DNA from: Thermodesulfobacteriota bacterium
GTDB lineage: Bacteria > Desulfobacterota > WTBG01 > CAIYCZ01 > CAIRTM01
NCBI GenBank assembly: GCA_028282925.1
Contig: JANQGV010000193.1
Location: 1-37,285 of the forward strand
Reading direction: 5' to 3'
DNA: 37,285 bases
Below the pieces are notes generated by a model that saw nothing but the letters and a program-made list of their open reading frames with translations, had not been told where the DNA came from and did no database searches. Every line of letters begins with the position of its first letter. Positions within the stretch are counted from its first letter, which is position 1. This document shows, piece by piece, positions 1-37,285 of this stretch. The position numbers were made by a program, and so were the translations under genes.

Positions 1-853
1 TTAGCAACCGCACCAGGCCGGAAACATTCTCTGAAAGAATCGGATTCTTTTTATGCGGCATGGCGGAAGACCCCTTCTGCCCGGCCGAAAAATATTCCGA
101 TGCTTCCGAGACCTCGGTGCGCTGCAGATGTCGGATCTCAACCGCAAATTTTTCGATGGAGCTACCGATCACGGCCAGGGTGGTGAAAAACTCCGCGTAC
201 ACATCCCGCTGGATGATCTGGGTTGAAACTGGGGCCGGCTTCAGCCCGCACTGTTCGCACACGTATTCTTCCACAAACGGCGGATTGTGGGCGAATGTAC
301 CCACGGCGCCTGAAATCTTACCGACACTGATGGCCTCTTTGGCCTGCACGAGCCTCCGGCGCTGCCGCTGCATTTCATCATACCAGAGCGCCATTTTCAG
401 CCCGAACGTAATCGGCTCGGCATGAATGCCGTGGCTGCGCCCGATCATGACCGTGTCCTTGTACTCAAAGGCCTTTTCCTTGATAACCTCCAGCAACGCA
501 TCAACGTCATCCATGAGCACCTCTGCCGACTCTTTCAGCAGCATGCTGAAACTGGTATCCAGTACATCCGAGGAGGTGAGGCCCCAATGGATATAACGGG
601 CATCTTCACCCACATATTCACCCATGCAGGTTGTAAAGGCGATCACATCGTGCTTGGTCACCTGCTCAATCTCGTCTATCCGCTGCACATCAAACGAGGC
701 CTTTTCCTGTATATTTTTCAGGGCCGCATCGGGAACCAGCCCCAGTGTATTCAAGGCTTCACACGCCCGCACTTCTATCTCCAGCCACGTTTTAAAACGG
801 TTTTCGGGCGACCAGATTTGCTTCATTATGTCCCGTGAATATCTATCGATCAT
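1..853 (-). CDS. purB: Adenylosuccinate lyase, 5' part (gene runs off the left edge)
   Basis: Adenylosuccinate lyase of the fumarase/aspartase superfamily catalyses two steps of purine synthesis: SAICAR to AICAR plus fumarate, and adenylosuccinate to AMP plus fumarate. About 284 N-terminal residues are present; the family usually has about 430-480, so the C-terminal third lies outside the window. Visible family motifs are TSSDVLDTS, GRSHGIHAEP with the catalytic-region histidines near residue 140, and the superfamily signature SSAMPHKKNP near residue 270, close to the left edge. The frame is open from the window start to the ATG at 851-853, and a strong GGGAGGAAGAACC ribosome-binding stretch precedes that ATG. 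The kinase-like gene lies 168 bp upstream on the same strand, with a hairpin between them, so purB may have its own promoter. Confidence 0.96.
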   Translation of the reverse strand, partial: MIDRYSRDIMKQIWSPENRFKTWLEIEVRACEALNTLGLVPDAALKNIQEKASFDVQRIDEIEQVTKHDVIAFTTCMGEYVGEDARYIHWGLTSSDVLDTSFSMLLKESAEVLMDDVDALLEVIKEKAFEYKDTVMIGRSHGIHAEPITFGLKMALWYDEMQRQRRRLVQAKEAISVGKISGAVGTFAHNPPFVEEYVCEQCGLKPAPVSTQIIQRDVYAEFFTTLAVIGSSIEKFAVEIRHLQRTEVSEASEYFSAGQKGSSAMPHKKNPILSENVSGLVRLL

Positions 854-879
854 GGTTCTTCCTCCCTACAAACAATAAG

Positions 880-898
880 AGCCCCTGGCGGGGCTTTT
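880..898 (-). terminator. Small GC-rich hairpin between the kinase-like gene and purB
   Basis: AGCCCC (880-885) pairs perfectly with GGGGCT (890-895) around a TGGC loop. The plus strand continues with a T run and the minus strand with CTTATT. It sits after the kinase-like gene (1022-1627, minus) and just before the purB ribosome-binding site, so it could end the upstream transcript or shape the purB leader. The short stem and modest T tract on the minus strand keep this tentative. Confidence 0.4.
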
Positions 899-1021
899 CA
901 GTTTACAATAGCAATACCGGCGCTGGTCTTTAGTTACACAGGCACCTTGCCCGATCAAGCTGAAATCATACAAAAACCGTGGTGTTATAGCAAGGTAATT
1001 TTCCGGAACAGTGCAGCCACC

Positions 1022-1627
1022 CTATTTCGGCTTACAGAGTCTCATAAACGATTTACAGAGCCTGCCGGCCTTGTACGTCAGGCCGAATACCCCTTCCGGG
1101 ACAGGCTTGGGCAATTTCAGATACCGCGCCCTGTTCCGGGCCAGGGCGTGACGATCCAGCTTCATAAAGAAACGGCCGCAAGGTCCGGCGCGGCCCGACC
1201 TTCCCGGCAGGACCGCATGTGCAAAATCGATCATATACACATCTTCAGTCTCGGTAATCAGGATATTCGAGCGATGCAGATCGACAATTGCAACCCCCCG
1301 CTCATGTATCCGGGAAAGCAGGCCTGCCGCTTTATCAAAAACAGCCTCGCCCACCTGTCCGGGCTTGAAACTGCTGAGGGGGCGACTCTGAATATACTCG
1401 AGCAGTAACGTGTAAGCACCGTCATAACCGTAGCAGCGCGGGATTCCCGACACGCCCTCCAGCAACCGGTACACCTGAAATTCACGGCGCAGGGTAAAAC
1501 GGCCGTAGAAAAACCTGACCAGCCGGCTGCGACCGCTGTAGTCTTTGACGACCACTTTTTTACCGTCGCGTTCTTCTATGCGAACATCGGCTTTGGTGAT
1601 GTTGCGTGCCTGGTCAAATCGAGACAT
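1022..1627 (-). CDS. Small protein-kinase-fold protein (Kdo/WaaP or RIO/BUD32-like)
   Basis: This 201-residue protein shows the core of the eukaryotic-like or lipopolysaccharide kinase fold: candidate ATP-binding lysine K28 in VVVKDY, a possible partner glutamate E49, a catalytic loop HERGVAIVDLHRSNIL with D116 and N121, and a metal-binding DFA (D134) in place of DFG. Length and motif spacing resemble the compact WaaP/Kdo-kinase-like or BUD32-like kinases found in many Gram-negatives. Those phosphorylate lipopolysaccharide core sugars or small substrates, and the substrate here cannot be read. The ATG at 1625-1627 follows AGAGGAAACC, a good ribosome-binding site. It has 42 bp of separation from the nuclease-fold gene upstream, so the two may be co-transcribed. 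The kinase-fold call is fairly secure; the specific role is not. Confidence 0.72.
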   Translation of the reverse strand: MSRFDQARNITKADVRIEERDGKKVVVKDYSGRSRLVRFFYGRFTLRREFQVYRLLEGVSGIPRCYGYDGAYTLLLEYIQSRPLSSFKPGQVGEAVFDKAAGLLSRIHERGVAIVDLHRSNILITETEDVYMIDFAHAVLPGRSGRAGPCGRFFMKLDRHALARNRARYLKLPKPVPEGVFGLTYKAGRLCKSFMRLCKPK

Positions 1628-1669
1628 GGTTTCCTCTGCACGGCAAACGGCACAAATCGTTTAACACGA

Positions 1670-2335
1670 TTACTTTTTTTTCGCAGGGGTGTCAAAAAGT
1701 GGATTACAGCGCCAGCCCTGTGAATACCCCTTCTGCAACGCTTCATTACGGGTCCTGAAGGTAATGCGATCATCAAAAGCTACATTTTTTGCATGGAAAC
1801 ATCCCGGCCGGTGAAACTCCCTTTTCTGCTTCGACCCGACATAGTACGGCTCATCCCCCATGTTTTCAAACCCCCACAGTCCCCGCTCTCCCTTGCGGGC
1901 TTCCGTCTGCAGTTCAAGAAACTGCTGTCCATACCGAACATTGGGGGGAACAAAATGGGCCAGACCGTATCCCTGCCTGATGATCTCCGCATTAATGAAC
2001 ACTTCCCCGACATACACGTAGGCAAACAGTTTGCCGTCGGGGGTATGCCGCAGCAAATCCGTTGTATAGGTTATGTTCTTTTTGTCCACCAGGGCTTTGT
2101 TGGCCTGTTTACAATACTCATAATAGTTTTTATTTTTACCGGGAACATCAACACCGATATAATACAGTTTTGTGCCGTCCGACAGCTCTACGGTGTTACC
2201 GCTCAACACCTTCCGCACCCGGCTCTCTTTTGCCGAAACAGAAGCACACGCGCACAATACCACCCAGAGGCACAGCACAAACACAGGCAACATTCTACCG
2301 CGGATTATTCTTTTATAGTGGTGTGATATTTTCAT
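1670..2335 (-). CDS. Secreted staphylococcal-nuclease-fold protein with Ada-like metal-binding tail, probably non-catalytic
   Basis: The 221-residue protein begins with a signal peptide (about residues 12-35). The stretch LCAC could also be read as a weak lipobox. Residues about 39-155 align with the SNase/thermonuclease fold, including VDVP, TPDGKLFAYVYV and AEIIRQGYGLAHF. Aligned on D63 (D40 of SNase), the catalytic positions are changed: D21 to N47, R35 to Y58, E43 to G66 and R87 to K102, so hydrolysis of nucleic acid is doubtful. Residues about 163-212 (YYVGSKQKREFHRPGC through GWRC) resemble the Ada metal-binding/DUF tail often fused to SNase domains. The ATG is preceded by GGGAG. It may bind nucleic acid or another ligand in the envelope; this is inference. 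Confidence 0.82.
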   Translation of the reverse strand: MKISHHYKRIIRGRMLPVFVLCLWVVLCACASVSAKESRVRKVLSGNTVELSDGTKLYYIGVDVPGKNKNYYEYCKQANKALVDKKNITYTTDLLRHTPDGKLFAYVYVGEVFINAEIIRQGYGLAHFVPPNVRYGQQFLELQTEARKGERGLWGFENMGDEPYYVGSKQKREFHRPGCFHAKNVAFDDRITFRTRNEALQKGYSQGWRCNPLFDTPAKKK

Positions 2336-2556
2336 GCGTTTCGGCTCCCGCTTGTCGGGTTATCCAGGAAACCCCACCTCTCCAGACAAAAAGAACCCTG
2401 CGAGACTGGGCGTAACCATCTCATTTAGCTTCATAATAAATGCTATTAGCGTTCATGACAAGCTGTTTATCGTGAAAACGTCGGGCTCACATGCAACCGG
2501 GACAGGCCATCAATGCATACTCGGCCGTGCTGGCAGGAGGGTTCGCCCTGAAGCTG

Positions 2557-4239
2557 TCAGGGTGTATCCGTATCGGTGGTTGATGTTTCTTTGTCCCGCA
2601 AAACCCGCCGCAGTTTTTTACCGACCAGGGTTGTTGGAATCGCTTCGGTAAAGATAAACTTCTTGGGCACTTTGTATTTTACCAGGTTCTCTTTACAATA
2701 GCGCATAAGTTCATCAGGCGTAGCGGTCATGCCTTTTTTAACAACCACATGGGCCAGCACACGCTCGCCACGCAGCTTGTCCGGGGTGCCCACAACCGCG
2801 GCATCGGCAACGGCTGGGTGCTCAAGCAGGAACTCTTCGATTTCCCGCGGGTAGATATTAAAACCCTCCGAGATGATCATATCTTTTTTGCGCTCGGCAA
2901 TATAGAAATACCCGTCTTCATCCATGCGGGCAATATCACCGGTGTAGAGCCAGCCGTCCCGCAGGGTTTCGCGGGTTTCCTCTTCATTGTTCCAGTACCC
3001 TTTCATGACCTGGGGCCCCTTAATGCAGAACTCGCCAGCCTCACCGGTCGGCACTTCTTCACCGGTCTGCAGGTTTACAATTTTGCAGTCGGTATCAGGA
3101 AGCGGCAGGCCGATACTGCCGACCTTGCGCTTGCCCCGCAATGGGTTGCAGTGCGTGACCGGGGATGCCTCGGTCAGACCGTATCCTTCAACAATGATAC
3201 CACCGGTTATCCGTTCAAAATTTTCAAGCACGGTGATGGGCAGCGGTGCCGCCCCGGAAAGACAGTAATTGATTGAGGAAATATCATACTTTTTTACATC
3301 CTTATAACTGCTCAGCACACTGTAAATACTGGGAATACCCGGCAAAACAGAGGCACCGTTTTGCTTTATCGCCTTTAAGATATCCTTGGCCGCAAATTTG
3401 GGAAACAGGACCATCGTGGCCCCGATTGACACCGGCAGGCTCATAGCGGCCGCCATGCCGTAGGAATGAAAGTACGGCAGGACCGAAATAAATGTTTCCC
3501 GGCCTTCCTGGATATCCTGGTACCAGCCGCGCATCTGCTGATTATTGGAAACAATATTGCGGTGCGTAAGCATTGCGCCCTTGGCAACACCGGTGGTGCC
3601 CCCGGTATACTGAAGCATGGCAACGTCATCGGCGGAAATCGGGGCGGAGGGCGGTTCCGCGCATTTCCGCTTCATGAGACGGGCGAAAAGATAGACCCCG
3701 TCCTTTTCTTCAATCGTTATGGTATCGCTCCCCTTTTGGGCCAGAACAGGGTACATAAGCTTTTTCAACGGCGGTAGGTAGTCCTGAATCCGGCCGACGA
3801 TGACCCGTTGCAGGCCGGTTTGGGGCCGGACCTTCTGCACCTGGGCATACAACATATCAAGGGTCACCAAGGTTTCGGCACCGGAATTCTGAATCTGAAA
3901 GGTCAACTCTTTGTCGCTGTAGAGCGGGTTTGTGGGTACAACAATGGCACCGGCCTTCAAAGCGCCGTAGTACGCTATAATAAAATGAGGGGTGTTGGGC
4001 AAAAGCAGCAGCACCCGATCCGACGGCGCGACACCCACATCCGCCAGGGCCTTGGCAAACTGTTGCACTGCCTTCCACAGCCGGGCATAGGTCATGGTAT
4101 AACCGAAGAAATTAACAGCATCGCGCTGTGAATACTTTTCTACGGCTTTTTCCAGAATCGACTGTATCAAGCCGTCGTCAGGGGGGAGGGTTTTCGGCAC
4201 ATCGGCATCATATGCTGCAAGCCAGGGTTTGTTCTCCAC
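2557..4239 (-). CDS. Long-chain fatty-acid--CoA ligase (AMP-forming)
   Basis: A 560-residue ANL-superfamily enzyme that activates a carboxylic acid, probably a medium- or long-chain fatty acid, to acyl-AMP and then acyl-CoA. Motifs in order: P-loop YTGGTTGVAKGAMLTH at about 211-226, GYGLTEASP, LYTGDIA, the hinge motif ERKKDMIISEGFNIYPREIE, and a C-terminal GKKLRRVLR carrying the conserved catalytic lysine. Length matches FadD-like ligases. The start is GTG (4237-4239), favoured by GAGGAG six bases upstream. It is divergent from lnt across a 132-bp AT-rich gap that must hold promoters for both. The 3-hydroxyacyl-CoA dehydrogenase at 19.6-20.5 kb could act in the same fatty-acid pathway. Substrate chain length cannot be read from the sequence. 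Confidence 0.93.
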   Translation of the reverse strand: MENKPWLAAYDADVPKTLPPDDGLIQSILEKAVEKYSQRDAVNFFGYTMTYARLWKAVQQFAKALADVGVAPSDRVLLLLPNTPHFIIAYYGALKAGAIVVPTNPLYSDKELTFQIQNSGAETLVTLDMLYAQVQKVRPQTGLQRVIVGRIQDYLPPLKKLMYPVLAQKGSDTITIEEKDGVYLFARLMKRKCAEPPSAPISADDVAMLQYTGGTTGVAKGAMLTHRNIVSNNQQMRGWYQDIQEGRETFISVLPYFHSYGMAAAMSLPVSIGATMVLFPKFAAKDILKAIKQNGASVLPGIPSIYSVLSSYKDVKKYDISSINYCLSGAAPLPITVLENFERITGGIIVEGYGLTEASPVTHCNPLRGKRKVGSIGLPLPDTDCKIVNLQTGEEVPTGEAGEFCIKGPQVMKGYWNNEEETRETLRDGWLYTGDIARMDEDGYFYIAERKKDMIISEGFNIYPREIEEFLLEHPAVADAAVVGTPDKLRGERVLAHVVVKKGMTATPDELMRYCKENLVKYKVPKKFIFTEAIPTTLVGKKLRRVLRDKETSTTDTDTP

Positions 4240-4371
4240 AGAATACTCCTCACGTGCATTAAAAAAGATTTACAAAACCGGATAATTTGGTAACTTTATA
4301 CAACTCTAGGTCTAAATACAAGTAATTTATTGTTTTTTAGGCCATATCCATAAACAACACAGTGAAAAAGC

Positions 4372-5907
4372 ATGAAAAAAAAAGAGTCTGTTCTGGCGCT
4401 TCTCAGCGGTATTTGCCTCGTGCTTGTTTTCCCGCTGCCGAGCCTTGAATTCCTGGCCTGGTTCTGCCTTTTGCCCCTGCTGGCGGCCATGCAAAACAGC
4501 ACCCCCGGAAACGGTTTCAAACTGGGCTGGCTTGCCGGTTCGGTTTATCACTGCGGGCTGATCTATTGGGTAACGGTGTCCATGAGCCTGTATGGCGGGC
4601 TGCCCGGGTATGTCTCCATGGTGCTGATGGTGCTGTTTGCCGTTTTCCTCGGCCTTTTTATTGCGCTGCCGGTCTACTGCAGCTGCCGGACCGCCCAAAA
4701 ATCGGGCGTGGATCCCCTGGTGACCCTTCCCTTTTTCTGGACCGCAACAGAACACCTGAAATCATGGCTGCTGACCGGTTTCCCCTGGGAACTGCTGGGA
4801 TACAGCCAGTACCGCACCCTGCCGGTCATTCAGTTTGCCGACATTACCGGCGTGTATGGTATCAGCTTCCTGATCGTGCTGGTCAACTGCACGGTCATGG
4901 CGGTCCTGGGTCGGCTTATGAGAAAACGCCGTTTTCCCCTGTTGCAGACCGCAAGTACCGTTGCACTCCTGGCAGCGGTCCTGATATACGGCTTCAATCG
5001 CCTCGACCGCTTCGAAAAACCCGAAGGCCCCGTGCTGAAGCTGACCATTGTCCAGCCCAACATACCCCAGGACCTTAAATGGGACCCCTCATTTCTGGCA
5101 CCCACCATGGAAATATTCACCCGGCTTACCCGGGCCGCAACGCCGCAGCAGCCCGACCTGATCGTGTGGCCCGAATCGGCGACACCCTTCTTTTTTGAAA
5201 TGGAGGAGAGCTTTCGGCAAACGGTGGCGGCCCTGGTTGGGGAAACAGGAACTCCGCTGTTGCTGGGCAGCCCGTCCTACAGCGTTCAGCAGGGAGTCGC
5301 GCACTATTACAACAGCGCCTATCTCATTTCCCCTGAAAATGAAATCCTGGGCAAATACGACAAACTGCACCTGGTGCCCTATGGTGAATACGTTCCCCTG
5401 CAGCAGTTTTTTCCCTACATCAATAAAATGGTTGCCGGAATCGGCGATTTTCGCCCCGGCGACAGGGTAAAAACCCTGGCGTTGCCGGACTGCCCTTTCG
5501 GTACGGTCATCTGTTACGAAATAATTTTTCCGAACCTGGTTCGCAGGTTTGCCGCACAGGGGGCCCGTTTCCTGGTAAACATCACCAACGATGCCTGGTT
5601 CGGCCCCACCAGCGCCCCCTACCAGCATCTTTCCATGGCAGTGCTGCGGGCGGTTGAAAACCGAAGGTATATCGCCCGGTCGGCTAATACCGGCATCAGC
5701 GCCTGCATTGCCCCCACCGGTGTCATAACCGCCCAAACCAAACTCTTTACTCAAACAACACTACCTGCTATGATATATTGTTATGATTTAAAAACAGTGT
5801 ATACCCGGTATGGCGATGTATTTGCCTGGATATGCTACGCAGCAAGCCTTGTGTTTCTCTTTTGTGCACGCACGAGGAAGAACCGCTCCCGCATGCCGGA
5901 ATCCTGA
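4372..5907 (+). CDS. lnt: Apolipoprotein N-acyltransferase
   Basis: Lnt adds the third acyl chain to the N-terminal cysteine of lipoproteins in the inner membrane. The 511-residue protein has several N-terminal membrane segments (residues about 5-210), a periplasmic carbon-nitrogen hydrolase domain (about 222-485) and a last membrane helix. The catalytic triad is visible: E268 in VWPESATP, K331 in KYDKLHLVPYGEY and C381 in GTVICYEIIFP, close to E267/K335/C387 of Escherichia coli. The motif NITNDAWFG is also typical. The ATG at 4372 has only a weak upstream purine stretch. prfB follows after 54 bp and is likely in the same transcript. The VWA/OmpA lipoprotein at 32.1 kb is a possible client. 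Confidence 0.96.
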   Translation: MKKKESVLALLSGICLVLVFPLPSLEFLAWFCLLPLLAAMQNSTPGNGFKLGWLAGSVYHCGLIYWVTVSMSLYGGLPGYVSMVLMVLFAVFLGLFIALPVYCSCRTAQKSGVDPLVTLPFFWTATEHLKSWLLTGFPWELLGYSQYRTLPVIQFADITGVYGISFLIVLVNCTVMAVLGRLMRKRRFPLLQTASTVALLAAVLIYGFNRLDRFEKPEGPVLKLTIVQPNIPQDLKWDPSFLAPTMEIFTRLTRAATPQQPDLIVWPESATPFFFEMEESFRQTVAALVGETGTPLLLGSPSYSVQQGVAHYYNSAYLISPENEILGKYDKLHLVPYGEYVPLQQFFPYINKMVAGIGDFRPGDRVKTLALPDCPFGTVICYEIIFPNLVRRFAAQGARFLVNITNDAWFGPTSAPYQHLSMAVLRAVENRRYIARSANTGISACIAPTGVITAQTKLFTQTTLPAMIYCYDLKTVYTRYGDVFAWICYAASLVFLFCARTRKNRSRMPES

Positions 5908-5961
5908 AATCCGGTTCAGGGATAAAACAGTCTATTTTTCTACGACGGAGGGATATCAATA

Positions 5962-7057
5962 ATGGTACATCAGTGGGAAGAACAGATCGGCGCCCTGGAA
6001 AAACGGATGGAAACAATTCGAGGGTATCTTTGATATCCCTGACAAAAAGAAACGCATGGAAGAGCTTGAGAAAACAATCTCAAGCCCCGAATTCTGGAAC
6101 AACGCCGACGAGGCCAAAAAGGTAACCAAAGAGCGCAAAACCATTGAAAGCGTTCTCAGTGTCTGGAACAGCCTGGAAAAAGGCATTGAGGATTGCCATG
6201 TGCTCATCGAACTGGGCGACGAAGCCGGAGAAGAAGCCGATGACCTCGAAGCAGAACTCCAGGCAACCACCCAACAGCTTGAAAAAGAGGTTGCTGAACT
6301 TGAATTCAAAAAAATGCTGGGTGGTGCAAACGACTTCAACAATGCCTTTGTGAGCATAAACGCCGGTGCCGGTGGAACCGAGGCCCAGGACTGGGCCAAT
6401 ATGCTGTTGCGCATGTACCTGCGCTGGACGGAAAGAAAAGGGTTCAAGTCGGAAATAATCGACATCCTGGCTGGTGAGGAGGCTGGCATTAAAAGCGCCA
6501 CCTTTACCGCCAACGGCGACTATGCATTCGGGTACCTCAAGGCCGAGGTCGGCATCCACCGGCTGGTACGCATATCCCCTTTTGACGCGGGCGCCCGCCG
6601 CCACACCTCCTTTGCTTCAGTGTTTGTTTTCCCGGATATTGAGGACGATATTGAAATCGACGTTGAGGAAAAAGACCTGCGGGTCGATACCTATCGCGCC
6701 AGCGGCGCCGGCGGTCAGCACGTCAACAAAACCGACTCTGCCGTTCGCATAACCCACATACCGACCAACATCGTCGTGCAATGCCAGAACGAACGCTCTC
6801 AGCACATGAACCGTGCCATGGCCATGAAAATGCTGAAAGCACGGCTGTATGAAGTCGAAATGAAGGAGCGCGAAAAAGAGGTCGAAAAGCTGCATGCTGA
6901 GAAAAAACAGATTGCCTGGGGCAACCAGATCCGTTCCTATGTGATGCAGCCCTACCGCCTGGTAAAGGACCACCGTACCGAGACCGAAATGGGCAACGTC
7001 GACGCCGTACTCGACGGCGATATCGATAGATTTATTGAAGCATTTTTGATGATGTAG
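5962..7057 (+). CDS. prfB: Peptide chain release factor 2, programmed +1 frameshift
   Basis: RF2 recognises UAA and UGA stop codons and triggers peptide release. The gene is in two frames: 23 codons from ATG 5962 end at in-frame TGA 6031-6033, and the product continues after skipping T6031 from GAT at 6032 to the TAG at 7055-7057. This gives 364 residues (365 in E. coli). The SPF stop-codon-reading motif falls at residues 205-207 and GGQ at 250-252 of the joined protein, the same positions as in E. coli RF2. A GGAGGG ribosome-binding site lies 9 bases before the ATG. The gene sits between lnt and an HD-domain gene, all on the plus strand. An annotation that starts only at the later ATG (6056) would lose the N-terminal 31 residues. 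Confidence 0.97.
6020..6034 (+). promoter_or_regulatory. RF2 autoregulatory +1 frameshift site
   Basis: The window reads CGA GGG TAT CTT TGA. An internal Shine-Dalgarno-like GAGGG lies just upstream of the slippery CTT codon, which is followed by a UGA stop. This matches the conserved bacterial prfB recoding signal, in which low RF2 lets the ribosome slip +1 on CUU instead of terminating. The bases after the stop (TAT) differ from the common C after UGA, which may slightly alter termination strength. Confidence 0.93.
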
Positions 7058-7058
7058 C

Positions 7059-7093
7059 TTGTTCACGCGCGCGACAGGCCGCGCATTGAACAA
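7059..7093 (+). other. Intercistronic hairpin between prfB and the HD-domain gene
   Basis: TTGTTCA (7059-7065) pairs with TGAACAA (7087-7093), and the inner GCGCG/CGCGC segments extend the stem. No T run follows, so it is more likely an RNA-stability or processing element than an intrinsic terminator. It starts two bases after the prfB stop codon. Confidence 0.5.
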
Positions 7094-7135
7094 CAGGAAA
7101 ATATTTCACAAAGCCATCATTGTACAGAGGGCACC

Positions 7136-7720
7136 ATGAAAAACATCGCCAATTTCCTCTTCGAAGTGGGCATGCTCAAGCGCACCCCCCGCACCGGCAT
7201 GCAATTCCTGGGAACCGGAAGCGAATCGGTTGCCGAACATGCTTTCCGGGTTGTCTGTATCGGCTATGTGCTGGCGCAAATGGAAGGTGACGTTGACGAA
7301 GCGCTGGTTATCAAGATGTGCCTGATGCACGACCTGCACGAGGCCCGCACCGGCGACCTGAACTATATGAACAAAAAATACGTTACCGTCGACGAACAGA
7401 AAGCCGTTGACCATCTCACCGAAAACCTGCCCTTCGGCGAAGACATTAAGGAAACGGTCGAGAAGTTCAACGACGGGGACTCCCGGGAATCGCTGCTGGC
7501 AAACGATGCCGACCAGATCGACCTGATCCTGATGCTGAAAGAAAACAAAGACCTGGGCAACAAGTATGCCGACGAGTGGATATCCTTTGCCCTGAAACGC
7601 TTGAGGACCGAAACCGGTAAAAAGCTCGCCGAACAAATCATCGAAACCGACTCAACCCACTGGTGGTTCCATGACAAAAGCGACTGGTGGGTCAACGGCG
7701 GTAACCCGCGGTTGAAGTAG
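7136..7720 (+). CDS. HD-domain hydrolase of the YfbR/HDDC2 5'-deoxynucleotidase family
   Basis: A 194-residue HD-superfamily metal phosphohydrolase. The metal ligands are visible: H35 in SVAEHAFR, H65-D66 in CLMHDLHEARTGD and a distal aspartate D124 in ANDADQIDL. Order and spacing fit the HDDC2/YfbR group, whose studied members dephosphorylate deoxyribonucleoside 5'-monophosphates, so a nucleotide-pool housekeeping role is likely. The C-terminal THWWFHDKSDWWVNG stretch is rich in tryptophan. The ATG at 7136 follows AGAGGGCACC, a good ribosome-binding site. It stands 78 bp after prfB with a hairpin between, and a strong terminator follows about 90 bp downstream, so it probably closes the lnt-prfB-HD unit. 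Exact substrate is inferred from family only. Confidence 0.88.
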   Translation: MKNIANFLFEVGMLKRTPRTGMQFLGTGSESVAEHAFRVVCIGYVLAQMEGDVDEALVIKMCLMHDLHEARTGDLNYMNKKYVTVDEQKAVDHLTENLPFGEDIKETVEKFNDGDSRESLLANDADQIDLILMLKENKDLGNKYADEWISFALKRLRTETGKKLAEQIIETDSTHWWFHDKSDWWVNGGNPRLK

Positions 7721-7807
7721 CCCATGCCTGGTTCTTCTTGAAATAACAATAACGAACAGGTCACATCTTCAGATATCTTCCGCTCCGATCTTACAGAGTA
7801 TACTCCG

Positions 7808-7829
7808 CAAGGCCCGACCGGCCTTGTTT
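7808..7829 (+). terminator. Rho-independent terminator after the HD-domain gene
   Basis: CAAGGCC (7808-7814) pairs with GGCCTTG (7820-7826) around a five-base loop and is followed by TTT. It lies 88 bp after the HD-domain gene and before the LURP-one-like gene, so it marks the probable end of the lnt-prfB-HD transcript. Confidence 0.65.
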
Positions 7830-7948
7830 CCGACTGCAATTAAAGATTCATCCGTAAATTTCCGAAAAAAAGAATAACAACTCAAAAAGCAAAAACTCAC
7901 CTCTCACTGTGAGCAGACGGGCATATCCGTTAAAGAAAGGAGACGAGC

Positions 7949-8536
7949 ATGCATCAAGCATTAACCAGGAATGTGTACCTTGTTAAAGAGCACGTCGGCA
8001 TGTTTAAGGCGGCCAACAACTACGATATTTACGACCCTGAAACAGGCAGTATCCTTATGGAGTGCCGCGAAGAAAACCTTGGGATTTTGACAAAACTGTT
8101 CCGGTTCACCGACTACAAACGCATGACCCCGTTTGACATACAGGTACGCACCCCGGACGGCAACCGGGTTGTGCGTATCACACGGGGGATATCCCTGTTT
8201 TTGTCCAACGTCACGGTCCTTGACCGGCAAAATCAAAACATCGGTGGCTTTAAACAGAAGTTTTTTTCAATCGGCGGGGCCTTTACGGTGCTGGACGCAA
8301 CCGAAAATCCGGTGTGCCGTTTGCAGGGTAAATGGACCGGGTGGGACTTCAGGTTTATGGACGGAGAGACCGAGCTTGCCCACGTTACCAAAAAGTGGTC
8401 CGGCATCGGCAAGGAACTGTTTACCAGCGCGGACAACTATGTGCTGGAAATATCGGATTCTACCCCAAAAGAAGGCCCGATTCGAGAACTGATTCTTGCT
8501 GCGGTCATGTGTATAGACATGGTTCTCAAAGAATGA
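7949..8536 (+). CDS. Phospholipid-scramblase / LURP-one-related (LOR-fold) protein
   Basis: A 195-residue protein with the layout of bacterial scramblase-related proteins: N-terminal YLVKEHVGMFKAANNYDIYD, then repeated beta-hairpin segments such as FDIQVRTPDGNRVVRITRG and VLDRQNQNIGGFKQKFFSIGG, a WTGWDFRFMDG turn, and a C-terminal hydrophobic helix (IRELILAAVMCIDMVLKE) resembling the buried helix of the Tubby/LOR fold. There is no signal peptide. Function in bacteria is not established; the true lipid-scrambling role belongs to eukaryotic relatives. The ATG follows AAAGGAGACGAGC, a strong ribosome-binding site. It appears monocistronic: a terminator lies before it and a gap of about 750 bp after it. 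Confidence 0.83.
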   Translation: MHQALTRNVYLVKEHVGMFKAANNYDIYDPETGSILMECREENLGILTKLFRFTDYKRMTPFDIQVRTPDGNRVVRITRGISLFLSNVTVLDRQNQNIGGFKQKFFSIGGAFTVLDATENPVCRLQGKWTGWDFRFMDGETELAHVTKKWSGIGKELFTSADNYVLEISDSTPKEGPIRELILAAVMCIDMVLKE

Positions 8537-9011
8537 ACCGAAAATAACGGCAACAGGCAAGACCACACTGCAAGTTTAAGCAGTTCATATCGGCATCCGG
8601 CAAAGCTTTCATCTCTCTATATCCCCTGCGTACATCTGTAGCTGATACGGTAAGGCGGCCACAGTGGTGCGAACTGAGGGTTACATACTGGGTCTGCCTG
8701 TTCTACGCCTTCCCTATATACCCCCCGCAATGCTTGTTAACTCCGAAATCATTACACAAACTCCGCTGGTTACCGCGGGTGCGCCGATACTCTTGTAATT
8801 AAGTCGACTTCTGATCCGGTACAGATCGACTGACCGGCATGGCATCAATCGGTCGGCACCGATTTAGGTTGTAAGCAGGTTGATGTATTTTCGCTCATGC
8901 CCGAATGCGAAGCTTTGGAGGCCTGGGGTGTGATTCAATCGCACACTGTCGCATTCCAAATGTTCTTTCTGCTATTCATACCAGTCTGCTCCGGGAAAAC
9001 ACTCCTCCTTA
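8537..9011 (+). other. Intergenic stretch with one nested inverted repeat, no gene seen
   Basis: No reading frame with a convincing start and protein-like composition was found. The one structure is an inverted repeat: GAATGCGA (8903-8910) with TCGCATTC (8949-8956), nesting a GTGTGA/TCGCACAC pair (8928-8933 and 8939-8946). It ends about 55 bp before the response-regulator box at 9012 and could be a second regulator site or the end of a decayed element. Confidence 0.5.
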
Positions 9012-9065
9012 ATTACAAAAATGTAATGATCCTGCAATCATTCTGTAAGGTTTTCTCAATATACT
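9012..9065 (+). promoter_or_regulatory. Response-regulator box A and its -10 element
   Basis: The box 9012-9049 contains half-sites TGTAAT (9022), TGCAAT (9033) and TGTAAG (9044), exactly 11 bp apart, preceded by an inverted half-site ATTACAA (9012-9018). Ten bases later comes a -10 hexamer TATACT (9060-9065). Head-to-tail half-sites at 11-bp period placed about 10 bp before the -10 are the hallmark of promoters activated by PhoB/OmpR-class regulators. The same module occurs at 13083-13136 with 34 of 38 identical bases in the box. The obvious candidate regulator is the response regulator encoded at 10979. It would drive genes from 9291 rightward. Confidence 0.8.
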
Positions 9066-9124
9066 TAAAGCAGAATCAATAATGTACCGAGGCTGACGTT
9101 GGACACCAGGATTTCGAAGAACAC

Positions 9125-9150
9125 TAAAAACCTTGGGTATAAGGTTTTTA
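9125..9150 (+). other. Perfect AT-rich hairpin in the leader of the box-A transcript
   Basis: TAAAAACCTT (9125-9134) and AAGGTTTTTA (9141-9150) form a perfect 10-bp stem with a GGGTAT loop. It lies about 55 bases after the predicted transcription start of box A and 140 bases before the first ORF. The T-rich right arm could act as a weak attenuator, but the stem has only two G-C pairs, so its role is open. Confidence 0.45.
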
Positions 9151-9290
9151 ATGCAAAAGCAGTAAAACACAACCGGTAACCAATAAGGGATTAAGGGCGA
9201 TGTCAAGATACCTCCCCCCCCCGTGTCCTCTGGCAGAGCCCCCCTTTTTTACAATTACGTATAGTGCAATAAGTTAAAGAGGGAGGCACT

Positions 9291-9461
9291 ATGTCAATTG
9301 TAATAAACGGATTAAAGTTTTTTTTCAGCGTTGCTGTTGCCGGTAAATGTATATACACACTGAATATCTTTGCTAAATATAACAAGATCATGCTGCTTGA
9401 AGCTGAGCATTACTTCGGAGCGTTCTCTATTGCCGTAACAGGATCCGCCCTGCAATTTTAA
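9291..9461 (+). CDS. Small protein, 56 residues, unknown function
   Basis: The ORF starts at ATG 9291 after a strong AGAGGGAGGCACT ribosome-binding site and ends with TAA at 9459-9461. The product begins MSIVINGLKFFFSVAVAGK and has one hydrophobic segment (about residues 8-25) followed by a mixed region ending in SIAVTGSALQF. It could be a small membrane-associated protein or peptide. It is the first ORF downstream of response-regulator box A, about 220 bases after the predicted start of transcription, and lies 37 bp before the zinc-ribbon gene. I do not recognise a family. Support comes from the ribosome-binding site, the position and the absence of a competing gene. Confidence 0.5.
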   Translation: MSIVINGLKFFFSVAVAGKCIYTLNIFAKYNKIMLLEAEHYFGAFSIAVTGSALQF

Positions 9462-9498
9462 CAAGCCACGCTGCCATACAACAATTGAGCACCAAAAC

Positions 9499-9810
9499 AT
9501 GAATGAAACACAAATGAATGAGAAAAAAGCGAATATGGATCAATTCATTGAGCTTGATGTTAAAAAACTCAAGCACATAGAAGCAGAACGCAAAAGGCTT
9601 TTAAAATTCGCTTTACAATCGGTACCGGATATTCATTTCATGCGCTGTCCGCGCTGTAGCTGCCGTCTCGAAGAGAAGACTATCGACCAAATATCCATTG
9701 TGATATGTGCACAGTGCAAGGGGCTCTGGATACACTCAGAAAGCCTTAAAAAGGTGCTTGGGCTTTCCGGCGACAAGGCGGATAATTTTCTAAAACATGC
9801 AACAAAATGA
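9499..9810 (+). CDS. Small TFIIB-type zinc-ribbon protein (zf-TFIIB family)
   Basis: A 103-residue protein with a charged, helical N-terminal half and a C-terminal zinc ribbon: MRCPRCSCRL at about residues 48-57, then VICAQCKGLWIHSESL. CPxC, then CxxCxGxWxxxxEL, is the pattern of the zf-TFIIB family, whose function in bacteria is largely unknown. The start is uncertain: ATG 9499 has no clear ribosome-binding site, and ATG 9511 or 9535 (the latter after a GAGAAA stretch) are alternatives. It is a partial paralogue of the broken gene at 10337-10637, which carries the same ribbon. It lies in the unit predicted to be driven by box A. Confidence 0.78.
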   Translation: MNETQMNEKKANMDQFIELDVKKLKHIEAERKRLLKFALQSVPDIHFMRCPRCSCRLEEKTIDQISIVICAQCKGLWIHSESLKKVLGLSGDKADNFLKHATK

Positions 9811-9876
9811 TTACGCTTTTTCCAAAAACCCGTTTTTCATTGACCTGTGAGAAGAGCAGGCCGGAGAGGTCACAAA

Positions 9877-10317
9877 ATGCCAGCTAAGAATAACCGTGCA
9901 ATACATATTACAGAATCAGATTATGAAAAGGCAAAGCAGCAACTCAGTTTTTTTTATTGCTTTATGCCCGTCGAAAACAAGGCTTTTAAAAACCTCATAA
10001 TCTTCGACAAAGCTCTCGATCGTGCGACTATTGTTCCAAATAAAGCCATCCCCGCCGGTATCGTTATGATCAACTCGCAGGTTACGCTGGAGGAAATGAA
10101 AACAGGCCTCGAAACAACCTTCATGGTAGCGTTACCAACGCCTGGCGAGTGCATGGGAAAAAAAATATCGATATTTTCACCACTCGGCTGTGCGATTATC
10201 GGGCGCCGGATCGGCGATGTCATTGAGTGCGAAACGCCGCATGGATTCAATACATTTGTTATCACTAAAATTGATAATCGTGCAGATAAAATTGCAGCGG
10301 GGCACGTAACCGGATAA
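9877..10317 (+). CDS. Rnk-like / GreA-GreB C-terminal domain protein
   Basis: The last ~80 residues of this 146-residue protein resemble the FKBP-like C-terminal domain of GreA/GreB and Rnk: IPAGIVMINSQVTL, then KISIFSPLGCAIIGRRIGD and VIECETPHGFNTFVI. A segment LDRATIVP matches Rnk's short linker region. There is no full GreA coiled coil, which favours an Rnk-type protein that binds RNA polymerase without cleaving RNA. I place the start at ATG 9877, since GGAGAGGT lies seven bases upstream; the longer frame from 9847 has no such site. Neighbours are two zinc-ribbon genes and a two-component system, suggesting a role in transcription under stress. Family placement is good; function is inferred. 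Confidence 0.8.
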   Translation: MPAKNNRAIHITESDYEKAKQQLSFFYCFMPVENKAFKNLIIFDKALDRATIVPNKAIPAGIVMINSQVTLEEMKTGLETTFMVALPTPGECMGKKISIFSPLGCAIIGRRIGDVIECETPHGFNTFVITKIDNRADKIAAGHVTG

Positions 10318-10336
10318 AAATCACCAGGAGATAATC

Positions 10337-10637
10337 GTGCCTATCAAACCAACAGAAAAGGAAGAAGCCTACGTTATCAGGCGTGAGTTTAAAAAAGCCA
10401 AAGAGAATGCAAACCGGCAGCAAAAGCTGCTCGAAGCAAAAATCGGATCAGACTGAAGGAGCAGCACTACATGCGCTGCCCCAAATGCGGCATGCAGCCC
10501 GTTGAAATCGATGACAGAGGATGAGGACTGATAAATGCATGGTATGTGAAGGGGTATGGCTTGATTCGGGAGAACTTGAAATGGTTGCAAAACTTGATAA
10601 ATCAGTACGTAACAAATTTTTCGATGCCTTTCGTTAG
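10337..10637 (+). pseudogene. zf-TFIIB zinc-ribbon gene broken by two frameshifts
   Basis: A GTG start (10337) after AGGAG opens 39 codons beginning MPIKPTEKEEAYVIRREF, which ends at TGA 10454. The expected continuation RLKEQHYMRCPKCGM is in a second frame (10444-10524). The second half of the ribbon, CMVCEGVWLDSGELEMV, then KFFDAFR, is in a third frame, ending at TAG 10635-10637. Joined, the three pieces give a complete zf-TFIIB protein of the usual length and motif order. Two separate single-base losses are needed, near 10443 and 10520. Either the gene is a recent pseudogene or the assembly has base-call errors here. A paralogous intact ribbon gene lies at 9499. Confidence 0.72.
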
Positions 10638-10978
10638 TAATCAGGGGCTTTAAAATACGAACAGATGCGATCTCGTTCAACGGTTTGTGGTTTGCAAAAG
10701 AGATAGTCACAGCCCAAGCATCAACAACCATACAAAAACAATGTCGGGAAATACATCAACAGCAGGCCCGGCCGGCAAATGAGTGGTAAAAATTTACCCT
10801 TGGCAAAACAGGCGTTGTTGAGTATAACGGATGAGTCTCCGACAGGCGCGGCCGGACAGGCTGATGCCCCACGGAGAGGGTTGTTGTCGAGCCGGGTCTA
10901 TACGTCTACACCGGTAAGGCTTGTGTTTGGAACCACAGGTGTAATCTACGTCAAAGTCAAATACTAATTATTGAACAG
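10638..10978 (+). other. Gap before the response regulator, possible decayed coding remnant
   Basis: No intact gene is convincing. Protein-like stretches appear in different frames: VVEYNG then [15 protein letters not shown] (about 10814-10918, broken by two TGA codons), and [13 protein letters not shown] (10927-10964) in another frame. Together they read like a beta-rich domain broken by several indels. There is no copy of the TGTAAT box here. The response regulator start at 10979 has only a poor ribosome-binding site, so it may depend on upstream transcription. Confidence 0.35.
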
Positions 10979-11650
10979 ATGCGCATTTTAATAGTCGAAG
11001 ATGAGAAAAAAACAGCCGGCTTTCTAAGAAAAGGCCTCTCCGAAAACGGTTTTGTCGTTGATGTGGCTCACACCGCGGAAGACGGGCTGTTTCAGGCCCA
11101 TGCCTCAGACTACGACCTCGTTATTCTTGATGTTATGCTGCCGGATAAAAGTGGTTGGGTTGTGTTTGAAGAAATGAGGCGGGAAGGCAACAAGACCCCT
11201 GTACTTTTTTTAACCGCCCGCGACAGCGTGGAGGACCGGGTCAAGGGACTTGAACTGGGTGCGGATGACTATTTGGTGAAACCTTTTGCTTTCTCTGAGC
11301 TGCTTGCCCGGGTCCGTGTTGTGCTGCGCAGGCCCCAGGTTCAAAAAGACCAAACAATTGAGATTGCAGACCTTCAGATCGATCTTTTGAAACGCAAGGT
11401 CAAACGGACAGGAAAGCAGATAGATCTAACCCAAAAAGAATTTGTTCTACTGTCTCTGCTGGCAAAACGCTCAGGTGATGCCCTTTCCAGAACCATGATT
11501 GCTGAACAGGTCTGGGACATGAATTTTGACAGCGATACGAATGTAGTCGATGTTGCTATCCGCCGTCTCCGCTCAAAAGTTGATGACCCTTTCGAAAGAA
11601 AACTCATACACACCGTGCGTGGAGTCGGCTATGTCCTCGAAGAGAGATAA
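10979..11650 (+). CDS. OmpR-family response regulator, CusR/CopR-like
   Basis: A 223-residue DNA-binding response regulator. The receiver domain (1-120) has the acidic pocket E7/D8, phospho-acceptor D51 in [12 protein letters not shown]79 in LFLTA and K101 in YLVKPF. The C-terminal winged helix (about 125-220) carries the OmpR-family segments [27 protein letters not shown] and [13 protein letters not shown]. Sequence style is close to the CusR/CopR/CzcR group that answers envelope metal stress. The gene overlaps its sensor kinase by 20 bases, showing a genuine pair. The two matching boxes at 9012 and 13083 have the spacing expected for this class, making them the likely targets. The signal is not known. 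Confidence 0.94.
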
Positions 11651-13061
11651 AAGCGCACACCTTCCACAGTCCTACTCAATTGTTACACGCCTGACCCTTG
11701 CATTTGCTCTCACGGCATTTGGAATGCTGACACTCACAACCGGATTTTTGTATTATGCCCTTGTTTCAACCCTTCACACTAAAGATGAGCGCTTCCTGGC
11801 GGACAAAATAGTACACTTTCGGGACATTATACGGTCATCCAACTATGATGTTCGTGAGCTTGAACAGGAAGTGCAGGCGGGGAGCAGCTACCAATTCAAC
11901 AAGTATGTGGTTAAAATCGTAAACGCCCGGGGCCGGGAAATCATGACGGCGGGAACAAACGCTGTGACGGATACGCTTCCATTCCCCCAGCCGCATGAAG
12001 TCGATGAGGAGCCATTGCAGACCGTTAGATTCAAATCGGCCTCGGGCGAAGTTTTTATCATGATGTCGGCCTGGGCGAAGTGCCGCGACTGTGACGGCCA
12101 CAGGGTTCTTATTAATACGGCTCTTAATGTTACCGTTGAAGAGGCCATCCTGAAGCAATACCGTAAACAAATATTCCTGGTTTTGATCATCGGCATCTTT
12201 CTGGCAGGCCTTACCGGAATGGCCATTGCCCGCCGTGGTTTAAGCCCTTTACGACGCATTACCGCCGTTATCCAACGCATCAGGGCTTCACAGCTTAACG
12301 AAAGGCTTGCTCCGGCCACGTGGCCCCAGGAGCTTAAGATGCTTGCAACATCATTTGACGAGATGCTTGACCGGCTTGAGGATTCCTTTGTCAGGCTTTC
12401 TCGCTTTTCAACAGATATTGCACATGAGCTGAGAACCCCCATCAACAATCTCATGGGTGAAACTGAAGTGTCGCTTTCTAAAACACGAACGATTGAGGAC
12501 TATCAACAGATACTCGAATCAAGCATGGAGGAATATACACGCCTCTCGCACATGATTGAGGGCCTGCTTTTCTTGGCACGAGCCGAAAATACAGACATCA
12601 AACTTGAACGCACCCAGGTAGACCCCATAAAAGAAATACAGGATGTACTGGAATATTACCATGCGCTGACTGAAGAAAAAAAGCTACACGTTCAGTGCCG
12701 CGGAAGTGGATCGGTTTATGCCGATCCTCTCCTCCTTCGCAGAGCCGTGACCAATCTTTTTTCAAATGCATTCAGGTATTCACCCTCCGGCAGCAGCATC
12801 CACATTGATGTTCAGGAGAATGACGATCAGTTTTCATCTATTTTAATCAAAGATAATGGTATCGGCATTGAAACTGAAGAGTTGCAGAACATCTTTGAAC
12901 GCTTTTATCGTACACCGGGGGCAAAATCCCACGATACATGTGGAAGCGGTTTAGGGCTTGCGATCGTTAAATCCATTATGGATCTCCACGGCGGCACAAT
13001 CGAAGTCTTGAGTGTGCCGAAACAAGGTACGACGGTTCACCTCCGATTTCCTGCTCAATAG
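11631..13061 (+). CDS. Sensor histidine kinase, CusS/CopS-like
   Basis: A 476-residue membrane histidine kinase. Order: cytoplasmic tail, TM1 (about 20-43), periplasmic domain (about 44-178), TM2 (about 180-200), HAMP (about 201-252), dimerisation domain with phospho-acceptor H265 in DIAHELRTP, and ATPase domain with N box [24 protein letters not shown] and GSGLGLAIV. Organisation fits the heavy-metal sensor kinase group. The periplasmic domain holds C151-x2-C154 followed by H157 (KCRDCDGH), a possible metal or redox site. I chose ATG 11631, which overlaps the regulator's end by 20 bases (translational coupling); the frame is open further upstream but only inside the regulator. Box B starts 21 bases after the stop. 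Confidence 0.93.
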
Positions 13062-13082
13062 CCCATGCGGCAACTATCTTTC

Positions 13083-13136
13083 ATTACAAAATTGTAATAG
13101 TCCTGCAATCCTTCTGTAAGATTTAAAGGATACAAT
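13083..13136 (+). promoter_or_regulatory. Response-regulator box B and its -10 element
   Basis: The box 13083-13120 has half-sites TGTAAT (13093), TGCAAT (13104) and TGTAAG (13115) at 11-bp period, with an upstream arm making the inverted repeat ATTACAA-N2-TTGTAAT (13083-13098). After exactly ten bases comes the -10 hexamer TACAAT (13131-13136). Layout and sequence match box A at 9012, and the spacer length is identical. It would start transcription near 13143, toward the small zinc-ribbon gene and the chorismate-synthase-like gene. Confidence 0.82.
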
Positions 13137-13153
13137 AAGAATAAAACAGTGGC

Positions 13154-13368
13154 TTGGCGTATGCAACGGTTGCGTTGGGCGGCAGAGAATATGTCGCAGG
13201 GCGACTTACTGCGGTAACTGATATAGTTTTTGACGACGGCTGTTTGTCGATAGAATCCTTCCAGGGTTTGGAATTGTCTGCAGTGAGGTGCCTCAGCCTG
13301 AGATGGCGGCAAGGGAAGTGCTGAGAATTTTTTCAGATAACATTAATGGAGAACCCGGAGGTCATTAA
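13154..13368 (+). pseudogene. Possible frameshifted small gene upstream of the zinc-ribbon gene
   Basis: One frame from 13154 (TTG) reads protein-like text such as GGREYVAGRLTAVTDIVFDD and SIESFQGLELSA, then turns to arginine/tryptophan-rich text after about 13283. A second frame continues sensibly as EVPQPEMAAREVLRIFSDN and ends at TAA 13366-13368, which overlaps the ATG of the next gene (TAATG). A single-base change near 13284 would join the halves into about 72 residues. The overlap with the next start is the kind seen in coupled genes. There is no ribosome-binding site for the first half, because the predicted transcript starts only about 11 bases before. No family is recognised. Confidence 0.35.
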
Positions 13369-13583
13369 TGAAATGCCAGAGATGTGGTACTGATTTAACA
13401 AAGGAGGGAGGCTTCTACATAACTGCCGAAGGCAATGTGTGCAGGAGATGCAACAGAATGAGAAAAACAAAAATATCGATGCGAAAAAGAAGTCAAAAGA
13501 AAAAGCAGACGGGCAACAGCAATGGTTCCTTAAAAAGTCACAGAGCAGGGAATAAATCACCATATCTGCCTGAAAGTATGTAA
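13368..13583 (+). CDS. Small zinc-ribbon protein with basic tail
   Basis: A 71-residue protein: CxxC at residues 3-6 (MKCQRCGTDL), a second CxxC at about 25-28 (VCRRCNRM), then a lysine/arginine-rich tail. The paired CxxC motifs suggest a single zinc ribbon, and the basic tail suggests nucleic-acid or ribosome/polymerase contact; both are inferences. The ATG follows CCCGGAGGTCATTA, a strong ribosome-binding site. It is the first intact gene after response-regulator box B and lies 159 bp before the chorismate-synthase homologue. The basic tail resembles low-complexity regions, so its length need not be conserved. Confidence 0.7.
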   Translation: MKCQRCGTDLTKEGGFYITAEGNVCRRCNRMRKTKISMRKRSQKKKQTGNSNGSLKSHRAGNKSPYLPESM

Positions 13584-13742
13584 TGGCGGTTTTAAAGGTC
13601 ATAAAAAGTGATGAGTTGTAATGTCGGCCCTTGATAATACCTTGTTTTAACGAGGATTTTAACTGAACACCATCGGAACGTGAGACGGCTGAAGAATACC
13701 GGAGACGGGCGCACCCAGGCAGTCTCGGAGAGGAGAAACACA

Positions 13743-14885
13743 ATGCTTGGAAACACATTCGGAAGAATATTCAGAATTACTGCTGTCGGCGAGAGCTACG
13801 GCATTGGTAAAGGCAGTGGGTTGGCGGTTATTATAGACGGGGTTCCTCCCGGGCTGGCATTGACCGATGCTCTTATTCAGGAAGAGCTTGATAAGAGAAG
13901 GCCTGGAGTGGGAAAACTGAACTCACCTCGGCTGGAAACCGACCAGTGCAGTATTTTTGCCGGGATAGGTCAGGACAATGTTACCACCGGCGCACCGGTG
14001 GGCATTATTATCTACAACGTCGACACCCAGGATCTGCATGTCGATCAGTATCGGCAGTACAAAGACCTCTGCCGTCCGGGCCATGCGACCTATTGTTTTT
14101 ATAAAAAATACGGCCGACATCAGGATTGGTGTGGTGCAGGCCGTGCATCGGGCCGGGAGACGGCTGCCCGGGTTGCGGGCGGTGCTGTTGCAAAACATAT
14201 TCTGGCCAAAGAGGGCATAGACCTTATATCGTATACGATTCAGTGTATGGACATCAAAGCGAAAGAAATGACCTTTGCAGAAGCAAAAAAGAATTACCGG
14301 AAAAACGAGATCAATTGTCCGGACCTTGAAGCGGCGGAAAAAATGGAAAAGCGGGTTTTGGAAATAAAGGATCAGGGTGAAACAGCCGGAGGAGTTCTCG
14401 AACTCAGGATTAACGGAGTGCCGGCAGGCCTCGGCGAGCCGGTTTTTGATAAGCTGAGTTCTCTGCTCGGACATGCACTGCTTTCCATTGGGGCGATTAA
14501 AGGCATTGAATTCGGCGCCGGATTTAACGTCGGCAATATGCTGGGGTCGGAATGCAACGATGAATTCTGCGAAAAAGACGGTTCCATCGGCTTCAAAACC
14601 AACAATGCCGGAGGGCTGCTGGGAGGTATCAGCAACGGAGATGAAATCGTAGTCCGCCTTGCGGTTAAGCCCACACCAACGATAAGCGTTACCCAGGACA
14701 GTGTTAATATGCCGAAAATGCAGATTGAAAAACTTGAACCGATTACACGGCGTGATCCCACCCTGCTCGGCAGGATTTATTCCGTGGTTGAGGCCATGAC
14801 TGCAATTACCCTCGTGGATGCCTTAATGATGGCCCGTGGGTATGATAATGTCTGCAGGATTGAAAACACATGGAGGGAGATTTGA
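13743..14885 (+). CDS. Divergent chorismate synthase homologue (GESYG variant)
   Basis: A 380-residue member of the chorismate synthase family, which normally converts 5-enolpyruvylshikimate-3-phosphate to chorismate with reduced FMN. Family segments are present: RRPG at 52-55, RPGHATY with H114 (the second catalytic-region histidine), GRASGRETAARVAGGAVAK, VPAGLGEPVFDKL, and NNAGGLLGGISNGDEIVVR. The first signature differs: GESYG (Y19) replaces GESHG, whose histidine is catalytically important, and the usual RHDP motif is RRDP. It may be a second, specialised paralogue rather than the shikimate-pathway enzyme. The ATG at 13743 follows GGAGAGGAGAAACACA; the upstream in-frame ATG at 13680 lacks this support. 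Box B lies about 600 bp upstream. Confidence 0.85.
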   Translation: MLGNTFGRIFRITAVGESYGIGKGSGLAVIIDGVPPGLALTDALIQEELDKRRPGVGKLNSPRLETDQCSIFAGIGQDNVTTGAPVGIIIYNVDTQDLHVDQYRQYKDLCRPGHATYCFYKKYGRHQDWCGAGRASGRETAARVAGGAVAKHILAKEGIDLISYTIQCMDIKAKEMTFAEAKKNYRKNEINCPDLEAAEKMEKRVLEIKDQGETAGGVLELRINGVPAGLGEPVFDKLSSLLGHALLSIGAIKGIEFGAGFNVGNMLGSECNDEFCEKDGSIGFKTNNAGGLLGGISNGDEIVVRLAVKPTPTISVTQDSVNMPKMQIEKLEPITRRDPTLLGRIYSVVEAMTAITLVDALMMARGYDNVCRIENTWREI

Positions 14886-15277
14886 TTCACAATAAATGGT
14901 CATTCTCCTCCTGAAGCCCGGCCGGATATGAATTTCATTGAGTACCGCAAATCGCTGAATGCTGATCGGCCGCAGATCCCGCATGTATCGGGGCTCTCAT
15001 ACACACAGGCTGTGGTTTTAGAAAGACCGTAACCGTGCTTTTTGCTTTGCAGATATTACCCGCCGCCGGGGATCTACTATCTGCTGCGCAGTTCCGCATG
15101 TACTGCAAAGCGGAACCGGTTGTTTTTTTGGGAAGGTGCGGAGTGTATTGGTATTTTCATCTATTCAGGTAGTGGAATAAAAATGAATCAGTTTCTTCTC
15201 AGTCTTTTTGCCTGACGGGTTTGCCGACTGGTTAGTGAATGGATTTTTTTCTATGCCGTCAAAAGAAGGAAACCACG
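14886..15277 (+). other. Intergenic region with a probable terminator, no convincing gene
   Basis: A short ORF of 34 codons at 14928-15032 lacks a ribosome-binding site and a recognisable product. The main structure is the hairpin at 15091-15129, annotated separately. The last 150 bp before the RelA/SpoT-like gene are T-rich and may hold its promoter, but no clear -35/-10 pair could be fixed. Confidence 0.45.
15091..15129 (+). terminator. Probable terminator after the chorismate-synthase-like gene
   Basis: GTTCCGC (15091-15097) pairs with GCGGAAC (15110-15116) around a 12-base loop, followed by CGGTTG and a run of seven T (15123-15129). It lies about 200 bp after the chorismate-synthase homologue and would separate it from the RelA/SpoT-like gene. 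Confidence 0.55.
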
Positions 15278-16573
15278 ATGATGAAACCGTCAAAAATCCC
15301 GAATCGAAGAGAACTGGAAAAAGAATACAGGGCGAACGCCCCTGTTTTTGACAGGATTCTCAACAAGTTTCAAGAAACCCTCAAGTGCGAACTGGCACAA
15401 TTGGGACTGAAAACAACGATAAAATCAAGGCTTAAAACCTTCGATAGTTATTATAATAAAATTCTGCGATTACTCTCAAAGCAGATGAATCTAAAGGAGC
15501 CTTTTGATATTTATGATATGATCGGCGTGCGAATCGTATGTCCTTTCCTTGACGACATGCAAATAGCCGCAAACCATGTGATGCAAAAATATGATGTTGT
15601 TCAGGTCGAACAGAAAGGAAGTGAACACTCTTACAACGAATTCGGCTACAAGTCGACCCATTTTTTAATATCGGTGCCGAGGAAGATGCTGAGCCAATGC
15701 AAGGCTGAAGGGCCGCTGTTCTGTGAAATACAGCTTCGCACTATCCTGCAGGACGCATGGTCCGAGGTTGAGCATGAGTTGATTTACAAAGCAGACTTCA
15801 GCCCTTTTGATGAACCGATGAAACGCAAACTTGCTGCACTCAACGCCAACCTCACCCTTTCCGACACGCTTTTTCAGGAAATACGTGATTACCAGCGAAA
15901 ACTCCAAACAGAGTTGAACAAACGCCGGGAAAGTTTTATGCATACTGTACAAAAGCCGCCGGCAGATAACGGGGCAACCATGCAGCAGGACGCAAATCTT
16001 ACGTCAGCCGCCGCTGAGAAAGAACGGATATCCGAAAGTGTTGATCGAACGAGCAAGAGCGTTGACGACCTTTTGGTTGATGCGCTTGTTGCACATAATG
16101 CAGGACAATTCAAGCAGGCGATTGCAATTTATTCCTCCATTCTGGCGCGTGATTTTTCAAAACACATTAAATCTATTATCCATATCCACAGGGGCATGGC
16201 TTATTTTGCTGAGGGACGTTACACAAAGGCTTTGGAAGATTTCACTGCATCTGCAGAGCTTACCCCTGATAACTACAGAGCATTTTACTACCGCGGGCTG
16301 ACCCATGAAGCTGAACAAAACTACCAGGACGCCCTGGTGGATTTCAACACATGCCTGAAAATAAACCCCTATCAACTCGAACCGCTTTACAGCCGTGCAC
16401 AGCTATACACCCTGCTGGGAGACTACAAAAAAGCAATGGCTGACTGCAAACAGGCATTAACAATCGAGCCGGCGTCACCCAAAGTGCAGCAATTAAAAAA
16501 ACCTCTTAAAACGCACATGTTTTCTTCCAAAAGAGAAACTGCCGATAATACAGCGGCCGGGAAGGCTCGCTAA
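15278..16573 (+). CDS. RelA/SpoT-domain nucleotide pyrophosphokinase with C-terminal TPRs
   Basis: A 431-residue protein. Residues about 20-215 form a small-alarmone-synthetase-type RelA/SpoT domain: IKSRLKTFDSYYNKI, D80 in YDMIGVRIVC, GYKSTHF (123-129), and E150 in EIQLRTILQDAWSEVEHELIYK, the positions used for magnesium and GTP binding in RelA/RelQ. There is no HD hydrolase domain. After a linker, residues about 280-415 form four or so tetratricopeptide repeats (for example FKQAIAIYSSIL and YTKALEDFTASAEL). It may make (p)ppGpp or be a toxSAS-like effector; no antitoxin gene is adjacent. I chose ATG 15278 because GAAGGAAACCACG precedes it; the longer frame from 15239 has no such site. Confidence 0.86.
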   Translation: MMKPSKIPNRRELEKEYRANAPVFDRILNKFQETLKCELAQLGLKTTIKSRLKTFDSYYNKILRLLSKQMNLKEPFDIYDMIGVRIVCPFLDDMQIAANHVMQKYDVVQVEQKGSEHSYNEFGYKSTHFLISVPRKMLSQCKAEGPLFCEIQLRTILQDAWSEVEHELIYKADFSPFDEPMKRKLAALNANLTLSDTLFQEIRDYQRKLQTELNKRRESFMHTVQKPPADNGATMQQDANLTSAAAEKERISESVDRTSKSVDDLLVDALVAHNAGQFKQAIAIYSSILARDFSKHIKSIIHIHRGMAYFAEGRYTKALEDFTASAELTPDNYRAFYYRGLTHEAEQNYQDALVDFNTCLKINPYQLEPLYSRAQLYTLLGDYKKAMADCKQALTIEPASPKVQQLKKPLKTHMFSSKRETADNTAAGKAR

Positions 16574-16671
16574 AAGCGGATGGGCTAAGTAATTTTTTTT
16601 AATTCTTCAAAACAAATTACGTGAAGATCTGCTGCACGGATAAAATGGTCGTTAGCGGCTTCCTTGAAGCT

Positions 16672-16752
16672 GCCGGAAAATGTTCGGATTCAAGGCGCGC
16701 GAAACCTGAGAAATGAGGCGCATTAGTCTCAAATCAAACAAGGATTTGCAAC
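16672..16752 (+). repeat. Partial copy of the palindromic intergenic repeat
   Basis: This 81-bp stretch matches 16790-16870 in the same orientation, 118 bp away, sharing for example AAATGTTCGGATTCAAGGCG and GAGGCGCATT. It corresponds to the left end of the larger element only, suggesting a truncated or nested copy. Confidence 0.75.
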
Positions 16753-16782
16753 ACTGTCAGGCAGGGGCGTAACAGATTCCTT

Positions 16783-17085
16783 GAGAATGTCGGGAAATGT
16801 TCGGATTCAAGGCGTGCGAAATTCTGAGGAGTGAGGCGCATTGGTCCCAAATTAAGCGAGGATTCGTTGCGAGGGTGTTGCAAGGCCCGGAGATACGGGT
16901 TGCACGGACCGGAAGCCGAAGAATCGTACTTAAAAGTACGTTGATGAGGCTGGAGGGAGTACAGCCGTTAGATTCGGGCCTTGCGGCAGCCACAGCAGAA
17001 TTCTTCGTTTGGTTTGGGACCAACAAGTACGCCGCAATGACGAAGATGAGCACAACGCCGAAGACGGGCGTTTCCCGGCATTCTC
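16783..17085. repeat. MITE-like palindromic repeat element, about 300 bp
   Basis: The ends GAGAATGTCGGGAAA (16783-16797) and TTTCCCGGCATTCTC (17071-17085) are inverted copies with 14 of 15 matches. Similarity continues inward, for example TTGGTCCCAAA near 16841 against TTTGGGACCAA near 17013. Near the centre lies a palindrome CGTACTTAAAAGTACG (16925-16940). The whole can fold into a long interrupted hairpin. There is no transposase. The element ends 8 bp before the stop codon of the convergent methyltransferase gene. An open frame runs through it but follows the repeat. Confidence 0.8.
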
Positions 17086-17093
17086 AGTCTCAT

Positions 17094-17966
17094 CTAAACT
17101 TCTTGCCAATTGAACTTCTTGGCATCCGGCCATCTTTCCCTCCTGGCCTTGCGGCTGAACGGATCGTTCAGGCAGGATGCCGGGTCGACTTCGGGAAAGT
17201 ACGTTTCTCCTACCCCTTTTTTCATAAAAAAGGCATTAAAACCGAACCGGTGAGTACCGATCAGCCGGTATCCCTTTTCTTTCCCGAGCTTACACATTGC
17301 CGCCAGTGATGCCCCGCGATAATTCTCCGATTCGAAAACAAACTCCGGATCATAGGGAACCGTCAGCGCCCTGTCTGCAGGTATCGGATTGTGTGTTTCA
17401 CACACGACAACCCGGGGATCAATTGCGGATATGGCTTTCCACACCCAGTAGTCCATGCCGTCAATATCCAGACTCAACAGGTCAACCGCCCCACTTAAAC
17501 CGGATGTTTCCAGCAGGTCATTTACATTTTCGGCCGTTATCCAGGCCTGCGTAAACCTCGGAGGGTAAAGAAAGGTATCTTTGTGCTTGCTGAAAAAGCG
17601 TACCCCTTCCTGCACATTTGCCCGGTCGCCGTCAAACAGGTGCGCCCACCAGCCATGGTTTATAATCAGGTTGGCCGTATTACATTCATAACCGTTTCCG
17701 GCACATATCTCTACACAGGTCCGGTTGAGCGGAGGAACAAGGGAAAAAATGTAGAGCAGAATCCCGTCTTCTTCGAATTGAGAATACTTGCGGAACCCTA
17801 CATCGCGAAACGCCGGCAGGAACTCCGGCCCTTTGGCTGCCAACAGACGATATCCATTCATAAGCGCCTTTTGGGAGACGGGTTCGTTATTAAAAAAATT
17901 TAGAGTCAGTTCATCAAGTATCGGCTGCACAAGACGTTTGATCATTCTCTTTGCAATACGCATCAT
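17094..17966 (-). CDS. FkbM-like SAM-dependent methyltransferase family protein
   Basis: A 290-residue protein with a Rossmann-type methyltransferase core: SQFEEDGILLYIF (about 61-73), then TCVEICAGNGYECNTANLI, the SAM-binding segment with the glycine-rich turn, and VDLLSLDIDGMDYWVWKAI, which resembles the FkbM motif LKIDVEG. The C-terminal half contains VVVCETHNPIP and a region around FESENYRGASL. FkbM-like enzymes methylate sugars, lipids or peptides; the substrate here is unknown. The ATG at 17964-17966 follows GGAAAGGGTTTCTTT. No neighbouring gene on its strand is close (the next is 225 bp upstream beyond a terminator), so it is probably monocistronic. The exopolysaccharide genes at 25-29 kb make a sugar substrate possible. 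Confidence 0.72.
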   Translation of the reverse strand: MMRIAKRMIKRLVQPILDELTLNFFNNEPVSQKALMNGYRLLAAKGPEFLPAFRDVGFRKYSQFEEDGILLYIFSLVPPLNRTCVEICAGNGYECNTANLIINHGWWAHLFDGDRANVQEGVRFFSKHKDTFLYPPRFTQAWITAENVNDLLETSGLSGAVDLLSLDIDGMDYWVWKAISAIDPRVVVCETHNPIPADRALTVPYDPEFVFESENYRGASLAAMCKLGKEKGYRLIGTHRFGFNAFFMKKGVGETYFPEVDPASCLNDPFSRKARRERWPDAKKFNWQEV

Positions 17967-18124
17967 AAAGAAACCCTTTCCTTACACATGTCAAGGATAA
18001 CGTCAGGTGCGAGCACGTCCGGCACAAAGCTGCACCCTGTGGACTCATTATATATAGCAATTGCACAGAATGTCAAAGCATGCAAAACAGACCCCCATAG
18101 ATGAATGTCTCAGCGCACACACGT

Positions 18125-18164
18125 AAAAAAAGGCGGGAGGTTTTTCAGCCCTTCCACCTTTTTT
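18125..18164 (-). terminator. Strong terminator closing the long minus-strand gene run
   Basis: An A-run plus GGCGGGAGG (to 18140) pairs with CCTTCCACC plus a T-run (18150-18164), allowing G-U pairs. On the minus strand the stem is followed by a run of seven T. It lies just after the stop of the N0/STN-like gene (18191) and before the methyltransferase gene. Its symmetry allows function in both directions. Confidence 0.75.
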
Positions 18165-18190
18165 GCTGAACAATGTTCACGAAACGGCGT

Positions 18191-18904
18191 TTACTGTTTT
18201 TCAAGCTTTTCCAGTTCTTCCAGCACTTCGGGGGGAATCTGGTCCTTCATCTCCGGCGGCACAACATCTTTGAAGAGCTTCAACACTTCTGCCGGATCCG
18301 GCTCTTCGCCGTCTTCAAGCTGGGATTTCAGCACTTCATCCATGACCCGCAAAAAGTTCTCCTGGATTTTGGCGTCCATTTCATCTTCGGGCTTCTTTTC
18401 CAGCTTCTTTTTCCGTTTCTTTTTTATTCTCTTGCGCGGCGATTTCTCAACGGGCTCCGGCCTGCGCACAGGGGTAGAGGCAGAGCCGCTGGTCAAGTGC
18501 TTTTCCCCTCCTTTTTTGCCGATCAGGTCCAGGCCGGCAAGAGTAGAGGTTCCATTGTCGGAATCCTTGAAATGCAGGATATAATTTGAAATATTGGTTA
18601 CCCTGAGCACCCGTTCGATGCCTTTTTTCATGGGCATTTTATTGAACTTCAGACTTACCGGCACCTCTGAAAAAACTTCTCCATGCACAACAACTTTTAT
18701 CCCGCACTTGTCGCCCAACTCTTTTACCAGTTCTTCGGGACGAACTTCGCGGGCGTCGACATTCATACGTCCGCCGACGCAGGAAACCATGCCTCCCTGG
18801 TCTTCATCCTCGGCCCCGGCAGGGGGGGTTCCCCACATACTCAGGACAATCATCAACATGCTGAATACTGTAACAAAACCGTTGCGCGAGTATAGGGCAG
18901 GCAT
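18191..18904 (-). CDS. Secreted protein with secretin N0/STN-like domain and charged tail
   Basis: A 237-residue protein with a signal peptide (cleavage probably after PPAGA, residue 31). Residues about 46-115 read as an N0/STN-like fold: MNVDAREVRPEELVKELGD, CGIKVVVHGEVFSEVPVSL, then MKKGIERVLRV, the beta-alpha-beta layout seen at the N-termini of secretins and TonB receptors. It then has a lysine/arginine-rich linker (about 157-172) and an acidic helical tail. There is no secretin barrel, so it is a free periplasmic domain. The ATG at 18902-18904 follows GGGAGATTC. It begins 17 bp after the stop of the reductase gene and ends at a strong terminator, so it is the last gene of the run. Function is unknown. 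Confidence 0.75.
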   Translation of the reverse strand: MPALYSRNGFVTVFSMLMIVLSMWGTPPAGAEDEDQGGMVSCVGGRMNVDAREVRPEELVKELGDKCGIKVVVHGEVFSEVPVSLKFNKMPMKKGIERVLRVTNISNYILHFKDSDNGTSTLAGLDLIGKKGGEKHLTSGSASTPVRRPEPVEKSPRKRIKKKRKKKLEKKPEDEMDAKIQENFLRVMDEVLKSQLEDGEEPDPAEVLKLFKDVVPPEMKDQIPPEVLEELEKLEKQ

Positions 18905-18921
18905 ACGGACCGAATCTCCCT

Positions 18922-19605
18922 CTATGTCAGGTCAATAACATTCTGGCGCTGGTTTTCCCTGACTCGCGAGGAGTCCACAACTTCCAGCACTCTGTTTTTC
19001 ATGGCCGGCTTCTCCAGCGCATCAACACACGCCCGGGCAACATCCTTGCGGCTGACCAGCCCCGAAATCTTACCGCCTTCACCAAAGGCAAGCTCACCCG
19101 AAAGGTCCTTGTCGGAGAGGCCGCCGGGTCTGAGAATAGTATAATCAACACCGTGGCTGCGGATAAAGGCTTCAGACTTCTCCTTCATCTTAAGCACCGG
19201 ACCCATGAGCAGGCGATAGAGAAACGGAATGGCTTTTTTGCTGTCACCCGTACCGATCGAAGAAATGACGACTACCTGCCTGAGTCCTTTTGTTTTAGCG
19301 GCCTTGACCATATTCTGAATACCAAGGTTGTCCACAATATTATTTTCAGCACCGCTCATGGGTTTCTTCGACCCCAGGGCGCTGACGGCATACGCTGCTC
19401 CGTCAAGGGCCGCTTCGAGAGATGCACTTGATGATATGTCCGCTTCCAGCACATCGGCACCTGCGTCCTTCAAAGCAGAAGCGCGCTGTGCCGAGCGGGT
19501 AAGCGCCCGCACCCGGTAGCCCCGCTGAAGCAACTCTTTTACAATCAAACTGCCGGTCCTTCCCGTGGAGCCTGCTACAGCAACGATTGCTTTTTCATCA
19601 GTCAC
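18922..19605 (-). CDS. NAD(P)-binding atypical short-chain reductase (NmrA/SDR-like)
   Basis: A 227-residue Rossmann-fold protein. The nucleotide-binding motif is AVAGSTGRTGSLIVKELL near residue 9, followed by an ALTRS segment that often favours NADPH, DVLEADISSSASLEAAL for the adenine pocket, and VVVISSIGTGDS. The end has DVARACVDAL and EVVDSS. There is no YxxxK catalytic pair of classical SDRs, as is typical for the atypical NmrA/HSCARG-like or YwnB-like group, which bind NAD(P)H as regulators, chaperones or reductases. The start is GTG (19603-19605) five bases after GGGAGAAG. It lies 41 bp after the 3-hydroxyacyl-CoA dehydrogenase gene, suggesting co-transcription. Confidence 0.84.
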   Translation of the reverse strand: MTDEKAIVAVAGSTGRTGSLIVKELLQRGYRVRALTRSAQRASALKDAGADVLEADISSSASLEAALDGAAYAVSALGSKKPMSGAENNIVDNLGIQNMVKAAKTKGLRQVVVISSIGTGDSKKAIPFLYRLLMGPVLKMKEKSEAFIRSHGVDYTILRPGGLSDKDLSGELAFGEGGKISGLVSRKDVARACVDALEKPAMKNRVLEVVDSSRVRENQRQNVIDLT

Positions 19606-19646
19606 GGCTCTTCTCCCTTACGCGGGTTAATACTCTTTTTGGTTTT

Positions 19647-20543
19647 TCAGTTTTTCCGGCTGCCGTCCCGGTTATATTCGTAGAATCCGCGGCCGGTCTT
19701 GCGGCCCAGGTGCCCGACTTCTACCAGACTCATCAACAGAGGACAGGGGCGGTATTTCGGTTCCTGAAAACCGTTGTACAGCGCCTGCTGCATGGCAAGC
19801 ACAACATCCAGGCCGATAAAATCGGCCAGTTCCAGAGGCCCCATGGGGTGGTTCATGCCGAGCTTCATGGCCGTATCGATCTCCTCCTTGGAGGACACCC
19901 CCTGATACAGGCAAAAAATGGCCTCATTAATCAGGGTCTGAATAAGGCGGCTGGTAATGAAACAGGGGCTGTCGGTAACGGTGATAGGGGTCTTCCCCAT
20001 TTTGAGCGACAGATCTTTAACCACCTGATAGCAGACCTCTGAAGACGCCGGGGTTTTTATAATTTCCAGCAGTTTCATCTTCTGGGCCGGATACATAAAA
20101 TGCATTCCCATCACTTTTTCAGGCCGCTTTGTTGCACTGGCAAGCTTTCCAAGGCGAACCGAACTGGTATTGGTGGTGAGGATTACATGGGGGGCGCAAA
20201 TTTTATCCAGCCGTGAAAAAAGATCTATTTTCACGGCGCTGTTTTCAACCGCGGCCTCGACAACGTAATCGACATCGGCCAGACATTCGAGGTCTTTTTC
20301 GTAGCGGATTCTGTCTATCGTGGCGTCTTTATCTTTTTTCTTTATTTTACCGAGCTCATGGGCCCGAACGAGGTTTTTCTCGATATCGTTACTCGATTTT
20401 TTCAACATCTCTTCATACGGCTCAACAACAATTGCTTCATACCCTGTCTGGGCTACAACCTGGGCAATGCCGGTGCCCATCTGGCCGGCGCCGATAACGC
20501 CGATGGTTTTTATGTTTTTCAAACTCGGTTTTTTAGCTGCCAT
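19647..20543 (-). CDS. 3-hydroxybutyryl/3-hydroxyacyl-CoA dehydrogenase
   Basis: A 298-residue NAD-dependent dehydrogenase that interconverts 3-hydroxyacyl-CoA and 3-oxoacyl-CoA in beta-oxidation or butyrate-type pathways. Visible elements: dinucleotide motif GVIGAGQMGTGIAQ, VVEAAVE, TNTSS, the catalytic-histidine segment MGMHFMYPAQKMKLLEII, and C-terminal MNHPMGPLELADFIGLDV with the conserved asparagine. Length matches Hbd/PaaH single-domain enzymes. The start is uncertain: ATG 20541-20543 has AAAGGTG nine bases upstream and is preferred; a GTG four codons earlier is possible. Downstream is a reductase gene after 41 bp. Together with the acyl-CoA ligase at 2557 it fits a fatty-acid-using anaerobe. 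Confidence 0.93.
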   Translation of the reverse strand: MAAKKPSLKNIKTIGVIGAGQMGTGIAQVVAQTGYEAIVVEPYEEMLKKSSNDIEKNLVRAHELGKIKKKDKDATIDRIRYEKDLECLADVDYVVEAAVENSAVKIDLFSRLDKICAPHVILTTNTSSVRLGKLASATKRPEKVMGMHFMYPAQKMKLLEIIKTPASSEVCYQVVKDLSLKMGKTPITVTDSPCFITSRLIQTLINEAIFCLYQGVSSKEEIDTAMKLGMNHPMGPLELADFIGLDVVLAMQQALYNGFQEPKYRPCPLLMSLVEVGHLGRKTGRGFYEYNRDGSRKN

Positions 20544-20576
20544 AATACAATTCACCTTTCTGCTGGATCGAATTCA

Positions 20577-20604
20577 GCCGCCCGGCACCCCTCGGCAGGG
20601 CGGC
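20577..20604. other. GC-rich inverted repeat before the dehydrogenase gene
   Basis: GCCGCCC (20577-20583) and GGGCGGC (20598-20604) form a perfect stem around a 14-base loop, about 34 bp upstream of the dehydrogenase start. No T run follows on either strand. It may be a leader structure or weak terminator of the preceding rsmD-like gene; the rest of the 225-bp gap (20544-20768) is AT-rich and could carry a promoter. Confidence 0.45.
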
Positions 20605-20768
20605 TATTCAGAAAAAACACCTCTCCATATTGAGATATTCCTCGGCTGCTTTGCCGGAAATAGAAAAAATTTAACACTAAATATCAAATACTTATATGCG
20701 GTGCAAAAGGGTATAAGAATAATAATTCTCTTGTTTTTTGTCAAACAAAATTTCTTGCAGAATACACA

Positions 20769-21332
20769 TCACCCGATCTTGCGGTAAAAGTCAAAGACGG
20801 TCCGCCCGTATTTCCTGGTCCTCTCAAAAGAGAGCCGGCCGGACACTTCGATAAATGGTTCCCGGTCCTCACGTTGAACAATAACCAGCCCTTCGGAACG
20901 CAAAACAGAACCCTCTTCCAAAAGATCCAGGGCCTTCTGCTGAAGCGCCATATTGTACGGTGGGGCAACAATGACGATGTCAAATGTGCTCCCCTCCCCT
21001 GCAAGCTGTTGCAGCACCGCCAGACCGTCGCCCGGCCTGCAGGCAACAGCATCGTCAATGCCCAGCGCACGGGCGTTTTCCTGTATAAGCCCGGCGGTCT
21101 GGACATGCAGCTCGGCAATAACCGCTTCCGCCGCCCCATTGGATACCAGCTCAAAAGCAATGGCCCCTGAGCCGCCGAACAGGTCAAGTATCCGGGCACC
21201 CGGCAGTTGGGGCCGCAGAATGTCCGCCAGGCTTTTCCTGAGCCGTGTCAGCAGGGGGCGTGTCCGATCCCCGTCCGGAGTATTGATTTTTCGTCCCTTG
21301 AAGATTCCCGATGTAATAGTTATGTGACCCAT
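20769..21332 (-). CDS. RsmD-like 16S rRNA guanine-N2 methyltransferase, variant active site
   Basis: A 187-residue SAM-dependent methylase of the RsmD family, which in E. coli methylates G966 of 16S rRNA. Recognisable: ITSGIFKGRKINTPDG (canonical start ISG..RGR.L..P.G), TRPLLTRLRKSLADIL, and the SAM motif ILDLFGGSGAIAFEL. The catalytic motif, normally (D/N)PPY/F, reads APPY at residues 123-126 (VIVAPPYNM), with alanine replacing the acidic or amide residue. Either the family tolerates this or the enzyme has changed activity. The TRP region is also divergent (canonical TRPT.DRVREALF). The ATG at 21330-21332 has a weak ribosome-binding site. It lies 47 bp after the zinc-ribbon gene, so it is probably in the same unit. 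Confidence 0.83.
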   Translation of the reverse strand: MGHITITSGIFKGRKINTPDGDRTRPLLTRLRKSLADILRPQLPGARILDLFGGSGAIAFELVSNGAAEAVIAELHVQTAGLIQENARALGIDDAVACRPGDGLAVLQQLAGEGSTFDIVIVAPPYNMALQQKALDLLEEGSVLRSEGLVIVQREDREPFIEVSGRLSFERTRKYGRTVFDFYRKIG

Positions 21333-21379
21333 ACATACCTATATCAAAATGAAAGCCGCCTGGTCGGGCGGCAATGCAG

Positions 21380-22624
21380 CTATATTTTTTTTCCCAGCCT
21401 GAGCGCCGCCCGGTTGATGCTGAACCCGTGCCTGCACTGAACCAGTTCGTGCATCCCGACCCTGAACGGCAGGTACACAATCATATGTTCCTGCACATGT
21501 ATCTGAATCTGCTCAAGCAGGGGCAGCACCCGTTTTTTGTCGATAGCCACCTCCGCCAGTGTTATTTTTATTGTCTCCGCCGCTTCCTTCGCAGGCAGCA
21601 TGACCGGAAACAAGTGCGGACGCTTAAGCGTCTCATCAATACGCTCATCCGGTTGCATGGCAGTGACCTGTTGCAGTAAACGCAGAAAAAGCTTGGGCTG
21701 AATCTTAAATGCCGGAGCCCAGAACGACAGGCGCTTTTGTTCCCAGCCTTCCTGCACCACTTTCGGCAAATGTGCGAACCGCACCAGGTCGGCATACGAT
21801 TCAAGCTGAACCCCTTCCACAACCGCCGTCATTTTCCAAAAAGGAATATGCAGCACATCGGCCTCTTCCGCGTCGACAACGCCATGGGAAACCTTCTTGA
21901 ATCCATCAGGCGCGGCTTCCCAGGCCGTATCGCAGTTTTGGCAAAACATGACACAACTCTCTTTCTCCCCCGTCAGGTCCCAGCCGCAACGGGGACACAG
22001 GGTGGGGAGAAACCGGATGTTCCAGGAATCGTTGCGTTCCCGGGGCACATGCGGCGGGGGGCTGTCCGGAGGCAGTCGCTGCACAAGCCTGTCCAGGACC
22101 GCATCAAAATACGCCTCCTGCCGGTAGACGAAGGGTGCATAAATCAGGCTGATCGTTTCCCCGATGAACTCCCGGTGAAAAAGGGGGCTGTTCATCAGGG
22201 GTCGCGCTATTTTCTGCCAGTTTTCAACCCGGTCCAGCAACTGCCGGAAGGGAATGTGCTGCGGCACAAAACCGCCTGCAACATCGGGGGAAACCGTTTT
22301 CAGCTTCATCGCCTGGGGACGGAGCCCCAGGGTCGGCGGTGAAAAAGGCTGTTGGGTTGCCGGCATACTGGCATCGACCACGCGGTAATGGATAGAAGGT
22401 TGTCCGCATGAAAAGGCGATGCCCCGAAACCGCCAGTAGGGAACGTAAATGATTTCTTCTCCGGTTTCAGCACGGGGCGGCAGAAAATACCTAAAATAGT
22501 CAGGCGCAACCAAGTACAGGCGTACCCGGCAAAAATCACACGTTAGAATATGGTCTGTCTCCTCAAGGGCAACCGGCCCCCCGCACTGGGGGCACTGATA
22601 CTCAACAACCCACCCGCTACTTTG
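21380..22624 (-). CDS. Zinc-ribbon protein of unknown function, coupled to the SPFH gene
   Basis: About 414 residues with two zinc-binding pairs: N-terminal YQCPQCGGPVALEETDH with ILTCDFC, and a central LCPRCGWDL with MFCQNCDTAWEA. The parts between alternate hydrophobic strands with conserved-looking tryptophans (VPYWRFRGIAF and LHIPFWKMTAV may be two halves of a duplicated domain). No enzymatic motif is recognised. The frame extends to 22681, but that lies inside the SPFH gene; I place the start at TTG 22622-22624, four bases after GGAGAG, overlapping the SPFH stop by 8 bases (translational coupling). This TTG start is a guess. The coupling suggests that the two proteins act together, perhaps as membrane-scaffold partners. 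Confidence 0.7.
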   Translation of the reverse strand, partial: QSSGWVVEYQCPQCGGPVALEETDHILTCDFCRVRLYLVAPDYFRYFLPPRAETGEEIIYVPYWRFRGIAFSCGQPSIHYRVVDASMPATQQPFSPPTLGLRPQAMKLKTVSPDVAGGFVPQHIPFRQLLDRVENWQKIARPLMNSPLFHREFIGETISLIYAPFVYRQEAYFDAVLDRLVQRLPPDSPPPHVPRERNDSWNIRFLPTLCPRCGWDLTGEKESCVMFCQNCDTAWEAAPDGFKKVSHGVVDAEEADVLHIPFWKMTAVVEGVQLESYADLVRFAHLPKVVQEGWEQKRLSFWAPAFKIQPKLFLRLLQQVTAMQPDERIDETLKRPHLFPVMLPAKEAAETIKITLAEVAIDKKRVLPLLEQIQIHVQEHMIVYLPFRVGMHELVQCRHGFSINRAALRLGKKI

Positions 22625-23744
22625 CAAGTTTCTCTCCGCACTGATTGCAGAAAACCGACTCGGCCAGGTTTTCGGTACCACACTGCCGGCAGGTGCGCGC
22701 CTTCGGCTTCTGTTCTACCGCTTGGCCGCACTGCGAACAGAACCGTGCTCCTGCGGCAAGGTTCTTTCCGCAGGAGTTGCACTTATTGATTACCAGGAGC
22801 TGGTGTCCGCAACTGGGGCAAAAACGGGCGTCCTGCTGTACCGGGTGCCGACAATCCGGGCAGGTATACTCTTGCTGCGGAGGCGCCTGCTGCCCCTGGG
22901 GCTGAAACATAGTGCTGAACATGGCAGGCATCATAAATCCTGCACCCATGCCCAGTCCGGCCCCGGCCGTACCGTCGGACTCGGACGCTTTTTCAAAAGC
23001 CATGGCGGCTTTCATTTTCATCAGTTTGTTAAGGTCGTCAAAAACATTCACCCGGCTCTTGTCGTCAATGGCCTGCTGTACTTCCGGCGGGGGCGTAATC
23101 GAGTTGATATACAAATTCTGCAGTCCGAGGCCGAAAAGGGCGAAGTCCTGCTGGAGCCGCTTCATGAGTCCGTCGGCTATTTCATCATAGCGGCCCGGCA
23201 GATTCAGGATGGAATCAAGGTGTTCACCCAGATAGTCGTTAAAGCGTGAAACAATAACCCGGCTGAGGTACTCCTCTATTTCTTGTGTGTCGTATATTCC
23301 CTGAGTCCCGACCAGGGAGTTGATGAACAGAACAGGCTGTATCACCTGTATATTAAAAACCCCGAATGCCCTGAGGCGAATCAGTCCCAACTGGGCGTCC
23401 CTGAACGCAACCGGATCACGCGTGCCCCATTTCAGGTTCGGGAACACTTTCATATTGACGCAATATACCTCGGCCCGCAACGGACTGGTAATGCCCCAGG
23501 GAAGGCTCAGCGTTTTGGTCAGTATGGGAATATTTGCCGTCTTTAATGTATGACGGCCGGGAGGGAAGGCATCATAGGCTTTTCCGTTGTAGAAAAAGAC
23601 CGCTGATTGGCTCTCACGCACAATCAACTGGGCCCCGTATTTAATGTCGCCGGAGCCTGTCTCCGGTATACGGTGTACAATCTCTTTGCCGGTGTCGTCG
23701 AACCACTCAATGATTTCCAGAAAAATCACATTGTTTGTTCCCAT
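22617..23744 (-). CDS. SPFH-domain protein with C-terminal double zinc ribbons (YdjI-like)
   Basis: A 375-residue protein. Residues about 20-235 form a stomatin/SPFH-type domain (for example QLIVRESQSAVFFYNGKA near the start and a repeated beta/helix layout through EIEEYLSRVIVSRFNDYL). A glycine/methionine-rich segment (about 260-285) follows, then four CxxC pairs forming two zinc ribbons (YTCPDCRHPVQQDARFCPSC and ACRQCGTENLAESVFCNQC types). This domain order is that of the YdjI/virion-core-like SPFH proteins that form membrane-associated assemblies. The ATG at 23742-23744 follows GGGAGATCCC. It sits between a large TPR gene and the coupled zinc-ribbon gene. Role in membrane organisation is inferred from family. 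Confidence 0.86.
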   Translation of the reverse strand: MGTNNVIFLEIIEWFDDTGKEIVHRIPETGSGDIKYGAQLIVRESQSAVFFYNGKAYDAFPPGRHTLKTANIPILTKTLSLPWGITSPLRAEVYCVNMKVFPNLKWGTRDPVAFRDAQLGLIRLRAFGVFNIQVIQPVLFINSLVGTQGIYDTQEIEEYLSRVIVSRFNDYLGEHLDSILNLPGRYDEIADGLMKRLQQDFALFGLGLQNLYINSITPPPEVQQAIDDKSRVNVFDDLNKLMKMKAAMAFEKASESDGTAGAGLGMGAGFMMPAMFSTMFQPQGQQAPPQQEYTCPDCRHPVQQDARFCPSCGHQLLVINKCNSCGKNLAAGARFCSQCGQAVEQKPKARTCRQCGTENLAESVFCNQCGEKLAK

Positions 23745-23801
23745 GGGATCTCCCTTTATTAGGGTTTGCCTGACGGTACCGTCTATACCCTGCCCTGCCT
23801 G

Positions 23802-25409
23802 TCAGTCCAGACGGCCGATCGCCTCCTTTGCCTTTTGGTTCAACTCCCGGGCGGGATGCAGGACCGTACACTTTTCAAACGCCGCTCTTGCTTCAGCGCT
23901 GTTTCCCTGCCGGGCATACACACATCCCAGAACATAGTGCGCCTGGGCATAGCGGGAGTTCAGCTCTATGGCTTTCCTGGCATGGCGCAGGGCCTCGTCG
24001 TCTTCCCCGAGACCCAGGCTCACTTCCGCCATGGTAGAGTAGACATCCGGGTAGGGAACATTTTGTGCGATTATATATTCGCCGTGCTCCCGGGCCCGGC
24101 CATAGCTTCTGCATTCATTCAGCGCTTTAAAAAGGTTGATTCGCGCATCCAGGTAGTCCGGGTTGATCCTGACGGCCTCGTTGAGCGATGTAACCGCTTC
24201 ATCGATACGCTTCAATTTAATAAAGAGGGTTCCAAGGGTATTATGGAGGTCGGGATAATTGGGAAACTGCTTGATATAGTCCTGAACAAAAGGCACAAGC
24301 ATTTCGCACAGTGAATTGTCGTCCTCCGAGAAATGCTTTATGATCGGCAGAATGGCGGACACATCCGGGCTTATTTCAATATGACGGTTGAACTCCTGAA
24401 TAGTCTGGGCAAGAGGTGTACTGCCGCCGAATATCCTGCCCAGAATCGTTTCCACCTCTTCATGGTCCTTTTCCGGCGCTTCAATATTGTTTTTGATAGC
24501 CGTAATGGCCAGCTCAAAACTGCTGTCATCCGGTTCAAGGTCAGCGGCCCTCTGCAGCACCTCAAGGCCCTGAGCATAGTCCCTCTGTCGGCAGAGCAGA
24601 ATTCCCTTTTTAATACACGCATCGCGGTAGTTCGGATTTATAGCGAGCGCCTGGTCAAAGGTCGCAAGCGCTTTTTCAATGTCTCCCTGCCCGGCATACA
24701 CGATCCCCAGATAATAATGGATATCTGCATAGTCGGGATTTTTTTCCAGTATGGCGGCCAGGTTCCCCCGGGCATCGTCAAATTGCCCAAGGTAGGCCTG
24801 GGTAACGCCGAGCTTTTTCTTGGCCTCGATATAATTCGGATTTATAGCAACCGCCTTTTGATATTCGTCGACTGCGGCCTGGGTTTGCCCCTGGCCGGTA
24901 AGCGCCAGCCCCAGACGGTAATGCACATCGGCGTACCTGGGATTTTTCTCGAGAATGCAACTGTATATATTGACGGCCTTGTCCCACATCTTCAAGTTAT
25001 GCAGGGCAATGCCCAGTTTGAGCTTTGTCGGTACATGCGACGGGTCGATTTTCAAAACCGTACTGAAGGTGTCGACTGCGTCCTCAAAGTGCCCCAGGTT
25101 ATTCTGGCAGATACCGATAAAATGGTGCACGTCTACATGTTGCTCGTTAAACCGCCGCGACCTCTGAAATTCGTCCAGGGCCGCAGAAAAGTTGCCTGTC
25201 GCAAACAGCATAATACCAAGATTACGGTGGGCTTGCCCGCAATAAAACTGTGCAAGATTATGATACAGGCTTTGCGACGATCGTTTTCTGCTGAGAATTT
25301 TCTCAAAAAGCGTCACCGCTTCATGATAGCGGTGACTGTTATAAAACGACATGGCCGTATCATACTCTTCATCTCTACCCAGAGTAAACAGGCGTTTAAA
25401 AAAACCCAT
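23802..25409 (-). CDS. Large tetratricopeptide-repeat protein
   Basis: A 535-residue protein made of about a dozen 34-residue TPR units, beginning near residue 14. Typical repeats read like AVDEYQKAVAINPNYIEAK, ALATFDQALAINPNYRDA and AVTSLNEAVRINPDYLDAR. The repeats are interrupted around residues 325-385 by a non-repeat linker rich in acidic residues. There is no signal peptide or membrane segment, so it is probably cytoplasmic, acting as a scaffold. The ATG at 25407-25409 is 21 bp after the stop of the sugar-phosphate transferase gene, and 57 bp separate it from the SPFH gene. Such TPR proteins are common in exopolysaccharide clusters, where they link assembly components. No catalytic motif is seen. 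Confidence 0.9.
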   Translation of the reverse strand: MGFFKRLFTLGRDEEYDTAMSFYNSHRYHEAVTLFEKILSRKRSSQSLYHNLAQFYCGQAHRNLGIMLFATGNFSAALDEFQRSRRFNEQHVDVHHFIGICQNNLGHFEDAVDTFSTVLKIDPSHVPTKLKLGIALHNLKMWDKAVNIYSCILEKNPRYADVHYRLGLALTGQGQTQAAVDEYQKAVAINPNYIEAKKKLGVTQAYLGQFDDARGNLAAILEKNPDYADIHYYLGIVYAGQGDIEKALATFDQALAINPNYRDACIKKGILLCRQRDYAQGLEVLQRAADLEPDDSSFELAITAIKNNIEAPEKDHEEVETILGRIFGGSTPLAQTIQEFNRHIEISPDVSAILPIIKHFSEDDNSLCEMLVPFVQDYIKQFPNYPDLHNTLGTLFIKLKRIDEAVTSLNEAVRINPDYLDARINLFKALNECRSYGRAREHGEYIIAQNVPYPDVYSTMAEVSLGLGEDDEALRHARKAIELNSRYAQAHYVLGCVYARQGNSAEARAAFEKCTVLHPARELNQKAKEAIGRLD

Positions 25410-25430
25410 GACACTGCTCCGGCAATATGG

Positions 25431-26891
25431 TTATTGTGCTCCCTTGCGTGACAGCACGGCATGCACTGTTCGCAATAATATTTTAAAGTCAAGCATTAAG
25501 GACCAGTTTTCAATATATTTGAGATCGAGATGCATCCACTCATCAAATCGAATCGTACTTCTTCCGGTCACCTGCCACAGGCAGGTAATACCCGGTATAA
25601 CAGCCAGCCTTTTTTTAAACCAGGGCGAGTAATGCACAACTTCCTTGAAAAGCGGCGGCCGGGGACCGACCAGGCTCATATCTCCTTTCAGCACATTAAA
25701 GAGCTGGGGCAGTTCGTCGATGCTCGTCCGGCGCAGCAGGCTGCCGATGCTGGTAAACCGGGGATCATCCTGAATTTTAAACACCGGCCCCTGCATTTCG
25801 TTGAGATGCACCAGATTCTTTTGCATCTCTTCAGCGCCGACAATCATGGAGCGAAACTTGTACATAACAAATCGCCGTCCGTGTTTGCCGACCCGCTCCT
25901 GCTTGAATAACACCGGCCCGGGAGACGATCTTTTTATCAGTATAGGAACCACAATCCACAGCGGTATACAGAGCACGATCAAAATGCTTGAGGCCACAAC
26001 GTCCAGGCAGCGTTTAACAAACAGCTTCATCGGATTATGGGCCACGGTCCGGCAGACGACGACCGGTATATCTTCAAACTGCTCCACTTCCACCTCTTTA
26101 AAACGGCTGTCCAGCAGCGAATTGGTATAGGCAAAATCGATTCCGCGCACCTCACAGCTTCGGACAATCTGGTTGAGCTGTTCGGGGTCCTCTATCCCGC
26201 CCGTATACAAAACGCAATCGACAATTCTGTGGTCCAGAACCTCGTCCAGTCCCTTGATGGTTCCCAGAACGGAAATTCCACCGTAATGACGTTTCAGCGC
26301 ATTATGCGCATCCGACACGAACCCCACCAGGCGGATACCCAAATCAGGATTCTTATCTATCACATCGGCTGCATTGAGCGCGGTCGGGCTGGTGCCGATT
26401 ACCAGAAGATATTTAACAAAATTGCTCTGCTGCTGGGCGCTGGAAACAATCCGGGTCATAAAAACACGGTTGGCCATTAAAAGCAGCCATAAAAACGGCA
26501 GGAAGAGAATCGTGATGCCCGCATAAAACATCAGGGGGTGATACAGGGTAAGGAACGCGAAAAAAGACATCCCTTCAAACAAGCAGGCCAGGCCCGTTTG
26601 GCGGACAACAGAACGGTATCTTTTGAAACCCAACTGGCGGTAGCAGCGAAAAGCATTTAAAAAAATAAACGTCAGCAGGAAAAAAACCGGCAGGATATTG
26701 ATATAGGTGTCCCAGTAAAAAGGCAATGCGACCCCGGGGAAAGGCGCCTCCGGGGGTGCCGGCAGAAGGCCGTCACTTGCCGCAATAAAACAGAGTGAAA
26801 GTGGTGCGCTGAGACAATACGCGATAGCGATGGAAAGGCAATCAAAGAGCAGCTGACAGGGAAAAAAGTATCGTTGTTGTTCTTTCAGCAT
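25431..26891 (-). CDS. Undecaprenyl-phosphate sugar-1-phosphate transferase (WbaP/exopolysaccharide initiation)
   Basis: About 486 residues. N-terminal half: four or five membrane helices, then a cytosolic Rossmann-like CoA-binding-type domain ([17 protein letters not shown]). C-terminal half is the bacterial sugar transferase domain: [56 protein letters not shown] and [13 protein letters not shown], which attach a sugar-1-phosphate to undecaprenyl phosphate, the first step of polysaccharide assembly. The open frame extends upstream to 27128, but that part overlaps the preceding gene in another frame and does not read as this protein, so ATG 26889-26891 is preferred, although no strong ribosome-binding site precedes it. 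It follows the FGE-like gene by 46 bp. Confidence 0.91.
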
Positions 26892-26937
26892 AACGTTTAT
26901 GCGTACTATATTGATAGTTGTTTTTACTCTTACCGCG

Positions 26938-27822
26938 TTACCCTTCGCGCACCAGCCTGAATCCGATAAGGTCGCTCCGCGAATCGGGTGACCAGTGAAA
27001 CCGTGAAGCGGATCTGCAGTTCCGGGCATTTGCAAACCATGACCCGCCCCGGACCACTCTGCCCTGGCCGCTGTATGCGCCGCCGGGGTCTGATTGCGGT
27101 TCCGGAGAATACTCGCCATACCAGTCAAGACACCATTCCATCACACCGCCGTGCATATCATGAAGGCCCCAGTCGTTGGAACGTTTCCGGGCAACCGGAT
27201 GCATACGACGATTCGAATTTCCTGCATACCATCCCAGTTCGTCCAGCACCTTGTCATGCCCCTGGAAGCACTCCGAAATCTCTCCGCCGCAAAATGCCGG
27301 CATGGAACCGGCCCGGCAGGCGTACTCCCATTCCGCCTCCGAGGGCAGGCGGTACCTGCGGGTATCAAGTCGGTTCAACCGTCTGATAAAACTCTGGCAC
27401 TCGTTCCACGATACCAGCACCACGGGAAAATCGTCGGCGAAACCGTCGGCTTTGACGCCGCTGGGGATCGAGCCCATCACTTTTTTCCACTGCCCCAGCG
27501 TCACCGGCGTTGTCTGCATATGAAACACCCCGGTTATTTTCACCTCGTGAGGGATCTCATCATCATTGCGCCCGGCCTCATACTCCGGACTTCCCATTAT
27601 AAAGGCCCCGGGTTTGATTTTCACAAAGGTAAACGGTATTTCTTTAATGTGCGTCGCCGGTTCAATATGTACAACCGGCTCCACATACTCAACCGGTTCG
27701 TCGACATCTTTACCGGGATCCTGCTCAACGCTTTTTTTCAGAACGGAATCTTCGAAAATCTCCCCCAGGTTGGAAAAAATAGGATTCTGTTTACGCTTTT
27801 TCTTTTTCAACGGCATAACCAC
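26938..27822 (-). CDS. Formylglycine-generating-enzyme-like (SUMF1/FGE-sulfatase domain) protein
   Basis: A 294-residue protein with a basic N-terminal stretch, an acidic linker and an FGE-sulfatase domain (about 65-292): FVKIKPGAFIMGS, RYRLPSEAEWEYACRAG, WGLHDMHGGVMEWC, VVRGGSWF and RNCRSASR near the end. In authentic FGE the active site has two neighbouring cysteines that bind copper; here only one cysteine stands in that segment (NCRSAS), so it probably does not oxidise sulfatase cysteines. Related non-catalytic domains occur widely, for example in chaperone-like or sugar-related roles. The start is taken as GTG 27820-27822, with ATG two codons later as alternative. It begins 15 bp after the ExeA-SPOR stop, so it is in the same operon. 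Confidence 0.83.
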   Translation of the reverse strand: MVMPLKKKKRKQNPIFSNLGEIFEDSVLKKSVEQDPGKDVDEPVEYVEPVVHIEPATHIKEIPFTFVKIKPGAFIMGSPEYEAGRNDDEIPHEVKITGVFHMQTTPVTLGQWKKVMGSIPSGVKADGFADDFPVVLVSWNECQSFIRRLNRLDTRRYRLPSEAEWEYACRAGSMPAFCGGEISECFQGHDKVLDELGWYAGNSNRRMHPVARKRSNDWGLHDMHGGVMEWCLDWYGEYSPEPQSDPGGAYSGQGRVVRGGSWFANARNCRSASRFHWSPDSRSDLIGFRLVREG

Positions 27823-27837
27823 ACACTTTCGGCGGCT

Positions 27838-29442
27838 TCACATGAGCCCTGAGGCGTTGTCCACATTACCGGATTGCCGCACCGGCATGCTCGCGGCCTC
27901 CGGGTTGCGAATATCGGAAGTCGCAGATGGTCCGATAGGTATTTTCGATTTAACGATAAGATACTCATTCCTTTCGGCTTTATAGAAAAGCTCTGCCGCC
28001 TGTTTTGCTCCGGAAACCGAAGCATACCGGCCGATACGTATTTTATAGACTATTTTGTCTTTTCTGGTGTACAGCGGCATAACATAGGCCGGATACCCCT
28101 TCTGTTGCAGTCCCTGGGAATACGTTTTGGCTTCTTCATTATCGGACTTCGATAAAGCGCAGATCTGAATGGTGTAATAATAGTCCTGTGCGGATACCGC
28201 CGGCACCTCATCTGCAGTCCCTGCAGACGCCGTACCACGGGCAACCAGCATCTCCGATGCATCAATGGCGGTTGTTGTGTTGTCTGGACCGGCTACGGGT
28301 GGTGGTTGTTCCTGTTTCGCCACCGTGCGTATCCCACCCTTTGCAACAGAGGAGGGTACAACAGGGGCGGCCTGCTGCGGGGCAGCAGCCTGGCTCCCCT
28401 CTCTCCCGGCAACAGCATCCACTGCCGTACCGGCAACAATCTCCTGCCCCGGCCCAACGGATCTTACGATACCGGACAGGATATTTCCATCCCTGAAAAA
28501 ATCGGAAACAAAATTAACAAGGCCGAACAAAGCAAGAATAAATACGCAAAGGCCGCCCAGCGTGGCAATCCTGCTCTGCGCCCACATCGCGCCGATGTTC
28601 TTAAGGAGAAATGTAACGGACTTCGGGGTAAACAATCGATCGCTGCGCAACGCTTCTTCGGCCTTTTTGATGGCCCTCTTTGAAACCCTGGACCGGCCTT
28701 CAGACTTGGCGATCAGCAAGGCATTATCACACACCTGGTTGATCAGGCGGGGGCTTCCTTTCGTCAGAGAGAACAGCAGCTTCCCACAGTTTTTTTCAAA
28801 ACACGCATCATACCCGGAACCGACAACCTGCAACCGGTGGTCGATATAGTGGATGACCTCCTGCATGTCCAGCGTCGACAGGAACCGGTTAATGCTGATA
28901 CGCTGCCTGAGTTGGCGCATATCATGTTTATCCAGCTTGTAGCTGAGCTCATATTGTCCGACGAGCAGAATCTGTAACAGTTTCTGCTCGGCTATTTCGA
29001 TATTGGAAAGCAGACGTATCTGTTCAAGGTTATTGGCTGAGAGAAGGTGGGCTTCATCAATAATCAGGACATACTGCCTGCCTGCCTCGTTGTCCTTGAT
29101 CAAACCCTCTTTCACATCATCAACAAGCTCAAGAACCTGCTTTTTTTGAGCGTCGATACCCAGCTTGTGGGCAACAAACTGGAGTAGTTCTTCATATTCT
29201 ACGTTGGGATTAAAAATAATAACCGGCGTAACCGTTTCGGGCAGGTGCGTCAGCAGGCAGTTTACGAGCATTGTCTTACCGGTGCCCACATCACCGCACA
29301 GCAGAGCAAAGCCCTTTTTTTCTTTGATAAAGTAGAGCAGGGCCGCCAGCACCTCCCGGTGATCCTCGCTCAGATAGAGAAACCGCTGGTCCAGGTTGTT
29401 TTCAAAAGGTGAAGCGGAAAAGCCGTAATGCTCATTATACAT
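27838..29442 (-). CDS. ExeA/GspA-type AAA ATPase fused to a SPOR domain
   Basis: A 534-residue protein. The N-terminal AAA+ domain has Walker A GDVGTGKT (50-57), Walker B VLIIDEAHLL (about 125-134), SNIEIAEQKLLQILLVGQ, and a C-terminal helical part ending RAIKKAEEAL. A single transmembrane helix lies at about 294-315 (GLCVFILALFGLVNFV), followed by a long proline/alanine/glutamine-rich periplasmic linker and a SPOR-like domain (about 423-505: YTIQICALSKSDNEEAKTY, YKIRIGRYASVSGAKQAAEL) that binds denuded peptidoglycan. This matches ExeA-like proteins that help build envelope machinery and are typical of exopolysaccharide clusters. The ATG at 29440-29442 is the first gene of the long minus-strand run. 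Confidence 0.88.
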   Translation of the reverse strand: MYNEHYGFSASPFENNLDQRFLYLSEDHREVLAALLYFIKEKKGFALLCGDVGTGKTMLVNCLLTHLPETVTPVIIFNPNVEYEELLQFVAHKLGIDAQKKQVLELVDDVKEGLIKDNEAGRQYVLIIDEAHLLSANNLEQIRLLSNIEIAEQKLLQILLVGQYELSYKLDKHDMRQLRQRISINRFLSTLDMQEVIHYIDHRLQVVGSGYDACFEKNCGKLLFSLTKGSPRLINQVCDNALLIAKSEGRSRVSKRAIKKAEEALRSDRLFTPKSVTFLLKNIGAMWAQSRIATLGGLCVFILALFGLVNFVSDFFRDGNILSGIVRSVGPGQEIVAGTAVDAVAGREGSQAAAPQQAAPVVPSSVAKGGIRTVAKQEQPPPVAGPDNTTTAIDASEMLVARGTASAGTADEVPAVSAQDYYYTIQICALSKSDNEEAKTYSQGLQQKGYPAYVMPLYTRKDKIVYKIRIGRYASVSGAKQAAELFYKAERNEYLIVKSKIPIGPSATSDIRNPEAASMPVRQSGNVDNASGLM

Positions 29443-30099
29443 AATGCTGCCGCCTCCCGCTCACTGTCGAATGGTAGTTCATACAAATATCACAATCCTT
29501 GCAAGACGTATGGTTCCTTATAATAAAAAAACACAAAAATAACAATGCATTTCATGAAAGTATAGCAGCCGCGGTCGCACTTTTCAGTCGGTAAGGTGTA
29601 AAAATTCTTTAAAGAACCGGCGTCCTGCCGTCCTCATTTCAAGTGCCGCGCATTTGGTTCCTCACCGGGCTTTTTTACCCTTTGTAATGAGGAAGATCCG
29701 ACCGTCTGCGGCAGTGGTTCCGAGGCCGAAATGGGCAGGTGCCAACCATTTTGGGAGCACAGGAAGCAACAAACAATACATTAAAACTGCTGCAGTTTCC
29801 TAAAAAAAACCAGCGACGTATAATATTTCATTAAAATTAACATAAATAGTGTACAAATGTATGCCAAGATTATTCTATATATTTATTCATTTTTAAATTT
29901 TTTATGGTAATATATTTCCGAACATAATCAATAATAACAAATTACATAAAGCTGGACGTAATTTTTTTGGTATAAATTGATGCAAGATTTCCTGAGTAAA
30001 AACATCTATTAAAAGCATAAAAAAGAACTAATACTTTTTTCGTATAAAAACGTGTTTTCGAGGGCAAAAAATACGAAGCAAAACCATACTATTGGCTAA
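29443..30099. other. AT-rich intergenic region, likely divergent promoters, no gene seen
   Basis: About 650 bp without a convincing gene. The half next to the ExeA gene has mixed composition and should hold its promoter; from about 29800 to 30060 the sequence becomes very AT-rich, with many runs of A and T, consistent with curved promoter DNA for the plus-strand secreted-protein genes. Short frames here have no ribosome-binding site or family resemblance. Confidence 0.45.
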
Positions 30100-30160
30100 T
30101 TGGTTTTCAACAAAAAACATAGTATACTCAGTATAACAATTTAGAGAAGGTACTATACTG
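30100..30160 (+). promoter_or_regulatory. Sigma-70-like promoter with overlapping inverted repeats
   Basis: A -35-like TTGGTT (30100-30105) stands exactly 17 bp from a -10 TATACT (30123-30128). The region just after holds CAGTATA (30129-30135) and its inverted copy TATACTG (30154-30160), and the -10 itself is part of palindromic AGTATACT. Such symmetry over the start region suggests an operator. It would drive the two secreted-protein genes. Confidence 0.55.
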
Positions 30161-30183
30161 AAAAACAAGAAAGCGTAAAGGTT

Positions 30184-30966
30184 ATGATGAAAAAAAACAA
30201 TGCAAAAGCTTTTACCGTGACTATCGCCGTACTGTTGGCTGTTCTTTTTCCGCTGTGTTCGGCCTTTGCCGGGGAGGAATGCAGCGATCCCCAAACCCGT
30301 CATACCACATGTATGGGCTCGCTGTATCTGGAGGGGTTTGATATAAGAGCTTCCGACAGCCCCACCATGGAAGTAACAGTATACGGTTTTGCCCACGGCC
30401 CTCCCGCCAGCAATCTCGTAGTTTCTGAAACTTTTACCATAACAGACTCCTTCCAGGAATACCGGCGCGACAGTTACTTCACCAACTTCAACGACCTGGC
30501 CTGCATAATTTTAGTCTCCAGCCCTTCAAACCCCACCGACCGGTTTTGCCTGCGGGAAACCCTTTTCTACGACCCGACGGCCATTACCCTTGCTTCATTC
30601 ACAGCGCATCCGGGAAACGGCAGCATACGCCTTACCTGGGTAACGGGTGATGAAACCGACAACCTTGGATTCAATATTTACCGGGCCGAAATGCCGGATG
30701 GCGAGTACCGAAAGATTAACGACACCCTTATTTATTCAAAAGTAGGCACAGGCCTGGGTACATCATATACTCTTGTCGATAACGATGTAACCAACACCAG
30801 AACCTACCGCTACAAACTTGAAGATGTTGATATTTTCGGAGTACGGACTCAGCATGAGCCGGTCCAGGCAACCCCCCGGTTGATATATGGAATTTTTGCT
30901 ACGCTTCAAGCTCTCTATGCGCAGGAAAATTCCAGTATCGATCTTCCGGTTTTCATTGATTATTGA
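30184..30966 (+). CDS. Secreted protein with fibronectin-III-like C-terminal domain (paralogue 1)
   Basis: A 260-residue protein with a signal peptide (cleavage probably after SAFA, residue 29) and a cysteine-containing N-terminal module (about 30-125) ending NPTDRFCL. A beta-rich domain follows: LASFTAHPGNGSIRLTWVTG, GFNIYRAEMPDGEYRKIND and TYRYKLEDVD, ending ATPRLIYGIF. That pattern (LxWxT, GFNIYR, YKLEDVD) is common in secreted proteins of environmental bacteria and resembles fibronectin III. After it comes an extra tail of about 20 residues not present in the neighbour. The ATG at 30184 (a second follows at 30187) stands after TAAAGG. The next gene is its paralogue, 40 bp away. Function is unknown, presumably cell-surface or matrix. 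Confidence 0.78.
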   Translation: MMKKNNAKAFTVTIAVLLAVLFPLCSAFAGEECSDPQTRHTTCMGSLYLEGFDIRASDSPTMEVTVYGFAHGPPASNLVVSETFTITDSFQEYRRDSYFTNFNDLACIILVSSPSNPTDRFCLRETLFYDPTAITLASFTAHPGNGSIRLTWVTGDETDNLGFNIYRAEMPDGEYRKINDTLIYSKVGTGLGTSYTLVDNDVTNTRTYRYKLEDVDIFGVRTQHEPVQATPRLIYGIFATLQALYAQENSSIDLPVFIDY

Positions 30967-31006
30967 CGACACAACTCGACTAACTAACAAAAAAAAGGAT
31001 ACTCAC

Positions 31007-31747
31007 ATGATGAAAAAAAATATCTACATCTATTGTCTCGCCCTGGCAGTGGCCCTTGTTGCAGGCATGCAGTCAACCGTTTTCGCACAGAACTGTCTTC
31101 CGTTGAATACCAGCGTCTATGTAGACCGGTATGACCCCTTCACCGGAACCTACGCCGAATTCGCAGTCAAAGGAATCTCAATCAGGGCCGCATATAACGA
31201 CATGAAAATAACCGCCATTGGATATGTCAACGGCGAGTATCCCGATACAACAAATGCTATTATTGAGCATATAAACATAACGGCTGCTCAATACACCCTG
31301 TACGAACGGGACACCTTTTTTACGGCTTTCGAAAACCTGACCAATTTTGAAATAATTTCCCATGCCGACAATCCAACCGATGAGTTCTGCTTGCAATCTA
31401 TACAATATACGGGATGCGAGGTGCTTGTAACGCTCTCCTATTTTGCAGCAGACCCTGCCGATGCCCAGGTTGTCTTACGTTGGGAAACGGAATCTGAAGT
31501 GGAAAATGCCGGTTTTAATATTTACCGCTCCGAATCAATCGACGGGCCGTTTACACAGATAAATGAATCATTGATACCGGCCCAGGGCACACCCACCGAA
31601 GGCGCATTCTATGAATTCACCGATACGGATGTTCAGAACCGTAAAACGTATTATTATAAACTTGAGGATATCGACTTCAGCGGTGAATCCGCCGTGCATG
31701 GCCCTGAAAAAGCCACGCCCCTGCTGATTTATCGCTTGTTCAAATAG
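31007..31747 (+). CDS. Secreted protein with fibronectin-III-like C-terminal domain (paralogue 2)
   Basis: A 246-residue paralogue of the preceding gene: signal peptide (cleavage after VFA, residue 27), N-terminal module ending NPTDEFCL, then LSYFAADPADAQVVLRWET, GFNIYRSESIDGPF, TYYYKLEDID and ATPLLIYRLF. Shared blocks in the same order and adjacent position indicate a tandem duplication, now clearly diverged outside the motifs. The start is ATG 31007 after AAAAAGGATACTCAC; the frame is open further upstream, but that would place the signal peptide inside the protein. A clear terminator follows at 31776. Likely a two-gene unit with paralogue 1. Confidence 0.8.
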   Translation: MMKKNIYIYCLALAVALVAGMQSTVFAQNCLPLNTSVYVDRYDPFTGTYAEFAVKGISIRAAYNDMKITAIGYVNGEYPDTTNAIIEHINITAAQYTLYERDTFFTAFENLTNFEIISHADNPTDEFCLQSIQYTGCEVLVTLSYFAADPADAQVVLRWETESEVENAGFNIYRSESIDGPFTQINESLIPAQGTPTEGAFYEFTDTDVQNRKTYYYKLEDIDFSGESAVHGPEKATPLLIYRLFK

Positions 31748-31775
31748 CAGCTTCACCAACCAGCGCATGCCTCTG

Positions 31776-31809
31776 AAAAAGGCGGGACACCCGATTCCTG
31801 CCTTTTTTT
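31776..31809 (+). terminator. Rho-independent terminator after the secreted paralogues
   Basis: AAAAAGGCGGGA (31776-31787) pairs with TCCTGCCTTTTT (31795-31806) with one mismatch, followed by more T. It lies 29 bp after the second secreted-protein gene and ends the pair's transcript. The 248-bp gap up to the lipoprotein gene is AT-rich and should hold its promoter. Confidence 0.78.
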
Positions 31810-32057
31810 ATTGGCTGGCACCTTCAGGGGCGGGCGGCATCTCGAAACACGAAGTCTTGTGTTATCGGGTGACTGCCTATACATTCTCCACGAATTTTAT
31901 GGTTTTTATGGTTTTTGGCGGGTATAAATATCAAAATTGTGGTATAAGCGATTAATAACTAATGTAAATTATATATTGAGCGATAAAACAACTAGTTCGG
32001 GTTTAACGATATCCCCGCATTTAATACTCATGCCAATAGAGGGAGGAAGGAGAGAGC

Positions 32058-33329
32058 ATGTTGAGAAAATATACATTCATCATACCGATACTGCTGCTTT
32101 GTTTTTTCGTGGCGAGTTGCGCCGGCACCCCGCCGAAACGAAAACCCCTGAAAACGGATTATGGTTCATTTAAACCGGTGGATCTCAATCCGCTGTTGAA
32201 AGATTGCCGGTATGTTGCCAAAGTGGATAATTTCGTAGTGATCATGGATGCATCTTTTTCCATGGCCTTTCCGCCTGAAGAGCAGGTGAAGTTCAACTAT
32301 GCCAAAGAGATTATCCGGCGCATGAACCTGACCATTCCCGGCATTTCCGTACAGGGCGGCATCCGGATTTTCGGGCCCGGTAGAATATCCAGGCAGTCCG
32401 ACCAGGAGAGCACGCTTATTTACGGAATGACCAAGTATGAAACGGCATCATTTGAAGAAGCCCTGATGGCATTTACCTGTTCCGGCGGAGATGAATCTCA
32501 CCTTTCGACCGCCCTGGATGAAACCCGGCTGGATCTTAAAAAACTGAAGGGAACCACGGCCGTCATCATAATCGGCGACGGCGAAGATACCGGCACGCCG
32601 GTCTATGCGGTCAAACAGATGAAAAAAGCCTACGGCGACCGGGTATGCATTTATACCATCTCCCTTGCCGACCACCCCAGGGGCCAAAAAACTCTGGACG
32701 AAGTCGCTGTTAACGGTACGTGCGGCTTCTCTGTTGATGCCGCCTCCATAGCATCGCCGGATGCAATGGCCGAATACGTTACGAAAGTATTCCTCGAAAA
32801 GAGCGTTGATTCCGACGGTGACGGTGTATACGATCCCTGCGACAAGTGCCCGAAAGATCCAAACAAGACCGAACCCGGTGTGTGCGGCTGCGGCACTCCG
32901 GACATCGACTCCGACGGCGACGGCGTATACGACTGCCATGATAAGTGTCCCGGCACGCCTCCGGGCGCCAAGGTAGACGAAAAGGGCTGCTGGATCCTCG
33001 GCACTGTTCAGTTCGATCTGGACAAGTGGTTCATCAAACCGCAATACTTTGAAATGCTCGACGACATTGCCGGTGTGCTGATCATGAACAGGGATGTGAA
33101 ACTTGAACTGCACGGACACACCTGCATCATCTGGACCGAGCAGTACAACGTTAAACTGTCTCTGCTGCGGGCCGACTCCGTCAAGAAATACCTGGTGGAC
33201 AAAGGCGTATCACCCGACCAGCTTATTATTAAAGGGTTCGGCTTGACCAAGCCAAAACATTCCAATGAAAAGGAATCCAGCCGCAGCCTCAACCGGCGGA
33301 CCGAAATCCTCCGGGCCCCGACCCAGTAA
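32058..33329 (+). CDS. Outer-membrane lipoprotein with VWA, thrombospondin-3-like and OmpA domains
   Basis: A 423-residue protein. The signal peptide ends with lipobox VASC (cysteine 21), so it is a predicted lipoprotein. Residues about 55-255 form a von Willebrand factor A domain with the metal-ion motif MDASFSM. Two calcium-binding thrombospondin-type-3 repeats follow (DSDGDGVYDPCDKCP and DSDGDGVYDCHDKCPGTP). The C-terminal OmpA/MotB domain (about 315-423: VQFDLDKWFIKPQYFE, LELHGHTC, LSLLRADSVKKYL, IKGFGLTKPKHSN, SRSLNRRTEI) binds peptidoglycan. The ATG follows GGGAGGAAGGAGAGAGC, a very strong ribosome-binding site. It links the envelope to the wall and may bind extracellular partners through VWA. 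The terminator at 33337 shows it is monocistronic. Confidence 0.93.
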   Translation: MLRKYTFIIPILLLCFFVASCAGTPPKRKPLKTDYGSFKPVDLNPLLKDCRYVAKVDNFVVIMDASFSMAFPPEEQVKFNYAKEIIRRMNLTIPGISVQGGIRIFGPGRISRQSDQESTLIYGMTKYETASFEEALMAFTCSGGDESHLSTALDETRLDLKKLKGTTAVIIIGDGEDTGTPVYAVKQMKKAYGDRVCIYTISLADHPRGQKTLDEVAVNGTCGFSVDAASIASPDAMAEYVTKVFLEKSVDSDGDGVYDPCDKCPKDPNKTEPGVCGCGTPDIDSDGDGVYDCHDKCPGTPPGAKVDEKGCWILGTVQFDLDKWFIKPQYFEMLDDIAGVLIMNRDVKLELHGHTCIIWTEQYNVKLSLLRADSVKKYLVDKGVSPDQLIIKGFGLTKPKHSNEKESSRSLNRRTEILRAPTQ

Positions 33330-33336
33330 AACCACA

Positions 33337-33369
33337 AAGCGCCTCGTGCAATGCACGGGGCGCTTTTTT
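33337..33369 (+). terminator. Rho-independent terminator after the VWA/OmpA lipoprotein gene
   Basis: AAGCGCCTCGTGCA (33337-33350) pairs with TGCACGGGGCGCTT (33352-33365) with one mismatch, followed by TTTT. It begins 8 bp after the stop codon, a textbook position. Confidence 0.9.
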
Positions 33370-33502
33370 CTTTCCCGGAGCAATGGTGATTATGGTCCTT
33401 TTTCCTCGTAGCGGACGGCGGGCATTTTTTTGATGGCATCGCTCCTTTTTTTCTATTGCATCGCTTTCGGTCATACCCCCTGGCACATACGCTTGACAAC
33501 CA

Positions 33503-33660
33503 ACGCCCGTTTGCGCCCCATGCAGAAAAGTCCGTGATGACAAAGGCTACTGGAAACTGATCGAAACGTACATCCGCGAACACGCAGAGGAGGAATTCTG
33601 TCACGCCTCTGCCCGGCAGGAAATAAAGTGCATACAGTCCCAGCCGCAAAATTATCTTGA
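33503..33660 (+). pseudogene. Remnant of the C-terminal tail of a sensor/response-regulator protein
   Basis: In one frame, TPVCAPCRKVRDDKGYW is followed by KLIETYIREHAEEEFCH. This matches the well-known tail of many deltaproteobacterial PAS/sensor and response-regulator proteins (ICxxCKKIRDDKGYW through EFSHGICPxC). Directly upstream there is an in-frame TGA, and after CH the expected CPxC continues only in another frame (LCPAGNK, ending at TGA 33658). Without the body of the gene and with a frameshift, this is a decayed fragment. It lies in the 358-bp gap (33370-33727) between lipoprotein and TetR genes; the rest of the gap shows nothing else. Confidence 0.6.
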
Positions 33661-33690
33661 CATTTAAGCACAAATAGCCTAGATTAATTA

Positions 33691-33709
33691 ACTGACCAGT
33701 CAGTATACT
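33691..33709 (+). promoter_or_regulatory. TetR operator overlapping the tetR promoter
   Basis: ACTGAC-CA-GTCAGT (33691-33704) is a perfect inverted repeat with a 2-bp centre, and it overlaps the -10-like TATACT (33704-33709) directly before the tetR gene. The same core GACCAGTC recurs before the FAD oxidase genes. Position implies autorepression. Confidence 0.78.
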
Positions 33710-33727
33710 AAAAAAGAATGAAACACA

Positions 33728-34321
33728 ATGCCCTCTGCCAAAAAAGATCGCAAAGAAGACATTTTTGAAGCCGCTCTGCAATGTTTTATCGAAAACGGTT
33801 ATTACCGGACGTCTCTCGACACCATCGCCGACAAAGCCCGTATCAGCAAAGGCGGTATTTATTATCATTTTAAATCAAAAGATGAACTTTTCATAAAGCT
33901 TTTTACCTATCGATGTGAAAAATATTTTGAGCACATTCGCAAGGAAATTCAGGAAATTGACGATCCGGAAAAACGCCTGGAGCAGTTTGTGTCGAAAGCA
34001 AGTAGCGTAGTTATACAAAACGAAGATTTTTTGCGCTTTTTCCTTGAATTTATGGCCATAGGAGCACGCGACCCTGAAATCAACAAAGTAATGACCGAAT
34101 ACTACCGGGACTCGGTCGCCAACTTCAAACATTTGATTGAAGCAGGCATTGCAACCGGTAAATATAAAAAAATGAACGCTGCCCAGATAGCCCGTGGTGT
34201 CTATTTTTTATCAATGGGAATATTTTTCACTTATTTTACAGTAAAACCCGATTTCAATATGGTTGATGAGCATATTTTCCATATAGACAATACCCTGGAA
34301 ACAATAAAAAAGAAGGGGTAA
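33728..34321 (+). CDS. TetR/AcrR-family transcriptional regulator
   Basis: A 197-residue regulator with the N-terminal TetR helix-turn-helix (about 10-57): IFEAALQCFIENGYYRTSLD then TIADKARISKGGIYYHFKSKDELF. The C-terminal ligand domain (about 75-190) is helical and contains FFLEFMAIGARDPEINKVM, the YcdC/FadR-like TetR type that often senses acyl-CoA or aromatic compounds; this cannot be decided here. The ATG at 33728 has a weak ribosome-binding site (GAATGAAACAC). Operator-like palindromes of the same core lie before this gene and before the next one, pointing to repression of itself and of the FAD oxidases 139 bp downstream. Confidence 0.93.
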   Translation: MPSAKKDRKEDIFEAALQCFIENGYYRTSLDTIADKARISKGGIYYHFKSKDELFIKLFTYRCEKYFEHIRKEIQEIDDPEKRLEQFVSKASSVVIQNEDFLRFFLEFMAIGARDPEINKVMTEYYRDSVANFKHLIEAGIATGKYKKMNAAQIARGVYFLSMGIFFTYFTVKPDFNMVDEHIFHIDNTLETIKKKG

Positions 34322-34368
34322 TTCACAACACGTATAGTTTCCGTGGTTTTGATACACTCATCTACTTT

Positions 34369-34421
34369 ACCGACCAGTCGGTTTATTTAATTACGACCAT
34401 CGGCTTTACTGACCAGTCGGT
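34369..34421 (+). promoter_or_regulatory. Tandem TetR operators before the FAD oxidase genes
   Basis: ACCGACCAGTCGGT (34369-34382) is a perfect inverted repeat with a CA centre; ACTGACCAGTCGGT (34408-34421) is a near copy. Between them CGACCATCGG (34394-34403) is a degenerate third site. All share the GACCA(G)TC core of the operator at 33691. The three sites are 17-22 bp apart, spanning the likely promoter of the FAD oxidase gene that starts at 34460. Confidence 0.78.
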
Positions 34422-34459
34422 TTACTTTTTAAGTGCAAGGATTTTTTGAGGAGGATGAC

Positions 34460-36022
34460 ATGAGCTTACCAGACGGTGCGTACCAAGCACTGGAAGATGC
34501 CCTCGGTCGGGAACATGTGTGTGATGACCCGTCGGTAACAGCCGGGTACAGCTATATGTGGCTTGCCTATGCCACCCATGCCCAGTCCGGCCGCTATCGG
34601 CCTGCCGCAGTGTGCCTGCCCGGCAGCACCGAGGACGTGCAGACCATCATCAAAATCGCCGACCGGTATGGTTTCAACTATATTCCGGTGGGGACCAACC
34701 TGTTTCCACCAAGCATGCCTACCCGGCCGGACACCATTGTTATCGATCCCAAACGGATGAACCGCATCCTGGAAATCGATACGGACAGCATGTATGCCGT
34801 TGTAGAGCCCTATGTTACCTATGCACAGTTGCAGGCGGAAACGATGAAAAAAGGCCTTACGATTACCGTCTGTGAAGGCGGTGCCCAGTGTTCGGTGGTC
34901 GCCAACAACATGTTTCAGGGCATGGGCGGTACCGGTCACAAGTTCGGGTATAATCGCGGCATATTGGGCTGCGATTGGGTGCTGCCCAACGGTGAACTGC
35001 TGAAAATCGGCTCCCGGGGCAATGCCTGCGGCGACTGGTTCTGGGGTGACTGCGCCGGCATGAATCTGAAGGGGCTGCTCAGGGGCGACACCGGTCACTG
35101 CGGCGGTTTGGGCATGGTAACCACTATGGCGGTCAAACTGTTTCCCTATCCGGGACCCAAGACCTTTCCGGTCAAGGGAACCAATCCCGACTTCCACGTT
35201 GATTTCCCGGAGGACCGCTTCAAAGTCAACCTGATCAAATACCCCACCCGGGAACAACTCATCGATGCCATGTACGAAATCGGCCATGAAGAGATCGCCG
35301 TTGCCGTGCATGAGGAGCCGGCCAGCATGGTTTTGGCCGGGGAATCGCCCTCGGTTGAATTTTTCTGGGAAAAGTGGCCTGAATTCAAAAAAAAATGGGT
35401 CAATGTTTTGTCGGTTACCCTGTTCGGCTTTTCATCCGCCAGGCAGGTGCAGTATGAACAGCAGGTGCTCGACGCCATAGTATCCGATACCGGCGGTGAG
35501 TATATTTCCGAAGAATCGGAGTTGTGGAGCTATGCCAATTGCAACCTTGGAGAGCAATTCCGGACCGGCGGATCAAACCGGCTCTTCCGGATCGCCGGCG
35601 ACTTTTTTGTGATGGGCGGGTTCGGGTTCGACTCTCTGGATCAGAGCCTGAAAATGAGCAAGGAGTATATGTGGCCCCTGATTCTTGATGGGATTGAAAA
35701 AGGCCACCTGGCCCCCGATGACGTGGGTAACGACTGGCTCAACTCCTATCAACTGGGGCACTTCTCGGAAACCGAGCCGCTCATCTATTTTGAGCATGAC
35801 CTTGAGGCGGGCGGTACATTCATGAACGGCTACGTAACAACGGTCATGGAGGCGGTCAAGCGAAAAATGACCAGTTCATGGCCTTTAGGTCCCATGACCT
35901 ATATTACCGGACCGGCCATGTGCAACTATCATGAACTGGTCAAGAAAATAAAGCAGGCGGTTGATCCGGGGCTGAGGTCGAATCCGGGCTATCCGGTTCC
36001 TCCCGAGCCTCCCCCGGGTTGA
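34460..36022 (+). CDS. FAD-binding oxidoreductase (VAO/GlcD type), first of a pair
   Basis: A 520-residue flavoprotein of the vanillyl-alcohol-oxidase/PCMH family. The FAD-binding segment covers about residues 35-225: GSTEDVQTIIKIADRYGF, VGTNLFPPSMPTRPDTIVID, RMNRILEIDTDSMYAVVEP and GMGGTGHKFGYNRGILGCDW. The C-terminal part (about 235-500) is the substrate-side cap domain. Enzymes of this type oxidise hydroxy acids, alcohols or aromatic alcohols; the substrate is unknown. The ATG at 34460 follows GAGGAGGATGAC, a strong ribosome-binding site. It lies downstream of three TetR operator copies. A second member of the family follows 55 bp later. The two may be subunits of one complex or enzymes for related substrates. 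Confidence 0.87.
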   Translation: MSLPDGAYQALEDALGREHVCDDPSVTAGYSYMWLAYATHAQSGRYRPAAVCLPGSTEDVQTIIKIADRYGFNYIPVGTNLFPPSMPTRPDTIVIDPKRMNRILEIDTDSMYAVVEPYVTYAQLQAETMKKGLTITVCEGGAQCSVVANNMFQGMGGTGHKFGYNRGILGCDWVLPNGELLKIGSRGNACGDWFWGDCAGMNLKGLLRGDTGHCGGLGMVTTMAVKLFPYPGPKTFPVKGTNPDFHVDFPEDRFKVNLIKYPTREQLIDAMYEIGHEEIAVAVHEEPASMVLAGESPSVEFFWEKWPEFKKKWVNVLSVTLFGFSSARQVQYEQQVLDAIVSDTGGEYISEESELWSYANCNLGEQFRTGGSNRLFRIAGDFFVMGGFGFDSLDQSLKMSKEYMWPLILDGIEKGHLAPDDVGNDWLNSYQLGHFSETEPLIYFEHDLEAGGTFMNGYVTTVMEAVKRKMTSSWPLGPMTYITGPAMCNYHELVKKIKQAVDPGLRSNPGYPVPPEPPPG

Positions 36023-36077
36023 CCAAAACAAACAAAAACGTTGTGATTTCCATGCGATGCTATGGAGGGTGTACTAT

Positions 36078-37285
36078 ATGACCGAACAGACTCTTGCCAA
36101 AACCGACTACCAGAAGCCGCTTGCAGACAGTGCTTATACAGAAGTCACGGCAGCCAAAGAGCGCTACCGGACGGGCGTCAAAAAAAAGCTGTCGGAAATC
36201 GTCGGTACCGAAAATATTGCGGACGAACCGGAAGTGCTGAATACCTATGCGCGCGACAAAAGCCTGGAACGATCGGGCCGGCCGTCCTTTGTTGTTTTTC
36301 CTGAAACGACCGAGCAGGTACGTTCGCTCGCATGCTATGCAAATGAAATCAGACTGCCCCTGGTGCCCGCCAGCTCCGGTACGCACAATTACGGTGCTGC
36401 ATTACCGCGAATGGGCGGCGTTGTCGTCGACCTGTCCGGCTGGAAGGATATTTACGCAATTGATCATCGCAACCGGGCCGTTCGTATTGCACCGGGTGTC
36501 ACGTACAATCAGTTGCAGGACGCTCTCAGGGAGAAAGGCCTGCGGGCCCTGTGCCCTCTGCTGCCCCGTAGCGACCAATCGGTTCTAACCGCCCATCTCG
36601 AGGCACATCCGATGCTGGTACCCGAGTTCAACTACAGCGAACCGCTCTATACCGCCGAAATCGTCATGCCCACCGGTGAAATGTTCAGAACCGGTTCCGC
36701 AGCCGTTGCACCACCGGAGCTGACGCAGTCCGACATGGTCGGGCCATGGGGGCCCGGCTTCGACTGGAACCGCCTGTATACACGCAGCCAAGGAACCCTT
36801 GGCATCATTACCTGGGCCAACATCATGGCCGAACCCCTGCCGGTAAAACAAAAACTGTACTTTACCTGCAGCAGCAAACTGGAAGAGCTTGCACACTTTA
36901 CCGGCCGGGTACAGAAAAAGTGGCTCGGCTATGAATGTTTCATCCTCAACCGCGCAAATCTTGCCTGCATATTGTCCGACAGCACCGAAGACATACACCG
37001 TTTACAACACAGGCTGCCGCCGTTTGTACAGGTTTTCTGCATCGGGGGCCTCAAGCGCTTTCCGGACGAACGCATTGCCTTTCAGGAAGCCGATTTTCTG
37101 GAAACCTCTCAGGAATGCGGAGTAACCCCGTTGCAGACGATTCCGAACGCATCCTGGGCGGCTGATTTTTTTGAATCCCACCTGGGACGCTGCTGGGACG
37201 GTGACGTATACTGGAAAGACCGGCGCAAGGGGGGCTCGGCCGATATCTTCTTCATGACGACCATGAAAAAAGCCGGGGCCTTTAT
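36078..37285 (+). CDS. FAD-binding oxidoreductase, second of a pair (gene runs off the right edge)
   Basis: About 402 residues are present, open to the window end. The FAD-binding part reads RPSFVVFPETTEQVRSLACY, LPLVPASSGTHNYGAALPR, GGVVVDLSGWKDIYAIDH and GVTYNQLQDALREKGL, then RSQGTLGIITWANI near residue 241, all typical of the PCMH/VAO fold. The remaining part (from about 260) is the start of the cap domain. The ATG at 36078 follows GGAGGGTGTACTAT. It is 55 bp after the first oxidase and is very probably in the same operon under TetR control. The two proteins share the fold but are not closely similar in sequence, so a heteromeric enzyme or two sequential reactions are both possible. Confidence 0.87.
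   Translation, partial: MTEQTLAKTDYQKPLADSAYTEVTAAKERYRTGVKKKLSEIVGTENIADEPEVLNTYARDKSLERSGRPSFVVFPETTEQVRSLACYANEIRLPLVPASSGTHNYGAALPRMGGVVVDLSGWKDIYAIDHRNRAVRIAPGVTYNQLQDALREKGLRALCPLLPRSDQSVLTAHLEAHPMLVPEFNYSEPLYTAEIVMPTGEMFRTGSAAVAPPELTQSDMVGPWGPGFDWNRLYTRSQGTLGIITWANIMAEPLPVKQKLYFTCSSKLEELAHFTGRVQKKWLGYECFILNRANLACILSDSTEDIHRLQHRLPPFVQVFCIGGLKRFPDERIAFQEADFLETSQECGVTPLQTIPNASWAADFFESHLGRCWDGDVYWKDRRKGGSADIFFMTTMKKAGAF

Follow-up and report, generated by a model that had tools for sequence, protein, structure and literature searches.

Chorismate synthase has an unusual mechanism, since it works with reduced flavin although its reaction brings no net redox change. The two histidines of its active site have been named 'invariant'. 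The 37,285-nucleotide stretch of DNA from a Thermodesulfobacteriota bacterium analysed here (the window) encodes an AroC homologue that lacks the canonical catalytic histidine of GESHG and has a tyrosine, Tyr19, instead. A sequence-only reading had drawn attention to this replacement and to the setting of the gene, and had suggested that it may be a neofunctionalised paralogue. We ask whether the protein is still a chorismate synthase, and whether its location has regulatory meaning.

An AroC homologue with tyrosine at the histidine position

The window open reading frame (Table 1) is intact and its product begins MLGNTFGRIFRITAVGESYGIGK. An alternative upstream start is the GTG at 13680; the ATG at 13743 sits behind GGAGAGGAG and corresponds to the start in relatives. 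The protein passes the cut-offs of two NCBIfam equivalogs (PRK05382, 374.7 versus 321 bits; TIGR00033, 362.4 versus 212.2 bits), and PF01264 is its sole Pfam match (364.6 bits, cut-off 27). An AlphaFold model built with 30 relatives has a pLDDT of 87 and a pTM of 0.90, and the PDB chains that match it at E<=0.001 are chorismate synthases without exception (28/28; TM 0.84 to 1QXO). The low-confidence part of the model core is the loop 21–24 beside Tyr19, where the protein has an insertion of 4 residues when compared with the aligned bacterial enzymes. The protein resembles known AroC (PF01264, TIGR00033, PRK05382; 1QXO, 1UM0, 7RCA) in fold, length, the His of RPGHA, the Asp of RxD, serines and arginines, but differs from the solved bacterial enzymes by this insertion after GESYG and by a 3-residue insertion near residues 98–100.

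Table 1. Features at and around the window aroC gene (window coordinates)
Feature	Position	Strand	Evidence
Second copy of extended box, upstream of GreA/B-like and two-component genes	9011..9028	+	Motif search
Heavy-metal response regulator (OmpR family)	10979..11650	+	TIGR01387 341 bits, cut-off 279
Heavy-metal sensor histidine kinase; true start probably about 11631	11550..13061	+	TIGR01386 426 bits, cut-off 293
HprR/CusR-type box CATTACAAAATTGTAATA, then TCCTGCAATCCTTCTGTAAG element	13082..13099	+	17/18 bases identical to E. coli CusR/HprR box CATTACAAAATTGTAATG (PMC9302797)
Remnant of HPr-kinase-like gene C-terminus (PQPEMAAREVLRIFSDNINGEPGGH)	13291..13368	+	DNA similarity 68% over 120 nt, into zinc-ribbon start
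Small zinc-ribbon-like protein (CxxC...CxxC), 71 aa	13368..13583	+	ORF; homologue before aroC of G007 C133, E 1.7e-8
Tyr-type (GESYG/RRDP) chorismate synthase, 380 aa	13743..14885	+	ORF; NCBIfam equivalogs; Pfam PF01264; AlphaFold model
TAC codon for Tyr19, replacing catalytic His	13797..13799	+	Sequence; alignment 27/27 Tyr vs 51/51 His
Apparent remnant of a small hydrophobic ORF	15035..15227	+	DNA similarity 71% over 194 nt to DNA downstream of aroC copy, G007 C37; reading frames compared

Both motif changes described in the sequence-only reading are present in the protein, GESYG with its TAC-encoded tyrosine at residues 16–20 and RRDP at residues 336–339 (within ITRRDPT, 334–340). Alignment column counts give Tyr at position 19 in all 27 readable rows of the clade to which the protein belongs and His in 51/51 canonical rows; the equivalent residues are His17 of N. 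crassa and His11 of M. tuberculosis. An assembly or sequencing error or a pseudogene at this position is ruled out because independent genomes repeat the tyrosine in every readable clade member, and the pseudogene reading is also countered by the dN/dS analysis below. The clade has 31 diagnostic positions. Position 116 is T, E or A in the clade and D in 51/51 canonical rows (RPGHA[T/E/A] for RPGHAD), and position 340 is Thr in the clade and Cys in canonical rows (RRDPT for RxDxC). Position 337 is Arg in the clade, whereas the 51 canonical rows have H, S, F, Y or A; because this middle position varies among canonical enzymes, we reject the notion that the change from RHDP to RRDP represents the loss of a catalytic residue. 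His114, the flavin-protonating His of RPGHA, and Asp338, the active-site Asp of RxD, are each retained in 28/28 rows, and Ser18, Ser136, Arg52, Arg111, Arg134 and Arg138 are also retained in the clade.

In canonical enzymes the RPGHA histidine is the residue that protonates flavin N1; mutating it causes a 20-fold loss, and mutating the RxD aspartate a 300–600-fold loss (PMC3509576). The remaining histidine, His17, is a proposed proton donor to the leaving phosphate, and it is stated that M. tuberculosis His11 and Asp343 occur in all known species (PMC2386126); it has also been considered that arginine might donate the proton instead (PMC12697075). The literature that we searched makes no mention of GESYG or GESHG. 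Kitzing 2004, the primary work on the two histidines, reportedly found mutants of the canonical His17 to be impaired, so tyrosine may be a poor substitute. Tyr19 probably replaces the histidine that is proposed to protonate the leaving phosphate of EPSP; the tyrosine would then donate the proton or bind the phosphate, possibly with help from arginines nearby.

Distribution and pathway context of the tyrosine-type clade

Scanning one genome per species we find 22 GESYG-type loci, in MAGs labelled Deltaproteobacteria/Thermodesulfobacteriota, Omnitrophota, Ratteibacteria, Hydrogenedentes, Pseudomonadota, Bathyarchaeota, Woesearchaeota/Nanoarchaeota and Euryarchaeota. Scores against the clade alignment are bimodal, with full-length members at about 650–850 bits and canonical proteins at or below about 360. 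The phylum of genome G022 has 11 full-length clade genes and one split gene among 26 matching genomes; the clade occurs in 8/104 matching genomes of the class of G028 (fragments counted), in 2/9 of the phylum of G024, and in 4 of the 395 genomes of the window's own phylum, Desulfobacterota, all four from one family. A pattern scan of viral contigs reveals no relative, and plasmid matches to the window protein all lie below 60% identity, the best of them being canonical aroC genes, so that neither phages nor plasmids were identified as carriers.

We placed 83 rows in a tree, where the Tyr rows group with four aberrant GGSYQ rows into a single clade that has 100/100 support and lies within the His rows. 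Because of this, and because only two changes explain all of the labels, the tree implies that the exchange of His for Tyr arose once, with subsequent transfer between distant lineages. The transfer is apparently wide, between domains, and together with adjoining aro genes. Since the nesting within AroC has full support notwithstanding the missing catalytic histidine, we class the clade, as judged by its sequences, as a variant branch of the AroC family and not as a canonical member.

The expectation that a GESYG clade would be linked to two-component genes is borne out only in part: the clade is real, but as a whole it is not tied to such genes, as aroA lies directly upstream in 18/22 loci. 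Many of these also have aroDE, aroB, DAHP synthase, chorismate mutase/prephenate dehydratase (pheA) or tyrA, and aroA and aroE are neighbours at further Omnitrophota loci of the clade, so that most Tyr-type relatives share the operon partners aroA and aroDE with known AroC. The Tyr type is moreover the only AroC found in 17/18 source genomes, although these are mostly MAGs in which a missing second aroC is no proof of absence; G006, at 95% completeness, has the Tyr type only. Of the 18, 16 have one place that matches PF01264; in another genome two such places are the ends of one Tyr-type gene, and G028 carries a canonical gene as well. In most of its lineages the Tyr-type enzyme is the normal final enzyme of the shikimate operon, and the replacement of His by Tyr therefore predates the duplication that gave rise to the window copy and goes with ordinary pathway use.

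Because of these aroA-adjacent operons and of the many genomes with the Tyr type as sole AroC, the best reading is that the exchange is compatible with activity as a chorismate synthase. That the Tyr-type proteins are catalytically dead, their hosts using another route or a canonical fusion, would fit the description of the equivalent His in all known species (PMC2386126), but we regard it as very improbable, as no other AroC occurs in genomes with aro operons, conservation of the clade is strong, and its association with aroA extends to distant lineages.

The four GGSYQ rows come from MAGs of Omnitrophota (L116:787-2136, L117:677-2026, L118:778-2133 and L119:1477-2823). These proteins of about 450 aa have RRDPT or RRDST, an insertion of ~80 residues, and GFFSGRYT or GIFSGRYT replacing GRxSGRET; their stem in the tree is 1.57 and no aro genes are present in the short flanks examined. 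If a neofunctionalised chorismate synthase is sought, these proteins are more promising than the window gene.

Copies of aroC in the window's genome

The assembly that contains the window (G000; 5.6 Mb in 324 contigs, completeness 96%) matches PF01264 at four places, on contigs C105, C123 and C226 and in the window. The second canonical aroC that the sequence-only reading proposed to look for is at C105:5065-6702, where a canonical AroC (GESHG, RHDP) is part of an AroK-AroC fusion. Its chorismate synthase domain is 47% identical to the window protein, from which it differs in these motifs, in the fused shikimate kinase and in the HAD phosphatase gene that follows it (L007:4477-6702). A HAD phosphatase gene likewise comes after the GGSYQ gene of L118.

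The matches on C123 and C226 are RRDP-type C-terminal halves of AroC at contig ends, whose N-termini, and hence the GESYG position, lie outside the assembled sequence. They share 97% DNA identity, and each is 87% identical to the window protein. The C123 half is followed by cytochrome, ResB and CcsA genes in an arrangement that resembles the operonic copy of G005, and contig C80 ends within aroA, just past aroDE; because of these flanks C123 is probably the operonic Tyr-type copy. C226, a 3.5-kb contig of 58% GC with a tetranucleotide correlation of 0.68 with the window, may be contamination, a strain variant or a recent transfer; its AroC half (L006) adjoins AAA+/magnesium-chelatase-like genes. 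The window copy is a second, non-operonic paralogue beside the canonical fusion and the probably operonic Tyr-type copy.

The window copy is under purifying selection, with dN/dS of about 0.035 against C123/C226 at saturated dS. It departs from clade-conserved residues at 7 positions (0–12 in other rows), none of them catalytic, and its terminal branch is 0.14 as compared with 0.08–0.14 for operonic relatives that are sole AroCs. We looked in the window copy for a changed active site or faster evolution relative to operonic relatives and found neither.

These results bear on the proposal that the window copy no longer makes chorismate but acts, for example, as a flavin-dependent lyase or as a regulatory protein of a metal two-component regulon. 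Its position outside the aro operon, its redundancy with the other AroC copies of the genome, the link with metal two-component and zinc-ribbon genes partly kept in two genera, and the existence in Omnitrophota of far-diverged Tyr-bearing GGSYQ relatives without aro neighbours would all be in keeping with such a role. However, its catalytic positions are those of operonic relatives that are sole AroCs, its end branch is like theirs, and purifying selection on it is strong, and we consider this proposal unlikely. Of the earlier suggestion, the paralogy stands, but the neofunctionalisation does not follow from the tyrosine, as Tyr was already present in the ancestor of a clade whose members serve in ordinary aro operons. 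There is no evidence of a new reaction for the window paralogue.

Regulatory setting and proposed role of the window copy

The zinc-ribbon gene and the two-component genes upstream of aroC are real open reading frames, as the sequence-only reading had them, and the kinase and regulator score above their TIGR01386 and TIGR01387 cut-offs, so that a cognate two-component system adjoins the locus. The zinc-ribbon-like protein has no Pfam or NCBIfam match. Just past the kinase gene lies a box with the core ATTACA-N4-TGTAAT (13083-13098), extended by a TCCTGCAATCCTTCTGTAAGATTT element, which lends support to the regulated promoter that had been proposed. The expectation for the exact core is 0.003 occurrences per window, yet there are two (9012 and 13083). 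In the 830 kb of loci examined there is only one further distinct core site, on contig C132 of G007, a genome of a second genus, where it lies 93 nt ahead of an additional aroC copy's ATG; the extended box occupies only three distinct places, two of them upstream of Tyr-type aroC copies. Other genes nearby include a Scramblase-family protein (7949-8536; PF03803, E 3.5e-16) and, just 3' of aroC, a RelA/SpoT-domain protein with C-terminal TPR repeats (15239-16573). The interval from the first box to the response regulator encodes a GreA/GreB C-terminal-domain protein (9847-10317) and has CxxC zinc-ribbon-like coding sequence at about 9530-9810 and again at about 10470-10640, where it seems to be broken.

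Only on G007 C132 is the box directly before aroC. In the window it is 645 nt 5' of the aroC ATG, and because a zinc-ribbon gene, a gene remnant and weak terminator-like hairpins intervene, read-through from the box to aroC is only putative. CusR/HprR-type control of the window aroC is predicted from the motif match, and the E. coli box is that of a distant organism. The setting resembles the CusSR/HprSR regulons (E. coli hiuH-msrPQ, cusCFBA) in its heavy-metal kinase and regulator families and in 17/18 bases of the box. It differs in that the putative target is an aromatic-pathway enzyme, in a different phylum. The hiuH gene is a precedent for a metabolic enzyme gene under the E. coli CusR/HprR box (PMC9302797).

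The position of the gene outside an aro operon and beside a two-component system, as first described, is partly matched in the second genus. The extra aroC on G007 C132 lies behind a remnant of a homologous kinase gene, and on C133 a homologue of the window zinc-ribbon gene directly precedes aroC, with one base between stop and ATG. In G007 an HPr-kinase-like gene precedes the zinc ribbon, and its tail matches window 13291-13368. The window aroC thus has partial synteny with solitary G007 copies on both flanks, and because box, zinc ribbon and flank remnants are common to both genera, the solitary locus is probably older than their split, though rearranged. An HPr-kinase-like gene and AroC as a conserved module is rejected, since in G000, G001, G003 and G008 no zinc ribbon or aroC is directly behind that gene, which is at most a chance partner of aroC. 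MpsC-family genes (PF10057) lie upstream of a solitary Tyr-type aroC of G007 (L041:5087-7835) and directly upstream of the Omnitrophota GGSYQ gene of L118 (L118:250-636), maybe by coincidence.

The window copy might instead be a plain redundant duplicate or xenologue of a Tyr-type AroC that by chance came to lie near a two-component system, in a neighbourhood without regulatory meaning. Gene fragments and remnants around the locus do show repeated rearrangement, and the aroC copies within G007 have different flanks. Against this, the extended box is also present in front of an aroC copy of the second genus, with two of its three distinct places in 830 kb upstream of Tyr-type aroC, and the gene is still intact though dS is saturated; we therefore hold chance placement to be rather unlikely.

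The explanation that we favour, with reasonable though far from complete confidence, is that the window gene encodes a stress-regulated chorismate synthase isozyme of the Tyr-type clade. It would be a working chorismate synthase whose regulation would let it supply chorismate under metal or oxidative stress, while growth would be served by the operonic Tyr-type copy and/or the canonical AroK-AroC fusion. We put forward more tentatively a fuller account, in which a Tyr lineage that also has a loop insertion and corresponding changes at the nearby Asp and at RxDxC gave rise to a copy recruited in two related genera as a metal- or peroxide-induced isozyme.

The Tyr-type clade is a natural clade without the phosphate-side histidine that apparently provides the only chorismate synthase of the pathway in bacteria and archaea that carry it, and is a ready system in which to ask whether that histidine acts as a general acid or just binds the phosphate. 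The window paralogue is in turn a testable case of metal-stress control over aromatic biosynthesis; if the proposal is true, the recruited isozyme would keep aromatic biosynthesis going under stress.
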